64,000 nucleotides of DNA from Rhodococcus sp. 14-2470-1b (GTDB lineage Bacteria > Actinomycetota > Actinomycetes > Mycobacteriales > Mycobacteriaceae), in assembly GCF_002259415.1 (NCBI RefSeq), contig NZ_NPFY01000031.1, positions 1 to 64,000 of the forward strand, written 5' to 3'. The notes under the pieces were generated by a model. That model had not been told where the DNA came from. It saw nothing but the letters and a program-made list of their open reading frames with translations, and made no database searches. Shown one piece after another: positions 1 to 64,000 of the stretch; the stretch's first letter is position 1, and each line of letters starts with the position of its first letter. A program made the position numbers and the translations under genes.

Positions 1-31
1 GGGAGGGGAGGGGTGGTGGGTGTACGACATA

Positions 32-68
32 CGACGAGGGCGGCACCGGATCGGTGCCGCCCTCGTCG
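32..68. terminator. Strong hairpin downstream of qcrB
   Basis: A 17-bp perfect inverted repeat (positions 32-48 and 52-68) encloses a 3-base loop. It lies 15 bases beyond the qcrB stop codon and has no clear U-tract on either side. Hairpins without U-runs are common at the ends of actinobacterial operons, so this is most simply the terminator of the ctaE-qcrCAB operon. It could also act for a convergent gene left of the window. Confidence 0.75.
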
Positions 69-83
69 TGGTTCTACGTGTAG

Positions 84-1862
84 CTAGTGCTCGCTGTCGC
101 TTTCCTGGCGTGCGGGCGAGTGATCCCCGTTGCCGTTCGAAGCGTGGCCGTTCGAAGCGTGGCCGTTCGAGCCGTTGCCGTTGTGGCCGTTGGCTCCGTT
201 GCCATTGTGGCCGTTGCCGTTGTGGCCGTTGCCGTTGGATCCGTTGCCGTACAGCGATGTCTGGTAGTCCGTCAGCATCTTCAGCTGCTCGAGTTCGCCG
301 TGGTGCAGTGCTTCCTCGAGTGCCTTGCTTTCGGAGACAGGGTCGGGACGGAAGAGCGATCCGGATCCGGGCTTGCCGGCCGAGCCGAGCTTGCTCATCT
401 TCTTCGGGACGGCTGCGCCCTGGTAAGGCAGAGCGATGGGGTGTCCGTGGTCGTCGACAGGTCCGAGCGGCTGGTGCACCTCCACGTACTGACCGTGGGG
501 GAGACGCTTGATGATGCCGGTCTCGATTCCGTGATCGAGTACTGCGCGGTCACTGCGCTGCAAGCCGATGCAGAAGCGGTAGGCCACGAAGTAGGCGATG
601 GGCGGCAACACCAGGATGCCGATGCGGCCGATCCACGTCATTGCGTTCAGGGAGATGTCCAGCTTGTACGCAATGATGTCGTTGATGCAGGAGAGCGTTG
701 CCACCACGTAGAACGCCAGTGCCATGGCACCGATCGCGGTACGGACCGGTACGTCGCGGGGACGCTGCAGCAAGTTGTGGTGAGCATTGTCCCCGGTGAG
801 GCGCTTCTCGATCCACGGGTACGCGATCATCACGGTGAAGACGAGTCCCATGATCAGGGCCACTGCGAACACTGCGGGGATCGTGTAGCGGTTGGCGATG
901 TAGATGTCCCATGCCGGCCACAGTCGAGCCAGTCCGTCCGTCCACATCATGTAGAAGTCGGGCTGCGAGCCCGCGGACACCTGAGCCGGGTTGTACGGGC
1001 CGAGGTTCCAGACCGGGTTGATCTGCAGCAGACCACCCATGAGTGCGAGTACACCGAACGTGACGGCGAAGAACGCACCGGACTTGACGGCGAAGACCGG
1101 GAGGATGCGAACGCCGACGACGTTCTTCTCGGTGCGGCCGGGTCCGGGGAACTGCGTGTGCTTCTGGTACCAGACGAGTGCCAGGTGTGCCGCGATCAGC
1201 GCGAGGATGATGGCGGGTAGCAGTAGAACGTGAGCGACGTACAGGCGCGGGATGATGATCGTGCCGGGGAAGTCGCCGTCGAAGATCAGCCAGTGCAGCC
1301 ACGTTCCGACGATCGGGACGCTCATCGTGATGCCGGAGAACGCGGCGCGGAGGCCGGTGCCGGAGAGCAGGTCGTCGGGGAGGGAGTATCCGAAGAAGCC
1401 TTCGAACATGGCCAGGATCAGCAGCAGGCAGCCGATGACCCAGTTGGCCTCACGCGGGCGACGGAACGCACCGGTGAAGAAGATGCGCAGCATGTGCACG
1501 ATGATCGAGCACGCGAACATCAACGCAGCCCAGTGATGGATCTGTCGCATGAACAATCCGCCGCGGACCTCGAACGAGATGTCGAGCGTCGTCGCGTACG
1601 CACGGGACATGGTGACACCGCGAAGCGGTTCGTAGATGCCGTTGTACTCGACCTCGCTGAGCGAGGGGTCGAAGAACAGTGTCAGGAAGACACCGGACAG
1701 CAACAGGATGATGAAGCTGTACAGCGCGATCTCGCCGAGAAGGAACGACCAGTGCGTCGGGAACACCTTGTTGATCTGACGGCGCAGACCCGGTGCGAGG
1801 TGGTACCGACTGTCTACGTCGTCTGCCTGCTTCGCTGCGAGTGTCTGCAGTGAAGGACTCAT
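84..1862 (-). CDS. qcrB: Cytochrome bc1 complex cytochrome b subunit (QcrB)
   Basis: Membrane cytochrome b of the menaquinol:cytochrome c oxidoreductase that forms a supercomplex with cytochrome aa3 oxidase. The 592-residue protein shows the heme-ligand histidine helices ([20 protein letters not shown] near residue 105, and a later helix pair with AHVLLL and AAHLAL), and PDFY at the place of the canonical PEWY quinol-site motif, as in mycobacterial QcrB. After about residue 535 it ends in a low-complexity Asn/Gly/His tail (repeats of NGNGH and NGHAS) that is not part of the catalytic fold. The ATG overlaps the qcrA stop by 4 bases, so translation is coupled. It is the last gene of the operon. 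Confidence 0.97.
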
Positions 1863-3061
1863 GATTCACTCTCCGCTTCGCGGTTCGGACGCTCCCAGAA
1901 GGCAGGTCCGAGGGCTTCTATGAAGTCCCCGTTGGCAACGAGGAAGCCTTCTTCGTTCACGGTGATCGGCAGCTGTGGCAATGCGCGAGCGGCAGGGCCG
2001 AAGATCGGCTTGCCGTATTCCAGCGCGTTGAACTGCGACTGGTGGCACGGGCACAGAATGCGGTTCGTCTGCTGCTCGAACAACGAAGTCGGGCAACCCA
2101 AATGCGTGCAGATCTTGGAGTAGGCGAAGTAATCGCCGTAGTTGAAGCTCTCCTGGCCCTTGCGCTTGATGGCCGTCTCCGCGTCCTCGGTACGAAGACG
2201 AATGAGCATCACGGAGTTACGAATTCCGCGCAGCGACGCGAGAAGCGCGTGGTCGTCGTCGCGATCGGCCTCGCGGAACGGGAACACAGTTTCCATGGCT
2301 CCGGCATCCATATCCTCGGGGCGGACCAGAACGACGTCGTGTGGCCGTCCGGTATCGCGCCTGAGATAGATCGTCTCTCCAGGGTAGCGCGGCGTCCAGC
2401 CGGACACCCAGAGCGGAGATTCATCGCCTTCGGCCCATGGATTCTTGACGAGGCCACCGAGGGGCAACAGCGCCATGATTCCGAGTGCGCCACCGCCGAA
2501 GAACAGTGAACGCTTGATGACCTTGCGACGACCGATCGTCGACGTCGCGAGCGAGTCACCGAGCTCGGCGACTACCGTCCTTCGGTCGACCTCGGACGAA
2601 CCACCGTCGTGGCGGTCCTGAATGGACACCTCTTCGGGGATGAACTTCTTGGTGAACTGGACTGCGCCGACGCCGACACCGAGGATCGCCAGACCCATGG
2701 TGAGGCCGATCAGAGGGGTGTACAGCGAGTAGGCGCCGTAGTTCTCTTCTCCCATGCCGGCGTACTGCCAGGGCCAGAACAGGTAGATCGCGATGAACGC
2801 GACCGCGGACACGCCGGCGAGAGTGAACCAGGCAGCAACGCTGCGCTCGGCCCGCTTCTCCGCGCGGGTTCCCTTCACAGCCCAACGGTCGCGGCGGTAC
2901 GCGACGTCCACGTGGTCGAGGTTGGTGCCGAGTTCGACCAACTGCTCACGTGTCATACCGGCGAGTTCCTCGTCGGTGTACTTCTTGTTCAGATCCACCT
3001 TGTCGACCTTCGCGCTGTCATCGTGGCCATGGCTTGTGCGTTCGGGATCGGCTTCGCTCAT
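1859..3061 (-). CDS. qcrA: Cytochrome bc1 Rieske iron-sulfur subunit (QcrA)
   Basis: Rieske 2Fe-2S subunit that passes electrons from menaquinol to QcrC. The C-terminal domain carries both cluster motifs, CTHLGC and CPCHQS, which supply two Cys and two His ligands. The N-terminal half has the three membrane segments typical of actinobacterial QcrA (two near residues 65-130 and a third after [12 protein letters not shown]), rather than the single anchor of proteobacterial Rieske proteins. The reading frame is open further upstream, but the ATG at 3061 ([12 protein letters not shown]) is chosen because it forms an ATGA overlap with the qcrC stop and gives 400 residues, a normal length. The 3' end overlaps qcrB. 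Confidence 0.96.
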
Positions 3062-3900
3062 GACCGTGATCCGATCCACATCGTCGCGCCGACGACGGCA
3101 GCGATTCCGACGACCCAGATAGCAATCATTTCCGTGCCGGGTCCGAAGCCGCCGAGTCCCCATCCGCCGGGAGCCCGCGTGTCCTGAGCGGACTTCACGT
3201 ACGAGATGATGTCGATCTTCTCTTCCTGCGTCAGCTGACGGTCGGAGAATTTCGGCATGTTCTGCGGGCCACTGATCATGGCCGCGTAGATCTCCTGCTC
3301 CGACGCGGGGCCGAGCGGGGGAGCGAACTTGCCGGACGACAGTGCGCCACCCTCACCGGTGAAGTTGTGGCACGACGCGCAGTTCAAGCGGAACAGTTCG
3401 CTACCGCGGGCGACGTCGCCGCTGGCGAGCGAGGACTGCGCGATTTCGCCGTTGCTGTCGCGGATGACCGTGGGGCCTCCACCGTTCTCCTGGATGTACG
3501 CACCGAGAGCGTCGATCTGCTTGTCGTCGAACTTCGGTGGCTTACGGATCGCCTGAGCTTCGTTACGTACGGCAGGCATACGTCCCGAGGAGACCTGGAA
3601 GTAGACGGCGGCTTCACCGACGCCGATGAGGCTCGGGCCTCGGTCCTGCACACCCTGCAGGTTGACGCCGTGGCACGTGACGCACGAGGTGTCGTACAAC
3701 TGCTTGCCTTCGCGGATCAGAGCGGCCGAATCCTGATCGGCCGTCGCGACCTGCGGTGTGGGGGTCAGAGCCGATGCGAGAAATCCTGCACTCAGGAGTC
3801 CCATCATCAGCACGAGCGCACCGGTCACACGGCGACGAGTCTTGCGCTTGCGCCTGTTCTTGGCTGCGGCATCGGATGCTGCTGGGGGAGATGAACTCAT
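3058..3900 (-). CDS. qcrC: Diheme cytochrome c subunit of bc1 complex (QcrC)
   Basis: Membrane-anchored diheme cytochrome c that replaces a soluble cytochrome c in actinobacteria and wires the bc1 complex directly to the aa3 oxidase. The 280-residue protein has an N-terminal membrane anchor (about residues 26-46), two CXXCH heme sites (CVTCH near residue 78 and CASCH near 176) in two cytochrome c domains, and a C-terminal membrane helix after [11 protein letters not shown]. It lies 103 bases downstream of ctaE and overlaps qcrA by 4 bases, giving the order ctaE-qcrC-qcrA-qcrB known from mycobacteria and corynebacteria. Confidence 0.96.
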
Positions 3901-4003
3901 CTTCTATCCCTTGTCGTGTCGGGACGGACCGAACGGCCTGGGGCTGATACAGGTCGTTCGCTGCGGTTGGCGAAGTGAAAACACTTGATCTGCTTTATGT
4001 CTA

Positions 4004-4615
4004 CTAGCGGATGAAGTAAATGGTGGCGAACAACGCGATCCACACGATGTCGACGAAGTGCCAGTAGTAGGACACGACGATCGCGGCGGTGGCCTGTGCC
4101 GGCGTGAACTTACTGACAAGCGTTCGAGTGATGAGGAAGACGAATGCGATCAGACCGCCGATGACGTGCAGTCCGTGGAATCCGGTCGTGATGTAGAAGA
4201 CCGATCCGTAGACGCTCGAGGAGAGCGTCGTGCCTTCGTGAACCATGTGGTAGTACTCGTAGCCCTGTCCGGCCACGAAGAAGATGCCCATCGCCAGGGT
4301 GATGACGTACCAGCGTCGCAGTCCGAAGACGTCACCGCGCTCGGCGGCGAAGACCCCGAGCTGGCAGGTGAACGACGACGCGATCAGCACGGCGGTGACC
4401 GGAACGGCGAGCGCGAGATTGAGCTCGGTCGGTTCCGGTGGCCAGTTTCCGTTTGCCTGCGCCCTCGCGACGAAGTACATCGCAAAAAGTCCAGCGAAGA
4501 ACATGAGTTCGCTCGACAGCCACACGATGGTGCCGACGCTGACCATATTGGGACGGTTCAGCGAGTGCACGCGTTGGGTGATTGCCGATCCTTGAGTCCC
4601 TACAGCGCTCGTCAC
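4004..4615 (-). CDS. ctaE: Cytochrome c oxidase subunit III (CtaE)
   Basis: Subunit III of the aa3-type terminal oxidase, a five-helix membrane protein of 203 residues. The GTG at 4615 is chosen because the protein then begins [21 protein letters not shown], the start shared by actinobacterial CtaE proteins; the longer open frame upstream has no membrane-protein character. Other family signatures are [39 protein letters not shown] and the C-terminal [14 protein letters not shown]. First gene of the respiratory operon with qcrCAB; catalytic subunits I and II must be encoded elsewhere. Confidence 0.95.
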
Positions 4616-4766
4616 AGAAAGAAGTATGACTGCTCGTAGTACCGGAGGCATACTCGGGTCCGGTCTTGGCGCGTCGCCGACGCAGGGGCGATGGCCGGCT
4701 CCCGCGTATGGCCAGGTCAAGGGCATCGACCACGCTGCGCATAGGTTGTCGTGCAAGGCTCGCCTC

Positions 4767-5249
4767 ATGGCAACGAACGGTGGCGCATCGTGGTTCCGGC
4801 GGTTGTTCGGAGGGGCGAAGACTGTTCCTCTCGACCCCGCCAGGGACGATTTGGTGGTAGTGGCATTTTCCTTCGTCGACGCCGAATCGTGTTCGACGGC
4901 GCTCGGTCGCGGAGCGGCTGCGGGATGGGTCGACACAGCGGAGGCGGTGTTCCGACATCACCTGGTGTTGCCGCCGGACCAGATCGAGGACGCGACGGCC
5001 GTCGCCGCGCAGGACGGGTACGAGCCGGTGATGGATCCGCGCCCGCGCCCGGAGATTCCGACCACCGGTTACCGCCCGAGTGTCGAGGGCGGTGTCGGCC
5101 TGACGCTGCAGCGGGTGCAGGTGATCGACGCGTTGCACTGCTCACAGGAACGCTCGCGAATGGCCGGCCTCGCGCAGCGGCGAGGTGGTGTGGTCGAGGG
5201 GTGGGATGCGCTGCAACCTGGAGGGGCGTCTCCGGCCGGTGCTGACTAG
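4767..5249 (+). CDS. Conserved hypothetical protein, 160 aa
   Basis: I do not recognise a named domain. The protein begins [16 protein letters not shown], has an acidic middle ([18 protein letters not shown]) and ends with a segment predicted to be mixed alpha/beta ([37 protein letters not shown]). There is no signal peptide or membrane helix. The ATG at 4767 is preferred over the start at 4626 because the upstream residues look like untranslated promoter DNA shared with the divergent ctaE. It lies between ctaE and trpD, and its codon usage matches its neighbours. Confidence 0.75.
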
Positions 5250-5328
5250 GCTTTCGGTCGCACGTCGCGGACTGCCGATCGAGGGCGTCGAGCTCTGGAA
5301 CGGCCGAGGAAGGTATGGGGAGTAGTCG

Positions 5329-6402
5329 ATGACAGATGCGAGCAACGGTGTGCCGAGCCGGACCTGGAAGGCCGTACTCGGTGCGCTGACGTCGAACGTC
5401 GATCTCTCCGCCGACGACACGGCCTGGGCGATGGACGAGATCATGTCCGACAACGCCACCGCCGCTCAGATCGCGGCCTTCGGTGTCGCTCTGAAGATGA
5501 AGGGTCCGACTCCGGAGGAAGTGAGCGGACTGGCGAACTCGATGCTGGGCCATGCGACCTTGGTCGACAGCGAACCGAATGCCGTCGACGTCGTCGGTAC
5601 GGGTGGCGACGGCGCCGACACGGTCAACATCTCGACGATGGCCGCTCTCGTCGTGGCGTCGGCCGGAGCTCCGGTGGTCAAACACGGCAACCGTGCTGCG
5701 TCTTCGCGAAGTGGGACGACGGATGTGCTCGAGGCCCTCGGAGTGAAGTTCGGGCTCGGAGCGGACGGTGTCGCGACTACGGTCCGAGACGTGGGAATCG
5801 GGTTCTGTTTCGCGCCTGTCTACCATCCGGCGCTGCGTTTCGCGGGCCCTCCGCGGAAGGAGATCGGTATCCCGACGGTCTTCAACGTGCTCGGTCCCCT
5901 GACCAACCCGGGGCGGCCGCGGGCGGGTCTGATCGGCTGTGCGTTCGACTCGTTGCTTCCCGTCGTGGCTCGGGTGTTCGCCGGCCGCGGCACCAGTGCG
6001 TTGGTCGTTCGTGGTGACGACGGCCTCGACGAGATAACGCTGTCCACGACGACGACAGTGCACATCGTGTCGGGTGGCGACGTGACGGTGGCCAGGATCG
6101 ACCCGAGGGACTTCGGGTTCGACCTCGTCGACATCGACGCGCTCCGCGGAGGCGACGCTGCCTTCAACGCGCAGGTGGCGCGGGAGGTGTTCGCCGGCAA
6201 GCACGGTGCGGTGCGCGACGCAGTCCTGCTGAACGCCGCTGCGGCACTGACGGCGTACGACGGGATCACGTCCGGGATCGTCGCCGACGACTTGACCGGT
6301 CTGCTGAAGCGTGGTGTCGAGCGTGCTGCTGCCGCTGTCGATTCCGGGGCAACCGCAGGCCTGCTCGATCGATGGATCGCACGGTCCAACGAACTCGATT
6401 GA
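5329..6402 (+). CDS. trpD: Anthranilate phosphoribosyltransferase (TrpD)
   Basis: Catalyses transfer of phosphoribose from PRPP to anthranilate in tryptophan synthesis. The 357-residue protein has the family signatures in order: KMKGPTPEEVSGLANSML (N-terminal helical domain), GTGGDGADTVNIST (PRPP/anthranilate site), KHGNRAASSRSGTTDVLEALG, and the Mg-binding GDDGLDEI region. Length and motifs are normal. It stands alone here, away from other trp genes, next to the respiratory operon as in mycobacteria. No attenuator-like leader peptide is evident in the 79 bases upstream. Confidence 0.97.
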   Translation: MTDASNGVPSRTWKAVLGALTSNVDLSADDTAWAMDEIMSDNATAAQIAAFGVALKMKGPTPEEVSGLANSMLGHATLVDSEPNAVDVVGTGGDGADTVNISTMAALVVASAGAPVVKHGNRAASSRSGTTDVLEALGVKFGLGADGVATTVRDVGIGFCFAPVYHPALRFAGPPRKEIGIPTVFNVLGPLTNPGRPRAGLIGCAFDSLLPVVARVFAGRGTSALVVRGDDGLDEITLSTTTTVHIVSGGDVTVARIDPRDFGFDLVDIDALRGGDAAFNAQVAREVFAGKHGAVRDAVLLNAAAALTAYDGITSGIVADDLTGLLKRGVERAAAAVDSGATAGLLDRWIARSNELD

Positions 6403-6423
6403 CGGGTCGCTGCGCCCGGCCGA

Positions 6424-6699
6424 CTACTCGCCGATGGAGAAGCCCGCTTCTATGTCCGCGCTGGAGTAGGACTGGAACGCGATGTGGGTGGCGGTGTTCA
6501 CGACACCGGGCACCTTGTTGATGTGCTGCGTGATCACGTCGGCGATCTGTGCGTGGTCCCTGACCTTGACGATCGCGATGAGGTCCACGTCCCCTGCACA
6601 CGAGTAGACCTCGGTGACGCCGTCGACGTCCGCGACCGCCTGTGCGGTCTCCGGGATGGCGTGCGACTCGGCATCGATCATGACGATTGCGTTGATCAT
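6424..6699 (-). CDS. Stand-alone Lrp/AsnC effector-binding (RAM) domain protein
   Basis: A 91-residue protein consisting only of the ligand-sensing/oligomerisation domain of Lrp/AsnC regulators (MINAIVMIDAESHAIPETAQ, then DVDGVTEVYSCAGDVDLIAIVKV), without the DNA-binding helix-turn-helix. Such stand-alone domains form dimers or higher rings and bind amino acids; their partner is generally unknown. The frame is open upstream to 6855, but the ATG at 6699 gives the exact domain start. It lies 10 bases after the nuclease gene on the same strand, convergent with trpD, and is probably cotranscribed with the nuclease. Confidence 0.88.
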   Translation of the reverse strand: MINAIVMIDAESHAIPETAQAVADVDGVTEVYSCAGDVDLIAIVKVRDHAQIADVITQHINKVPGVVNTATHIAFQSYSSADIEAGFSIGE

Positions 6700-6709
6700 G
6701 CTGCCGAGT

Positions 6710-8461
6710 TTAGAGCGCCGCACGAAGGTGGGCGCCGACGCCGGTGTCCTCCACGGGTGTGACGGCCATCGAGCGTTCGCGCCTGGACACGGTGCGAGCG
6801 GTCGTGCACCACTGCCGCCACCCTCCGGCTCCGTGAACGGGCTCCGCGTATCCATCGGTGGTCCGGACGATCCTGACGCCGTCGGATTCGAGCCAGCGGC
6901 CGACGAGGGCTACTTCCTCCGGTGATGCGCCGCGAAAGGGCGTGGCGTCCGGCACCACGGTTTCCGCGGCCGCCACGATCGCTTCCACGACGGGCATGGG
7001 ATGCACTCGCCGCGCGGTGACGGCCGATGCAGCGAGCCGGCCGTGGCGGACGACGGCAAGTTCCCACCCTCCGTCCGGCGCACGTCGGGCGACGATCAAC
7101 TCGGCGATCGCCGCGATGGCCGCGAGCCGGTGCATCCGACGCAGAACGTCTGCGAGCGAGGCGAGCCTGTCTCGGAGCCTGGCCGCCGACTCGAACAGTT
7201 CGGCAACGGACAGCGCGGAGATTCGATCCCGGGCGGCCTGGAGCGCACGGTCGTCGCGCCCGTGTGCGAGCTCGACGAACCGGCCCGGCAGGACTGCGTA
7301 CTCGTCGGGCGTGAGTGGCGTGGGACCACCCGCGGCGCACCCGCCGACAGCTTCGGCCGGACACGCGTGCAGAGAGGTGCGGGGGATGCGGCGAGTGCAG
7401 GTACGGATACCGAGTACCTCGGAGACGAGCGCAGCGGCGTCGGCGGCATCACCGCGGGCAGCGAACGGGCCGATCGAGCTCTCCGTCGGTGAGCGGACGA
7501 CGGAGAGGCGTGGAAACGCCTCCGTGGTCGTCGTGATCCACCAACCCTTCTTGGGGAACTTGGAGCGGCGGTTGTACGGGGGGATGTGGGCGCACAGAAG
7601 TCGAAGCTCGCGCACTCCGGCTTCGAGGGCATGGGCGCATTCGACGTGGTCGACGCCGACGGCGAGGCCCACCATTTCCTTCATGCGGCCACGCGTCTCG
7701 GACCCGGTGAAGTAATTGCGCACGCGTCGTTGCAGATTGTTCGACGTGCCGACGTACAGCACCTCGTTGCCCGGTCCCTTGAAGAGATAGACGCCCGGGG
7801 TGCGGGGTAGGTGAGAAGCGAGTGAGCGTTTGGCTCTTTGCCCGGCCGACACAGCAGGCAGGTAGTCGACGAGTTCCGCATAGCTGTGGACACCCTGATT
7901 ACCTACTCGCTCGATCAATGCGTGCAGTACGTCGACCGTTGCTCGTGCATCGTCGAGGGCGCGGTGGGTGGGCACAGTGCTGACCTGGAAGAGCGAGGAC
8001 AGTGCCGACAGTTTCACCGAGGGTGCCTCGTCGCGGGTGAGTACTCGCCGGGCGAGTTTGACCGTGCAGAGCACCTGGAACTTGGGCCAGGCGATGTCCA
8101 GGCGTGACGCGGCCGCCCTGAGGAAAGCAGTGTCGAAACGGGCGTTGTGTGCGACGAGGACCGAGCCGCGCGCGAACTCGAGAAAGCTCGGCAGCACTCG
8201 GTCGATCCGAGGGGCGCCGATCAGCATGGCAGTGGTGATCCCGGTGAGCTCGACGATGTACGGCGGAATGGATCGGCCCGGGTCCACCAGCGTCGCGAAT
8301 TCGGCGATGACCTCGCCGCCCCGAATCTTCACTGCCCCGATCTCGGTGATCGCTTCGGTGTCCGGGCTGCCACCTGTGGTCTCCAGGTCGACCACGACGA
8401 AGGTCGTGTCGTGCAACGGAGTGTCGAGCTCGTCGAAGCTCAGCTGAATCGGGACGCTCAC
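6710..8461 (-). CDS. DEDDh 3'-5' exonuclease fused to GIY-YIG (UvrC/Cho-like) endonuclease
   Basis: A 583-residue two-nuclease protein. Residues about 20-185 form a DnaQ-like exonuclease with [10 protein letters not shown] (catalytic Asp and Glu) and [14 protein letters not shown] (catalytic His and Asp). It is followed by a GIY-YIG domain ([19 protein letters not shown], then [11 protein letters not shown]) related to the N-terminal half of UvrC and to Cho. The C-terminal 250 residues have no motif I can name. The GTG at 8461 is chosen because the homologous start ([14 protein letters not shown]) follows it and the upstream residues are not protein-like. Likely role: incision and trimming in nucleotide excision repair; matches the mycobacterial Rv2191 type. 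Confidence 0.92.
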
Positions 8462-8587
8462 GAGTGCAGACGGTAGCGACAGGCACCGACAGCAATGTCG
8501 ATCTTGCTCGGGACGCTGAACGTGTCGGAGTGGATCGCTAGGTTTCGCCGTGAAGGGTCGACCGAACGGGAAAGAGATGGAGATCAC

Positions 8588-8869
8588 ATGATCATCGATT
8601 GCAGTGATTGCAAGGTCCGTGACATCGCGTGCGCAGACTGTGTCGTGACGGTGTTGCTCGGACCGCCCGGTATGGCCCCGGGGCGTCCGGTGGACGTCGG
8701 GATGCCGCACCCTCGGATAGCTCTCGACCAGGAAGAACTGGGGGCCATGGACGTTCTTGCCGAGGGTGGTCTCGTGCCGAAACTACGTCTCGTAGTCGAC
8801 CCGGAACAGGGTCCGTCCGAGGGGTCGTTACCGGCTCGTGACACAAGCGGGGATCGACGCGCGATCTAG
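8588..8869 (+). CDS. Small conserved protein with two CxxC pairs
   Basis: A 93-residue protein starting [18 protein letters not shown], so four cysteines sit in two CxxC pairs within the first 18 residues, suited to binding zinc or an Fe-S centre. The rest is mixed hydrophobic ([10 protein letters not shown], then [16 protein letters not shown]). The ATG at 8588 is preferred over 8495 because it follows a purine-rich stretch (gaaagagatggagat) and begins the Cys motif directly. Divergent from the nuclease gene and upstream of the wall-hydrolase genes. Function unknown; I infer a metal-binding or redox role from the cysteines alone. Confidence 0.78.
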
Positions 8870-8993
8870 CGTCGAATCGACTTCTACGCCTCGCTTCGGC
8901 GAGTTGGGGTCGACACAGGGGTATGCCGTTTCGTAATCTTCCTGAGACCTTGCGGAGTCTCGCCAATCCAAACCGGAGCGGCGTCGCAAGTCA

Positions 8994-9136
8994 CCGCCTA
9001 ATCGGGATGCTCGCGAGAGCGCCCGTACCGGGAACCCGATTTCCATTGGGGTGAATCCTGCTTCGGCCGCTACCAGCGTCCGGGTGGGTAGGGCTGATCT
9101 TCCCAGCCCGAACCCGTCAGCTAACTCGGTCGGCGG
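8994..9136 (+). promoter_or_regulatory. c-di-AMP riboswitch (ydaO/yuaA class)
   Basis: The segment carries the conserved core of the ydaO element in order: a CCGCC 5' arm (8994-8998), GGGAACCCGA, TTGGGGTGAATCC (9047-9059), GGGTAGGGCT (9085-9094), AGCCCGAACCCGTCAGCTAA and a closing GGCGG arm (9132-9136) that pairs with the first arm. It ends about 30 bases before the start of the NlpC/P60 gene. In actinobacteria this class is known upstream of wall-hydrolase genes, where c-di-AMP binding turns expression off. No obvious terminator follows, so the read-out is unresolved. The 8870-8993 stretch before it holds only a weak imperfect hairpin. Confidence 0.92.
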
Positions 9137-9167
9137 ATGAGTGGAAGAAACGGAGCAACCCTTTCTC

Positions 9168-9728
9168 GTGGCGTCACATACTTCAACCCGCCAATTGCGT
9201 CGAATCCTCGTAGCCGGCGCGATCACTGCCGGTGCGGTCGTTCTGCCCGCAGCCCCCGCAATGGCGGCCCCCATCACCATCCCCGGAGTCGGTACCTTCG
9301 AGATTCCGGAAATCCCAGGTCTTCCGCCGCTGCCGACCGAGATCCCCGGTCTGCCTGCGGCCCCCGCACCGCTCGCACCACAGGTCACCCCGGCTGCCAA
9401 GGCAGTTCAGGCCGCCGAGTCGAAGATCGGTTCGCCGTATGTCTACGGCGCTTCGGGACCCGACTCGTTCGACTGCTCCGGACTCGTTCAGTGGGCGTAC
9501 AAGCAGGCCGGCATCAGCTTGCCGCGTACCAGCTACGACCAGGCCGCGGCAGGCACCCCCGTGTCGCAGTCCGACCTGCAGCCGGGCGATGTCGTCTCGT
9601 TCTACGGCGGATCGCACTCGGGAATCTACGCGGGTAACGGCAACGTCATCCACGCGTCGACGTCGGGTGTTCCCGTCAAGGTCGCGCCCGTCTCGTCGAT
9701 GCCGTTCGACGGAGCGCGTCGCTACTGA
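9168..9728 (+). CDS. NlpC/P60 peptidoglycan endopeptidase (riboswitch-controlled)
   Basis: Secreted wall hydrolase of about 186 residues. A Sec-type signal (RRILVAGAITAGAVVLPAAPAMA) is followed by a short Pro-rich linker and a C-terminal NlpC/P60 domain with the catalytic Cys in FDCSGLVQWAYKQAG, the His in HSGIYAGNGNVIHAS and ending GARRY. The GTG at 9168 is preferred, with GGAG 12 bases upstream; a GTG at 9141 in the same frame is the alternative. Family members cleave the stem peptide between D-Glu and meso-DAP. It is the first of two adjacent NlpC/P60 genes and the only one with a riboswitch. Confidence 0.93.
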   Translation: MASHTSTRQLRRILVAGAITAGAVVLPAAPAMAAPITIPGVGTFEIPEIPGLPPLPTEIPGLPAAPAPLAPQVTPAAKAVQAAESKIGSPYVYGASGPDSFDCSGLVQWAYKQAGISLPRTSYDQAAAGTPVSQSDLQPGDVVSFYGGSHSGIYAGNGNVIHASTSGVPVKVAPVSSMPFDGARRY

Positions 9729-9748
9729 TTCGATGATCGTGTGTAAGG

Positions 9749-9794
9749 ACAGCACCAGGAGTGAGCCCCACGGGCTCGCCTGGTGCTGTTTTTC
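9749..9794 (+). terminator. Intrinsic terminator after the first NlpC/P60 gene
   Basis: An inverted repeat with outer arms ACAGCACCAGG and CCTGGTGCTGT, inner arms GAGCCC and GGGCTC, and a CAC loop is followed directly by TTTTT. This is a classical rho-independent terminator 20 bases after the stop codon, so the second NlpC/P60 gene should have its own promoter. Confidence 0.9.
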
Positions 9795-10036
9795 GTCAGG
9801 CGCCGGTGCGCGGAGCCTGCAAAGACGCCGAATGGACTCGTCGGCCGCCGGACCGTAACCTGTTCGAGACCGTCGACCTCGGTGGAGCGGGAGTCGAGTT
9901 CCGAAAAAGTCCGAAATTCCGGTCTCGTTCCACGCCCGCGGCCACCTACTCATGGGTAGGGTTTGTTTCTTCGCCGAAAGTCTGATTTCGGCGCACCCCT
10001 CGGACTACGAACTGCAAGAACGGAGAGTCACCTTCC
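9795..10036 (+). promoter_or_regulatory. Upstream region of the second NlpC/P60 gene, with a 5' leader hairpin
   Basis: This 242-base gap holds no gene. The clear feature is a perfect 8-bp hairpin (CGCCGAAA at 9972-9979 and TTTCGGCG at 9986-9993) 43 bases before the start codon. I cannot fit a ydaO-type element or a confident promoter here; the hairpin may stabilise or regulate the leader. Confidence 0.45.
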
Positions 10037-11098
10037 GTGGCGACACCGATTGTCAAGCGCGTCACCCGCTCGAAGAAGGGCATTCTCGCGGCGGCCATTC
10101 TCGCGGCCTGCCTCGTCGTCTCGCCGACGGCCGTGGCCAACGCGCAGCCGGGTGTCGACAGTGCATCCGACGCTCAGACACGTCTTGCGGACCTGTCACG
10201 AGAATCCGAGCAGACGACGGAGGCAATGCACAACGCCCAGATCGATCTGGATGCGAAGACAGCCGTGCAACGCGACGCTGAGGCCGCAGTGGGGGCACAC
10301 CAGGCCGAGTTGGATAGTGCGCAGGAGGCCCTGGCGCAGGTGAAGCCGGCCGTCGACAAGGTCGCCAACGCCAATTATCAAGGCGGCCGGACCAATCGTC
10401 TGTTCGCTGTGATGGTCAGTGACTCTCCACAGCAACTCCTCGACCAGATGTCTGCGCTCGACGTCATTTCCGCTGAGACGGCGCGTCAGGTGGAGCAGTT
10501 CAAGCAGGCCAGCGCCGATGCAGCGGCGGCGGATCAGGCAGCACGTGCCGCGGCCGACGCCGCGCGCGCGGCAGCAGAGCAAGCCAAGGTCGTCAGCGAC
10601 GATCTTCAGGCCAAGCAGAGCGAGCTCCAGAGTCAGATGGCCGAGGTCATCGCCAGCTTCAACGCACTGTCCGGAGCGGAGCAGGCCGAGCTCGCGGGTT
10701 CGCCTCTGCCGCCTGGGTTCGATCTGTCCAAGATTCTGTCCAACCTCATCCCCGGGTCGGGTTCCGGTGCGCTGCAGGCTGGGCTCACCCAGATCGGTAA
10801 GCCCTACGTGTGGGGCGCGACCGGACCGGACGGATTCGACTGTTCGGGCTTGGTCGTGTGGGCGTACAAGCAGGTGGGAAAGACCCTGCCCCGGTCCAGT
10901 CAGGCTCAGGCCGCGGGCGGCACTCCCGTCGATCAGAAGGACCTGCAGCCCGGAGACGTCGTGCTCTTCTACCCCGACGCGTCTCACGTCGGCCTGTACG
11001 CGGGTAACGGCAACGTTCTGCACGCCTCCACGTTCGGCGTCCCGGTGAAGGTGCAGTCCATGGCGTCGTTCCCGTTCTACGGCGCACGTCGCTACTGA
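10037..11098 (+). CDS. ripC: NlpC/P60 peptidoglycan endopeptidase with coiled-coil (RipC-like)
   Basis: Secreted 353-residue peptidoglycan hydrolase. A signal peptide ends near AVANAQPG (residue about 35). Residues about 40-215 form a long Ala/Gln/Glu-rich coiled coil in two parts, and the C-terminal 120 residues are an NlpC/P60 domain with catalytic Cys (FDCSGLVVWAYKQVG) and His (HVGLYAGNGNVLHAS). The layout, coiled coil then NlpC/P60, and the position next to pimB match mycobacterial RipC, which is kept inactive until the FtsEX complex engages the coiled coil. The GTG start follows GGAGAG by 11 bases. The downstream lipoprotein gene starts 8 bases later. Confidence 0.92.
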   Translation: MATPIVKRVTRSKKGILAAAILAACLVVSPTAVANAQPGVDSASDAQTRLADLSRESEQTTEAMHNAQIDLDAKTAVQRDAEAAVGAHQAELDSAQEALAQVKPAVDKVANANYQGGRTNRLFAVMVSDSPQQLLDQMSALDVISAETARQVEQFKQASADAAAADQAARAAADAARAAAEQAKVVSDDLQAKQSELQSQMAEVIASFNALSGAEQAELAGSPLPPGFDLSKILSNLIPGSGSGALQAGLTQIGKPYVWGATGPDGFDCSGLVVWAYKQVGKTLPRSSQAQAAGGTPVDQKDLQPGDVVLFYPDASHVGLYAGNGNVLHASTFGVPVKVQSMASFPFYGARRY

Positions 11099-11106
11099 TC
11101 TCCGTC

Positions 11107-12423
11107 GTGCGAGCACGGGCACTTCGAGCGTCGTTCGCATTGTTGTGTGCAGTATCCGTGCTCGGTTCCTGCGCGTCCGGGGCAACTACGACGCCACCGC
11201 CTGACTCACCGCAGTCCACGACTGTCTCGAACCCCTACGAGGACGGTCGGCGGAACGGCGTCGAGGAGCTGCTGCAGAAATGGGCGGACGCACTCCGCAC
11301 CAACGACGTCGACGCGTTGGAGCAGGTCGTCGATCCCGCGGCGGATCCCGAGTTTCTGCAGGCCCAGGTCCGTCGAGCGAACGACATGGCCGCAGTCCCG
11401 TTCTCGGACTGGGGATACGAACTGGTCGACGAGCCGGAGATTCCGGTTCCCTCGGCGATCGCGTCGCCGCTGAACGCCGCCGATGTCTGGGCGCCGTCCG
11501 TGGTGCTGCGCTACGCAGTGTCCGGACCCGACGCCGAATCGACACGTCGGCCGGTTTCCCTGGTGGTGGCGCGGCGTGATGACGAGTGGCGCATCGTGTC
11601 GGACGCGCCGGTGCCGGGAACGGATCGGACGACGTGGCGAGGACCGTGGGACTTCGGGCCCGTTATCGCGCGATCGGTTGCCACCGCGGGTGGTACCTCC
11701 GTCGTGCTCGGCCATCCGGACCAGAGCGCACTCGTCGACGCGGTCGTTGCCGAGCTACCCTCGGCCGTCGATGCCGTCACCAGCTTCTACGGCGACGACT
11801 GGCCGCAGTCGGCGTTGATCTTCACTTCCGGATCGGCAGCGGAATTCGCGGCATCGGCCGGAGACGCCACCGCGGAGTCCGACGTCGCCGCCGTGACGGT
11901 GTCGGATGCGGTGCGCCAGGACCGGCCGGTGACCGGACAACGAGTCGTGTTCGGGCCCGGAGCCCCTGCTCGGCTCACCGATGTCACGACTCGAACCGTT
12001 CTGCGCCACGAGCTCACCCATGTCGCGGCAAGATCCGACACCGTCGACGGTTCACCCATGTGGGTGCTCGAGGGGTTCGCCGACTATTCGGGCTATCGCG
12101 AATCGGATATCGAGTTCGCCCGCATTGCACCGACTTTGAGTGCTGTGGTGGCGCAGGGGGGTTCACCGACGGTGCTCCCGGAGGATTCCGACTTCTCAGC
12201 GGGGGGAGTGCGCACCACCCTCGCGTACGAGTCCGCCTGGTCTGTCTTCGCCTTCGTGGCAGCCACGTTCGGCGAACCGTCACAGCGCCGGTTGTACATG
12301 CAACTCGCGGATGGCCCGAAGACTGCAGCCGAGACAGCGGGGGGCGTCGCCTCCGCTCTGGGAATCGGCATGGACGAGTTCGTGGACCAATGGGGGTCGT
12401 GGGTTCTCGAGCAGTCCCGCTGA
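11107..12423 (+). CDS. Putative lipoprotein with zinc-peptidase (gluzincin-like) motif
   Basis: A 438-residue exported protein. The N-terminus has a signal and lipobox (VLGSC, Cys 22), predicting attachment to the membrane. The first part resembles a small mixed alpha/beta domain of the kind that precedes peptidases. The second half contains RHELTHVAAR (HExxH) and, 22 residues on, LEGFADYSGY, whose Glu would be the third zinc ligand, the layout of MA-clan metallopeptidases. It follows the RipC-like gene by 8 bases, so the two are likely cotranscribed, and a wall or envelope role is reasonable. I do not recognise the exact family and no substrate can be named. Confidence 0.82.
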   Translation: MRARALRASFALLCAVSVLGSCASGATTTPPPDSPQSTTVSNPYEDGRRNGVEELLQKWADALRTNDVDALEQVVDPAADPEFLQAQVRRANDMAAVPFSDWGYELVDEPEIPVPSAIASPLNAADVWAPSVVLRYAVSGPDAESTRRPVSLVVARRDDEWRIVSDAPVPGTDRTTWRGPWDFGPVIARSVATAGGTSVVLGHPDQSALVDAVVAELPSAVDAVTSFYGDDWPQSALIFTSGSAAEFAASAGDATAESDVAAVTVSDAVRQDRPVTGQRVVFGPGAPARLTDVTTRTVLRHELTHVAARSDTVDGSPMWVLEGFADYSGYRESDIEFARIAPTLSAVVAQGGSPTVLPEDSDFSAGGVRTTLAYESAWSVFAFVAATFGEPSQRRLYMQLADGPKTAAETAGGVASALGIGMDEFVDQWGSWVLEQSR

Positions 12424-12425
12424 CC

Positions 12426-12431
12426 TACGGT
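12426..12431 (+). promoter_or_regulatory. Candidate leaderless -10 element of pimB
   Basis: TACGGT fits the actinobacterial TANNNT -10 consensus and ends 6 bases before the pimB ATG, so the transcript would begin at or next to the start codon. No Shine-Dalgarno precedes the ATG. This is inferred from spacing only. Confidence 0.45.
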
Positions 12432-12437
12432 GATCAC

Positions 12438-13562
12438 ATGCCTAGGACTCTGCTGGTGACGAACGACTTTCCACCACGCCCCGGCGGCATCCAGTCCTAC
12501 TTGCACAGCTTCGCCACGCGGTTCCCTGCGGACGAGTTGATGGTCTATGCGCCGCGGTGGCGCGGAGACAGTCATGTGAAGTTCGACGAACGTCAACCGT
12601 TCGAGGTGGTTCGGCACCCGACGACACTGATGCTTCCCACTCCGCTGGTGGCGCGGCGGGCGGCGCAGCTGGTGCGGACGCACGGGTGCGATTCGGTGTG
12701 GTTCGGTGCGGCGGCACCGCTCGCGGTGATGGCCCCTGCGGTGCGACGCGCCGGAGCGGAGACAATCGTCGCAAGTACTCACGGTCACGAGGTGGGGTGG
12801 TCGATGGTTCCCGGTGGGCGAGGCACCCTGCGCATCATCGGCAACTCCGTCGATACGGTGACCTACGTCAGCAAGTACACCCGCGGCAGATTCGCCGCGG
12901 CATTCGGTCCACGTGCAGCCCTCGAACACGTTCCGTCCGGAGTGGACACCGACCGATTCAAACCGGACGACGCGGCGCGAACCGAGCTTCGGGCGCGGTA
13001 CGGACTCGGGGATCGTCCGACGGTTCTGTGTCTGTCCCGGCTGGTACCGCGGAAAGGGCAGGACTACCTGATCCGATCGATCGAGGGCATCCGGGCGGAG
13101 GTGAACGGTGCCGTCCTGGTGATCGTCGGAGGCGGTCCCTACGAAGGAACTCTGCGCGCCTTGGCGCGCAAGGCCGGTGTCGAGGAGCACGTGATCTTCA
13201 CCGGCACCGTCCCTTCCGCCGAGCTGGCGGCACATCACACGATTGCCGACGTGTTCGCGATGCCCAGCCGGACGCGAGGCGCCGGTCTCGACGTCGAAGG
13301 TCTCGGCATCGTCTACCTCGAAGCGTCCGCGACCGGAGTCCCCGTCGTCGCCGGAATGTCCGGTGGCGCACCCGAAACCGTCCTCGAAGGCAAGACCGGC
13401 TTGGTGGTCGACGGCACGTCCGTCGATGCGATCACCGACGCCGTCGTACGGATTCTCTCCGATCGAGCGCTCGCGACGACGATGGGAAACGCAGGTCGCT
13501 CCTGGGTCCGAGCCGAATGGCAGTGGGACGCATTGGCAGCGAAGCTTCGACGCTTGCTGTGA
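12438..13562 (+). CDS. pimB: GDP-mannose-dependent PIM alpha-1,6-mannosyltransferase (PimB')
   Basis: GT4 glycosyltransferase that adds the second mannose to phosphatidylinositol monomannoside at the cytoplasmic face, giving the anchor of LM and LAM. The 374-residue protein starts MPRTLLVTNDFPPRPGGIQS (donor-side GT-B fold), has HGHEVGW, CLSRLVPRKGQD in the nucleotide-sugar domain and the C-terminal GxxxVYLEASATGVPVVAG region with its conserved Glu. Position beside fadD15 and the NlpC/P60 gene matches mycobacterial Rv2188c. The ATG has no Shine-Dalgarno; see the -10 element at 12426. Confidence 0.95.
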   Translation: MPRTLLVTNDFPPRPGGIQSYLHSFATRFPADELMVYAPRWRGDSHVKFDERQPFEVVRHPTTLMLPTPLVARRAAQLVRTHGCDSVWFGAAAPLAVMAPAVRRAGAETIVASTHGHEVGWSMVPGGRGTLRIIGNSVDTVTYVSKYTRGRFAAAFGPRAALEHVPSGVDTDRFKPDDAARTELRARYGLGDRPTVLCLSRLVPRKGQDYLIRSIEGIRAEVNGAVLVIVGGGPYEGTLRALARKAGVEEHVIFTGTVPSAELAAHHTIADVFAMPSRTRGAGLDVEGLGIVYLEASATGVPVVAGMSGGAPETVLEGKTGLVVDGTSVDAITDAVVRILSDRALATTMGNAGRSWVRAEWQWDALAAKLRRLL

Positions 13563-13593
13563 TGGAAGCCGGGAAAGTCTCGGCTTCCATCAC
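13559..13593. terminator. Bidirectional hairpin between pimB and fadD15
   Basis: A perfect 13-bp inverted repeat (13559-13571 with 13581-13593, 9-base loop) begins inside the pimB stop codon and ends 10 bases from the stop of the convergent fadD15 gene. It can serve as terminator for both genes; there is no U-run. Confidence 0.8.
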
Positions 13594-13602
13594 AGACGAC
13601 GT

Positions 13603-15408
13603 TCACTTGGAGTAGATGGCCTCGATGTCCTTGGCGTACGACGCCGTGATGACGTTGCGCTTGAGTTTCATGGTCGGCGTCATCTCACCGGCGTCCTCGG
13701 TGAAATCGCTTGGAAGTACGCGGTACTTCTTGATCGCTTCGGCATGCGAGACAGTGGTGTTGGCGTCCGCCACAGCCGCATCGAGGTCGGCGATGAGGTC
13801 GGGGTCGGTCGCGAGATCCGCAGCCGTCGCGTCGGCGGCTTTGCCGTGTGCGTCCTTCCACCCGGACAGTGCGTCCTCGTCGAGCGTGACGAGCGCACCG
13901 ATGAACGGCTTCTGATCGCCGACGACGATGGCCTGACTGACGAGTGGGTGCGCGCGCAACCGGTCCTCCAGCCCCGCAGGCGACACGTTCTTTCCACCCG
14001 CGGTGACGATGAGTTCCTTCTTGCGACCCGTGATCGTGATGTACCCGTCGCCGTCCACCGAACCCAGATCGCCTGTACGGAACCAGCCTTCGTCGAGTGA
14101 CTCGGCCGATGCCTCGTCGTTGCGCCAGTAGCCGTCGAACACCACTGGGCCGCGAAGCTGGATCTCGCCGTCTTCGGCGATGCGAACCGTATTGCCGGGC
14201 AGTGGTCGTCCGACGCTGCCCACGCGCTGGTGGCCGATAGTGTTGACCGCGAATGCTGCACTGGTCTCGGTAAGTCCGTAGCCCTCGAAGATCGGTACTC
14301 CGATACCTCGGTAGAAGTGGCCGAGGCGTGCACCGAGCGGCGCGCCACCGGAGATCGCGAGTTGGCACTGCCCGCCGAGCGCAGCGCGCAACTTCGAGTA
14401 GACAAGCTTGTCGAACACAGCGTGCTTGATCCGCAACACCAGACCTGCGCCTGTGTCCTGCGCTTCGCTCCACGCCACGGCCGTGTCCGCGGCTGCGTCG
14501 AAGATCTTGCCCTTGCCGTCCGCGTGTGCCTTCTGCTTGGCGGTGTTGTAGACCTTCTCGAACACACGGGGCACCGAGAGTATGAAGTCCGGGCGGAAGG
14601 AACCGAACGTCGCGACGAGATTGGGGATGTCGCTGGTGTGTCCGACGGCTGTGCCTGCGTCGAACGCGGCGATCGTGACCGCGCGAGCGAGAACGTGCGC
14701 CAACGGTAGGAACATCAACGTCCGGCTGCCGGGCCGCAGCAACTCCTTCAAAGAAGTTTCGCGAATTCCACGAGACTCGGCGACGAGGTTCGCGTGCGTC
14801 AACTGCACACCTTTGGGACGCCCCGTGGTGCCGGAGGTGTAGATGAGCGTCGCTGGATCCGAGGAGCGCAGGGCGTCGACGCGTGTGCGTACGGCGTTGT
14901 CCTCGACGGTTGCACCCAGTTCGGTCAACCGAGCAACAGCACCGTTGTCGTCGTTGCCTGCGTCGATTCGGAAGGTCGTCCGCACCGATTCTGCGGCGGC
15001 CACCACGTCCGCGGTTTCGGTGACGTGTTTCTCGGTCTCGAGGATCAGCAGAACAGGTTGGGCGTCGGACAGGATCCATTCCACCTGACCTGCCGACGAC
15101 GTTTCGTAGATCGGGACCGTGACTCCGCCCGAGGCCCAGATCGCGTAGTCCACGACCGTCCATTCGTACCGGGTGGACGACATCAGCCCGACTCGGTCAC
15201 CCTGCTCGACGCCTGCGGCGATCAAACCCTTCGCGACGGCGTTCACCTCCGTGGCGAACTGCTCGGCGGTGACATCCGACCAGGAACCGTTCGCGAACCG
15301 GCGAAATGCGACCGACCGAGGTTCCGAGACCGACCGGGCGAACACGGTGTCCACGACCGACGCAGATTCTTCGACGACAAAAGCGGCGGGAGATGTGAAC
15401 TCGCGCAC
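13603..15408 (-). CDS. fadD15: Long-chain fatty-acyl-CoA synthetase (FadD15-like)
   Basis: AMP-forming acyl-CoA ligase of the ANL superfamily, about 601 residues. The P-loop YTSGTTGRPKG, the adenine motif GYGLTETSAA, the GWFRTGDLG hinge region and ITGRKKELIVTAGGKNVSP are all present. The GTG at 15408 is chosen because a perfect GGAGG stands 5 bases before it; an in-frame TTG 12 bases upstream lies on that Shine-Dalgarno. It is next to pimB and the SRPBCC genes, as in M. tuberculosis. It activates long-chain acids for lipid synthesis or breakdown; the specific substrate cannot be read from sequence. Confidence 0.93.
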   Translation of the reverse strand: MREFTSPAAFVVEESASVVDTVFARSVSEPRSVAFRRFANGSWSDVTAEQFATEVNAVAKGLIAAGVEQGDRVGLMSSTRYEWTVVDYAIWASGGVTVPIYETSSAGQVEWILSDAQPVLLILETEKHVTETADVVAAAESVRTTFRIDAGNDDNGAVARLTELGATVEDNAVRTRVDALRSSDPATLIYTSGTTGRPKGVQLTHANLVAESRGIRETSLKELLRPGSRTLMFLPLAHVLARAVTIAAFDAGTAVGHTSDIPNLVATFGSFRPDFILSVPRVFEKVYNTAKQKAHADGKGKIFDAAADTAVAWSEAQDTGAGLVLRIKHAVFDKLVYSKLRAALGGQCQLAISGGAPLGARLGHFYRGIGVPIFEGYGLTETSAAFAVNTIGHQRVGSVGRPLPGNTVRIAEDGEIQLRGPVVFDGYWRNDEASAESLDEGWFRTGDLGSVDGDGYITITGRKKELIVTAGGKNVSPAGLEDRLRAHPLVSQAIVVGDQKPFIGALVTLDEDALSGWKDAHGKAADATAADLATDPDLIADLDAAVADANTTVSHAEAIKKYRVLPSDFTEDAGEMTPTMKLKRNVITASYAKDIEAIYSK

Positions 15409-15534
15409 GGTTACCTCCAATGAACGTTAGCTCTACTCACGAGTAGTCGGATTCGTCTCACTGTAGACCCGGCCGTGCGGCCGGTTCGACCGCCTCGTGC
15501 GCGCGCTGAAGTCCCGATGTGTGAAGCTCATCTC

Positions 15535-15933
15535 ATGAGCAGTGTCCAAGTAGCCGATCAGACGTTCGTCGCTGCGCCGGGTTCCGCCGTGGCGGAGTCG
15601 CTGGGGCATCCGAGGCGTTGGCGCCGATGGTGGCCGGACCTCCGCATCGACGTCACCGACGATCGCGCCGACAAAGGCTTCAGGTGGTCCGTCGAGGGCG
15701 CCCTGACAGGAACGATGGAGGTCTGGCTCGAGCCCGTTCCGAAGCTCGACGGCGTCGTACTCCATTACTTTCTGCACGCGGAGCCCGCCGTCCGGACATC
15801 CATCGACCTCGCCGCGGAGAATCAACGGCGACGGGTAGCAGGCAAGGCAATGGCGTTCGAAGTGAAACGAGAGCTCGAGGCGGGACGCGCGGCAGGTGAG
15901 CGGCCGTTGTGCGAGCCGCCTGCCATCGTGTGA
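15535..15933 (+). CDS. SRPBCC-like protein (first of two)
   Basis: A 132-residue soluble protein beginning MSSVQVADQTFVAAP, with conserved HPRRWRRWWPDLRIDVTDDRADKG and a C-terminal amphipathic helix (AGKAMAFEVKRELEAG). Its size and pattern fit the polyketide-cyclase/START (SRPBCC) fold that forms a hydrophobic ligand pocket, and it corresponds by position to mycobacterial Rv2186c. The ATG at 15535 is chosen because the longer frame starting at 15475 runs through the promoter shared with fadD15. Function unknown; lipid binding is an inference. Confidence 0.8.
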   Translation: MSSVQVADQTFVAAPGSAVAESLGHPRRWRRWWPDLRIDVTDDRADKGFRWSVEGALTGTMEVWLEPVPKLDGVVLHYFLHAEPAVRTSIDLAAENQRRRVAGKAMAFEVKRELEAGRAAGERPLCEPPAIV

Positions 15934-16033
15934 GATGAGGGACGGCAGTGCTCCCCGGCACGGGTGACGTACGTACCTGCCGATGACGTGAACAAGTGCG
16001 GCGTGAGAACAGAAGGGACACCGAGTAACCACG

Positions 16034-16471
16034 ATGGCCGAGAGAACTCAGAGGTCGATCACAGTCGATGCTCCGTCCGCGCAGGTGATGGACGTGATCG
16101 CGGACTTCGATGCCTACCCGTCCTGGGTGTCGGCGGCGAAGTCCGTCGAGGTCGTCGCGGCCGGATCCGACGGTCGCGCCGAGCGGGTGAAGTTCGTACT
16201 GGACGCGGGCATGGTCAAGGACACCTACGAGCTGAGTTACCAGTGGGCAGCGGACGGAAAGTCCGTGTCCTGGGAACTGGTGTCGGGTGAGATGCAGAAA
16301 TCGCAGAACGGCTCGTACACGTTGAAGGACAACGCAGCCGGCGGTACCGAGGTCACGTACGAACTCGCCGTGGACCTGAACATTCCGATGATCGGTCTGT
16401 TCAAGCGGAAGGCAGAGAAAGTCATCACCGACACTGCACTCAAAGAACTGAAGAAGCGAGTCGAAGGCTGA
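16034..16471 (+). CDS. SRPBCC family lipid-binding-type protein (second of two)
   Basis: A 145-residue protein of the SRPBCC/polyketide-cyclase family, starting MAERTQRSITVDAPSAQVMDVIADFDAYPSWV, which is the typical first strand and helices of the fold. It ends with the long C-terminal helix (FKRKAEKVITDTALKELKKRVEG). It corresponds to mycobacterial Rv2185c. Its stop codon shares bases with the apparent CTG start of the ArsA-like ATPase, so the two proteins are probably made in a fixed ratio and may act together. Confidence 0.9.
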   Translation: MAERTQRSITVDAPSAQVMDVIADFDAYPSWVSAAKSVEVVAAGSDGRAERVKFVLDAGMVKDTYELSYQWAADGKSVSWELVSGEMQKSQNGSYTLKDNAAGGTEVTYELAVDLNIPMIGLFKRKAEKVITDTALKELKKRVEG

Positions 16472-17718
16472 CCGAGGCCCGTTCCGATGCCCGCACTGCA
16501 GTCCGGCTGTTCGTCGGTAAAGGCGGTGCGGGCAAAACGACGTTTGCGCTGAAGTCGGCTGCCGACGACGTACGAGCGGGAGCACGAGCTCTCGTCGTCT
16601 CGTTCGATCAAGCGCATTCGGTGACCGACGTGCTCGGCGTGAACAACGGCCGCGCGGGCGCCGAGCCCACGGCGGTCGAGCCTGGATTGGACGTTCTCGA
16701 ACTGGACACTCTGGCCCTGGTGGCGACGAAATACGCCGCGTTGACCTCCATCCTGTCCATGGCCGGCGCCGGCCACGAACACGGAGTCCGGTTCGGTGCG
16801 GTCGATCCCGAGGAGATCATCGGCGCTCCAGGGGTACAGGAACTCGTCGGTCTCGATCGGCTGGTCGACCTCGTCGACCAATCCCGCTGGGACACTGTGT
16901 TCGTCGACCTTCCGGCCACCGCGGACGCATTGCGCATTCTTCAACTGCCGGACCTCGTTGCCGGGTATCTCGAACGGCTCTGGCCGCGCCACGACCGGAT
17001 CGTCGCCGGAACCGGCACGGACCCGAGACTGACCCTCGTCGTCGCGATGCTGGAGAACATCGTCACCGCGGCGGAACGTATCAGGGAACTGTTCCTCGAC
17101 CACTCTCGAACATCGATGACGGTGGTGCTCACCCCGGACCGAGTCGGTGTCGCCGAGGCCAGGAGGACGCTGTCCGCGGCTGCGCTGACGGGTCTGGCCG
17201 TGGACACGATCGTCGTCAACAAAGTTCTGCCGCTGCTCAATTCGTCGTCGATCGGCTTGGTCGGAGCGCACCCCGCCGTATTCTGGTTCGAAGGGTGGCG
17301 GTCCGCTCAACAGGAGGTGCTCGGAGAGGTATCCGACCTCGCTGCAGGTACGGCCGTCGTCGTCGTGGAACAGGCATCCCAGGAGCCGGTAGGGTTGGGC
17401 TCTCTTGCTGCACTGAACACGCAACGGACCACCGACACGACGGACGAGCGACCGGGAACGGACACGCCGACCGTCGCGCACGAGTCAGGAACAGGGTTGG
17501 AGTCGATCTACGCGATGACGATGGTTCTGCCGCTCGTCGATCCGTCGACCCTCACTCTCGGACGCGTGGACGACGACGTGATCATCGGGGCCGACGGCGT
17601 TCGCAGGCGCGTCCGGCTCGCTTCCGTCCTGAGGCGATGCATCGTGCTCGGCGCGGAGTTCGATGCCGGGCGCCTCGTCATCCGTTTCCGTCCCGACCCG
17701 GCGGTGTGGCCGGCATGA
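16468..17718 (+). CDS. ArsA/GET3-like ATPase with apparent CTG start
   Basis: A P-loop ATPase of about 416 residues. The deviant Walker A FVGKGGAGKTTFALKSA lies near residue 20, typical of the ArsA/GET3/MinD class; SFDQAHSVTDVLG and TVFVDLPATADALRIL follow as switch-like regions. The essential P-loop lies upstream of the first ATG/GTG/TTG in frame (GTG 16621), so the gene must begin earlier. From the upstream stop at 16290 to 16621 the frame has no ATG, GTG or TTG; the only plausible start is CTG at 16468, overlapping the SRPBCC stop as CTGA. It corresponds to mycobacterial Rv2184c; the cargo is unknown. Confidence 0.85.
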   Translation: MTEARSDARTAVRLFVGKGGAGKTTFALKSAADDVRAGARALVVSFDQAHSVTDVLGVNNGRAGAEPTAVEPGLDVLELDTLALVATKYAALTSILSMAGAGHEHGVRFGAVDPEEIIGAPGVQELVGLDRLVDLVDQSRWDTVFVDLPATADALRILQLPDLVAGYLERLWPRHDRIVAGTGTDPRLTLVVAMLENIVTAAERIRELFLDHSRTSMTVVLTPDRVGVAEARRTLSAAALTGLAVDTIVVNKVLPLLNSSSIGLVGAHPAVFWFEGWRSAQQEVLGEVSDLAAGTAVVVVEQASQEPVGLGSLAALNTQRTTDTTDERPGTDTPTVAHESGTGLESIYAMTMVLPLVDPSTLTLGRVDDDVIIGADGVRRRVRLASVLRRCIVLGAEFDAGRLVIRFRPDPAVWPA

Positions 17719-17749
17719 AGGTAAGTGCGCGGGACGCTCGTCGAGGCGT

Positions 17750-18211
17750 GTGTTCGACGTGAACGAGCGCCATTCGGATGTCGCGGCTGAATTGTGGTCG
17801 CTCGCGGAGACGGTGCTGACGAGGTTGGAACCTGTTCTCCGTCAAGCTGTCGAGGAGCAGAGCGAACGACCGAAGCAGGGATGCAGTTGGTGCCCGGTCT
17901 GCGCGTTGGCTGCCTTGTTGCGAGGGGAGCAGCACGACCTGTTGACGCTGCTCGCCTCCGAGGGCGCGACGGTTCTGGCGTTGCTGAGGCAGATCATGGC
18001 CGAGCACGCGGGCGGCCCTGCTCCTGGTGGGGGCTACGCCGGTGCGCGCGACACCGCGGCGTCGTCGGCGGAAGACATCTCCGGTGACATGCCTCACGGC
18101 GAGGACAGCACTGTCGGGCACGACACGGAAGACCCGATAGTTCGACGAGCGAAGTTCGTACCTATTACGGTTACCGTGAAAGATGCGGCCACCGAGAAGC
18201 CCGGGAACTGA
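17750..18211 (+). CDS. Conserved hypothetical protein with CxxC motif (Rv2183c-like)
   Basis: About 153 residues. The conserved part is an N-terminal helix (DVAAELWSLAETVLTRLEPVLRQ) followed by GCSWCPVCALAALLRGEQHDL with a Cys-x2-Cys-x2-Cys cluster. The C-terminal 70 residues are low-complexity and acidic and end VPITVTVKDAATEKPGN. The GTG at 17750 is used; a GTG at 17759 fits equally well. It lies 31 bases after the ArsA-like gene and is probably in the same operon with the SRPBCC genes. Function unknown; the Cys cluster suggests metal binding. Confidence 0.8.
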   Translation: MFDVNERHSDVAAELWSLAETVLTRLEPVLRQAVEEQSERPKQGCSWCPVCALAALLRGEQHDLLTLLASEGATVLALLRQIMAEHAGGPAPGGGYAGARDTAASSAEDISGDMPHGEDSTVGHDTEDPIVRRAKFVPITVTVKDAATEKPGN

Positions 18212-18287
18212 CGGACAGCCGTTCCAGGGGTGGCTGAAGCGCGGAAGCTCGAGATAGCCGTTGGGGGCGGCCGAGAAAGGTCGGACA

Positions 18288-19262
18288 ATGAAACGGCAGC
18301 GTCAATCACTCACGATCGGTATCGACGTCGGTGGCACCAGTTTGCGTGCGTCCGTAGTCGACGCGTCCGGTCAGGTCATCGATTCCACCCAGTCGCCGAC
18401 GCCGCACACCGCTGCTGCCCTCGAGCGCGGGTTGGAGCGTGTCGTCCGCGAACTCGCGACTCGGCACCCCGTGGAGGCAGTCGGTCTGGCGGTCGCGGGT
18501 TTCCTCGATTCCGATCGGACGTCGGTCCGATTCGCCCCGCATCTCCCGTGGGTGGGTAGCCCGGTAGCCAAACGGATGAGCGACCGTATCGGCTTGCCCG
18601 TCGTGCTGGAGCACGACGCCAACTCGGCGGCGTGGGCCGAGTACCGATTCGGTGCTGCAGCCGACGGCCGCAACGTCGTGATGGTCGCCATCGGAACGGG
18701 TATCGGTGCCGCGCTTCTGATCGACGGCAAGATCTATCGCGGAAGTTACGGTGTTGCACCGGAACTCGGGCACATCCAAGTTGTCCCGGACGGTCGCGCC
18801 TGCCCCTGCGGCAAGCGAGGATGCTGGGAACGGTACTGCAGCGGAACGGCATTGGTGGACACTGCCGTCGAATTTCTTGCCGCAGATCAGGGTTCGTCGA
18901 CGATTCTGGCGCGCGAGGTCTTTCTCGATCCCGGTTCGCTGACGGGACGGAGGATCGCCTCGGCGGCCCAGGACGGCGACGAGATCGGTATCCGCACCAT
19001 GCACGAGTTCTCGCGATGGCTCGGCGTCGGGCTGTCGATGGTGAGCGATGTCTACGATCCCGATCTGATCGTGATCGCCGGCGGAGTGGCGACGTCGTCC
19101 AGTCAATTCCTCAACGAGGCGACCGAGCACTGTGCGCGCCTGGTGACGGGTGCGGGGCACCGCCCACTCGCGACCATCCGCGCCACCCAGCTGGGCGAGG
19201 CCGCCGGAATGATCGGTGCGGCCGACCTTGCGCGAAGCGCGTTCTCGACAATGTCACGCTGA
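18288..19262 (+). CDS. ROK family sugar kinase (glucokinase-like)
   Basis: A 324-residue ROK kinase without the N-terminal winged helix of ROK repressors, so an enzyme. It shows the phosphate-binding GIDVGGTSLRASVVD, the catalytic region EHDANSAAWAEYRFG, the second phosphate loop VAIGTGIGAAL and the zinc-binding CPCGKRGCWERYCSG typical of bacterial glucokinases. The ATG at 18288 follows AAAGG by 7 bases. No mycobacterial equivalent sits at this spot in the otherwise conserved order, so it may be an insertion. Glucose is the likely substrate, but other hexoses are possible. Confidence 0.92.
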   Translation: MKRQRQSLTIGIDVGGTSLRASVVDASGQVIDSTQSPTPHTAAALERGLERVVRELATRHPVEAVGLAVAGFLDSDRTSVRFAPHLPWVGSPVAKRMSDRIGLPVVLEHDANSAAWAEYRFGAAADGRNVVMVAIGTGIGAALLIDGKIYRGSYGVAPELGHIQVVPDGRACPCGKRGCWERYCSGTALVDTAVEFLAADQGSSTILAREVFLDPGSLTGRRIASAAQDGDEIGIRTMHEFSRWLGVGLSMVSDVYDPDLIVIAGGVATSSSQFLNEATEHCARLVTGAGHRPLATIRATQLGEAAGMIGAADLARSAFSTMSR

Positions 19263-19424
19263 CGCAGGCGAGGCGTCGCGCCGACGGTCCGGACGCGACC
19301 TCACGGTCCGGTTCTGTGATGCTTCTCCCGTGTGCGCACTATCTGTGGCTGGCGTCATAAACGGTAGGTACAGTTTCATCTGCACCCGATACTCGACATC
19401 GTTGGTCTCACCAGGAAGGACGCC

Positions 19425-20150
19425 ATGTGGTACTGGCTGTTCAAGTACGTCCTCATCGGTCCGCTCCTGGTTGCACTGGGTAGGCCGACGATAGAGGGCC
19501 TCGAGAACATTCCTGCGCGAGGACCGATGATCCTCGCCAGCAACCATCAGGCGGTTCTCGACTCGTTCTACCTGCCGCTGAAAGTGCAGCGGCGCATCAC
19601 GTTCCTCGCGAAGAGCGAGTACTTCACCGGACCCGGGCTCAAGGGCGCATTCCAGAAGTGGTTCTTCACCGCGGTCGGTCAGGTCCCCATCGACCGGACC
19701 GGAGCGGATGCTGCGCAGGACGCGTTGAATGCAGGCGCACGAGTCATCGGCAAGGGCAAGCTCCTCGGTATCTACCCCGAGGGCACCCGTTCGCCCGACG
19801 GTCGTTTGTACAAGGGCAAGACAGGCATGGCGCGGCTTGCTCTGCAGACCGGTGTTCAGGTTGTTCCCGTCGCGATGATCGGCACCGACAAGATGAACCC
19901 CATCGGTTCCAAGATGTGGCGTCCGGCGAAGATCACCATCAAGATCGGTAAGCCCATCGACTTCTCGCGCTTCGACGGTATGGCGGGCAACCGCTTCGTC
20001 GAGCGCGCGGTCACCGACGAGGTCATGTACGACCTGATGCTGCTGTCCGGTCAGGAGTACGTGGACGTGTACGCGGCGTCGATGAAGAAGAAGCCCGAGG
20101 ACTCCGCCGTCGCAGGTTCCGAGCGAATCCCGGATACCCGCGCGAGCTGA
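19425..20150 (+). CDS. 1-acyl-sn-glycerol-3-phosphate acyltransferase family protein (PlsC-like)
   Basis: A 241-residue membrane-associated acyltransferase. The catalytic box NHQAVLDSF (NHx4D) is near residue 38 and the substrate box EGTRSPDGR near 120; an N-terminal hydrophobic segment (YWLFKYVLIGPLLVAL) would anchor it. It acylates lysophosphatidic acid or a related lysolipid at the cytoplasmic membrane. It corresponds to mycobacterial Rv2182c, which lies by the same mannosyltransferase gene. AAGGA stands 6 bases before the ATG. It converges on the GT87 gene with a 15-base gap. Confidence 0.92.
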   Translation: MWYWLFKYVLIGPLLVALGRPTIEGLENIPARGPMILASNHQAVLDSFYLPLKVQRRITFLAKSEYFTGPGLKGAFQKWFFTAVGQVPIDRTGADAAQDALNAGARVIGKGKLLGIYPEGTRSPDGRLYKGKTGMARLALQTGVQVVPVAMIGTDKMNPIGSKMWRPAKITIKIGKPIDFSRFDGMAGNRFVERAVTDEVMYDLMLLSGQEYVDVYAASMKKKPEDSAVAGSERIPDTRAS

Positions 20151-20165
20151 GTGTTCTGCGGGTCG

Positions 20166-21473
20166 TCAGGACGCAGAAGGGGTTCGACCGACTCCGGGCG
20201 AGCGCAGCAGCGCGAAGACGACGACGAGAGCAGCGGCTCCCCAAAGGACGTACGACGACGCCGCTACCTGGTCCCACAGCGGCCACCCGAGCCCCGAGTA
20301 GCGGCCGGGTGCCAGTCGCCAGTGCGGCGCGAAGTGCATCAACACAATGCCGACGCCAACGAGCGCGAACGTCAGGTAGCTACGCCTGCGGTAGGCGAGT
20401 GCAGTCAGGGCCATCATGAACGGGACCACCCACACCCAGTGGTGAGACCAGGACACCGGGGACACGAGCAGACCGAAGATCGCGTTCACTCCCAGGGCCA
20501 GTGCGCCTTGCCCGGCCGAGAAGGCTCGTCGCATCGCAAGCGCCGCTACCGCGAGGACACAGCAGGACAGTGCGATCCAGAGAACCGAGCGAAGCGAATC
20601 GTCGAGTCCGAAGCGCGCGAGCACACCGGTGATGCTTTGATTCGCGGGGTACGCGGGCCGACCGATTCGGTCGGAATCGATCAATGTGTCGGTCCAGTAG
20701 GTCACCGAGTCCGAGAACGTGATCAGGAATCCGAGTGCAGTGAACGCGGCAAAGCTGACACCGGCCACGACGGCGGCACGAAAGTCCTTGCGGAGCAGGA
20801 AGTACAGGACGAAAACAGCAGGTGTCAGCTTCACCGCGGCGACGAAGCCGATGAGGAGTCCGCGCGGCCACGGAGTCTTACGAAGCAGGCAGTCGGCGGT
20901 GACGAACGCCATCAACAGGATGTTGATCTGCCCGTAGTCGAGAGTCGAGAACACCGGTTCGAGCAGAAGCGCAGCAGCGAAGATGGCGACGGCGGACCAC
21001 AGCAGAACATGGCTCGGCAGTTTCTGTTCTCTCCACGCCGACATCGAGGCAGGCACGCCGAGCGACCTCAACGTCAGCACGATGGTGGCGAACAGCAACA
21101 CCAGCGACACACTCGTCACGATGATGTTCGCCCAGTACAGACTGACAGCGGACAACGGACTGAACAGAACAGCGGCAATAGGCGGGTACGTGAAGGGAAG
21201 AGTATTTCCCAGCGCAGTCGGAGGCATCTGCCCGTACAGCGGCGAACCGGAAGCGAACACGCCGCCACCGATTCGATAGACGTCGAGGTCGATGCGGTAA
21301 TAATTCCCGAGCGGAGTCAGGCCACGCAGCCCCGGCAAGCCGAGAATGTTGTACGCGATGCCTGCCAACGCTGCGACGGCAATGATCACGCACACTACGA
21401 CGATCGACGGCGACGGACGACGTCGCGTCGATCCCGCCGACAAATCCGCGTCGATCTCTGGTGTTTCCAGCAT
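20166..21473 (-). CDS. GT87 (DUF2029) polyprenyl-phosphomannose mannosyltransferase, Rv2181/MptC-like
   Basis: A 435-residue integral membrane GT-C glycosyltransferase with about 10 hydrophobic helices. Typical GT87 sequence follows the first helix: YYRIDLDVYRIGGGVFASG, then YGQMPPTALGNTLPFTYPP, where the Asp in the first loop is the usual catalytic residue. The position next to plsC matches mycobacterial Rv2181, an alpha-1,2-mannosyltransferase that branches lipomannan/LAM on the outer face of the membrane. The ATG at 21473 follows AAGGA; the longer frame upstream runs into the 35-bp repeats and is rejected. Confidence 0.9.
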   Translation of the reverse strand: MLETPEIDADLSAGSTRRRPSPSIVVVCVIIAVAALAGIAYNILGLPGLRGLTPLGNYYRIDLDVYRIGGGVFASGSPLYGQMPPTALGNTLPFTYPPIAAVLFSPLSAVSLYWANIIVTSVSLVLLFATIVLTLRSLGVPASMSAWREQKLPSHVLLWSAVAIFAAALLLEPVFSTLDYGQINILLMAFVTADCLLRKTPWPRGLLIGFVAAVKLTPAVFVLYFLLRKDFRAAVVAGVSFAAFTALGFLITFSDSVTYWTDTLIDSDRIGRPAYPANQSITGVLARFGLDDSLRSVLWIALSCCVLAVAALAMRRAFSAGQGALALGVNAIFGLLVSPVSWSHHWVWVVPFMMALTALAYRRRSYLTFALVGVGIVLMHFAPHWRLAPGRYSGLGWPLWDQVAASSYVLWGAAALVVVFALLRSPGVGRTPSAS

Positions 21474-21528
21474 CGTGTTCCTTCTGCGTGCTCGATATCG
21501 ATTCTCGACGGTGTGGCACCCACCCCGA

Positions 21529-21656
21529 TTCATTCCGCAGGCTCCACTCACTGCTGAGCCTGGTTCATTCCGCAGGCTCCACTCACTGCTGAGCCCGATT
21601 CATTCCGCAGGCTCCACTCACTGCTGAGCCTGGTTCATTCCACAGGCTCCACTCAC
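21529..21656. repeat. 35-bp direct tandem repeat, four copies (last one partial)
   Basis: Units begin at 21529, 21564, 21599 and 21634, an exact 35-base period. The shared 32 bases start TTCATTCCGCAGGCTCCACT and end CTGCTGAGCC; only the 3-base joints vary (TGG, CGA, TGG), and the fourth copy diverges after 23 bases with one change (CACAG for CGCAG). Each unit holds a small inverted repeat (AGGCTC and GAGCCT, 11-base loop). It lies in the divergent promoter region of the GT87 and exoribonuclease genes. Confidence 0.95.
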
Positions 21657-21677
21657 GCCGACCCTGTGGCTGCCCGA

Positions 21678-21683
21678 TAGTCT
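21678..21683 (+). promoter_or_regulatory. Candidate leaderless -10 element of the exoribonuclease gene
   Basis: TAGTCT fits TANNNT and ends 7 bases before the GTG start at 21691. No Shine-Dalgarno is present, which suggests a leaderless mRNA. Inferred from spacing only. Confidence 0.4.
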
Positions 21684-21690
21684 TCGAAGC

Positions 21691-23626
<1,936 letters not shown>

Positions 23627-23638
23627 TCTACTGCCGCA

Positions 23639-25663
23639 TCAGGGCAACGACACGACGGTGACCGTCGACCCCGGGGCCACTCTGGATCCAGGTCCCGGGG
23701 TCTGCGACACCACGAGTGAGCCGTCGGTGTCGAATACCTGACGGACCTGTACGTCCAAGCCCAACCGCTGAACCGTCTCTCGTGCCGAGCCGACGGACCG
23801 GCCGAGCAGCGACGGCACCGACACCGCGTTCGAGATCTGCAGTTCCACACTGCTTCCCGCGGTGACGGACGTGCCGATCTCCGGTGACGTACCCGCGACG
23901 CGGCCGCCGTCGACGTCCTTGTCGAACTGGTCCTGGGTGCCGGACACCGAGATGTCGACAGCGGCGAGCGCTGCCGTCGCCTCCTCGGCTGTCAGGCCGT
24001 TCACGTCCGGAACGTCCACCGGCGGTGCGCCTTTGGAACGCAGGATCTTGACGGTGTCGCCGACGGCGAGTGTGGTTCCCGGTGCCGGATCCAACGCCGC
24101 GACCCCGCCGACGGGGGCGGTGGTGCTGAAGGCCTCACCGCCGTCGACCGGTTCGAAAGTTCGCTCACGCAACAGATCCTGCATGTCACCGATCGAGATG
24201 TTCGACGTGATGTCCGGAACGGTCGGCTTGCCCAGCGACACGAGCACGTCGACGGTGTCGCCCTTTGCCACCCGTGAACCGGAGGCCGGGTCGGTGCCGA
24301 TCAGAGCATCGACCGGCATGGTGTCCGAGTAGGTGCCCTGGACGGTGTTCTCCAGGTCCGCGGCCGCGAGCGTGCTCTGTGCGCTCTGCAGATCCAATCC
24401 GCCGATTTCGGGGACGGAGGTGTATCTGCCCGATCCCATCCACCAACCTCCGATTCCCACGGCGACCGCCAGTAGCGCGACGATGGTCAGCCAGATGACG
24501 ATGGCTCGGCGCGAACGCTGCCGGTCGGCATCGAAGTCGGGGAACTGGTACTCGCGGCGACCCGGTGCGCGCGGCGGTGCGGCATCGGCCGAGTCGTCGT
24601 CGACGGTCGGTCCCGAAGCGTCGCCGCGATACGTCGGTGCAGTCTGAACGCGGGTGTGATGCACCACAGCATCCGGTGGGGGCGTGGACGGCACCACCTG
24701 GGTGGGTGGTTCGGCGGCGGGGCGCTCGCCGGCGAACGTGGTGGGCGCACCCAACGCTGCAGCACTGCGATGTTCGGCCGAACGCCGCGGCGCAGGCACG
24801 CGGTACGGGGGCAGTTCCAACCGTCCACACACCACGCGGAGCGCACGTGCCATCTCGTCGGCGTTCTGGAACCTGGAGGCCGGGTCTCGATCGGTGGCGC
24901 GGGCCACCAGCTCGTCGAATTCCGGCGGTACACCAGCGATGTACGCGCTGGGATGGGGAACATCGTTGTCGATCCGCTGGTACGCGATCGAGAGGGACGT
25001 GTCACCGTTGAAGGGGGTACGCCCGGTCAGCAACTCGAACAGGACGACACCCACGCCGTACACGTCGCTGCCCGCATTGGCGGACCCGGTCGTCACCTGT
25101 TCGGGCGAGAGATAGGCGGCTGTGCCCAGAATGACGGAACTCGACGTGGCATTCGAGGCCGCCACGGCTCGAACGAGGCCGAAATCGGCGATCTTCACGT
25201 CCCCGCCGTCCGAGATGAGAATGTTCTCGGGTTTGATGTCGCGGTGAACGAGGCCTGCACGGTGAGCGGTACCCAGGGCGTCGAGAACCGGTCGGACGAC
25301 CGCGGCAGCGGCGTGCGGCGGCATCGGCCCACGCTCACGGAGAAGTTCGCGCAGGGTTCCGCCCTCCACCAACTCCATGACCAGAAACGCGAACTCTCCG
25401 TCTCGGCCGTGGTCGTACACAGCGACGAGGCCCGGATTGTTGAGCCTGGCCACGGCCCTCGCCTCGAACTCGAACCGGGCGACGAACTGCGGATCCTCGG
25501 CGAACTTGGGGTCCATGATCTTGACTGCGACCGGTCGGTCCAGCCGGGTGTCGAGTGCGCGGTACACGGTCGACATTCCGCCACGTGCGATGGGCGCGTC
25601 GATCCGGTAGCGCCGATCCAGCAACGAACCCGTCGAAACGGATCCATGCAGATCTTTCCACAT
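23639..25663 (-). CDS. pknL: Membrane Ser/Thr protein kinase PknL with four PASTA repeats
   Basis: A 674-residue receptor-type Hanks kinase. The kinase domain spans about residues 20-285 with the Gly-rich loop IARGGMSTVY, Lys 48 (VAVKIM), HRDIKPEN at 140-147 and DFG at 160-162. A Pro/Ala-rich linker leads to one membrane helix (about 387-410) and four extracellular PASTA repeats (about 414-477, 480-544, 549-613, 614-674), which bind muropeptides or lipid II in related kinases. M. tuberculosis PknL lacks the PASTA part. An AGGAGG stands upstream; GTG at 25666 is an equally good start. It is divergent from its presumed substrate gene at 25833. Confidence 0.95.
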   Translation of the reverse strand: MWKDLHGSVSTGSLLDRRYRIDAPIARGGMSTVYRALDTRLDRPVAVKIMDPKFAEDPQFVARFEFEARAVARLNNPGLVAVYDHGRDGEFAFLVMELVEGGTLRELLRERGPMPPHAAAAVVRPVLDALGTAHRAGLVHRDIKPENILISDGGDVKIADFGLVRAVAASNATSSSVILGTAAYLSPEQVTTGSANAGSDVYGVGVVLFELLTGRTPFNGDTSLSIAYQRIDNDVPHPSAYIAGVPPEFDELVARATDRDPASRFQNADEMARALRVVCGRLELPPYRVPAPRRSAEHRSAAALGAPTTFAGERPAAEPPTQVVPSTPPPDAVVHHTRVQTAPTYRGDASGPTVDDDSADAAPPRAPGRREYQFPDFDADRQRSRRAIVIWLTIVALLAVAVGIGGWWMGSGRYTSVPEIGGLDLQSAQSTLAAADLENTVQGTYSDTMPVDALIGTDPASGSRVAKGDTVDVLVSLGKPTVPDITSNISIGDMQDLLRERTFEPVDGGEAFSTTAPVGGVAALDPAPGTTLAVGDTVKILRSKGAPPVDVPDVNGLTAEEATAALAAVDISVSGTQDQFDKDVDGGRVAGTSPEIGTSVTAGSSVELQISNAVSVPSLLGRSVGSARETVQRLGLDVQVRQVFDTDGSLVVSQTPGPGSRVAPGSTVTVVSLP

Positions 25664-25814
25664 CACCTCGTCTACCTCCTGTGGAAAAAGTGGGCGCTGC
25701 CTACGTGATGGTAGCCAGGGTTGGTATCGACTTCGTCTCGGCCGCACCGAGCACCGACGTCGTCTCGGCCCGCGTTCGTGCGCGGTACGGGCGTTTTTCG
25801 TATACGAGACCGAA

Positions 25815-25831
25815 GCAGTTAACGTTACTGC
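25815..25831. promoter_or_regulatory. Palindrome over the candidate leaderless promoter of the wHTH gene
   Basis: A near-palindrome with GCAG and CTGC arms around a perfect TAACGTTA core ends one base before the GTG at 25833. TAACGT (25820-25825) also fits the -10 consensus at leaderless spacing. A dimeric repressor bound here would block the promoter. The winged-helix product of the gene itself is an obvious candidate, but that is an inference. Confidence 0.45.
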
Positions 25832-25832
25832 A

Positions 25833-26204
25833 GTGAGCACAATCCCTTACTCAGGCGACGTCCTCGATCCGTCCGAATCGCTGCTACAGCTGACGGACGT
25901 GAGCAAAATCCTCGAGGTTCCGAAGTCGAGGGTCGAGCAGATGCTTCGCGACCGCCAGCTCCTGGCAGTCAAGCGTGAACGCGTCCCCGGCGTACCCGAG
26001 GTCTTTCTCGACGCCGAACGCCGCGAGATCGTCAAAGGACTTCCCGGACTGCTCGCCGTTCTCCACGACGGCGGATTCGAGGACGAGGAGATTCTGAAGT
26101 GGCTGTTCGAGGCCGACGACAGCCTCCCCGGTCGGCCTATCGACGCGATGCACGGTCACCTCATGCGCGAGGTGATCAGGCGCGCGCAGGCGATGGCGTT
26201 CTGA
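25833..26204 (+). CDS. Winged-helix DNA-binding protein, PknL substrate homologue (Rv2175c-like)
   Basis: A 123-residue DNA-binding protein. The helix-turn-helix part is LLQLTDVSKILEVPKSRVEQMLRDRQLLAVKRE, with a winged extension VPEVFLDAERREIVKG, followed by an actinobacterial C-terminal helical domain (GLLAVLHDGGFEDEEILKWLF). The N-terminal tail is short and Thr/Ser-poor compared with Rv2175c, whose activity is controlled by PknL phosphorylation of an N-terminal Thr. The gene is divergent from pknL as in mycobacteria. The 3' end overlaps the convergent crtB by 29 bases. Confidence 0.9.
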   Translation: MSTIPYSGDVLDPSESLLQLTDVSKILEVPKSRVEQMLRDRQLLAVKRERVPGVPEVFLDAERREIVKGLPGLLAVLHDGGFEDEEILKWLFEADDSLPGRPIDAMHGHLMREVIRRAQAMAF

Positions 26205-27171
26205 GGTTGATCCACCCGGTGGCGAGCAGCCTCGGCGCCGCCACCGACAGCCTCCGTCCGCGCGACACCCGCGCGCGCTCGAACAGCACTCGGTAGCCGT
26301 TCTCCTCGACCTCGCGCAGAATTCCGCTGTAGAGGAGCGACGCGGTCCGCATACCTGGGCGCACCCGAGGATCGAGAAAATCGATCCCTGGATCCGCGAC
26401 CCGGTAGATCGCACGGGTGTGCACGATCAAGTGGGCAAGCGCGCGGTCCACCCGCGGATCGGTTCGTTTCTCCCGACGGCAGTACCGAAGAAGATCCTCG
26501 TCCACGCCGAACGCCGCTAGCTCGTCGGTGGGCAGGTAGATCCGGTCTCGGTCGAGGTCCTCGCCCATGTCCCGAATGAAGTTGGTCAGCTGGAAGGCTT
26601 CGCCGAGGGCAGCGGCAGGCTCCTCCGCACCGTCGACGGCGGTGCCCAGAATGGGCAGCATCTCGAGGCCGATGACGGCCGCGGACCCGTACATGTATTC
26701 ACGAAGTTCGGGCATGGTCCGGTAGCGGGCCTTGAAGAACTCGGTGCCCGGGATGTCCATGCGCATCGAATGGAAGAACGCACGGAAGTACTCGTGATCG
26801 ATGTGGTACCGGTTCACGGTGTCCACGAAGGCGCGAAGGACCATGTCCGACGGACCGGTGCCGAGTTGCTCGCCGTTCAGAGCCGCCGTCACTCGCAGTT
26901 CGAGCTCGTCGACGGAGGCAGCCGCACGTTCGTCCGCGGGCGCCAGAGACGTTGCAGCCGTGTCCGTTTCGGTCAGAGACCCGTCGACGTCGACGTCGAT
27001 GATGTCGTCCACCATGCGCGCGAACCCGTAGAGAGCATGCACGGCAGCGCGCTTCTCGACCGGAAGAAGCCTCGTCGCGAGGAAGTACGTCTTACCGTGG
27101 CGGGCATTGAGATCCCGGCACAGGCGGTATGCGTCGTGCAGCGCTGGGTCGATCGCGTCGAGTTCACCCAT
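26176..27171 (-). CDS. crtB: Phytoene synthase (CrtB)
   Basis: Head-to-head condensation of two geranylgeranyl diphosphates to phytoene. The 331-residue protein has both Asp-rich motifs, DDIIDVDVD near residue 55 and the QLTNFIRDMGEDLDRDRIYLP region near 195, and the usual opening YRLCRDLNARHGKTYFLATRLLP. It starts inside the last codons of mptA (8-base overlap ATGGGTGA), so it is translated with mptA, and its 3' end overlaps the winged-helix gene. Squalene synthase relatives share the fold, but the crtE and crtI neighbours make phytoene synthase the clear choice. Confidence 0.95.
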   Translation of the reverse strand: MGELDAIDPALHDAYRLCRDLNARHGKTYFLATRLLPVEKRAAVHALYGFARMVDDIIDVDVDGSLTETDTAATSLAPADERAAASVDELELRVTAALNGEQLGTGPSDMVLRAFVDTVNRYHIDHEYFRAFFHSMRMDIPGTEFFKARYRTMPELREYMYGSAAVIGLEMLPILGTAVDGAEEPAAALGEAFQLTNFIRDMGEDLDRDRIYLPTDELAAFGVDEDLLRYCRREKRTDPRVDRALAHLIVHTRAIYRVADPGIDFLDPRVRPGMRTASLLYSGILREVEENGYRVLFERARVSRGRRLSVAAPRLLATGWINLRTPSPARA

Positions 27172-28822
27172 GGTCGGCCGTACTCGTGCGGTCCGTCGTG
27201 TCGAGCTCGGACGTCGTCTTCGGACTTCGCTTCTCGGGGTGTCCGCGCAACCGGAGCGGATCCACCCGAGTCAGTGACACTGCCGCGACCACTGCCGCGA
27301 AGGTTGCGAGCGCGACATGCGCAACCGTGTACAGCCCGATCGATCCGTCGGGCCGGAACACGAGCATCAACCAGGTGGACAGCCCCACGAGAACCATCAA
27401 CGTCCTGGTCGACAACGCGAAACCGGCCGCGAGCGCCAGCGGCCACGAGTAGTACCACGGCAGAGCGGCGGGGGAGAGAACGACGATAGCGACGAGCGCG
27501 ATGACGATGCCCTTCACCGCGTCCCGTTCGGTTCGGCGGAACAACCACCAGGTTCCGACGATGATGACTGCCAGCGCGAGCGCACACAGCATTCGTGTCA
27601 CTTCGAGGACGGGGCCGAGACGGAGATCCAGGAACCACGACGTGCTGACGGTGACGAGATGCGCGAGGATCGTCGGCAAGGAAAGCCAGTTGATGATCTT
27701 GGCAGAGCCGGACAACGCCGTCAGCCACCCGATTCCGACACCGGCCACGACCGATGCGATCGCGAACACTGCGGCGAACACTCCTGCGCCGGTTCCTGCC
27801 GTCTTCGCGAACGACACGATGGGGGAGGACGGTGCACGATTCTCCGCGACGGCCTTCTCCCGTTCGTGAATCATCCAGATCCACACCATGAACGGCAACG
27901 CCAGACCGGCTGTTGCCTTGATCGCGACCGCTATTGCGACCAGTGCGACCCCGGCGACGTGTTTTCGTTCCAGAACCAACACGATTCCGGCGGTCATCAA
28001 TCCAACCATCAGCAGTTCGTTGTGAACGCCGCCGATGAGGTGGATGAGAACGAGGGGGTTGAGGACGGCCAGCCACAACGCGATCGCGGGTTTGCCGCCG
28101 AGGTGCGACGCCAGACGCGGGACGGCCCACATCATCAAAGCGAGTCCCGGCAGCATCGTGATGCGCAGGAGCATGGTGCCCGCGATGACGTTGTCGCCGG
28201 TGACGCTCGTGATGGCCTGTCCGAGGAGCAGGAACAGTGGCCCGTACGGTGCCGTAGTCGTGGTCCACACGTTACTGACGTTGTCCAGCAGGATGCCGGG
28301 ATTGGCGACCGGGCCGACAGCGTAGGGGTCGAAACCGTCGCGTAGCAGCGCCCCCTGCGCCAGGTACGAGTAGGCATCGCGGCTGAACATCGGTACGGCC
28401 AGCAGTAACGGCGCAGTCCAGGCCGGGACAACCCAGCGCAGTTCTCGCAAAGAGGTGCGGCCTCCGAGCGTCGCGCGGCCCAGCCGGACCCAGGCAACGA
28501 TCATCAGGACGACGCCAACCCACACGATGATGCTGGAGATGATCAGACCGTGGCCGAATCGTAGCCACGACAGGTGCATCGCTTCGAGCAACGGGTCGCG
28601 GCGCCGGACACTGCCCGCGCCGAAACCTCCGAACGTGATGAGCGCCGCGCCCACGACGCCGAGGACGGCAGCGTGGCCTTCCGGACTACGCAGGAAAGAA
28701 GCCAGGTGTCGAACCCTCGAGTCACTTGCCGCACCCGAGGAGGACGCAGGGCTCGAAACGGTGCTGTCGCCGGGTTTCTCGGATGGGGCCGAACCCTGAA
28801 CCGGGGACATCGTTGCTGTCAT
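27164..28822 (-). CDS. mptA: Alpha-1,6-mannopyranosyltransferase MptA
   Basis: A 552-residue polytopic GT-C mannosyltransferase that extends the alpha-1,6-mannan backbone of lipomannan/LAM from polyprenyl-phosphomannose. A Ser/Pro-rich cytoplasmic tail of about 40 residues precedes some 12 hydrophobic helices; FSRDAYSYLAQGALLRDGFDPY carries the catalytic Asp-rich first loop and IGGVHNELLMVGLM a conserved loop. It matches mycobacterial Rv2174. Two ATGs, 28822 and 28810, both fit; AGGAGG touches the first and lies 12 bases before the second. It sits between crtI and crtB in a carotenoid operon. Confidence 0.92.
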   Translation of the reverse strand: MTATMSPVQGSAPSEKPGDSTVSSPASSSGAASDSRVRHLASFLRSPEGHAAVLGVVGAALITFGGFGAGSVRRRDPLLEAMHLSWLRFGHGLIISSIIVWVGVVLMIVAWVRLGRATLGGRTSLRELRWVVPAWTAPLLLAVPMFSRDAYSYLAQGALLRDGFDPYAVGPVANPGILLDNVSNVWTTTTAPYGPLFLLLGQAITSVTGDNVIAGTMLLRITMLPGLALMMWAVPRLASHLGGKPAIALWLAVLNPLVLIHLIGGVHNELLMVGLMTAGIVLVLERKHVAGVALVAIAVAIKATAGLALPFMVWIWMIHEREKAVAENRAPSSPIVSFAKTAGTGAGVFAAVFAIASVVAGVGIGWLTALSGSAKIINWLSLPTILAHLVTVSTSWFLDLRLGPVLEVTRMLCALALAVIIVGTWWLFRRTERDAVKGIVIALVAIVVLSPAALPWYYSWPLALAAGFALSTRTLMVLVGLSTWLMLVFRPDGSIGLYTVAHVALATFAAVVAAVSLTRVDPLRLRGHPEKRSPKTTSELDTTDRTSTADHG

Positions 28823-28953
28823 CCTCCTCTCGGTGTCGCGGACTTCAAGCGCCTGTGGTCCGGACGGTGAACACGAAGCACCGCGCCGATGGCCGCAGTC
28901 AGTTTAGTTGGTGATTTCGGGCGATCCGAACCATCCCGCGACTCGGGCGGATG

Positions 28954-30519
28954 TCACGGTGTTCCGACGATTCTCTCCGCGGCCAGTTTGCCGGACACGA
29001 GTACCGTCGGCACGCCGACACCCGGCGTGGTCGCGGAACCGGCCAGCACGACGTTCGAGAGCCCGGACACGAGATTCCGGCGTCGGAACGGGCCGGTCTG
29101 ACGGAACACATGAGCCGAGGAGAACGGCGATCCTTCCACCATCCCGCGATCGGCCCACGTCTGGGGCGTGTCGATGTGATCGATCGTCATCGACCGGATC
29201 CCGTGGTAGCCGCGGCGCTCCAGCTCGATCCCCAGCTCCCGTACATAGGGGTCACGCAAGCGTGCCCAGTCCAGTGGTGCGCTGTCCAGGTTGGGGCACG
29301 GGGCGAGCACGGACACCGGCTCACACGCCGTTCCACCCCGCTGAACGAGCAGCGACCGATCGGACACCGAGGGCCGAGTGATCAACAGCGACGGGTCGCT
29401 CATGAGCGAACCACGCCCGGAACGAGCGGTGATACGGCGGAAGGTCGCCGCCCAGTCCGCACCGAAATCGATGGTGTGGTGCGACTCGGACGGCCATGTC
29501 GCGGTCACCGACGTGGGCACGGTGCCGTGGAAGACCACCGCCGACGGCGACACCCGACCGTAGCCACGGCGTCGGCCCGCCCGGGTGACATTCGCTCTGT
29601 CCAACAGGGCGTCGACGACGGGGAGGTCGGGCGTCAGGACGAGAGCATCACATGGAATCTCGGTGCCGTCGGACGTGATCACCGCCGTCGCGCGCCCGTC
29701 GGTGACCACGATGTCCGCGACTTCGGTGCCGGTGACGACGGAACCGCCGTGCTTGCGAACGGCATCGGCCATCCCCGCCGCGATCGTCGCCATCCCGCCG
29801 GCGGGGAAATACACCCCGAGCGAAGTGTCCATATGGGCGATCGCGCCGTAGACGGCGAGTGCCCGCGCAGGCGCCATCCCCGCGTACAGGGCTTGGAAGG
29901 TGAACACTCGACGCAAGCGGTCGTCCTTCAGGAAGCGATCCACCTTGGGTCCGAGCTTGCCGAACCCTCCCAGACGGGCGAGGGTAAGCGTGTCCCGTAG
30001 AGCCGCCGGAGACGAGACGAGGTCGAGGGGAGAGTCGAAGTTCGAGTCGATGTACCGATCGAACTCCGAGTCGAAGATTGCAGCGAGCCAGCGGCGCAGG
30101 GATCGATACCCCTCGGCCTCGGCAGCGCCGCATTTCTTCTCCACCTCGGCGGCCATCACCTCCGGGTCGGCGAAGACGTCGATGGACGTGCCGTCGGCGT
30201 AGCGCGTGTGGTAGCTCGGCGCCAACGATTCGAGCTCGATCGCCGGGGTGACGGACTGGAACGTCTCACCCACGGCGGCGAGGGCGGCTTCGATGAGGTC
30301 GGGCATCGTGAGCACGCTGGCCCCGTTGTCGATGTCGTACAGGTGCGATCCGTCCTCGTCCTGTACCGGATAGATGCCGACCCGGCCGCCGACGGACTGC
30401 TCGCGTTCGAGCACCGTGACCGATCGTCCCGCACCGAGGAGACGCAGTGCGGCAGAGAGACCGGCCAATCCGGCTCCTACGACGACCACCGAGTTCGTGG
30501 GTCCATTGATGGCGCGCAC
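28954..30519 (-). CDS. crtI: Phytoene desaturase (CrtI)
   Basis: FAD-dependent bacterial-type phytoene desaturase of 521 residues, converting phytoene to lycopene by successive desaturation. The N-terminal dinucleotide-binding fold is VVVVGAGLAGLSAALRLLGAG followed by LEREQSVGGRVG; the C-terminal carotenoid-desaturase signature region is FRRRNLVSGLSNVVLAGSATTPGVGVPTVLVSGKLAAERI. It is 34 bases downstream of crtE and 131 bases upstream of mptA, all on the minus strand. The start codon is GTG. Confidence 0.93.
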   Translation of the reverse strand: MRAINGPTNSVVVVGAGLAGLSAALRLLGAGRSVTVLEREQSVGGRVGIYPVQDEDGSHLYDIDNGASVLTMPDLIEAALAAVGETFQSVTPAIELESLAPSYHTRYADGTSIDVFADPEVMAAEVEKKCGAAEAEGYRSLRRWLAAIFDSEFDRYIDSNFDSPLDLVSSPAALRDTLTLARLGGFGKLGPKVDRFLKDDRLRRVFTFQALYAGMAPARALAVYGAIAHMDTSLGVYFPAGGMATIAAGMADAVRKHGGSVVTGTEVADIVVTDGRATAVITSDGTEIPCDALVLTPDLPVVDALLDRANVTRAGRRRGYGRVSPSAVVFHGTVPTSVTATWPSESHHTIDFGADWAATFRRITARSGRGSLMSDPSLLITRPSVSDRSLLVQRGGTACEPVSVLAPCPNLDSAPLDWARLRDPYVRELGIELERRGYHGIRSMTIDHIDTPQTWADRGMVEGSPFSSAHVFRQTGPFRRRNLVSGLSNVVLAGSATTPGVGVPTVLVSGKLAAERIVGTP

Positions 30520-30554
30520 GTGAGCCTTTCGTCAGGTGTATCGAAGCGTGTACG

Positions 30555-31700
30555 TCAGTACTGCCGCTGTGTTGCTGCTGTACCCATGCGCCGCAGTTGT
30601 TCGGCCGCACCGGGCTCGCAGTCGCTGTTGTCGAGTGTCACGAAGGCACGTTCGGTGAGATCCGAGATTCTGCGTTCGACGTCGTCGACGGCGCCCAGGT
30701 CGGTCAACACCGTCCGTACCTCGCCGATGCGCTCCTCGGACAGCTCGTGATCACCGAGCGACGTGCGAATCAGCGCGGCGGACTGCGCGTCCGCATCGGC
30801 CAGCGCGACCGCCATGAGGACGGTCCTCTTGCCCTCACGAATGTCGTCGCCCGACGGTTTGCCGGTGACGGCGGGATCGCCGAACACGCCGAGCAGGTCG
30901 TCTCGGAGCTGGAACGCCAGGCCTATGTCGGTGCCGAACGAACGGAACGCGGCAATCAGCTCCGGGGAGGCGTCGGCGAGGGCGGCGCCGAGATGCAAAG
31001 GCCGTTCGACGGTGTATGCCGCCGTCTTGTAGCGGTTGACGCGCATCGCCGCCTCGACGGACTCGTCCAACCCTGCCTCGGCCTCGATGTCGAGAAGTTG
31101 TCCGCCGAGCACTTCGAGGCGCATCGACGACCACACGGGGGACACGCGTGAGGAGGCGTCGGCATCGACTCCGGATTCGCGCAGCATGTCGTCCGCCCAG
31201 CACAGGGCGAGATCGCCCAGCAGAATCGCAGCCGATTCACCGAACCTGGCCGACGAGCCTGCCCAGCCGGCGGACCGGTGGCGATCGGCGAGAGCGACGT
31301 GCACCGTCGGGGAACCGCGGCGCGTCGTGGAGGCGTCGATGATGTCGTCGTGGATCAGCGCGCACGCCTGAACCAGCTCGAGCGACGAGCATGCTTTGAT
31401 CACCGCCGCAGCCGTCTCGCCCGACGGCTGCCCGCCCGCGCCGAGCCAGGCAGTCCACGCGAACGACGGGCGAACGCGCTTGCCGCCGCGGAGAACGAAT
31501 TCGGTCAGGTCGTGGACCGCCGAGACGTAACCACCGCCCACGGCTGCAACCTGATCACGACGGGATTCGAAGAACTCTGCAAGAGCGGTCTCGACCAACT
31601 CGCGAGGTGTGGTGGCACCAGCGGAGTCGCCCGGTGTGCCGGCGGGGATGTCGACGGTCGTCAGGTCGACGGTGCTGGGCGTGGTCGTTTTCCCGGACAG
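30555..31700 (-). CDS. crtE: Geranylgeranyl diphosphate synthase (CrtE/IdsA type)
   Basis: Trans-prenyl diphosphate synthase supplying GGPP for CrtB. The first Asp-rich motif IHDDIIDASTTRRG and the second FQLRDDLLGVFGD are present, with FVLRGGKRVRPSF for the diphosphate site. Length is about 381 residues from the start used. The frame is open to 31826. The best Shine-Dalgarno is GGAGG at 31706-31710, 5 bases before a CTG at 31700, which I use; GTG at 31769 and TTG at 31742 are alternatives without a good ribosome site. The position next to mptA and divergent from the metF-like gene matches mycobacterial idsA2. Confidence 0.9.
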   Translation of the reverse strand: MSGKTTTPSTVDLTTVDIPAGTPGDSAGATTPRELVETALAEFFESRRDQVAAVGGGYVSAVHDLTEFVLRGGKRVRPSFAWTAWLGAGGQPSGETAAAVIKACSSLELVQACALIHDDIIDASTTRRGSPTVHVALADRHRSAGWAGSSARFGESAAILLGDLALCWADDMLRESGVDADASSRVSPVWSSMRLEVLGGQLLDIEAEAGLDESVEAAMRVNRYKTAAYTVERPLHLGAALADASPELIAAFRSFGTDIGLAFQLRDDLLGVFGDPAVTGKPSGDDIREGKRTVLMAVALADADAQSAALIRTSLGDHELSEERIGEVRTVLTDLGAVDDVERRISDLTERAFVTLDNSDCEPGAAEQLRRMGTAATQRQY

Positions 31701-31807
31701 AAGATCCTCCAGTCGATCCGAACGTGCAGGCTGCGGTTTCAACAGTAGCGGTCCGCGTCCGATTCGCACGCGCGCGACCTTCCCGCGCAACACCCCAGGC
31801 GGGAATC

Positions 31808-31813
31808 TATGAT
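31808..31813 (+). promoter_or_regulatory. Leaderless -10 element of the metF-like gene
   Basis: TATGAT, close to the ideal -10 sequence, ends 6 bases before the GTG at 31820, so the transcript should begin with the start codon. No Shine-Dalgarno is present. This supports the choice of 31820 over earlier in-frame starts. Confidence 0.6.
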
Positions 31814-31819
31814 GTCCCG

Positions 31820-32788
31820 GTGACATTTGATTCCGTCAGGGGGCGGTCGAGCGACGGATTCGTAACGCGAACGCCGTCGATCGTGGACCGGCTGCGCAGC
31901 GACGGCGCGGCCCGAATTCCGTTCTCCGTCGAATTCTCACCTCCTCGCGACGAAGCAGGTGAAGCGCGCTTGTGGCGCGCGGTGCGTGAGTTCGAGCAGC
32001 TGCAGCCTGCGTTCGTGTCGATGACCTACGGGGCGGGTGGGTCCACCAGGGATCGGACGGTCCGTGTCACCGGCCAGATAGCTGAGGAAACGACGCTACT
32101 GCCCGTGGCGCACCTGACCGCCGTGTCGCACAGTGTGGACGAGCTGCGGTCGATGGTCGGTTCCTATGCGGACCGCGGAATCTCCAACATCCTGGTCCTT
32201 CGTGGTGACCCGCCCGGTGATCCGCTCGGCGACTGGGAAAAGCATCCGGACGGTGTCGAGTACGCGGACGAGCTGGTCACGCTCGTGCGAGAGCTGGGCG
32301 ACTTCCACGTCGGCGTCGCGTCGTTCCCCGAAGGCCATTACCGTGCGCTGAATCTGGAACAGGACACTCGGGTTCTGGTGAACAAGCTCCGTGCAGGAGC
32401 CGAGTACTCCATCACGCAGATGTTCTTCGATGTCGACGACTACCTCCGCTTACGTGATCGGGTGGTCGCGTTCGATCCTGAGCAGGGGGCGAAGCCCATC
32501 GTGCCGGAGATCATGCCGATCACGTCGCTTCGCACGGTGCGGCGAGCTCTGGCGCTGTCCGGGTCCGCGCTGCCGAAAGCACTGGACGACCGCTTCACCA
32601 CAGCGGCCGGGACCGGTCCGGAAGAGGACAGGGCGGCGGTGCGCGAGGTGGGTATCGAACTCGCGACACAGATCGGTGAGCGGCTGATCGCGGAAGGCGC
32701 ACCGGCGCTGCACTTCATCACCCTGAATTTCGCGAAGGCCACGCGCGAGGTACTCACCAACCTCGGATTGTGCGCCGCCAGGGTCTAG
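31820..32788 (+). CDS. Methylenetetrahydrofolate reductase family protein (MetF-like)
   Basis: A 322-residue TIM-barrel protein of the MTHFR family, which makes 5-methyl-THF for methionine synthesis. It has the family opening IPFSVEFSPPRDE (catalytic Glu), VSMTYGAGGSTRDRT, HLTAVSHS, NILVLRGDPPGD, GAEYSITQMFFD and the barrel end ALHFITLNFAKATREVL. It is the actinobacterial branch (mycobacterial Rv2172c type), and is slightly longer at the N-terminus. The GTG at 31820 is supported by the -10 element. It converges on the GT2 gene with a 39-base gap. Confidence 0.92.
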   Translation: MTFDSVRGRSSDGFVTRTPSIVDRLRSDGAARIPFSVEFSPPRDEAGEARLWRAVREFEQLQPAFVSMTYGAGGSTRDRTVRVTGQIAEETTLLPVAHLTAVSHSVDELRSMVGSYADRGISNILVLRGDPPGDPLGDWEKHPDGVEYADELVTLVRELGDFHVGVASFPEGHYRALNLEQDTRVLVNKLRAGAEYSITQMFFDVDDYLRLRDRVVAFDPEQGAKPIVPEIMPITSLRTVRRALALSGSALPKALDDRFTTAAGTGPEEDRAAVREVGIELATQIGERLIAEGAPALHFITLNFAKATREVLTNLGLCAARV

Positions 32789-32827
32789 GACTCACCGGTT
32801 CTCGGAAGTCCGTGCCCGGCGCACTCG

Positions 32828-33979
32828 TCAGAGCGGACGACCCTTCCACGTGATCGAACCGGTCTTCGATCTGAGGAACGAGTCGACTGTCAGTGCGCCG
32901 TAGAGGAGTACGGACACCGGGTGAACAAACGCCGCCGCAACAGCTCCTGAACCGACGACCCCGGACTCGGCTCGGTCGGCCACGAGACGCGCTGCCACGG
33001 CCGCGCCGTAACCGCCGAGGCCCCACCTACGGGTGCGGCCCGAGCCGAACACTGCAGCAACGGGTGGCAGTACATACGCGAGTGCAGCCGCACCCAGAAC
33101 AGCAGTGGAACCGACCGGCCCGCCGAACGCACTCCACAGCCAGCGGCTGTATCCCTCACGGAGATCGGACCAACCGTCGTACATCCGGCACCGCGCCAGC
33201 TCACCGCCCAACACGACGGCCGTACGGTGCCCGGATCTGCGCAGCGCCCGGGCGATGTCCAGATCCTCTGTGGCGCTGCTCGCGACCGACTCGTGCCCCC
33301 CGATATCCCGATACGCGCGGGCGTCGAACATCAGGAATTGACCGCATGCGACGACGGTCGACGGCCTCGTCGAGGCATTGGCGACCCGTACCGGCAGCGT
33401 CGACAGCCAGGAAAAACTCAGAAGTGGTTGCACGAGGCGCTCGGCGCAACTGTCTGCCTGTTGCCGTGGCCACGGACTGACAAGGGCAGTGCGCCCGCGT
33501 CGGAGCTCCGACACAGCCGCGGCGATCGCACCGGCCGACAGTCGCACGTCGGCGTCGACGAACGCAATGCAGTCGGGCCTGCCCGCCAGGGCCTGCCCCG
33601 CCAGCGTGTGGCAGGCGGCCGCTTTGCCCGTCCAGCCCGCGGGCGGTTCCGTCGTCGAGCGGCGGACGTGGAACCGTGGATCGGAATCAGCCGCGGCGAC
33701 GGCGGCCTCGAACGTGCCGTCCGTCGACCCGTCGTCGAGAACGAACACTTCGAGGGTGGGGCAGTGGACCTGCTGCCGCAGATCGGCGACGAGTGCCGAG
33801 ATCAGATCGACCTCGTTTCTCGCAGGGATGCACACGGCGACGGAGCCGGGAACATCGGATGTGGGCCGACGCAGCGACCTCATCGACAGAGCATTGACGG
33901 CAGTCGTCGCCGCGCCGACACCGGCAAGCGCCGCACCGGCCGTCGTCGCCCGCCTGACCGCGTCGCGGAAATCGGTCAC
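32828..33979 (-). CDS. GT2 family glycosyltransferase, probably carotenoid (CruG/CrtQ-like)
   Basis: A 383-residue membrane-bound family 2 glycosyltransferase. An N-terminal hydrophobic stretch is followed by the GT-A fold: AVCIPARNEVDLI, FVLDDGSTDGTF, FVDADVRLS (the DxD metal site) and QPLLSFSWLSTLP; three hydrophobic C-terminal segments anchor it. This architecture is that of carotenoid glycosyltransferases such as CruG and CrtQ. The GTG at 33979 overlaps the lppM stop as GTGA. With crtO and cruF in the same operon I infer glycosylation of the 1'-hydroxyl of a monocyclic carotenoid. A hopanoid-type GT2 is the alternative. Confidence 0.82.
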   Translation of the reverse strand: MTDFRDAVRRATTAGAALAGVGAATTAVNALSMRSLRRPTSDVPGSVAVCIPARNEVDLISALVADLRQQVHCPTLEVFVLDDGSTDGTFEAAVAAADSDPRFHVRRSTTEPPAGWTGKAAACHTLAGQALAGRPDCIAFVDADVRLSAGAIAAAVSELRRGRTALVSPWPRQQADSCAERLVQPLLSFSWLSTLPVRVANASTRPSTVVACGQFLMFDARAYRDIGGHESVASSATEDLDIARALRRSGHRTAVVLGGELARCRMYDGWSDLREGYSRWLWSAFGGPVGSTAVLGAAALAYVLPPVAAVFGSGRTRRWGLGGYGAAVAARLVADRAESGVVGSGAVAAAFVHPVSVLLYGALTVDSFLRSKTGSITWKGRPL

Positions 33980-34674
33980 ACGGACGACGGTGTGCGTCGC
34001 ACGGGAGGATTGCGTGTCACCCACGCCATGGCGCCGACGATCGCTGCGATGCCGACGGTGACGCCCCCGACGATTCCTGCCCATCCTGCGAAACTGCGAG
34101 TGTTCGGGTCGGGGTAGTTGACCTCGGCGCGCATCGACGTGACCTCACCTGCCGGCAACTTCCAGGTGATGATGTTGTCGCCCTCACGGGTTCCGTTGGT
34201 TGTTCCGATTCGAGCCGGGAACGCGATGGTGAACTGCACGTCCGTGCCCTGAGCGGGAACGTTCTGCAGATCGGCCTTGCCGTCGAGAGTGACGGTGTCC
34301 CCAGCGCGCTGGAGCACCAGTTGATAGCTGCCCGTTGCCTGTTCGGACATCTGGCCGAGGGTCTGCACGTCTCCGAAGGACAGATCGTTGAATCGAGCTT
34401 CGGTGCCCACGTATCCGTCCTGGCGGTACTCCTGGATGCGGATCTTGCTGGCAAGAGTCGACGGTGCGACCAACTGGGGGCCGGTGTCGGTGTCCGACGT
34501 GGGAATCGTCGCGGCCACGATCTGACCGGACACCCGATCGTCCGCGGACACACCGATCGACACCTGGGCGCGGAGACACCCGGTCAGTAGCGGCGCGAGC
34601 AACAGGGTGAGCGCGAGCACCTTCGCGATGCGGTTCCGTCTACGAGTACTACGTTCGCGTGATGTCGACTGCAC
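33976..34674 (-). CDS. lppM: Lipoprotein LppM
   Basis: A 232-residue envelope protein. The signal ends in the lipobox LLTGC (Cys near residue 33); the body is a beta-rich domain (QVSIGVSADDRVSGQIVAATIP, then YVGTEARFNDLSFGD); one C-terminal membrane helix (WAGIVGGVTVGIAAIVGAMAWV) follows. This matches mycobacterial LppM (Rv2171), whose folded domain binds lipid-like ligands such as PIMs and which affects phagosome trafficking. Start is GTG. It sits inside a carotenoid operon, 49 bases after cruF and overlapping the GT2 gene. Confidence 0.9.
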   Translation of the reverse strand: MQSTSRERSTRRRNRIAKVLALTLLLAPLLTGCLRAQVSIGVSADDRVSGQIVAATIPTSDTDTGPQLVAPSTLASKIRIQEYRQDGYVGTEARFNDLSFGDVQTLGQMSEQATGSYQLVLQRAGDTVTLDGKADLQNVPAQGTDVQFTIAFPARIGTTNGTREGDNIITWKLPAGEVTSMRAEVNYPDPNTRSFAGWAGIVGGVTVGIAAIVGAMAWVTRNPPVRRTPSSV

Positions 34675-34723
34675 AGCGACATCGTGCCAGAGAACCAGGC
34701 CGGTCGACGACGCACGGTGGCGA

Positions 34724-35539
34724 TCACCGCGCCGTGTCGATCGTCCTTCGCCTCGATCGGGTGGTCCACGTCCACACGAGGGGTACGCCGACGGTCCCCA
34801 TGACGACGAACCCGTAGATCGCGGAGAATCGAAATTCGGGACCGGAGAGGAAGACTGCGTGCGCGAAGGCGGAGCCCAGCCACGTCCACATGAACAGGAC
34901 GATGGGTGCGGAATCGGTGAGACGAGGCGGATCCGTGCGGATCACCGACTTTCCGGCGAACTCCACGATCACGGCCATCGTCAGTGCCACGACGAACCAG
35001 CCCAGATAATTCGTCACCGGAATCGACGGGATCCCGGGGAGTCCGGCGATGGGCGAGGTCCAGGTCCACTGCCCGTCCGTGACCATCTGGGTGTCGAGGT
35101 AGAGGTCCCAACCGACCATTGCGACCGCCGTCATGACGATCCGGTGCAGCGTCGCTCGCTGATCTGGACGGACACGGTGCAGCAGAAGCGAGACCGCGCA
35201 CCAGATGGGGTAGAAGCCGGCCGTCCAGGCCAACGGCACCACCGCGGGAACACCGAGGATGTCCGGGCCGAGTCGACTCGTGGCGTAGAAGTACGAGCCG
35301 AACGGGAACCCGGTTGCGGTGCCGACGATCTCGGCAGCGATACCGAGCCCGGCCGTGGTGACGAACAATACTGCCGCCCACTTGACGCCCCGGGTGATCG
35401 CGGCGTGCGCGAGAGCGGACGCCGCGAGCAGCGCGACGACGGCGACAGTCACGACATCGCGGTTCGAGCCGCTCACGAGCGGATAGACGATCTGCGCCGT
35501 CACTGCACTTCCGGCGAGGATCCACACGAATCTGTTCAT
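34724..35539 (-). CDS. cruF: Carotenoid 1',2'-hydratase family membrane protein (CruF, DUF422)
   Basis: A 271-residue polytopic protein with about 7-8 hydrophobic helices. Family features include GTATGFPFGSYFYATSRLGP, VPLAWTAGFYPIWCA, VGWDLYLDTQMVTDGQWTW and YLGWFVVALTMA. CruF proteins add water to the psi end of gamma-carotene or lycopene derivatives to give the 1'-hydroxyl that is later glycosylated. The ATG at 35539 overlaps the crtO stop as ATGA, so the two are translated together. Family membership is clear; substrate is inferred from the neighbours. Confidence 0.88.
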   Translation of the reverse strand: MNRFVWILAGSAVTAQIVYPLVSGSNRDVVTVAVVALLAASALAHAAITRGVKWAAVLFVTTAGLGIAAEIVGTATGFPFGSYFYATSRLGPDILGVPAVVPLAWTAGFYPIWCAVSLLLHRVRPDQRATLHRIVMTAVAMVGWDLYLDTQMVTDGQWTWTSPIAGLPGIPSIPVTNYLGWFVVALTMAVIVEFAGKSVIRTDPPRLTDSAPIVLFMWTWLGSAFAHAVFLSGPEFRFSAIYGFVVMGTVGVPLVWTWTTRSRRRTIDTAR

Positions 35540-37149
35540 CGCCGCTTCCGTCCCAGCCACGCTCGGACACGGCCGCCGCCGTGGTCGGACAACGCGATCT
35601 TCGCCGCCGTCCGTCCGCTGGCCGCGGACACGCCGCCGCCGGGATGGGTGGATGCGCCCGTCAGGTACAACCCCTGTGCACCGGGCACACGATGGCCCGC
35701 GAGTTCGGGGACCGGACGCCAGATCATCATCTGGTCCAAGGACATCTCCACGTGCATGATGTTCCCGCCGATCATTCCCAGTTCGCGCTCGATGTCGGTG
35801 GGGGACTGGACGTAACGGTGCAGGATCGTGTCGCGGAAGCCGGGCGCGTACGACTCGAGCGATTCGACGATGCGGTCGGCTTCGGTCTCCGCAAGATCCG
35901 TCGCCACGCGTTCGGTGTCCGACGCACGCCATCGCCGTCCGTCGGACAGGGTGTGCGGATGCCACTGCGACCAGAGAGACACCTGGTGCTCGCCCTCCGG
36001 TGCCACGCTCGGTTCGATTGCGGTGAACGACATCCCGAGGACGGCAGGCTCGGGCGGCAGATCTCCTGCCAGGGCGTGACCGTGCGCACGGCGCAGTTGC
36101 CGGCGATCGTGCACGAGCAACTGCAGACCGGAGGTACCGTCCTGCACCGAGGGTGCACTGGAATACTGCGGCACGGCGGAGGTGGCCAGTCGGACCGCCA
36201 TTCCCAGGCCGGGCCCGACGCGGATTCCTCGTCGCCATGCCTCCGTTCGTCGACGATCGAATCCTCCAGCGTCGAGCAGGTCCAGAGTCGTCAGAACATG
36301 GCAGCCGGCGACGACCGTGCGACTGCGAATCGACCGACCCGATTCCGTGCGCGTCGTCCACCCGTCGCCGGACCGCGCCACTGAGACGGCGCCGTCACCG
36401 ACGGTGAGCTGACCTCCCGTGGCGACGAGCTTCGAGATCATCGCCTCGGTCAACGCGCCGCTTCCTCCGACGGCGCGACCGGGTGGAAGTGTGTGCATCA
36501 GCGCCGCGAAGCCAACCATGGGCGCGGTGCCCGGTTCCGACATCGGCGGGCCGGACTGCGCACCGAACCATGCGAGGGCAGCTTTCAGCCTCTCCGACGA
36601 GAACGTGGCGTCGAGCAGCGCGTCCCCGGTCGTGAGGAACTCACGGGAGAGAGCACTCCCGCCGTCCGGCGCATCGAGTCCCCAGAAGGAGCGCACCAGA
36701 TTGGCTCCCGTCGGCGCCGCCGAGAACGCTTTCATGGTGCGTGCGCTGCGCGGCCCCCAGGACGCGACGAACGTCCGATACGCCATCGCATCCGCAGCAC
36801 CGCACGACCGCGCGATGGAGTCACAGGTGGCGTCGAGGTCGCGACGAAACACGATGGCCTCGTCGTCCGTACCAGGTGCGCCGGGAGCGATCGCCCACGG
36901 ATCGCAATCGACGTAGACCAGACCGTGGTCGGCCAGACCGAGTTCCTCGACGACGCCGGTATGCCGAACCATGATGTGAGCAGACGAGCCACGGTCGACT
37001 CGGTGGCCGGGGAAGCGCTCGGCGGACGACACGCCACCACCTGCGATCGTGTCCTTCTCCACGACTTCGACGGACAGGCCGGCGTCGGCCAGGTAACACG
37101 CTGAAGTCAAGGCATTGTGGCCTGAGCCCACTACGAGAACATCGATCAC
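35536..37149 (-). CDS. crtO: Carotene 4-ketolase, CrtO type
   Basis: A 537-residue FAD-dependent CrtI-related enzyme. It opens VIDVLVVGSGHNALTSACYLADAG, continues with RGSSAHIMVRHTGVVEELGL and has the C-terminal YLTGASTHPGGGVSAASGR, all strongly like the Rhodococcus CrtO that inserts a keto group at C-4 of a beta ring. It is unrelated to CrtW ketolases. The GTG at 37149 gives the family start; the longer frame to 37410 lies over the GNAT gene. The operon runs GNAT, crtO, cruF, lppM, GT2. It needs a cyclised substrate, but no cyclase is in this window. Confidence 0.93.
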   Translation of the reverse strand: MIDVLVVGSGHNALTSACYLADAGLSVEVVEKDTIAGGGVSSAERFPGHRVDRGSSAHIMVRHTGVVEELGLADHGLVYVDCDPWAIAPGAPGTDDEAIVFRRDLDATCDSIARSCGAADAMAYRTFVASWGPRSARTMKAFSAAPTGANLVRSFWGLDAPDGGSALSREFLTTGDALLDATFSSERLKAALAWFGAQSGPPMSEPGTAPMVGFAALMHTLPPGRAVGGSGALTEAMISKLVATGGQLTVGDGAVSVARSGDGWTTRTESGRSIRSRTVVAGCHVLTTLDLLDAGGFDRRRTEAWRRGIRVGPGLGMAVRLATSAVPQYSSAPSVQDGTSGLQLLVHDRRQLRRAHGHALAGDLPPEPAVLGMSFTAIEPSVAPEGEHQVSLWSQWHPHTLSDGRRWRASDTERVATDLAETEADRIVESLESYAPGFRDTILHRYVQSPTDIERELGMIGGNIMHVEMSLDQMMIWRPVPELAGHRVPGAQGLYLTGASTHPGGGVSAASGRTAAKIALSDHGGGRVRAWLGRKRR

Positions 37150-37168
37150 GGCACCAGCGTATAGATCG

Positions 37169-37783
37169 TCACCGTTCGAGCGGTTCGTCCGTTTCGAAGG
37201 GCAGTGCGTGACCGAGAACTGCGAACGGTCGTCGGTCGCCCGCGAAGGTGAAGTTGCGGAGTACGTCCCCGAAACCGAGACTTCGGTACAGGCGCCACGC
37301 GCGGTTGTTCTCGTTCTCCACTTCCGGAGTGGACAGCAGCACGCCGCTTTCCGGGCGGCCGCGAAGGAGTCTGCGCGTGAGTGCGCGACCGAGTCCGTGT
37401 CCCTGTGCATGTGGGGACACGTGCAGCTCGGTCAATTCGAAATAGTCCGAGAGGACAGAGTCGACGTACTCGTCATCGGCGCCGGATCTACGCAGACCGT
37501 CCCTGACCTGCTGGTGCCACCACTGATGCCGAGCACCCTTGTACCCGTACGCGACGGCGACCAGTGGGGAGTCGGGCGTGGGCAGGACTGCACCGACAGC
37601 GCACCATCCGGGGCGGAGGACGTGCTCGGACCACATCGGGGCGCGGTGATACTCCGTGCCTTGCGGGTAACCCATTGCCTCGACGTAGATCGCCAGCGCT
37701 TCGGGAAGGCGACGACGGAGTTCTCGGGCGGACAGATCGACCAGGTACGGGGTCGGTTCCGCGTCGGTAGCGACTGTTCTCAA
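37169..37783 (-). CDS. GNAT family N-acetyltransferase (Rv2170-like)
   Basis: A 204-residue acyl-CoA-dependent acetyltransferase. The acetyl-CoA loop is LTELHVSPHAQGHGLGRALTRRLL near residue 115, and the C-terminal part NNRAWRLYRSLGFGDVLRNFTFAG is typical of GNAT proteins. It corresponds to mycobacterial Rv2170, which is reported to acetylate metabolic enzymes. The start appears to be TTG with GGAAAGG directly before it. It is 19 bases upstream of crtO on the same strand and divergent from the HEPN gene across the LexA box. Confidence 0.88.
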   Translation of the reverse strand: MRTVATDAEPTPYLVDLSARELRRRLPEALAIYVEAMGYPQGTEYHRAPMWSEHVLRPGWCAVGAVLPTPDSPLVAVAYGYKGARHQWWHQQVRDGLRRSGADDEYVDSVLSDYFELTELHVSPHAQGHGLGRALTRRLLRGRPESGVLLSTPEVENENNRAWRLYRSLGFGDVLRNFTFAGDRRPFAVLGHALPFETDEPLER

Positions 37784-37790
37784 CCTTTCC

Positions 37791-37821
37791 TTGACGACTT
37801 GTCGGTGGGCACAGCTATATT
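37791..37821 (+). promoter_or_regulatory. Candidate sigma-70-type promoter of the HEPN gene
   Basis: TTGACG (37791-37796) and TATATT (37816-37821) are separated by 19 bases. The predicted start near 37828 falls at the left edge of the LexA box, which is the classic arrangement for repression. The leader to the HEPN gene would be about 148 bases. Confidence 0.55.
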
Positions 37822-37828
37822 GAATATG

Positions 37829-37844
37829 TCGAACGGATGTTCGA
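37829..37844. promoter_or_regulatory. Perfect LexA-binding SOS box
   Basis: TCGAACGGATGTTCGA is an exact match to the mycobacterial/actinobacterial SOS box TCGAAC-N4-GTTCGA, with both arms fully symmetric. It lies 46 bases upstream of the GNAT start and 132 bases before the HEPN start, directly after a -10 element reading toward the HEPN gene. LexA should repress that promoter until DNA damage. Confidence 0.85.
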
Positions 37845-38001
37845 TGTCGGTGATCCGGCGATGACCCCGAGGGAAGCGGGGCTCGCTGGATCCCTGACCT
37901 TAGATCGTCGTCGACGTCCGGTCGTTTCGGAAATTGCGGTCACGAACGGCGAATGCAATCGGGAGGTGTTCGAGTATGGCTACGAAGGTTCTCCGTGGTG
38001 A
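37837..38001 (+). CDS. Possible 54-residue leader ORF under the LexA box
   Basis: An ATG inside the right half of the LexA box opens a 54-codon frame (MFDVGDPAMTPREAGLAGSL and so on) that ends within the first codons of the HEPN gene. It has no Shine-Dalgarno, and no similarity I recognise. It might be a leader peptide coupled to the HEPN gene, or chance. Confidence 0.2.
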   Translation: MFDVGDPAMTPREAGLAGSLTLDRRRRPVVSEIAVTNGECNREVFEYGYEGSPW

Positions 38002-38419
38002 TGTGCGTCCGCCGGTGTCGCCGCGTGCTCGCGTACTGCTGGGCCGGGCAGATGCCTTGCTGTCGGGTTCCCTCGGCGCCGAGTCGGTCGCGGACCAATT
38101 TCTGGATTGCTACATGGCGGCCCTCCGTGGAGCGGCCGCGATTCTGGAAGTTGCGCCCTCGACGCGAGCAAGATCACGCAGTGCGTGGGTACTGCTGGCT
38201 AAAGCCGAGCCGGAACTTCAAGCCTGGGCGGAGTATTTCGCGAGCTACTCGTCGCTGCGAGCGGCACTGCAGGCCGGTGTGTCTCGCTCCATCGATCAGG
38301 ACGTCGCTGACTCGTTCTATCGCGAAGTCGGCCGGTTCCTGCATGTGGTGGAGGATTTCATCGGCGCGGATTCACGGCTCGATCGGGCAGTCCTGCCGCC
38401 TCGATCGATGTCGGCGTGA
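37976..38419 (+). CDS. SAV_6107-type HEPN domain protein
   Basis: A 147-residue all-helical protein: VSPRARVLLGRADALLSG, then SVADQFLDCYMAALRGAAAILEV, a conserved AWVLLAKAEPELQAWAEYF segment, and a last helix with REVGRFLHVVEDFIG. The latter contains Arg-x6-His, the spacing of the HEPN ribonuclease motif Rx4-6H. GGGAGG stands 9 bases before the ATG. The family is widespread in actinobacteria without a proven function. The LexA box upstream suggests a DNA-damage role; RNase activity is an inference from one motif. Confidence 0.85.
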   Translation: MATKVLRGDVRPPVSPRARVLLGRADALLSGSLGAESVADQFLDCYMAALRGAAAILEVAPSTRARSRSAWVLLAKAEPELQAWAEYFASYSSLRAALQAGVSRSIDQDVADSFYREVGRFLHVVEDFIGADSRLDRAVLPPRSMSA

Positions 38420-38647
38420 GGGCTGATTCTGTCGCGGTCGTGTTGCCTTTCGTCGAAGTTCAGTGCGCCGGAGGGTCCGAGTGGTCGGGTCCGCATGCGT
38501 CCTGTCAGGGGTCTGCGCAGGGAAACTTCGGACATTCTCAGGAACACATGGACCGAGTAGGTGGTAAGCAGTCGATTCACCTCGTATTATCGATGACAGG
38601 TAGCCGCCAGAGTCAGCTTCCCGTCGTTTCGCACCCGGAATGACTTC

Positions 38648-38653
38648 TAATAT
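38648..38653 (+). promoter_or_regulatory. Candidate -10 of the DUF3040 gene
   Basis: TAATAT lies 19 bases before the GTG at 38673, giving a leader of about 13 bases that still includes the strong GGGGGAGG Shine-Dalgarno. A second -10-like TATTAT is at 38585-38590. The rest of the 253-base gap before the gene shows nothing else. Confidence 0.4.
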
Positions 38654-38672
38654 CTGTGCAGGGGGAGGTACC

Positions 38673-39104
38673 GTGCCACTCTCCGAGCACGAGCAGCGCA
38701 TGCTCGATCAAATCGAGAGCGCTCTCTACGCCGAGGATCCCAAGTTCGCTTCTCACGTGCGAAGCGGCCGTATGCGTACGGCTTCGAGCAAACGTCGCTT
38801 CCAGGCGGCCGCTTTGTTCGTCTTGGGACTAGTTTTGCTCATCGCCGGGCTGGCGCTGCCGTTCAAGCCCGGTGGTTTCCCGGTGATCAGTCTCGTCGGC
38901 TTCGTCTTCATGTTCGGTGCCGGTGTGCTGTTCCTACTCGGTGGGTCTCGTAAGGGCGCTGCTGCGTCACAGGAGGAGTCCGAAGCGACTGGCTCGGGCG
39001 GACCCAAGAGTTCGGGACCGAAACCCAAGTCCGGCCGCAAGGGCGGCGGCGGTTTCACTTCCCGTATGGAAGATCGTTTCCGGAAGCGATTCGAACAGGA
39101 CTAG
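38673..39104 (+). CDS. DUF3040 membrane protein (Rv2169c-like)
   Basis: A 143-residue protein. It opens PLSEHEQRMLDQIESALYAEDPKFAS, the DUF3040 signature, followed by two hydrophobic helices (AALFVLGLVLLIAGLALPF and ISLVGFVFMFGAGVLFLLG) and a basic, Gly/Ser/Lys-rich cytoplasmic tail. Start is GTG with GGGGGAGG 4 bases upstream, one of the strongest ribosome sites here, suggesting high expression. It is the last gene before the mraZ cluster, as in mycobacteria. Function unknown. Confidence 0.9.
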   Translation: MPLSEHEQRMLDQIESALYAEDPKFASHVRSGRMRTASSKRRFQAAALFVLGLVLLIAGLALPFKPGGFPVISLVGFVFMFGAGVLFLLGGSRKGAAASQEESEATGSGGPKSSGPKPKSGRKGGGGFTSRMEDRFRKRFEQD

Positions 39105-39210
39105 TTATCTCCGTCTCGATGTCGAAGGCGCTGCGCAGCTGAGTCGGATGCAGCAAAGCCGGATGCAGCCAGTCCGGAAAGCCCTGGATTCAGAGACAAC
39201 AGATCACCAC

Positions 39211-39249
39211 AGAAGCGGTGCTCACCCGAATGGGTGGGCACCGCTTTCG
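39211..39249 (+). terminator. Terminator between the DUF3040 gene and mraZ
   Basis: A long inverted repeat, AAGCGGTGC and CACCC on one side and GGGTG and GCACCGCTT on the other with a GAAT loop, forms a 14-15 bp stem with one mismatched pair. It is followed by TCGT, so there is no U-tract. It separates the DUF3040 transcript from the division cluster. Confidence 0.8.
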
Positions 39250-39369
39250 TATGTCCCGGTTGCGTATGGCCGGCGCCCCGCATGGGGTGCCATCTGGCCT
39301 TGTCGAGGATGAATCAGAACCTCGTCACCCACTTCTCCCCACCGCGTGGGGGAGCGAACTGCGTAATCC

Positions 39370-39386
39370 CCACTTTCAACCACCAT
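39370..39386 (-). promoter_or_regulatory. Distal inverted pair of MraZ-like boxes
   Basis: On the minus strand this reads ATGGTGG, 3 bases, AAAGTGG, the same box-spacer pattern as the main MraZ operator but facing away from mraZ. It lies about 240 bases upstream of the mraZ start. Role unproven. Confidence 0.45.
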
Positions 39387-39502
39387 CAGTGTCGATGACC
39401 GATCCATTGACGTTCGGGACCTCCTGACCTGGCCTTTCGCTTGATCGTCACTTTCCGGGCTCTGTGTAGGTCGACAATTGTCGATTCGTGCCGATACGTT
39501 CC

Positions 39503-39519
39503 CCACAATCAACCACCAA
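39503..39519 (-). promoter_or_regulatory. Proximal inverted pair of MraZ-like boxes
   Basis: The minus strand reads TTGGTGG, 3 bases, ATTGTGG. The surrounding 18 bases (CCCCAC..TCAACCACCA) repeat the distal pair with only two differences, 133 bases apart. More degenerate than the main operator; role unproven. Confidence 0.4.
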
Positions 39520-39569
39520 GTTGACCTGCGGAAATTGGGGTAGATCCCAAAAATATTCCTCCCGATGGA

Positions 39570-39599
39570 TTGAAAGTGGAGGAAAGTGGGGTAATGTGG
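39570..39599 (+). promoter_or_regulatory. MraZ operator (three boxes) overlapping the mraZ core promoter
   Basis: AAAGTGG (39573-39579), AAAGTGG (39583-39589) and AATGTGG (39593-39599) are separated by exactly 3 bases, the known AAAGTGG-N3 box array bound by MraZ. The same DNA fits a promoter: TTGAAA (39570-39575), 16 bases, TAATGT (39592-39597), with a start near 39604. MraZ binding would therefore cover both -35 and -10, so autorepression of the whole division cluster is expected. Confidence 0.85.
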
Positions 39600-39627
39600 T
39601 GGCAGCAGCGAGAGCGGGAGGTGTCGA

Positions 39628-40059
39628 GTGTTCCTCGGTACCTACACGCCCAAGCTCGACGAGAAGGGCCGGCTCACGTTGCCGGCGAAGTTCCGGGATG
39701 CGCTGAAGGAAGGTGTGATGGTGAGCAAAGGTCAAGACCACAGCCTCGCGATCTACACCCAGGAAGCGTTCGCGGAAAAGGTAAGAAAGCTCACCGAAGC
39801 ATCTCGTTCCAATCCGGTTGCGCGCTCGTACATCAGGCAGCTCGGTGCGGGCACGGACGAGCAGAAGCTCGATGGTCAGGGCCGCATCATGCTCAGCTCG
39901 GACCACAGGCGCTACGCGAGTCTGGAACGCAACGTCGTCGTGAACGGATCCATCGAGTTCATCGAGATCTGGAACGAAGAAGCCTGGGCTCGCTACTCGT
40001 CCGAGGGTGAGCAGAGCTTCTCGGATGCAGTGGATGCATCCCTGGAAGGAATCTTGTAA
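39628..40059 (+). CDS. mraZ: Transcriptional regulator MraZ
   Basis: A 143-residue regulator with two SpoVT/AbrB-like half-domains: [21 protein letters not shown] in the first and [26 protein letters not shown] in the second, each with the DxxGR signature. MraZ forms a ring that binds repeated boxes upstream of its own gene and controls the dcw cluster. Start is GTG with GGGAGG 6 bases upstream. First gene of the division and cell-wall cluster, and the operator lies just before it. Confidence 0.97.
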
Positions 40060-40116
40060 CCGCAGGAAGCCAGTAACCGCCCGGATCAACCGCCGAGTGC
40101 CGCGAGGCCTCTGCCC

Positions 40117-40193
40117 GATCAGAACCCTGACGTTCTTCCCCAACGCCAGGTTTCGAAGATCAGGACCCTGACGTACTTCCCCGACGTCAGGTT
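40117..40193 (+). repeat. Tandem pair of homologous hairpins between mraZ and rsmH
   Basis: Two 36-base units (40117-40152 and 40158-40193, 41-base period) each begin GATCAG and carry CCTGACGT, a 9-base loop with CTTCCCC, and the complement ACGTCAGG (unit 2 perfect 8-bp stem; unit 1 has one mismatch). They fill the middle of the 232-base gap. They may be terminators, attenuators or RNA-stability elements. No U-run follows. Confidence 0.85.
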
Positions 40194-40291
40194 CCTATCG
40201 GACAGGGACCTCGAGGCATTCGTCCACACCATCGATCGATGCGCGATCTCGACGCACCACCGCGCAGACGCACGAACCGGGAGGAATCATC

Positions 40292-41329
40292 GTGGAAGGC
40301 GAATCGTCGGCCGCCTCTGACAGCGCTCCCGACGGCGACGACTCCGTCGACCGGCCTCAGCCGAAACACATCCCCGTTCGCCTCGAACGCGCGGACGAAC
40401 TTCTGGGACCCGCCCTCACCGCAGCTCACGCGTCAGGTCTCACACCTGTGATGATCGATGCGACGCTCGGCCTCGGCGGACATTCCGAACACTTCTTGCG
40501 TACTTATCCGACGCTGCATCTGATCGGCCTCGATCGAGATCCGGACGCGCTCGCGCGTGCCGGCCGGCGGCTGGAGGAGTTCTCGGATCGAACCTCGTTC
40601 GTGCACACCACGTACGACGGAATTGCCGACGCCCTCGAGCAATCCGGCTTCGCGCCGCAGGACTCGGTCCACGCCATTCTGTTCGACCTCGGAGTGTCCT
40701 CGATGCAGCTGGACGAAGCGGACCGCGGATTCGCCTACTCGGTGGACGCCCCACTCGACATGCGGATGGATCCGACGGTCGGGCTGACTGCGGCGGACGT
40801 CCTGAACACCTACTCGCACGGCGACATCGCCCGCGTGCTCAGCACGTACGGTGAAGAACGATTCGCCGGACGCATTGCGTCGGCTGTCGTCAAACGTCGC
40901 GAAACCACCCCGTTCACCACGAGCGCGGCCCTCGTCGAACTGCTCTACTCGGCAATTCCGGCCGCGACGCGGCGAACGGGAGGTCATCCCGCCAAGCGCA
41001 CCTTCCAGGCGCTGCGGGTCGAGGTGAACGGTGAGTTGGACTCGCTCGAGACGGCCGTACCCGCCGGACTCGATGCGTTGGCCGTCGGAGGACGTGTCGT
41101 GTTCATGTCCTACCAGTCGCTCGAGGACCGCGTGGTGAAGAAAGAGCTCACGCCCCGCGTGAAATCGCGCAGCCCCGAGGGGCTTCCGGTCGAGCTACCC
41201 GGGATGGGACCCGAGTTTCGTCTTCTGACCAAGGGAGCGGAACGCGCGTCGGAAGAAGAAATCGAGGAGAACCCGCGCTCGGCCCCGGTGCGCCTGCGCG
41301 CGGCCGAGCGAATTGCGAGGAGATCGTAG
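40292..41329 (+). CDS. rsmH: 16S rRNA (cytosine-1402-N4)-methyltransferase (RsmH/MraW)
   Basis: SAM-dependent methyltransferase acting on C1402 of 16S rRNA. The 345-residue protein has the SAM motif [27 protein letters not shown], the catalytic region [21 protein letters not shown] and the C-terminal [16 protein letters not shown]. The N-terminus carries about 25 extra acidic residues. GGGAGG stands 7 bases before the GTG start. The stop codon is followed at once by the ftsL ATG. Confidence 0.97.
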
Positions 41330-42136
41330 ATGACCATTACCTCGACTTCGTCACCGACCACACGGCGCCAGCGCCGCGGCGTCGGCTCGGGTCGCTCCGG
41401 CGCGGCATCGCGGGCGTACGAGCGTCGTCAACAACGCGCGTCCTCGCGCGGGGTGGAGCTTGCATCGAGCGGACATGCGGCAGCGAGGACGATGTCCGCG
41501 TCCATCGGCGCGCGAGTTCCGTTCGTCGCGTTGGTGATCGGACTCCTGTCCCTCGGTCTCGGTTTGACGCTGCTGTTGACGACGAGATCTGCCGGTGACT
41601 CCTATGTACTGAGCGATGCGAAGGCCCAGAACGAGCGTCTCGTTCAGGAACGTGCGTCGCTGCAGCGTGATGTCGAATTGGCGGATTCCGCACCGGAACT
41701 CGCGCGTAAAGCCGCCGAGTTGGGGATGGTCCCTGCCGCAGGCGCTGCGCGCATCGTGGTGGCGGAGGACGGTTCGGTTCAGGTCGTCGGCACTCCCGCT
41801 CCCGCACAGGGCAACCCGGTTGCACCACTCGATCCGCCCACCTCACAGGGCACGTCGCAATCGGCGGATTCCGAGGCCCGAAACCCGTTGCAGGTGCGCA
41901 ATCAGCCGCAGACGACCGCGCCCCGAGCGGCATCGGACTCGACTGCTCCGCGCTCGGCCTCCGACCCGTCGGGCACGCGGGCGGCATCCGACGACGCAGG
42001 TACACCATCCGGCGTCGCACCATCAGTCACATCCGCCACGCCGAACACGGCGAATGGCGCGGGAACCGAGGCAATGGGTGAACAATTGGTTCCCATGAGC
42101 ATCCCGTCGGCGAGTCCTTCGGGTAGTCGGCAGTGA
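41330..42136 (+). CDS. ftsL: Cell division protein FtsL (actinobacterial, Pro/Ala-rich tail)
   Basis: A bitopic division protein of 268 residues. A basic cytoplasmic part (about 60 residues) precedes one membrane helix (FVALVIGLLSLGLGLTLLLT, about 64-85) and a short periplasmic coiled coil (DAKAQNERLVQERASLQRDVELAD), the FtsL core. The last 130 residues are a low-complexity Pro/Ala/Ser/Thr extension seen in actinobacterial homologues (Rv2164c type). It starts at the base after the rsmH stop and overlaps pbpB by 4 bases. Partners would be FtsQ and FtsB. Confidence 0.85.
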   Translation: MTITSTSSPTTRRQRRGVGSGRSGAASRAYERRQQRASSRGVELASSGHAAARTMSASIGARVPFVALVIGLLSLGLGLTLLLTTRSAGDSYVLSDAKAQNERLVQERASLQRDVELADSAPELARKAAELGMVPAAGAARIVVAEDGSVQVVGTPAPAQGNPVAPLDPPTSQGTSQSADSEARNPLQVRNQPQTTAPRAASDSTAPRSASDPSGTRAASDDAGTPSGVAPSVTSATPNTANGAGTEAMGEQLVPMSIPSASPSGSRQ

Positions 42137-44106
42137 CCAGGCCGACATCCGGGAACACTCGTCGTACACCAGCGCCGCACGAGCGGAGCCGGCGGAATGA
42201 TTCCAGGCGGAACGCATCCGGCGTCACTGTGTCCGACCGAAGGCCCGCCTCGGCCCGAGGCGGCGTGCCTCCACGTCGCCCGCATCCCCGAGCGGGCAGT
42301 CGCTTCGACGCCTCGTCGTTCACTTTCCGCAACGGCTTCGGCCGCATCGTCATGTTCGGCATTCTCGGTGTCGTCGTACTGCAGTTGGTCTGGATCATGG
42401 GAGTCAACGGAACTCGACTGTCCGTCGAAGCCGCGTCACAGCGCACCACCACCCTGGTGGACGCAGCAGCACGCGGCTCCATCACGGACAGGAACGGCAA
42501 GCCCATCGCCTTCACGATGGAAGCCAAGGCCTTGACGTTCCAACCCGTGCGCGTCCGGCAGGAGTTGGACGAGGCGCGGGCCAAGGATCCCTCTGCGCCC
42601 CAAACCGACGACAGGTTGGCCGAGATCGCCGCAGGCATCCACGACGAACTGGGTGACATCGCGAACGAGAAGGACATTCTCGCCAAGCTGAAGAGCGACG
42701 ACACGTTCGCCTACCTCGTCCGCGGCGTCGACTCGACCGTGGCGACACGGATCAGCGAAGAATTCGAAGAAGTCGGCCTCGAGCGGCAGGACATTCGCGA
42801 GTACCCGGGCGGATCACTCGCCGCCAACATGGTCGGCGCGACAGGTTGGGACGGCCACGGCCTTCTGGGACTGGAGGATTCGCTCGACGCGACGCTGGCC
42901 GGAACCGACGGATCGCAGACCTACGATCGCGGGTCGGACGGCGCCGTCATACCCGGCAGCTGGCGCGACAAGCAGACCGCGGTGAACGGCTCGGGAGTGG
43001 AGCTGACCATCGACGCGGATCTGCAGTACTACGTCCAGCAACAGGTGCAGCTCGCAAAAGACCTGTCCGGTGCGAAGAATGCGTCCGCCGTCGTGCAGGA
43101 CGCACGCACCGGCGAGGTTCTGGCGATGTCCAACGACAACACGTTCAACCCGGGTATCGGCGTCGGCAACAACGACCGCAACAAGGAGATGGGCAACCTC
43201 GCCGTCTCCACTCCGTTCGAGCCCGGTTCGGTCAACAAGATCATCACTGCCGCTGCCGCAATCGAATACGGCCTCACGACGCCCGATGAGGTGTTGCAAG
43301 TTCCCGGCAACATCTTCATGTCCGGTGTGTCGGTGAAGGACGCGTGGGATCACGGCGTGGTTCCCTACACGTCGACCGGTGTGTTCGGAAAGTCGTCGAA
43401 CGTCGGCACACTCATGCTCGCTCAGCGCGTCGGCGAAGATCGCTTTGCAGACATGCTCTCCAGGTTCGGGCTCGGTCAACGCACCGATGTCGGGCTTCCA
43501 GGAGAGAGTGCAGGCAGCGTGCCGAGTCGGGATCAGTGGTCCGGCGGCACGTTCGCCAACCTCCCCATCGGTCAGGGTCTGTCCATGTCGTTGCTGCAGA
43601 TGACGGCGATGTACCAGGCGATCGCCAACGACGGGATGCGGATTCCGCCCAGGATCGTCAAGTCGACGGTCGACCCGGACGGAAATCGTACGGATACCGA
43701 CAGGCCCGAAGGCGTCTATGTGGTGAGCCCGCAGACTGCGACGACCGTTCGCGACATGTTCCGTTCCGTCACGCAGGACGACACCGGTAACCAGCGAGGA
43801 ACCGGTGTCGCAGCGGGGATCCCCGGGTACCAGATCAGCGGCAAGACCGGCACTGCGCAGCAGGTCGATCCGGAATGCGGTTGTTACTCCAACTCGAACT
43901 ACTGGATCACGTTCGCCGGCATCGCCCCGGCCGACGACCCCCGGTACGTCATCGGCATCATGCTGGACGCCCCGACCAGGAGTGCAGACGGATCAGGTGG
44001 ACAGTCTGCAGCGCCGCTGTTCCACAACATCGCCAGTTGGATGCTCCAGCGAGACAGCGTTCCACTGTCTGCTTCCGGACCGAAATTGGTGCTGCAAGCC
44101 GACTGA
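42133..44106 (+). CDS. pbpB: Penicillin-binding protein 3 / FtsI (PbpB)
   Basis: Division-specific transpeptidase of 657 residues that crosslinks septal peptidoglycan with FtsW. A basic cytoplasmic region of about 70 residues leads to a membrane helix (IVMFGILGVVVLQLVWIMGV), a pedestal domain and the class B transpeptidase domain with the active-site Ser 366 (EPGSVNK), SSN (GKSSNVG) and SGKTGTAQ. Start is GTG overlapping the ftsL stop as GTGA. Mycobacterial homologues interact with Wag31 and FtsQ. Confidence 0.97.
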   Translation: MTRPTSGNTRRTPAPHERSRRNDSRRNASGVTVSDRRPASARGGVPPRRPHPRAGSRFDASSFTFRNGFGRIVMFGILGVVVLQLVWIMGVNGTRLSVEAASQRTTTLVDAAARGSITDRNGKPIAFTMEAKALTFQPVRVRQELDEARAKDPSAPQTDDRLAEIAAGIHDELGDIANEKDILAKLKSDDTFAYLVRGVDSTVATRISEEFEEVGLERQDIREYPGGSLAANMVGATGWDGHGLLGLEDSLDATLAGTDGSQTYDRGSDGAVIPGSWRDKQTAVNGSGVELTIDADLQYYVQQQVQLAKDLSGAKNASAVVQDARTGEVLAMSNDNTFNPGIGVGNNDRNKEMGNLAVSTPFEPGSVNKIITAAAAIEYGLTTPDEVLQVPGNIFMSGVSVKDAWDHGVVPYTSTGVFGKSSNVGTLMLAQRVGEDRFADMLSRFGLGQRTDVGLPGESAGSVPSRDQWSGGTFANLPIGQGLSMSLLQMTAMYQAIANDGMRIPPRIVKSTVDPDGNRTDTDRPEGVYVVSPQTATTVRDMFRSVTQDDTGNQRGTGVAAGIPGYQISGKTGTAQQVDPECGCYSNSNYWITFAGIAPADDPRYVIGIMLDAPTRSADGSGGQSAAPLFHNIASWMLQRDSVPLSASGPKLVLQAD

Positions 44107-44154
44107 CAGTGACGCGCACCTCGCGTGTGGTTCGGCTGAAAGGGTCGGGGGTCA

Positions 44155-44171
44155 GCGCGGCGAAGCCGCGC
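44155..44171 (+). other. GC-rich hairpin between pbpB and murE
   Basis: GCGCGGC, a GAA triloop and GCCGCGC form a very stable 7-bp stem in the 175-base gap between pbpB and murE. It may slow or terminate part of the transcription. The rest of the gap shows no clear feature. Confidence 0.5.
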
Positions 44172-44281
44172 CGGTAACCTGACTCGTCGGCCCGAAACCG
44201 AAAGTCCGTCCTGCAGCGCTCGGCGCAGCACCACGGCCTGCGGGTGGGCCTGAAGTTGTACGTCGAGCAGAAAGGAGCGCA

Positions 44282-45898
44282 GTGTCCGTGCCAGCAGAGT
44301 CGACCGATGCTCCGTCGTCGCTCAGACCGTCGAACCCACCGCGTACCGCGGTCGAGGACATCGCAGCCGCGGCGGAAGCCAGGCTGGTTCACGCGGCCAT
44401 GGCGGACGGCTCCGAGCTGCAGTCGCCGTTCGTCACCGGAGTCGATCTTCGAGCGCAGGGAGTCGTCACAGGCGATCTCTTCGCGGCACTGCCCGGATCC
44501 GCCGCGCACGGCGCCTCCTTCGTCGCGACAGCAATCGACAGGGGAGCAGCCGCGATCCTCACCGACTCCGAGGGTCTGGAGCTCGTTTCGGCGCAGTATC
44601 CGCAGCTACCGGTGCCTGTCCTCGTGCGTGACCGGCCGAGGGAGGTGCTGGGACACGTGTCCGCGCTCGTCTACGGCAATCCGTCGGAGAAGATGACCGT
44701 CATCGGCATCACCGGGACGTCCGGTAAGACGACCACGTCGTATCTGTTGGAAGCGGCACTGTCGGCCGCCGGTAGACGAACCGGCCTCATCGGCACCATC
44801 GAGACCAAGATCGCCGGCACCCGAGTGCCGAGTGCCCTCACCACACCGGAGGCGCCGCATCTGCACGCGCTGTTCGCGGCGATGGTCGAGCAAGGCCTCG
44901 ACACCGTGGTCATGGAAGTGTCCAGCCACGCACTGTCTCTCGGGCGGGTCGACGGCACGGTCTTCTCGGTCGGGGCGTTCACCAACCTCTCGCAGGATCA
45001 CCTCGATTTCCACGACACGCTGGAGGAGTACTTCCTCGCCAAGAGCAGACTGTTCGCCGCCGAGTCGCGCGTCCACACGCGGTCGGCTGCCGTGTGCATA
45101 GACGACGCCTGGGGCCAGCGCATGGCCGACATCGCGCGATCGGCGGGCTCGACCCTGCTCACCGTGTCCGTCCTCGGCGACGCCGACTGGACTGTCGACG
45201 GATGGTCGAAGGAACCGACGGGAACCCAACGATTCACCCTCGTCGACACCGCAGGCAACCGACACGCTGCATCGATCCGACTGCCGGGCCGATACAACGT
45301 CGCCAACGCCGCACTGGCGACCGCGGTCTGCGCGGCTGCAGGCGTCGACGTGCGTCGGGCTGTCGCCGGAATGGCCGACGTCGACGTCCCGGGCAGAGTG
45401 CAGCGCATATCCCGCGGCCAGAAGTTCCTCGCCGTCGTCGACTACGCACACAAGCCTGCTGCCGTCGAAGCCGTGATCGAGACACTGCGCGAACAGACTC
45501 AGGGCAGAATCGCGGTGGTCCTCGGTGCAGGCGGCGACCGTGACACCGCCAAACGTCCGTTGATGGGTGCCGCGGGTGCCCGAGGTGCCGATCTTCTCGT
45601 CATCACCGACGACAATCCGCGATCCGAAGATCCTGCACTCATTCGGGATGCGGTGATGGCGGGTGCTCTTTCGGTCGACGAGTCGTCCCGAGGTGAGGTC
45701 AGGAACGTCGCCGGCCGCGGCGCTGCGATCGCCGACGCGGTGAACTGGGCGCGGGAAGGCGACGTCGTGCTGATCGCGGGCAAGGGCCACGAAACAGGTC
45801 AGGAGATCGATGGGGTGAAGTATCCGTTCGACGACCGCGTCGTGCTCGCCGATGCCCTCGATCGCGCGACCGATGAACACGCAGGAGCCAGTTCGTGA
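44282..45898 (+). CDS. murE: UDP-MurNAc-L-Ala-D-Glu:meso-DAP ligase (MurE)
   Basis: Adds the third stem-peptide residue in the cytoplasmic stage of peptidoglycan synthesis. The 538-residue Mur ligase has the P-loop IGITGTSGKTTTSYL, the carbamylated-Lys region and EVSSHALSLGRVDG, and the C-terminal specificity motif DNPRSEDP, which selects meso-diaminopimelate over lysine. Start is GTG with AAAGGAG before it. GTGA overlap with murF. Consistent with the A1-gamma wall of mycolate-containing actinobacteria. Confidence 0.97.
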   Translation: MSVPAESTDAPSSLRPSNPPRTAVEDIAAAAEARLVHAAMADGSELQSPFVTGVDLRAQGVVTGDLFAALPGSAAHGASFVATAIDRGAAAILTDSEGLELVSAQYPQLPVPVLVRDRPREVLGHVSALVYGNPSEKMTVIGITGTSGKTTTSYLLEAALSAAGRRTGLIGTIETKIAGTRVPSALTTPEAPHLHALFAAMVEQGLDTVVMEVSSHALSLGRVDGTVFSVGAFTNLSQDHLDFHDTLEEYFLAKSRLFAAESRVHTRSAAVCIDDAWGQRMADIARSAGSTLLTVSVLGDADWTVDGWSKEPTGTQRFTLVDTAGNRHAASIRLPGRYNVANAALATAVCAAAGVDVRRAVAGMADVDVPGRVQRISRGQKFLAVVDYAHKPAAVEAVIETLREQTQGRIAVVLGAGGDRDTAKRPLMGAAGARGADLLVITDDNPRSEDPALIRDAVMAGALSVDESSRGEVRNVAGRGAAIADAVNWAREGDVVLIAGKGHETGQEIDGVKYPFDDRVVLADALDRATDEHAGASS

Positions 45899-47421
45899 AA
45901 GACCTGACCATCACACAGATCGCCGACATCGTCGGGGGTGAGATGCACGACGTGGAAGACCCGTCCGTGCTGGTCACCGGCTCGGTCGAGTTCGATTCAC
46001 GCAAGATCGGCCCAGGCGGGCTGTTTCTGGCGCTCCCCGGTGCGCGAGTCGACGGCCACGACCACGCGGCTGCAGCAGTCGCGGCAGGTGCCGCCGTGGT
46101 GCTGGCGGCGCGGCCGGTCGGCGTTCCGGCCGTCGTCGTCGCGCCGAAGCCGCACGATGGCAAGGCGATGGCACTGGAACACGACTCCGACGGGTCCGGT
46201 GCCGCGGTATTGGCGGCGCTCAGCGCGCTCGCCCGCGCCTCGGCGGTGGAACTGACCGCTGATTCCGGGCTGACGATCGTCGGAGTGACGGGTTCGTCCG
46301 GAAAGACCTCGACGAAGGACTTGCTGGCCGCGGTGCTGCGACCACTCGGATCCGTCGTCGCGCCGCCGGGCTCGTTCAACAACGAACTGGGCCATCCCTG
46401 GACAGTTCTGCGCGCCGACGAGTCCTCGGATTTCCTCGTGCTCGAACTGTCTGCTCGGGGTGTCGGACATATTGCCGCCCTAGCCCATGCTGCGCCTCCC
46501 CGAATCGGCGTCGTACTCAACGTCGGCACAGCCCACCTCGGTGAATTCGGTTCCCGAGATATCATCGCCGTCGCCAAAGGCGAACTGATCGAAGCGCTTC
46601 CGAGTGCCGCAGACGGCGGCGTGGCCATCCTCAACGCCGACGACCGACTGGTGTCGGCGATGCGCACGCGCACGTCGGCTCGGGTGGTGACCGTGGGCAT
46701 GTCCCCGGACGCGGACATCAGGGCCGAGAACGTCACACTCGACGCCGAAGCGCGAGCCCGTTTCACCATGGTCACCTCGGCTGGAACCGTCGACGTGGCG
46801 TTGGCCGTCCACGGTGAGCACCAGGTCGGCAACGCCCTCGCTGCCGCCGCGGTCGCTCTCGAATGCGGCGGCACCCTCACCGGGATTGCCGATGCACTCG
46901 CCGGTTCCACCGCGGCTTCCGTCCGGCGCATGGACGTTCGGACGAGACCGGACGGCGTCACCGTCGTCAACGACTCCTACAACGCCAACCCCGACTCCAT
47001 GCGCGCAGCGCTCAAGGCTCTCGTCACGATGTCGAGGTCGGGAACCGGGCCACCGCGTCGAACATGGGCGGTTCTGGGGGAGATGGGCGAGCTGGGGCCG
47101 GATTCCGTCGTCGAACACGACGCGATCGGACGCCTTGCGGTACGGCTCGACGTGTCCAGGTTGATCATCGTCGAGTCGGGCCGCCCGACCAGAGCGATGC
47201 ACCAGGGCGCAGTCATGGAAGGCTCCTGGGGCGAGGAGTCGATGTTGGTTCCCGATCGGGATTCTGCCGTCGCGGTGTTGAGGGAAGAACTTCGACCGGA
47301 CGACATCGTGCTGGTCAAGGCATCGCAGTCCGTCGCACTGTGGACCGTCGCCGACGCATTACTGCAGGACGGCGAGCACGCCGGGGAGAACACGACAACC
47401 AACGGGGAGGCACCGCAGTGA
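45895..47421 (+). CDS. murF: UDP-MurNAc-tripeptide:D-Ala-D-Ala ligase (MurF)
   Basis: Completes the UDP-MurNAc-pentapeptide. The 508-residue ligase opens [17 protein letters not shown], has the P-loop [44 protein letters not shown] and [18 protein letters not shown]. The start codon overlaps the murE stop as GTGA and its own stop overlaps the mraY GTG. No unusual residues are seen. Confidence 0.97.
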
Positions 47422-48497
47422 GACAGATCCTCTTCGCCGGAGGCATCGCGCTCGCTGTGGCGATTCTGCTGACGCCGGTGTTGATCAAGGCGTTCTCCAA
47501 ACAAGGCTTCGGCCAGGAGATCCGCGTCGAAGGCCCGGCAAGTCATCAATCCAAACGCGGCACGCCGACGATGGGCGGAGTCGCGATCCTTGCCGGTCTC
47601 TGGGCTGGTTACTGGGGCTCGCACCTGATCGGAATCGGCTACGACGCCGACGGGCCGTCGGCGTCCGCGTTGCTGGTTCTCGGGTTGACCACGGTCCTGG
47701 GTCTCGTCGGTTTCCTCGACGACTTCATCAAGATTCGCAAGCAGCGCAATCTGGGTCTGAACAAGACAGCGAAACTGGTCGGCCAGCTGTTCGCCGCGGT
47801 TCTCTTCGGCATCCTCGCACTGCAGTTCAAAGGCGAGAACGGGCTCACTCCAGCGAGCATGCAGCTTTCTTACGTGCGCGATATCGCGACGGTCAGCCTG
47901 GGCCCACTGGTGTTCATCGTATGGTGCTACTTCCTCGTCACTGCATGGTCCAACGCCGTGAACCTCACGGACGGACTCGACGGTCTGGCGGCAGGTTCGA
48001 TGACGCTCGTCCTCGGCGCCTACACCGTCATCACCTTCTGGCAGTACCGACAGTCCTGCTCCACCAACCCGGGGCCCGGATGCTACGACGTGCGTGACCC
48101 TCTGGACCTGGCGCTCATCTGCGCGGCCGCTGCTGGTGCCTGCATCGGTTTCCTGTGGTGGAACGCAGCTCCGGCGAAGATCTTCATGGGCGACACCGGG
48201 TCGTTGGCCCTCGGTGGACTCATCGCCGGCTTGTCCATCGTGACGCGCACCGAACTGATCATGGTCGTCATCGCGGCACTGTTCGTCGCCGAGGCAGCCT
48301 CCGTCGTGATCCAGGTCGCGGTGTTCCGATCGAGTCGGCGGCGTGTGTTCCGAATGGCGCCGTTCCACCACCACTTCGAGCTCGCAGGCTGGGCAGAAAC
48401 CACGGTGATCATCAGATTCTGGCTGCTGGCGGCCATCGCGTCGGCCGTCGGCCTTGCCTTGTTCTACAGCGAGTACCTCGCCGCTGTCGGTGGATAG
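47418..48497 (+). CDS. mraY: Phospho-MurNAc-pentapeptide transferase (MraY)
   Basis: Polytopic membrane enzyme that makes lipid I on undecaprenyl phosphate. The 359-residue protein has about 10 helices and the family motifs [15 protein letters not shown], the catalytic [29 protein letters not shown] and [14 protein letters not shown]. The GTG at 47418 overlaps the murF stop; the longer frame upstream lies in murF and is rejected. Confidence 0.97.
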
Positions 48498-48524
48498 AGC
48501 TCGAATCCGATGAAGGGGAGTGCG

Positions 48525-49973
48525 ATGTCCGACGACGTGGCGTGGCTGAGGGACAAGACCGTGCTGGTCGCCGGCGGACGGGTATCCGGGCTGGCGACCG
48601 TCGGGCCGCTCCGCGATCTCGGTGCGCGGGTGCTCGTCACCGATACCGACCCGGCCGCGCTGGACAAGGCGCGCGCAGCCGGTGCCGACGGAATCCTGCA
48701 GGACGACCTTCTCGCGGACGATTCCACATTCGAGTCGGTCGCGCTCGTCGTCACCAGTCCGGGCTTTCGCCCGGACGCACCGGTGCTCGCGCGTGCCGCC
48801 GAACGCGGCATCCCGATCTGGGGGGACATCGAGCTGTCCTGGCACGTCGATCGCGCGGGTGTGTACGGCGCGCCGACGACATGGCTGGTAGTCACGGGAA
48901 CGAACGGAAAGACCACGACCACCTCGATGCTCGCGTCCGTCCTCGAATCGGCCGGTCTGGCGAGTGCGGCTTGCGGAAACATCGGTCTGCCGGTGCTCGA
49001 CGCTCTGCAGTCGGACCCGCATCCGGAGGTCCTCGCGGTCGAGTTGTCGTCGTTCCAGTTGTTCTGGGCTCCGTCCGTCCGGCCCGCGGCGGGTGTCGTC
49101 CTCAACATCGCCGAGGATCATCTGGACTGGCACGGCGGTATGGACGGCTACGTCGAGGCCAAAGCACGAGCGCTCGTCGGCGACGTCGGGGTGGTGGGTC
49201 TCGACGATGCGCGGGCAGCGGCCCTGGCAGGCTCGGCTCGTGCCGATCGAGTGGTCGGGTTCCGCCTCGGAGTCCCGGCGCCAGGAGAACTCGGGGTGAT
49301 CGACGGACAGATCGTGGACAACGCTTTCGGCGAGCGGCTGCACTTGATGTCGGTGGACGATGTCAGCCCGTCCGGTCCGGCCGGGACGATGGACGCGTTG
49401 GCGGCGGCGGCGCTCGCCCGCGCGATCGGGGCCCCGGCAGGGGCTGTAGCGGAGGGTATACGCACGTACGAGGTGGGCTCACATCGTGCGTCGGTCGTCC
49501 GCACAGTGGGGGACGTGACGTTCGTCGACGATTCCAAGGCGACCAACCCGCATGCAGCGCGGTCGTCGTTGCTCGCGCACGAGCACGTCGTCTGGATCGC
49601 AGGCGGTCTCCTCAAGGGAGCATCGGTCGACGAGCTCGTTGTCGAAGTGGCGCCTCGACTCGTCGCTGCGGTGCTGATCGGGCGTGATGGGACGCAGATC
49701 GCAGAGGCTTTGGCGCGACACGCACCGGATGTTCCCGTTGTCGAGTTCCCGCTGAGAGACGATGCTGGTGTGACTCATGTGGCGGAAGATGCTGAAGTCG
49801 TGATGCGCGCCGCGGTCGACGAGGCCGCCCGGCGAGCCAAGCCAGGGGACACGGTGCTCCTCGCTCCCGCTGCCGCCTCGCTCGACATGTTCGTCGACTA
49901 CGGCCATCGTGGCCGCAGCTTCGCCGACGCCGTGCACGCGCTCGGGACCACGCAGCCGGGCGGGCAGTCCTGA
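48525..49973 (+). CDS. murD: UDP-MurNAc-L-Ala:D-Glu ligase (MurD)
   Basis: Adds D-glutamate to UDP-MurNAc-L-Ala. The 482-residue ligase has an N-terminal UDP-binding domain ([18 protein letters not shown]), the P-loop [32 protein letters not shown] and the C-terminal domain entry [12 protein letters not shown]. The ATG at 48525 is preferred to 48510 because GAAGGGGAG sits just before it. The stop and the ftsW start share one base (TGATG). Confidence 0.96.
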
Positions 49974-51520
49974 TGGCCCGTCCTGCGAACGCCGCGGCGA
50001 ACTCGCCGCGCACCAGGATCGGATTGTGGCTCGGTCGTCCTCTGGCGTCGTTCCACTTGATCGTCACCGTTGCCGCTCTGCTCACGATTCTCGGCCTGGT
50101 GATGGTGCTGTCGTCGTCGGCTGCCGAGGCGTACGCCACCGACGGATCGGCGTACACCCTGTTCACTCAGCAGCTGATCGGCGTCGGTCTCGGCGTCGTG
50201 GCGTTCTATATCGCGCTGCGGACGTCCGTGCGCATGCTGCGGAAAGTCTCCTTCCCGCTCTTCTGCCTCTCCGTCGTCATGCTCATGATGGTGCTCATTC
50301 CCGGTATCGGATCGGAGGGCGCCGACGGCGCGCGCCGGTGGTTCAATGTCGCCGGCGTCTCGTTCCAGCCGTCCGAGCTGGCGAAAGTCACCCTCGTACT
50401 GTGGGGAGCCCACCTGCTGGCATCTCGCCGTAGCGAGCACGCCAGCCTGAAATCGCTTCTCATTCCGCTTGTCCCCGCAGCGCTGCTGATGGCGGGTCTC
50501 GTTGTTCTGCAGCCGAACCTCAGTACCGCCATCGCGATCGGCATCATTCTCGTGTCGCTGCTGTGGTTCGCCGGTCTCGACGCCAGGCTCTTCGCGATCA
50601 TCGTCGGCGGCGGTATCGCCGCGGCGACGGTGCTCGCCTTCACCGCGGGATACCGATCGAACCGAATCAAGGCCTGGCTGAACCCCGGTGACGATCCGCA
50701 AGGGCTGGGTTACCAGTCGAATCAGGCCAAGTTCTCGCTTGCCGACGGGGGGCCGTTCGGTGTCGGTCTCGGTCAGAGCCGCGCCAAGTGGAGCTACCTG
50801 CCCAACGCGCACAACGACTTCATCTTCGCGATCATCGGTGAAGAGCTGGGTTTCATCGGCTGTCTCGCAGTACTGGGTCTGTTCGCATTGTTCGTCTACA
50901 CGGGTCTGCGCATCGCGATGCGATCGGTCGATCCGTTTCTGCGTCTGCTCGCGGCGGGTTCGACAACCTGGATCTTCGCGCAGGCGATGATCAACATCGG
51001 ATACGTGGTCGGGCTGCTCCCGGTCACCGGTCTCCAGCTTCCCCTCGTGTCCTACGGCGGTTCGTCGACCGCGATCACACTGATGATGTTCGGCATCATC
51101 GCCAACGCCGCGCGGCACGAACCGGAAGCCATCGCGGCACTGCACTCGGGACAGGACTCGCGGTTGGACCGTGTGCTGCGACTCCCGATGCCCGCGTCGT
51201 TCTCTCCGTTGCGTGCCGCCGCGGCCAGATCCAAGTCCACCCGGCCTGCGCTCGATCGCGAGGATCGCCGTCGGATCGAGAGCGGTCCCTCGCAGCGTCG
51301 TGCACCGGACGCCGGTGCCCGCACGGGTCGAGCTCGAGCGGGCGAGCCCCCTCGCCGTTCCGAACCACGCAGAACCGGCGCTGCACTTCCCCGTGGTGGT
51401 GCAGTTCGTGGCAGTGCAGTTCGTGGCAGTGCAGTGGGAGGGCGAAACGCAGCACCGCGCGCAAGTGCTCAACCCCGCGGTGCGTACGGACACTCGGATA
51501 CGCGAGGATATCGACGGTGA
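49973..51520 (+). CDS. ftsW: SEDS peptidoglycan glycosyltransferase FtsW
   Basis: Septal SEDS-family polymerase that works with PbpB. The 515-residue protein has about 10 helices with [48 protein letters not shown] (catalytic-loop region) and [16 protein letters not shown]. After residue about 400 there is a basic, Arg/Ala-rich cytoplasmic tail. Near 51390-51430 this tail includes a short direct repeat encoding [16 protein letters not shown]. Translation is coupled to both neighbours. Confidence 0.96.
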
Positions 51521-52662
51521 ATGCATCTCCCACACACTTGTCCGTCGTCGTCGCGGGCGGTGGGACCGCGGGGCACATCGAGCCGGCGTTGGCTGTCGCG
51601 GACGCACTGCGCGCGCTCGACGACTCGGTACGGATCACTGCCCTGGGAACCGAGCGTGGACTCGAGACCACGCTCGTTCCGGCGCGGGGCTACCAGCTCG
51701 AGTTGATTCCGCCGGTCCCGCTGCCGCGCAAGCCCACCCTGGATCTGGTCCGGCTGCCCGGTCGTGTGATTCGGTCGGTGCGGGCCACCAGGGCGGTCTT
51801 CGCGGCCGTCGACGCCGACGTGCTGGTCGGGTTCGGTGGCTACGTGGCCTTGCCCGCTTACCTTGCTGCGCGGCGTGCCTTCGGACGTGAACGGTCGATT
51901 CCGGTCATCGTCCACGAGGCCAATGCCAGTGCCGGGATCGCGAACAAAGTCGGCGCGAAGGTCGCGACGCGTGTTCTCGCCGCGGTGGCCGGATCCGGAG
52001 TGTCGGCTCGTGGCCGCTCCGACGCCGACATCGTCGGAATTCCGGTGCGACCGACCATCACCGGGCTGGACCGAGCGGCGATGCGCGCCGAGGCTCGCGA
52101 GTATTTCGGGCTGCCGGAGAGCGGCCCTGTACTGCTGGTGTTCGGCGGATCGCAGGGTGCCAGGTCGCTCAACGATGCCGTGTCGGGCGCCGCGGATCGG
52201 TTGGCCGATGCCGGAGTGTCGGTACTGCATGCCGTCGGACCCAAGAATTCGATCGAGGTGCCGACGGCCGATGCTCCTGCACCGTACGTCGCAGTTCCGT
52301 ACATCGATCGCATGGACCTGGCGTACGCCGCCGCGGATCTGGCCATCTGCCGTTCGGGGGCTATGACGGTCGCAGAAGTGTCGGCGACGGGTCTACCCGC
52401 AGTGTACGTTCCGTTGCCCCACGGAAACGGTGAACAGGAACTCAACGCACGCCCCGTGGTCGACGCCGGGGGAGGCATACTCGTGGCCGACGGATCGGTG
52501 ACTCCGGATTACGTCGCACGTGACGTGATCGACCTGATCACAGATTCCGCGCGAGTGGAAGCGATGTCGAGGAGCGCCGCGAGCGCAGGCCACCGCGACG
52601 CAGCTGCGACCGTGGCGAGAATCGTGCTCGACGTCGCTTCCCAGCGTCGACAGGGCGCGTGA
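51517..52662 (+). CDS. murG: UDP-GlcNAc:lipid I GlcNAc transferase (MurG)
   Basis: Makes lipid II at the inner face of the membrane. The 381-residue GT28 enzyme has the lipid-I site [49 protein letters not shown] and the UDP-GlcNAc region [26 protein letters not shown]. The GTG overlaps the ftsW stop as GTGA. Confidence 0.97.
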
Positions 52663-52700
52663 CGGTCGTGGCACGACAAGGTGGTACCGAAAGGACGGAC

Positions 52701-54197
52701 ATGCCCGAGCTACCCGCCGAACTGCCGGAGGATCTCCGACGTGTTCACATGGTCGGAATCGGGGGTGCAGGCATGTCCGGCATCGCCAGGATTCTGCTCG
52801 CTCGCGGCGGCGAAGTCTCCGGCTCCGATGCGAAGGAAAGCCGCGGGGTTCTGGCACTGCGCGCTCGTGGTGCGCAGGTTCGCGTCGGTCATGATGCCTC
52901 GGCTCTCGACTTGATCTCCGGTGGTCCGACGGTGGTGGTCACCACGCACGCCGCGATACCCAAGACCAATCCCGAACTGGTAGAAGCCGGGCGACGGGGA
53001 ATTCCCGTCGTGCTCCGGCCGACTGTGTTGGCATCGCTGATGGAGGGCTATCGGGCACTGCTGGTGTCCGGCACCCACGGCAAGACCTCGACCACGTCGA
53101 TGTTGATCGTCGCACTGCAGCACTGCGGCTTCGATCCGTCGTTCGCGGTGGGTGGAGAACTGAACGAGGCGGGCACCAACGCGCACCACGGCAGTGGTGA
53201 CGTGTTCGTCGCCGAGGCAGACGAGAGCGACGGTTCGCTCCTGCAATACAGCCCGAATGTCGTCATCGTCACCAACATCGAGGCCGATCACCTCGACTAC
53301 TTCGGCACGCCCGAGGCGTACACGCAGGTCTTCGACGATTTTGCCGCGTTGCTCGGTCCGGGGGGAGTGCTCGTTGCCTGTATGGACGATCCAGGGTCGG
53401 CTGCTCTGGCTCGGCGAGTCCACGAACGCGCTCTGCCAGGCGTCCGCGTGCTGGGATACGGATCCGAGGACACCGACGCAGGCGACGTGGAGATGGCGGT
53501 CCGGTTGCTGAAGTGGGAACCCGAGGACGTCGGCGGCGTCGCCGAACTGTCGATAGCGGGGGAGGAGAGCCCGCGGACGTTGAGACTCGGTGTTCCGGGA
53601 CGGCACACGGCACTGAACGCACTGGCTGCGTTCACGGCCGGAACCCAGGCAGGCGCCGCAGCGACGGATCTGCTGGAAGGTCTTGCAGGCTTCGGCGGTG
53701 TGCACCGACGTTTCCAGATTCGCGGCCGCGAGCACGGCATCCGTGTGTTCGACGACTATGCGCACCATCCCACCGAGGTGCGTGCCGTGCTGGGCGCAGC
53801 TCAGCAACTCGTCACGAGCGCTGCAGGCGCGGGCGAGCGTGGGCGAGTCGTCGTCGTCTTCCAACCGCACCTGTACTCCCGTACGGAAACGTTTGCGGCG
53901 GAGTTCGGTGCAGCGCTGTCGATCGCCGACGAAGTGGTCGTCCTCGACGTCTACGGTGCCCGCGAAGAACCGCTCCCCGGTGTGACGGGAGCGCTCGTCG
54001 CGTCTGCGGTGACCAAGCCCGTCATCTACCAACCGGATCTGTCGCTCGTGGCGAAGCAGGTTGCGTCCCTCGCCGAGCCCGGCGACGTCGTCATCACCAT
54101 GGGTGCCGGGGACGTCACCATGCTGGCCGGTCCGATCCTCGACGCGCTGCGTTCGAGGACGACTTTCCGGATCGGTCAGGGCCGGGCTTCGCAGTGA
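52701..54197 (+). CDS. murC: UDP-MurNAc:L-alanine ligase (MurC)
   Basis: Adds the first stem-peptide residue. The 498-residue ligase starts [28 protein letters not shown], has the P-loop [28 protein letters not shown] and the C-terminal [15 protein letters not shown]. The ATG at 52701 follows AAAGGA and gives normal length; the in-frame GTG at 52659 would overlap murG by 4 bases and cannot be excluded. The stop overlaps the ftsQ GTG. Confidence 0.96.
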
Positions 54198-55114
54198 CGT
54201 CTCGTCCGAAGCGTCCGACCGAGGACACGTCCTCCGGCGAGGACTCCGCTCGGACCGACACGGGAACCCCGGTCGGCACGGGCAAGGTCGACACGGGCAA
54301 GGTCGACACGGGCAGTGCATCGAAGGGCGGCGCTCGGGATCGGCGCGCGTACGCACGCCGGGACAACCGCGACGCCTCCCATCCGAGCGCCGAATCCCAG
54401 GAACGCGCGGATCGTCGTCGAGCGCGCGAGGACGAACGCGCGAAGGTGTCGCGGTCGCGTCGGCGCGCCGGACTGATCGCGGCGGCCGTTCTCGCCGTCG
54501 TACTCGCAGGGTTCGCCGTCGTGTACCTGTCACCCGTCCTGACGGTGCGGACCATCGACGTACGCGGGGCGGTGTCGGTCTCGGAAGACGAGGTGATCGC
54601 CGATCTGGCGGTGCCGATGGGGGAGAAGCTCGTTCGAGTCGACACCGGCGCTGCCGCACGGCGCGTCGCGTCGATTCCTTCGTTGGCTTCGGTTCGGGTG
54701 CAACGGATGTACCCGTCGACCATCCGGGTGACCGTCACCGAGCGGGTACCGGTCGTGTTCGTCGACCGGCCGGACGGAACCCACCTGCTCGACGCCGATG
54801 CCGTGGATTTCGCCGTCGCCCCGCCGCCTCCCGGGGTGATCCGACTGGTCACCGACAATCCGGTGACAGGCGATCCGCCGACGGAAAGTGCTCTCGCAGT
54901 GCTCGATTCGTTGCCCGAGCCGCTGCGAGTGCAGGTAGGGGAGATTCGGGCGGGTTCGGCGTCGGACGTATCCTTGATTCTGTTCGACGGCAGGACGGTG
55001 GTGTGGGGCGACCGCGACAGATCCGAGCGGAAATCCGCTGTGGCTCTTGCGCTGTTGTCTCAACCCGGACAGATCCTGGATGTGTCGAGTCCGGACCTGC
55101 CCACCACCAAGTGA
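54194..55114 (+). CDS. ftsQ: Cell division protein FtsQ
   Basis: Bitopic divisome protein of 306 residues. A charged cytoplasmic region of about 95 residues is followed by a membrane helix ([21 protein letters not shown]), a POTRA domain ([20 protein letters not shown]) and the beta domain ([27 protein letters not shown]). Within the cytoplasmic part, a 15-bp unit repeats three times (54271-54315), encoding [19 protein letters not shown] overlap with murC. It bridges FtsL/FtsB and the septal synthases. Confidence 0.95.
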
Positions 55115-55205
55115 CTTTCACGAAAGCCAAATTCTTTTCTCGACTTCTCGGCGCGCCTAATGGCGTATCTCCGTCGCGATGAATAGCGTTCCGAGCGTCG
55201 AGTAC

Positions 55206-55236
55206 TTGACATAACCTTAAGCCTATGGTTTAGGTT
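55206..55236 (+). promoter_or_regulatory. Candidate ftsZ promoter with an inverted repeat
   Basis: TTGACA (55206-55211) and TAGGTT (55231-55236) are separated by 19 bases; TATGGT (55224-55229) is an alternative -10. The region between and over the -10 is an imperfect inverted repeat, AACCTTAAGCC and GGTTTAGGTT around TAT. A regulator could bind it. About 70 bases of leader follow to the ftsZ ATG. Confidence 0.5.
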
Positions 55237-55307
55237 GAGGGTTTTGTCGAAGCGCATCAGCCAGGTACGAAGACGGACCAGTACACAACCACGGAAGGCG
55301 AGAGCCA

Positions 55308-56534
55308 ATGACGCCCCCGCACAACTACCTCGCCGTAATCAAGGTCGTCGGCATCGGCGGCGGCGGCGTTAACGCGGTCAACCGCATGATCGAACAGGGA
55401 CTCAAGGGAGTCGAGTTCATCGCGGTCAACACCGATGCTCAAGCGCTGCTGATGAGCGACGCCGACGTCAAGCTCGACGTCGGTCGTGAGCTCACCCGTG
55501 GCCTCGGCGCAGGCGCCGATCCCGAAGTCGGCCGCAAGGCCGCCGACGACCACAAGGACGAGATCGAAGAGGTGCTCAAGGGCGCCGACATGGTCTTCGT
55601 CACCGCAGGCGAGGGAGGTGGCACCGGTACCGGTGGCGCGCCCGTCGTCGCCAATATCGCTCGCAAGCTCGGCGCACTCACCGTCGGCGTCGTCACGCGC
55701 CCGTTCTCGTTCGAGGGCAAGCGTCGCGGTGGGCAGGCCGACACCGGGATCCAACAACTGCGCGAGTCCTGCGACACCCTCATCGTCATCCCCAACGACC
55801 GTCTGCTCCAGCTCGGTGACGCAGCCGTCAGCCTGATGGACGCGTTCCGAAGCGCAGACGAGGTGCTCCTCAACGGCGTTCAGGGCATCACCGACCTCAT
55901 CACCACTCCTGGGCTGATCAACGTCGACTTCGCCGACGTCAAGGGAGTCATGTCGGGGGCGGGCAGCGCCCTGATGGGAATCGGCTCGTCGCGCGGCGAA
56001 GGCCGTGCCATCAAAGCAGCCGAGTCCGCCATCAATTCGCCGTTGCTCGAAGCGTCGATGGAAGGTGCGCGCGGGGTGTTGCTGTCGATCGCGGGAGGCT
56101 CGGACCTCGGACTTTTCGAGATCAACGAAGCTGCGTCGCTCGTTCAGGAAGCGGCACACATCGACGCCAACATCATCTTCGGAACCGTCATCGACGATTC
56201 GCTCGGCGACGAAGTACGCGTCACCGTGATCGCAGCCGGTTTCGACGGAGGGACCCCGACGAGACGTCCCGTCGAGGCAGCTCCCGGCGCCTCACGCAGC
56301 ACTATCGGATCCGCACGATCAGGAGAGGTGTCGTCTCGGTCCGAGTCGACCGAATCCGGTGCCGTGTTCCGTGACCCGGTCGGTGCTGGTAGTGCAGGTA
56401 ACGGCAGCAGCCTGCCTCCTCTTCAGTCCTCGAACTCGGGATCGTCAGGGTCGAACAACTCGGGTCGGCGTGTGCCCGTCACCGAGGACGACGGCGAAGA
56501 CGATGTGGACGTGCCATCGTTCATGCGTCGTTGA
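55308..56534 (+). CDS. ftsZ: Cell division protein FtsZ
   Basis: Tubulin-like GTPase that forms the Z ring. The 408-residue protein has [19 protein letters not shown], the tubulin signature [15 protein letters not shown], the T7 loop [12 protein letters not shown] and the C-terminal peptide [10 protein letters not shown] for partner binding, after a Ser/Gly-rich linker. The N-terminus is [13 protein letters not shown]. The ftsQ-ftsZ gap of 193 bases holds a separate promoter, so its level can be set independently of the mur genes. Confidence 0.98.
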
Positions 56535-56540
56535 TCGCCG

Positions 56541-57287
56541 ATGGCGGAGAACGACTTCAAGGTTCGTAGGGTCACCACCTCGCGGGCAGGCGGAGTGTCG
56601 GCGCCGCCGTACGACAGCTTCAACCTCGGCGACCACGTCGGCGACGAACCGTCGGCCGTGGCCGCCAACCGCGAACGGCTCGGTAGTGAGCTCGGCATGG
56701 GCGCGAGTCGTCTGGTGTGGATGGAGCAGGTCCACGGACGCACCGTCACTGTCGTCGACGGCCCGACGTCCGAACCCGTTCCGGTGACCGACGCGTTGGT
56801 CACGACCAGTCGTGATCTCGCACTCGTCGTGCTCACTGCCGACTGCGTGCCGGTCCTGCTCTCCGACGACGAGGCCGGTGTGATCGCAGCTGTACACGCC
56901 GGGAGGGTCGGAGCACGCATCGGCATCGTTCCCCGTGTGGTCGAGGCGATGGTGTCGCTCGGAGCCGAACCGGGTCGAATCGGTGCGTTTCTCGGCCCGG
57001 CGGCGAGCGGGCGCCAGTACGAGGTGCCCGCACACATGCAGGCCGACGTGGAGAAACACCTTCCCGGTAGCGCCACGACGACCGTCAGGAAGACGCCGGG
57101 CCTGGACATCCGCGACGGAATCAGACGACAGCTCAATGGACTCGGCGTCACATCGGTTGCCGTCGATCCTCGGTGCACCATCGAAGATCGGACCCTGTTC
57201 AGCCATCGGCGCGGTTCGCCGACCGGACGATCGGCAAGCGTGATCTGGATGGACACCTCGGCCGGCCGCACCGACGGCCCTGCTTGA
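56541..57287 (+). CDS. pgeF: Peptidoglycan editing factor PgeF (YfiH/laccase-domain family)
   Basis: A 248-residue protein of the multicopper-polyphenol-oxidase-like YfiH family, members of which act on purine nucleosides or prevent L-Ser replacing L-Ala in wall precursors. The fold markers are VTTSRAGGVSAPPYDSFNLGDH, MEQVHGRTVTVVDG, TADCVPVLL and AAVHAGRVGARIGIV. Here the usual HAGWRG is HAGRVG, as in other actinobacteria I recall. The zinc-site Cys and two His (TADC, VHG, VHAG) are kept. Starts 6 bases after ftsZ. Confidence 0.93.
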   Translation: MAENDFKVRRVTTSRAGGVSAPPYDSFNLGDHVGDEPSAVAANRERLGSELGMGASRLVWMEQVHGRTVTVVDGPTSEPVPVTDALVTTSRDLALVVLTADCVPVLLSDDEAGVIAAVHAGRVGARIGIVPRVVEAMVSLGAEPGRIGAFLGPAASGRQYEVPAHMQADVEKHLPGSATTTVRKTPGLDIRDGIRRQLNGLGVTSVAVDPRCTIEDRTLFSHRRGSPTGRSASVIWMDTSAGRTDGPA

Positions 57288-57295
57288 CTGTCGGT

Positions 57296-58057
57296 ATGAC
57301 GACGACCAGAGAGTCCGAGATCTCGGAGGCACTTCGCTCGGTGAACGCTCGGCTTGCCGCCGCGTGTGCCGCCGCCGGCCGTTCGGTGGACGACGTGATG
57401 TTGCTTCCGGTCACCAAGTTTTTCCCGGCGTCGGACATCGAGATTTTGTACGGTCTCGGATGCCGCGATTTCGGCGAGTCGCGCGAGCAGGACGCGTCGG
57501 CGAAGGTCGACGAGTTGGCCGGAGCGTTCGGTACCGAACCGGCCAGGTGGCACATGATCGGGCATCTGCAACGTAACAAGGCCAAATCCGTCGCAAGATG
57601 GGCCACGTCGATCCACTCGGTCGACAGTGATCGCTTGGTGTCTGCTCTCGGCAAGGCGGTGGACGCAGCGCTGTCCGACGGGGCCAGGTCCACTCCGCTC
57701 GAGGTCCTGATTCAGGTGAGTCTGGACGGGGACGTCCATCGCGGTGGAGTCGAGCGAGAGCATCTGCTCGAGCTGGCCGATCTGGTGGCCGACACCGACG
57801 GGCTCACCCTGTCCGGAGTGATGGCCGTTCCGCCGGTGGACTCGGATCCGGATCGCGCATTCGCCGATCTGGCGGCCGTACACCAGCGGTTGCTCGGGCA
57901 GCACCCGGATGCCGTCGAGTTGTCCGCGGGGATGACGGGCGATCTGGAGTCGGCCGTTCTACACGGATCGACGTGCGTGCGTGTCGGTACCGCAATACTC
58001 GGCTCTCGGCCGATAACCTCGCCAGTACAGTCCACGGATCACATCAGTCACACCTGA
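57296..58057 (+). CDS. YggS family PLP-binding protein
   Basis: A 253-residue PLP-homeostasis protein of the PROSC/YlmE/YggS family. The PLP Lys is in MLLPVTKFFPASDIEILY, followed by FGESREQDASAKVDEL, WHMIGHLQRNKAKSVARWATSIHSVDS and the phosphate-binding SAGMTGDLESAVLHGSTCVRVGTAI. The ATG at 57296 is chosen; the frame upstream lies in pgeF. Located in the classic ftsZ-pgeF-yggS-sepF order. Confidence 0.94.
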   Translation: MTTTRESEISEALRSVNARLAAACAAAGRSVDDVMLLPVTKFFPASDIEILYGLGCRDFGESREQDASAKVDELAGAFGTEPARWHMIGHLQRNKAKSVARWATSIHSVDSDRLVSALGKAVDAALSDGARSTPLEVLIQVSLDGDVHRGGVEREHLLELADLVADTDGLTLSGVMAVPPVDSDPDRAFADLAAVHQRLLGQHPDAVELSAGMTGDLESAVLHGSTCVRVGTAILGSRPITSPVQSTDHISHT

Positions 58058-58111
58058 CACTTGCGAACCTGGAGACCGGCAACGAAGTACCCGGCACGGA
58101 AGGCTGCATCA

Positions 58112-58801
58112 ATGAGTACCCTGCACAAGTTCAAGGCGTACTTCGGCATGGTTCCTCTTGCGGACTACGAAGACGACTACCTCGACGAGCCGGAATCACG
58201 GCACTCCGCCCGTGGTCGCGATCCGTACGCGGACGACGACCGGGAGTTCGCCAAGCCGTCGTTCTCCTCGCGCCGTTCGTCCCGTGCCGAGATCGAGGAC
58301 CTGGACGACGACTACGACGACTACGAGGCCCCTCGCTCGGCGCCGACCCTGGCTCCCATCGGCGGTCGCTCGTCGCGGTCGGCCGGGGCTGGCCGGGGTG
58401 TGTCCACTCGCGGCAACCTCGCCGTGGACACCCGCATGGACGCGCAGGAGCGCAGCCTGCGGAGCGACCCGATGACCCGCGCTGAAACTCGCCGTAGCCC
58501 GGTGGTGGACGACGGCAGTGCGCTGTCGAAGATCACCACCCTGCGTCCCCGCGACTACAGCGAGGCCAGGACGATCGGCGAGCGTTTCCGTGACGGAACG
58601 CCGGTCATCATGGATCTCGTCGAGATGAGCAATGCGGACGCCAAGCGTCTCGTCGACTTCGCTGCAGGACTCGCCTTCGCTCTTCGCGGCTCCTTCGACA
58701 AGGTCGCGACGAAGGTATTCCTTCTTTCGCCCGCAGATATCGACGTGTCGCCCCAGGAACGGCGTCGCATCGCCGAGACGGGCTTCTACAGTCAGCAATG
58801 A
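58112..58801 (+). CDS. sepF: Cell division protein SepF
   Basis: Membrane tether and bundler of FtsZ in actinobacteria, which lack FtsA. The 229-residue protein has an N-terminal amphipathic helix ([14 protein letters not shown]), a long acidic, Arg/Ser-rich disordered linker and the C-terminal SepF domain ([17 protein letters not shown], then [30 protein letters not shown]). GGAAGG precedes the ATG. It binds the FtsZ C-terminal peptide seen at 56510. Confidence 0.95.
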
Positions 58802-58902
58802 CAAACGACAACACTGGCGCGCTACCTCGGCTCGATCGATCCGAACAGGCCTCTGACCTGCTCGCTTTGATCGAGCCGACCTTTTCGGGCAGAGTATGAC
58901 CT

Positions 58903-59190
58903 GTGGCCTTGTTCGCGGTGATCTACTTCATACTGTTCATTTTCTGGCTTCTTCTCATCGGCCGCATCATCGTCGAATTCATCCGGACGTTCGCCAGGGA
59001 ATGGCGGCCGTCGGGAATCGTCGTTGTATTGCTCGAGGCGATATTCACCGTGACCGATCCACCGGTCAAGCTGTTGAGAAGAGTGATTCCCCCCGTGAAT
59101 CTCGGGGGAGTTCGACTCGACTTGTCGATCATGGTGTTGTTGTTCGGCGTTTTCATCCTGATGTCCGTTGTGCGGAGTCTGGGATCGTGA
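58903..59190 (+). CDS. YggT family membrane protein
   Basis: A 95-residue integral membrane protein with two hydrophobic segments (VIYFILFIFWLLLIGRIIVEFI and LDLSIMVLLFGVFILMSVV) joined by a loop with DPPVKLLRRVIPPVNLGGVRLDLS, the family signature. Start is GTG. Conserved between sepF and divIVA in Gram-positive bacteria; related proteins affect osmotic tolerance and division, exact role unclear. Confidence 0.92.
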   Translation: MALFAVIYFILFIFWLLLIGRIIVEFIRTFAREWRPSGIVVVLLEAIFTVTDPPVKLLRRVIPPVNLGGVRLDLSIMVLLFGVFILMSVVRSLGS

Positions 59191-59300
59191 ACTGACCGAA
59201 CTTTGATGAAAGACATCGGGGACAGGCGCGACCTGCGCAACCGATGTGACAGAATGGACGCCAGTTACAGTTTGATTGTTCCGGCAAGTGCGGAATGGGA

Positions 59301-59307
59301 TATAACT
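59301..59307 (+). promoter_or_regulatory. Candidate -10 of wag31
   Basis: TATAACT lies 45 bases before the wag31 ATG. The best upstream partner is TTCCGG (59279-59284) at 16-base spacing, which is weak. Wag31 is abundant, so a promoter of its own is expected in the 161-base gap. Confidence 0.5.
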
Positions 59308-59351
59308 GAATGCTTGCTCTACCGCCTCAAGACGCGTGAAGGGATCCTTCC

Positions 59352-60200
59352 ATGCCGCTGACTCCAGCTGATGTGCACAATGTCGCTTTCAGCAAGCCGC
59401 CTATCGGTAAGCGCGGTTACAACGAAGACGAGGTGGATGCTTTCCTCGATCTCGTCGAGCAAGAGCTGTCGCGACTGATCGAGGAAAATGCAGACCTGCG
59501 CCAGCGCGTGGGCGAGCTCGATCAAGAACTGTCGGACGCCAAGTCTGCTCGCCAGTCCGGTCCGGCTCAGCCCGCTCCGGTTCAGCAGAAGGCTCCGGAG
59601 CCTCAGCGCCCCGTCGAGCCCCCCAAGCCTGCCCCTGTGGTGGCGCCTGCTCCGGTCGCTGCGGCGGCGCCGACGCAGGGTGGCGACTCCAACATGCAGG
59701 CCGCCAAGATTCTCGGACTTGCGCAGGAGATGGCCGACAGGCTCACCAGTGACGCCAAGACCGAGTCCGAGCAGCTGCTGGGGAACGCCCGCACCAACGC
59801 AGAGCGTCTCGTCACCGACGCACGGACCCGCTCCGAGGCAATGGTCACCGACGCACGTCAGAAGTCGGAATCGCTGTTGTCCGACGCTCAGACGCGGTCC
59901 GAGACTCAGCTTCGTCAGGCCAAGGAGAAGGCCGATGCTCTTCAGGCGGACGCCGAGCGCAAGCACACCGAGATCATGGCGACCATCAACGAGCAGCGTT
60001 CGGTGCTCGAGGGTCGTATCGAGCAGCTCAAGACGTTCGAGCGTGAGTACCGCGTCCGGCTCAAGTCCTACCTGGAATCTCAGCTCGAAGAGCTCGAGAA
60101 CCGTTCCTCGGCCCTGCCGGTGGACAACGGGTCGGACAGCTTCAACCAGAACGAGCAGTCGTCGGGCTACAGCCAGTCGTATGCCAAGGGCAACAACTGA
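59352..60200 (+). CDS. wag31: Polar growth protein Wag31 (DivIVA)
   Basis: DivIVA scaffold that marks cell poles and directs apical wall growth in rod-shaped actinobacteria. The 282-residue protein has the membrane-curvature domain [22 protein letters not shown] with [17 protein letters not shown], a Pro/Ala/Gln-rich linker (about residues 75-115) and a long C-terminal coiled coil of repeated Ala/Thr/Asp/Ser blocks. In mycobacteria it is phosphorylated by PknA/B and interacts with PbpB. ATG start after GAAGGGA. Confidence 0.97.
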
Positions 60201-60284
60201 CGCATCCTTGCCCAGTCCGTTCTGCACGGCCGCGGGCGTGACACCCGACCGGCGTGAGCCGGCTCGCGCGAAGCGAGGCGCACA

Positions 60285-60455
60285 GTGCTCGTCTTGACGC
60301 TGTGCGCGGCGGGAGTCGGGTTCGCGCTGCTGGTCATCGCCCTGACGACCGGGTCGGTCGTCTGGGCGTACGGATGTATCGGTGTCTGTATCGTCGGTGC
60401 GATTCTTTTGTTGGCGGGTGCGCTGACCGGCCGAAGGTCGCCACCCGAGAAGTAG
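60285..60455 (+). CDS. 56-residue membrane protein downstream of wag31
   Basis: A short frame below the usual size cut. Start GTG with GAGG 6 bases upstream; two hydrophobic helices (TLCAAGVGFALLVIALTTG and AYGCIGVCIVGAILLLAGAL) end in GRRSPPEK. The position after wag31 matches a small predicted membrane protein in mycobacteria (Rv2144c region). Its last codons and the TAG stop form the first unit of an 18-bp tandem repeat. Function unknown; I am fairly sure it is translated because of the ribosome site and hydrophobic pattern. Confidence 0.7.
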   Translation: MLVLTLCAAGVGFALLVIALTTGSVVWAYGCIGVCIVGAILLLAGALTGRRSPPEK

Positions 60456-60526
60456 GCGCCACTCGAGAAGTAGGCGTCACTCGAGAAGTAGGCGTCACTC
60501 GAGAAGTAGGCGCCACCCGAGAAGGA
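60437..60526. repeat. 18-bp tandem repeat, five copies
   Basis: Units begin at 60437, 60455, 60473, 60491 and 60509, with consensus GGCGYCACTCGAGAAGTA. The first unit codes for the end of the membrane protein and supplies its stop; each following copy repeats an in-frame TAG except the last, which reads AGGA. The outer units have CACCCGAG and the inner three CACTCGAG, so the array looks freshly expanded. Confidence 0.95.
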
Positions 60527-60583
60527 ATTGTGTGGACGTGTCGGTTACCCTCGGGTGTCCGATGTCGTCATCACGAACGTCGA

Positions 60584-60638
60584 GAACAACAACTGTTCCG
60601 AACAACGACTGTCCAGAACAACGAATGTAGAGAACAAC
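60584..60638. repeat. Four phased GAACAAC repeats before the T-box
   Basis: GAACAAC occurs at 60584, 60600, 60616 and 60632, an exact 16-base period; the 9 bases after each copy are partly conserved (AACTGTTCC, GACTGTCCA, GAATGTAGA). The first unit also forms GAACA-N5-TGTTC dyad symmetry. They end at the predicted 5' base of the T-box stem I. Confidence 0.85.
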
Positions 60639-60900
60639 GCGTTGATCCGGTCATCCCCGGGGAGCATTCGGAAGAACGGCCGAATCGACCGTCGAGGTCG
60701 CGTCGGCTCAGTAGAACCGAACGGGTAAGCCCGTCACAGCAGTGCGAGAGGCTTCGCCGGCCTGGAAATTCGGTTTCCGTCGCCGTCGAAGCAAGCGGGG
60801 TGGTACCGCGGTAGTCGACGTCCCACACGTCGATCGTCGTCCCCGTGCCGAGGAAACTACCGCCGTCGCAGAAGCGACGGGGTCGGCACGGCAGGAGCGT
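60636..60900 (+). promoter_or_regulatory. ileS T-box riboswitch, translational type
   Basis: The T-box core AAGCGGGGTGGTACCGCGG (60794-60812) contains the tRNA-acceptor bulge TGGTACC. Upstream are a short stem I with GATC (candidate Ile specifier ATC at 60645-60647), the GGGGAGC...GGAAGAACGG region and the stem IIA/B pseudoknot region CAGTAGAACCGAACGGG with CCCGTCACAGC. Downstream, CCGTGCCG (60843-60850) pairs with CGGCACGG (60884-60891), placing the AGGAG of ileS next to the stem. There is no U-run, so control is of ribosome access, as in actinobacterial ileS leaders. Confidence 0.93.
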
Positions 60901-60905
60901 CCGTC

Positions 60906-63900
60906 ATGAGTACCGAAGATTCGAAGAGCGGCGATGTCGCGAGGACCGACGGTGACAAGTACCCGTTGGTCGACATGGTGGGTTCGAAATCCGCGGGTGT
61001 GTCGTTCCCCGACCTCGAGCGCAGAGTGCTCGATTTCTGGGCCGAGGACGGAACGTTCCGCGCCAGCGTCGACAGACGCGAAGGTGCGGACGAGTTCGTC
61101 TTCTACGACGGCCCGCCGTTCGCCAACGGCCTTCCCCATTACGGTCACCTGCTGACCGGGTACGTCAAAGACCTCGTTCCGCGCTTTCAGACGATGCGCG
61201 GAAAGAAGGTAGAGCGCCGGTTCGGGTGGGACTGCCACGGGTTGCCCGCCGAGCTCGAAGCCGAGAAGCAGTTGGGCATCAAGGACAAATCCGAGATCGA
61301 CGAGATGGGTCTCGCCAAGTTCAACGATTACTGCAGGCAGTCGGTTCTGCGGTACACGGACGAGTGGCGCGACTACGTCACCCGTCAAGCCCGCTGGGTG
61401 GATTTCGACAACGATTACAAGACGCTCGACGTCGACTTCATGGAGTCGGTCATGTGGGCGTTCAAGGAGTTGTACGACAAGGGCCTGATCTATCAGGGTT
61501 ATCGAGTCCTTCCGTATTCCTGGTACGAACAGACCCCGTTGTCCAACCAGGAAACTCGGCTCGACGACGCCTACAAGATGCGTCAGGACCCGGCGGTCAC
61601 CGTCACGATGCCGCTGACGGCACCCGGGTCGCCTCTCGACGGTGCAGGCGCACTGATCTGGACGACGACGCCCTGGACCCTGCCGTCGAACCTGGCGATC
61701 GCCGTGCATCCCGATGTTCGCTATGTGCAGGTCCGCGGAACCGACGGTGAACGCTACGTGTTGGCTGCGGAACGGCTCGCGCACTACGCCCGCGAACTCG
61801 GGGACGAGCCCGAGGTGTTGTCCGAGCACACCGGCGCGGACCTCGTCGGCCTCACCTACACTCCGCCGTTCGATTTCTTTCTGGGACACGCCAATTCGCA
61901 TCGTGTTCTGCAGGCGGACTACGTCACCACCGACTCGGGTACCGGAATCGTGCACCTCGCCCCGGCTTTCGGTGAAGAGGACATGGACGTCGCGACGGCG
62001 AACGGCATCGAGGTCGTTCAGCCGCTCGATCCCGGTGGCAAGTTCACGTCGCTCGTGCCGCCGTACGAGGGCCTGATGGTGTTCGACGCCAACCCGGTCA
62101 TCATCAAGGACTTGAAGGCGTCCGGTCGGTTGCTGCGTCACGAGACCATCGAGCACTCCTACCCGCACAGCTGGCGCAGCGGGCAGCCGCTGATCTACAT
62201 GGCGGTTCCGTCGTGGTTCGTGGCAGTGACGAAGTTCCGTGATCGCATGGTGGAGCTCAACCAGGAGATCACCTGGGTGCCCGAGCACATCAAGGACGGG
62301 CAGTTCGGCAAGTGGCTCGAGGGAGCACGCGACTGGAACATCAGTCGAAACCGATACTGGGGCAGCCCGATCCCGGTGTGGACATCCGATGATCCCGAGT
62401 ACCCACGTATCGACGTGTACGGCAGCCGCGACGAGCTCGAGCGTGATTTCGGCGTGCGTCCGGACGACCTTCATCGTCCGTACATCGACGATCTGACGCG
62501 TCCCAACCCGGACGATCCGTCGGGCAAGTCCACGATGCGGCGGGTTCCCGAGGTGCTCGATTGCTGGTTCGAATCCGGGTCGATGCCGTACGCGCAGGTG
62601 CATTTCCCGTTCGAGAATGCAGAGTGGTTTTCCGGGGCGAGCGGGACGACGGGGGATGTCACAGCGCACAACCCGGGCGATTTCATCGTCGAGTACAACG
62701 GTCAGACCCGTGGCTGGTTCTACACGCTGCACGTGCTCGCGACCGCGTTGTTCGACCGTCCTGCATTCAAGACCGTTGCGGCGCACGGCATCGTGCTGGG
62801 CGACGACGGCCTGAAGATGAGCAAGTCCAAGGGCAACTACCCCGACGTCAAAGAGGTGTTCGATCGGGACGGCAGCGATGCGATGCGCTGGTTCCTGATG
62901 TCGTCGCCGATCCTGCGGGGTGGAAACCTGATCGTCACCGAGCAGGGCATCCGTGAGGGCGTCCGCCAGGCGTTGTTGCCGATCTGGAACGCGTGGAGTT
63001 TCCTGCAGTTGTACGCAGGCAAGCCGGGTACCTGGCGAACGGATTCGCCGAATGTGCTGGACAGGTACGTCCTGGCCAAGCTGGCGGCGACTCGGGACGC
63101 GATCACCGATGCGCTCGAGGTCCACGACATCGCTGGTGCTTGCGACGAGCTGCGGACGTTCTGCGACGCGTTGACCAATTGGTATGTGCGACGGTCGCGT
63201 TCGCGGTTCTGGAGCGAGGACTCAGACGCGATCGACACGTTGCACACGGTGCTCGAGGTCGTGACGCGTCTTGCTGCGCCGCTGTTGCCGTTGGTCAGTG
63301 AAGTGGTGTGGCGCGGCTTGACCGGTGGGCGGTCGGTCCACCTCGCGGACTGGCCGGCGAAGGCCGAGTTGCCTGCCGATCCGGAGTTGGTCGGTTCGAT
63401 GGACGAGGTGCGTTCGGTGTGCGGCGCGGTACTCGGACTGCGGAAGGCCCAGAACCTTCGGGTGCGGTTGCCGCTCCCCGAGGTGACCGTCGCCGCCGAG
63501 GATGCGGAGCGACTGCGTCCGTACGCCGACATCATCGCCGACGAGGTCAACGTCAAGAAGGTCGACCTCACCGACGATGTTGCCGTGCACGGCAAGTTCG
63601 AACTGGTCGTGAACGCGCGTGCGGCGGGTCCACGGATCGGCAAGGACGTCCAGAAGGTCATCAAGGCCGTCAAGGCAGGGGAGTGGAGCGAGGATGCCAC
63701 GGGCGTGGTCAGTGCCGCGGGCATCGAACTGCTTCCGACGGAATACACCCGTAAGTTGGTTGCGGCCGAACCGGATTCCACTGCTGCTTTGCCGGGCAAC
63801 GCCGGTCTGGTCGTGCTCGATTCCAAGGTGACTGCAGAGCTGGAGGCCGAAGGGTGGGCGAAGGACCGTATCCGTGAACTCCAGGAGGCGCGACGTACGT

Positions 63901-64000
63901 TGGGCCTCGACGTGTCCGATCGCATCGACATCGTCATCGAGGTTCCGGCCGAACGCCGCGAATGGCTCGACACGCACCGCTCGTTGATCGCCGGCGAGGT
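60906..64000 (+). CDS. ileS: Isoleucyl-tRNA synthetase (IleS), 3' end cut by the window
   Basis: Class Ia synthetase charging tRNA-Ile. The visible 1031 codons are open to the last base. The HIGH motif is GLPHYGHLL in [20 protein letters not shown], followed by [15 protein letters not shown]; the editing (CP1) domain is in the region around [20 protein letters not shown] is intact in [17 protein letters not shown], followed by RWFLMSS and an anticodon-binding domain. The C-terminal part is nearly complete by comparison with the usual 1040-1060 residues. AGGAG lies 8 bases before the ATG. Translation is governed by the T-box. Confidence 0.97.

Follow-up and report, generated by a model that had tools for sequence, protein, structure and literature searches.

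Our analyses suggest that a small HEPN gene of Rhodococcus sp. 14-2470-1b, located on the forward strand of the 64,000-nt stretch of DNA analyzed here (hereafter the window), is almost certainly driven by a DNA-damage promoter with predicted inputs from both LexA and PafBC. Its product is probably a non-catalytic accessory of translesion synthesis, a role suggested by the membership of related genes in translesion operons and by the damage control that the gene keeps for itself where it stands apart. We favor the two parts taken together, namely a damage-inducible gene with dual input that encodes a non-catalytic mutasome accessory, with a similarly measured degree of confidence. Given that the gene has the switches of damage genes and, in many distant relatives, shares operons with error-prone polymerases, the protein is probably a helper in mutagenic repair, not an RNA-cutting toxin. 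Sharing an operon is no proof of joint function. The preliminary description of this locus had proposed a damage-induced HEPN RNase or, alternatively, a partner protein; the second option fits best, with translesion polymerases as the partners.

A perfect LexA/SOS operator, TCGAACGGATGTTCGA, is located at 37829–37844 (palindromic, with no strand assigned) and was identified by motif match, genome scan, and conservation. The ATG of the HEPN gene at 37976 lies 131 nt 3' of it, with GGGAGG directly 5' of the ATG. This operator is the sole zero-mismatch copy of TCGAAC-N4-GTTCGA in the window and one of six perfect sites in the 5.9-Mb genome, where sites with at most one mismatch numbered 100, compared with 8 for a reversed control pattern. 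A perfect LexA box at this position had been reported in the preliminary description and is confirmed here, as all 12 of 12 defined positions match and the site is conserved far beyond chance. Of 76 family loci, 66 had a TANNNT element located 2–11 nt 5' of the box, compared with 27 of 1,520 random positions. The HEPN gene thus has a palindromic operator at its promoter, as expected of the LexA (SOS) regulon.

Four of the six perfect boxes in the genome are located at the start of DUF222-type ORFs (L001, L002, L005, and L006; two by Pfam and two by eye), and one of the five boxes other than that of the HEPN gene lies just 5' of an imuA'-like ORF (NF058630, E = 3e-14, below the cut-off). The latter gene (contig C35:33836-40200; L004, L356) apparently stops after approximately 150 codons, and ORFs resembling, by eye, dihydrofolate reductase and a transposase were observed 3' of it. 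No ImuB or DnaE2 match was found around it in the stretch read (C35:33836-40200). The imu locus of this genome has possibly been interrupted by a mobile element.

Lining up the promoters by the box brought out a second conserved element, TTGTCGGTG-N8-TATATT, located 7 nt 5' of the LexA box at 37799–37821 on the forward strand. On the basis of promoter alignment and genome scan, this element was annotated as a putative PafBC (RecA-independent) damage promoter, with TATATT taken as the -10 element. The PafBC-type promoter form of M. tuberculosis is given in the accessible text of PMC8151990 as TGTCGG-10N-TA-3N-T, and the corresponding pattern TGTCGG-N10-TA-N3-T, the motif of the PafBC regulon, has a perfect match at 37800–37821. 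The pattern TTGTCRGTG-N8-TANNNT has seven matches in the genome and none for the reversed control, and on the genome lists perfect copies of both motifs coincide at the HEPN promoter alone. On contig C12, a perfect PafBC match was observed beside a one-mismatch LexA site. The PafBC motif was missed in the preliminary description, which had instead read a TTGACG/TATATT promoter at this position. A sigma-70 promoter of this kind was ruled out by its 19-nt spacer and an empty promoter scan, and the conserved element is the PafBC motif.

Among relatives, 72 of the 76 named loci (described below) with a 0–2-mismatch box had a PafBC motif no more than 60 nt 5' of it, compared with 5 of 23,295 control stretches. 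The gaps between the two motifs in named loci were 7–8 or 16–18 nt, approximately one helical turn apart. The motif with at most one mismatch was present at 50 of 87 loci across the wider family and at 12 of 2,000 random positions. None of these 50 belonged to the 20 loci scored from g3, a Corynebacterium-like genus in which no copy with fewer than three mismatches was found. Beyond the family, a copy with zero or one mismatch was found in only 11 of 53 rows, with one locus entered twice. According to PMC8223512, recA is among the genes that have both damage signals. The HEPN promoter resembles that of mycobacterial recA, where a RecA-NDp/PafBC promoter and an SOS box serve one gene, and differs from it in that the two motifs are both perfect, are 7 nt apart, and precede a gene with no assigned function.

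The HEPN gene was detected in all 37 genomes searched from the genus. The preliminary description had suggested looking for the box 5' of SAV_6107 genes in relatives, and a 12/12 box with several different 4-nt cores was present in 30 of 30 fetched genus loci (from 30 of the 37 genomes, that of the window included). Beyond the genus, 40 loci from 27 other genera of the family, with g3 considered apart, had 24 perfect and 11 one-mismatch boxes within 600 nt, so that a box with zero or one mismatch occurred at 35 of 40 loci and in 24 of 27 genera, the genera without it being g4, g7, and g14. The 30 g3 loci comprised 1 with a perfect box, 10 with one mismatch, 9 with two, and 10 with more than two. 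In all of these counts, loci from the same genus or species cannot be treated as independent. Named loci were taken from Rhodococcus, Nocardia, Tomitella, Antrihabitans, Millisia, Jongsikchunia, Kutzneria, Amycolatopsis, and others. At these loci, which are the best 80 of 421 confirmed and include several strains per species as well as overlap with the genome sample, so that the two surveys are not independent, a box within 450 nt upstream had 0, 1, and 2 mismatches in 27, 16, and 33 cases, respectively, compared with 4, 19, and 169 of 2,990 control windows. The four named loci without a box in this range are from Amycolatopsis and have a perfect box 710–951 nt upstream instead.

Outside the family, 54 of 56 stretches, or 53 of 55 distinct loci, had a 0–1-mismatch box in the 1.1 kb upstream of the gene; the box was perfect in 49 (48), and none was found in that range at L199 and L242. 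A box with zero or one mismatch was likewise absent from the Streptomyces-like f33, as judged from 11 loci and one further survey locus. At 7 of the 11 f33 loci (L168, L180, L182, L183, L184, L187, and L194), a 2-mismatch site starting with CCGAAC, mostly CCGAACNNNNGATCGA, was observed 287–299 nt 5' of the HEPN domain, and it is perhaps an altered or degenerate LexA site. The names given to g3 and f33, and to the Mycobacterium-like g29 below, are guesses. The operator is therefore kept with the gene, as in a LexA regulon, with f33, L242, g4, g7, and a third of g3 as exceptions. As judged from this joint retention of operator, promoter, and gene across many families, the damage-type control of the HEPN gene proposed in the preliminary description is supported.

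In the window, the HEPN gene is preceded by a divergent GNAT acetyltransferase gene (37169–37783, reverse strand, by Pfam) and followed by a DUF3040 gene (38673–39104, forward strand, by Pfam) and by a gene at 39628–40059 on the forward strand, which we take to be mraZ and used as a synteny marker. GNAT, DUF3040, and mraZ are its neighbors in the window's family, where it is not adjacent to a polymerase gene. In g29, a sister genus, the HEPN gene is absent from 14 of 14 genomes, the GNAT and DUF3040 order is intact in all 14, and MraZ is in reach in 13. No PafBC motif and no 0–1-mismatch box was found at the 14 g29 loci; a 2-mismatch site was observed in the gap at one of them (L339). Since both motifs are gone while GNAT and DUF3040 are kept, the signals track with the HEPN gene and not with the GNAT, carotenoid, or DUF3040 genes. 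The co-control of the GNAT gene and the carotenoid operon raised in the preliminary description is thus unsupported. HEPN was also absent from one g27 genome, which had no DUF3040 match. If g29 is Mycobacterium, as we presume, ImuA'-ImuB-DnaE2 is present there without HEPN.

The HEPN gene is widespread in the window's class, being found in 142 of the 197 class genomes sampled, and it was found in 20 of the 198 genomes sampled from the phylum, 12 of these from the class. A match was obtained in 46 families outside that of the window, and neighborhoods were read in 44 of them (f13 and f20 were left out because of cut contigs), with one to three per family and some of them short, ended by contig ends. 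These amounted to 56 stretches and 55 distinct loci (L210 and L251 are the same locus of genome G402). The commonest layout was LexA box, DUF6504, HEPN, DnaE2B, often a methyltransferase, DinB, and DUF3040, and an alternative layout was HEPN-ImuA'-ImuB-DnaE2. DnaE2, Y-family, and DinB genes were identified by Pfam/NCBIfam, DUF6504 by Pfam, and ImuA' adjoining HEPN by NF058630 (8.5e-53); product names are profile-based for a few representatives and rest on tblastn similarity for the others. We equate DUF6504 with the ImuB-C of the mutasome literature, judging from its position and a shared C-terminal pattern.

Of the 44 families, 33 had a translesion gene on the same strand within -1.5 to +9 kb of HEPN, as did 41 of the 56 stretches (40 of the 55 distinct loci). 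DUF6504 together with DnaE2B accounted for 24 stretches (23 loci) and ImuA'-ImuB-DnaE2A for 4; the remaining stretches had DinB only (11), DnaE2B only (1), DUF6504 only (1), or none (15). No same-strand translesion gene was found in the stretch read for 11 of the 44 families, and in two of these, f46 and f6, DnaE2 lies just past the limit or on the opposite strand. DUF6504 was directly 5' of HEPN in 51 of the 59 sampled genomes with both genes, the 8 exceptions all being from f31, and it occurred without HEPN in 27 of the 86 genomes with DUF6504. The HEPN family is thus found in mutasome operons, from which the window's own gene stands apart. A SAM-dependent methyltransferase gene was observed between HEPN/DnaE2 and DinB in 24 of 44 families (e.g., L202:8394-9293), and a second perfect LexA box (L210:16068-16083) fronts a separate DnaE2B gene approximately 8 kb after HEPN. 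The actinobacterial DnaE2 modules described in the available parts of PMC12926913 and PMC6511836 are ImuA2-ImuB2-DnaE2A, DnaE2B-[ImuB-C], and DnaE2B-[ImuB-C]-PolY-RecA. The HEPN operons share this make-up, with DUF6504 and DnaE2B or ImuA'-ImuB-DnaE2A, often with DinB, whereas HEPN would be an added part, absent from the main texts of both papers.

The 147-aa product of the HEPN gene (37976–38419, forward strand) matched the PF18726 HEPN_SAV_6107 profile (E = 4.3e-28, 98.2 bits, cut-off 27.2). An AlphaFold2 model built with 44 sequences reached a pLDDT of 82.8 and a pTM of 0.75. Its best rows in the PDB were 2hsb (Z = 14.2, rmsd 2.7, 118 aligned), 4nqf (13.1), the sacsin HEPN domain (13.0), and HepT chains (approximately 10); although helical bundles may reach such Z scores by chance, nearly all of the top rows have HEPN titles. 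The best Foldseek E value was 0.057, and a PDB sequence search with the HEPN-family alignment gave only two chance-level hits. Profile and predicted fold together point to membership of the HEPN superfamily.

Could the protein be an SOS-induced, toxin-like HEPN ribonuclease that cuts RNA after DNA damage? The HEPN fold and Arg116-x6-His123 in the window's protein favor this possibility, and the preliminary description had drawn on an Arg-x6-His in the last helix. The pair is indeed present here, and it is not a feature of the family. In the alignments of 36 diverse and 44 closer members, Arg116 and His123 occurred jointly in only 2 and 3, Arg116 alone in 26 and 10, His123 alone in 9 and 23, and an R-x4-6-H anywhere in the segment of the last helix in 7 and 14 members, respectively, so the conserved R-x4-6-H of HEPN ribonucleases was not found. 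Invariant positions of the 36-member alignment include W71, P79, F88, R95, G101, D112, and F121, a set other than the RNase pair. Consistently, the survey table of Anantharaman et al. 2013 (PMC3710099), a source available in part, marks the motif of HEPN-M (SAV_6107), the same actinobacterial Pfam family, as not conserved; HEPN-M is a table row there with no genomic association, and LexA does not appear in the main text. The two neighbors in the window, GNAT and DUF3040 by Pfam, include no MNT nucleotidyltransferase antitoxin, so the gene is not in a HEPN-MNT toxin-antitoxin pair. On the active-site counts, the ribonuclease reading was excluded, and we consider it highly improbable; from profile, alignment, and model, we infer that the HEPN protein of this clade is non-catalytic.

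Control by LexA has a precedent in C. glutamicum, the only one of 14 control genomes with a PF18726 match. In the accessible text of PMC5055667, cg2381 is a LexA-regulon gene of unknown function (citing Jochmann 2009) and rises with ciprofloxacin by a log2 of 3.86, equal to recA, as cg2378 (mraZ) falls; neither a function nor a polymerase link is given for cg2381 there. The GNAT-HEPN-DUF3040 order occurred in 4 of 4 g3 stretches, with MraZ in reach in 3 of 4, and from gene order and numbering, cg2381 is probably the orthologue of the HEPN gene, resembling the window's gene as a predicted LexA target with the same neighbors by order. Since cg2381 already figures among the LexA targets and responds to ciprofloxacin, SOS control is known in one species. 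The claim of a new SOS effector made in the preliminary description is therefore pre-empted in part, as regards LexA control by this probable orthologue. No link between HEPN and a polymerase was found in the open-licence literature searched, and no open-licence papers on PF18726 or DUF6504 were found; the main text of the S. venezuelae LexA paper does not mention HEPN. Three points appear to be new, namely the conservation of the dual promoter, the rejection of a ribonuclease role across the clade, and the operon link to DnaE2/ImuB-C.

The same neighborhood could suggest a regulator of cell division or of the growth of the envelope that is induced in the SOS response, sits beside DUF3040 and the mraZ/dcw cluster, and would couple damage to division. 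DUF3040 lies on the same strand near HEPN in 30 of the 44 outside families read and is located 3' of HEPN both in the window and in 4 of 4 g3 stretches, mraZ is next in several loci, and the opposite responses of cg2378 and cg2381 to ciprofloxacin would suit such coupling. However, the GNAT-DUF3040(-mraZ) order persists in the 14 HEPN-less genomes, and ImuB-C and DnaE2 directly flank HEPN in the commonest outside layout, which makes this role unlikely in our view. Alternatively, HEPN may be an unrelated gene riding in an old SOS operon whose operator serves the polymerase genes, as a widespread cluster order could persist by inertia. Against this, HEPN retains a 0–1-mismatch box 5' of it in groups with no polymerase gene observed in its vicinity (the window's family, f14, f27, f30, f47, and Amycolatopsis), and g29, which lacks HEPN, lacks both motifs. 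We regard such hitchhiking as distinctly unlikely.

The tails of the family offer two further leads. Ala is the last residue of the window's protein (38414–38419), of 30 of 30 g3 proteins, and of 58 of the 70 other family proteins, 30 of these 70 being from the genus of the window; outside the family, C-terminal Gly (34 of 77) is more frequent than Ala (13 of 77). The residues before the C-terminal Ala are variable in family proteins, and we note a degron as a possible explanation of this residue, as a lead only. With one tail taken per family, Q-x-x-[LIFM] was found in 19 of 40 outside families, compared with 4.1 expected on shuffling; the families are related, and 14 of 133 rows (repeats included) had no tail and were dropped. 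It is absent from the tail of the window's protein. Sequences resembling HQPxLP or QLDLS recur right after the last helix outside the family (e.g., L116, L142, L166, and L236). The Q-x-x-[LIFM] tails resemble beta-clamp-binding motifs and may fit clamp binding, again as a lead only.

In the mechanism we propose for the mutasome accessory, PafBC would activate the HEPN gene from TTGTCGGTG-N8-TATATT, and LexA would repress it from the operator just past the -10 element, over the likely transcription start; binding of both regulators is predicted from their motifs. The helical, non-catalytic product would then serve as an adaptor or stabilizer in error-prone translesion synthesis. Across the class, it is encoded with parts of the DnaE2 mutasome (ImuB-C/DnaE2B/DinB or ImuA'/ImuB/DnaE2A), whereas in Rhodococcus and its relatives its gene lies away from the mutasome genes, under a damage promoter of its own. 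Physically, it may act on the polymerase, ImuB/ImuB-C, RecA, or the clamp, for example, by bridging DnaE2 to ImuB-C, RecA, or the clamp. More speculatively, and with some doubt on our part, the SAV_6107 HEPN protein might be an unrecognized mutasome subunit, in which a dead fold serves as an adaptor from DnaE2/ImuB(-C) to RecA or the clamp, is made only upon damage via PafBC and LexA, and is perhaps removed via the C-terminal Ala in Rhodococcus and its kin.

In Actinobacteria, DnaE2 mutasomes are responsible for mutagenesis following DNA damage and hence for drug resistance. A widespread gene located between ImuB-C and DnaE2, and equipped with a LexA/PafBC promoter of its own where it is separate from them, is a candidate for a missing subunit. 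If true, this would assign a function to a gene long listed as a LexA target and would mean that the HEPN fold is used outside RNA cleavage.
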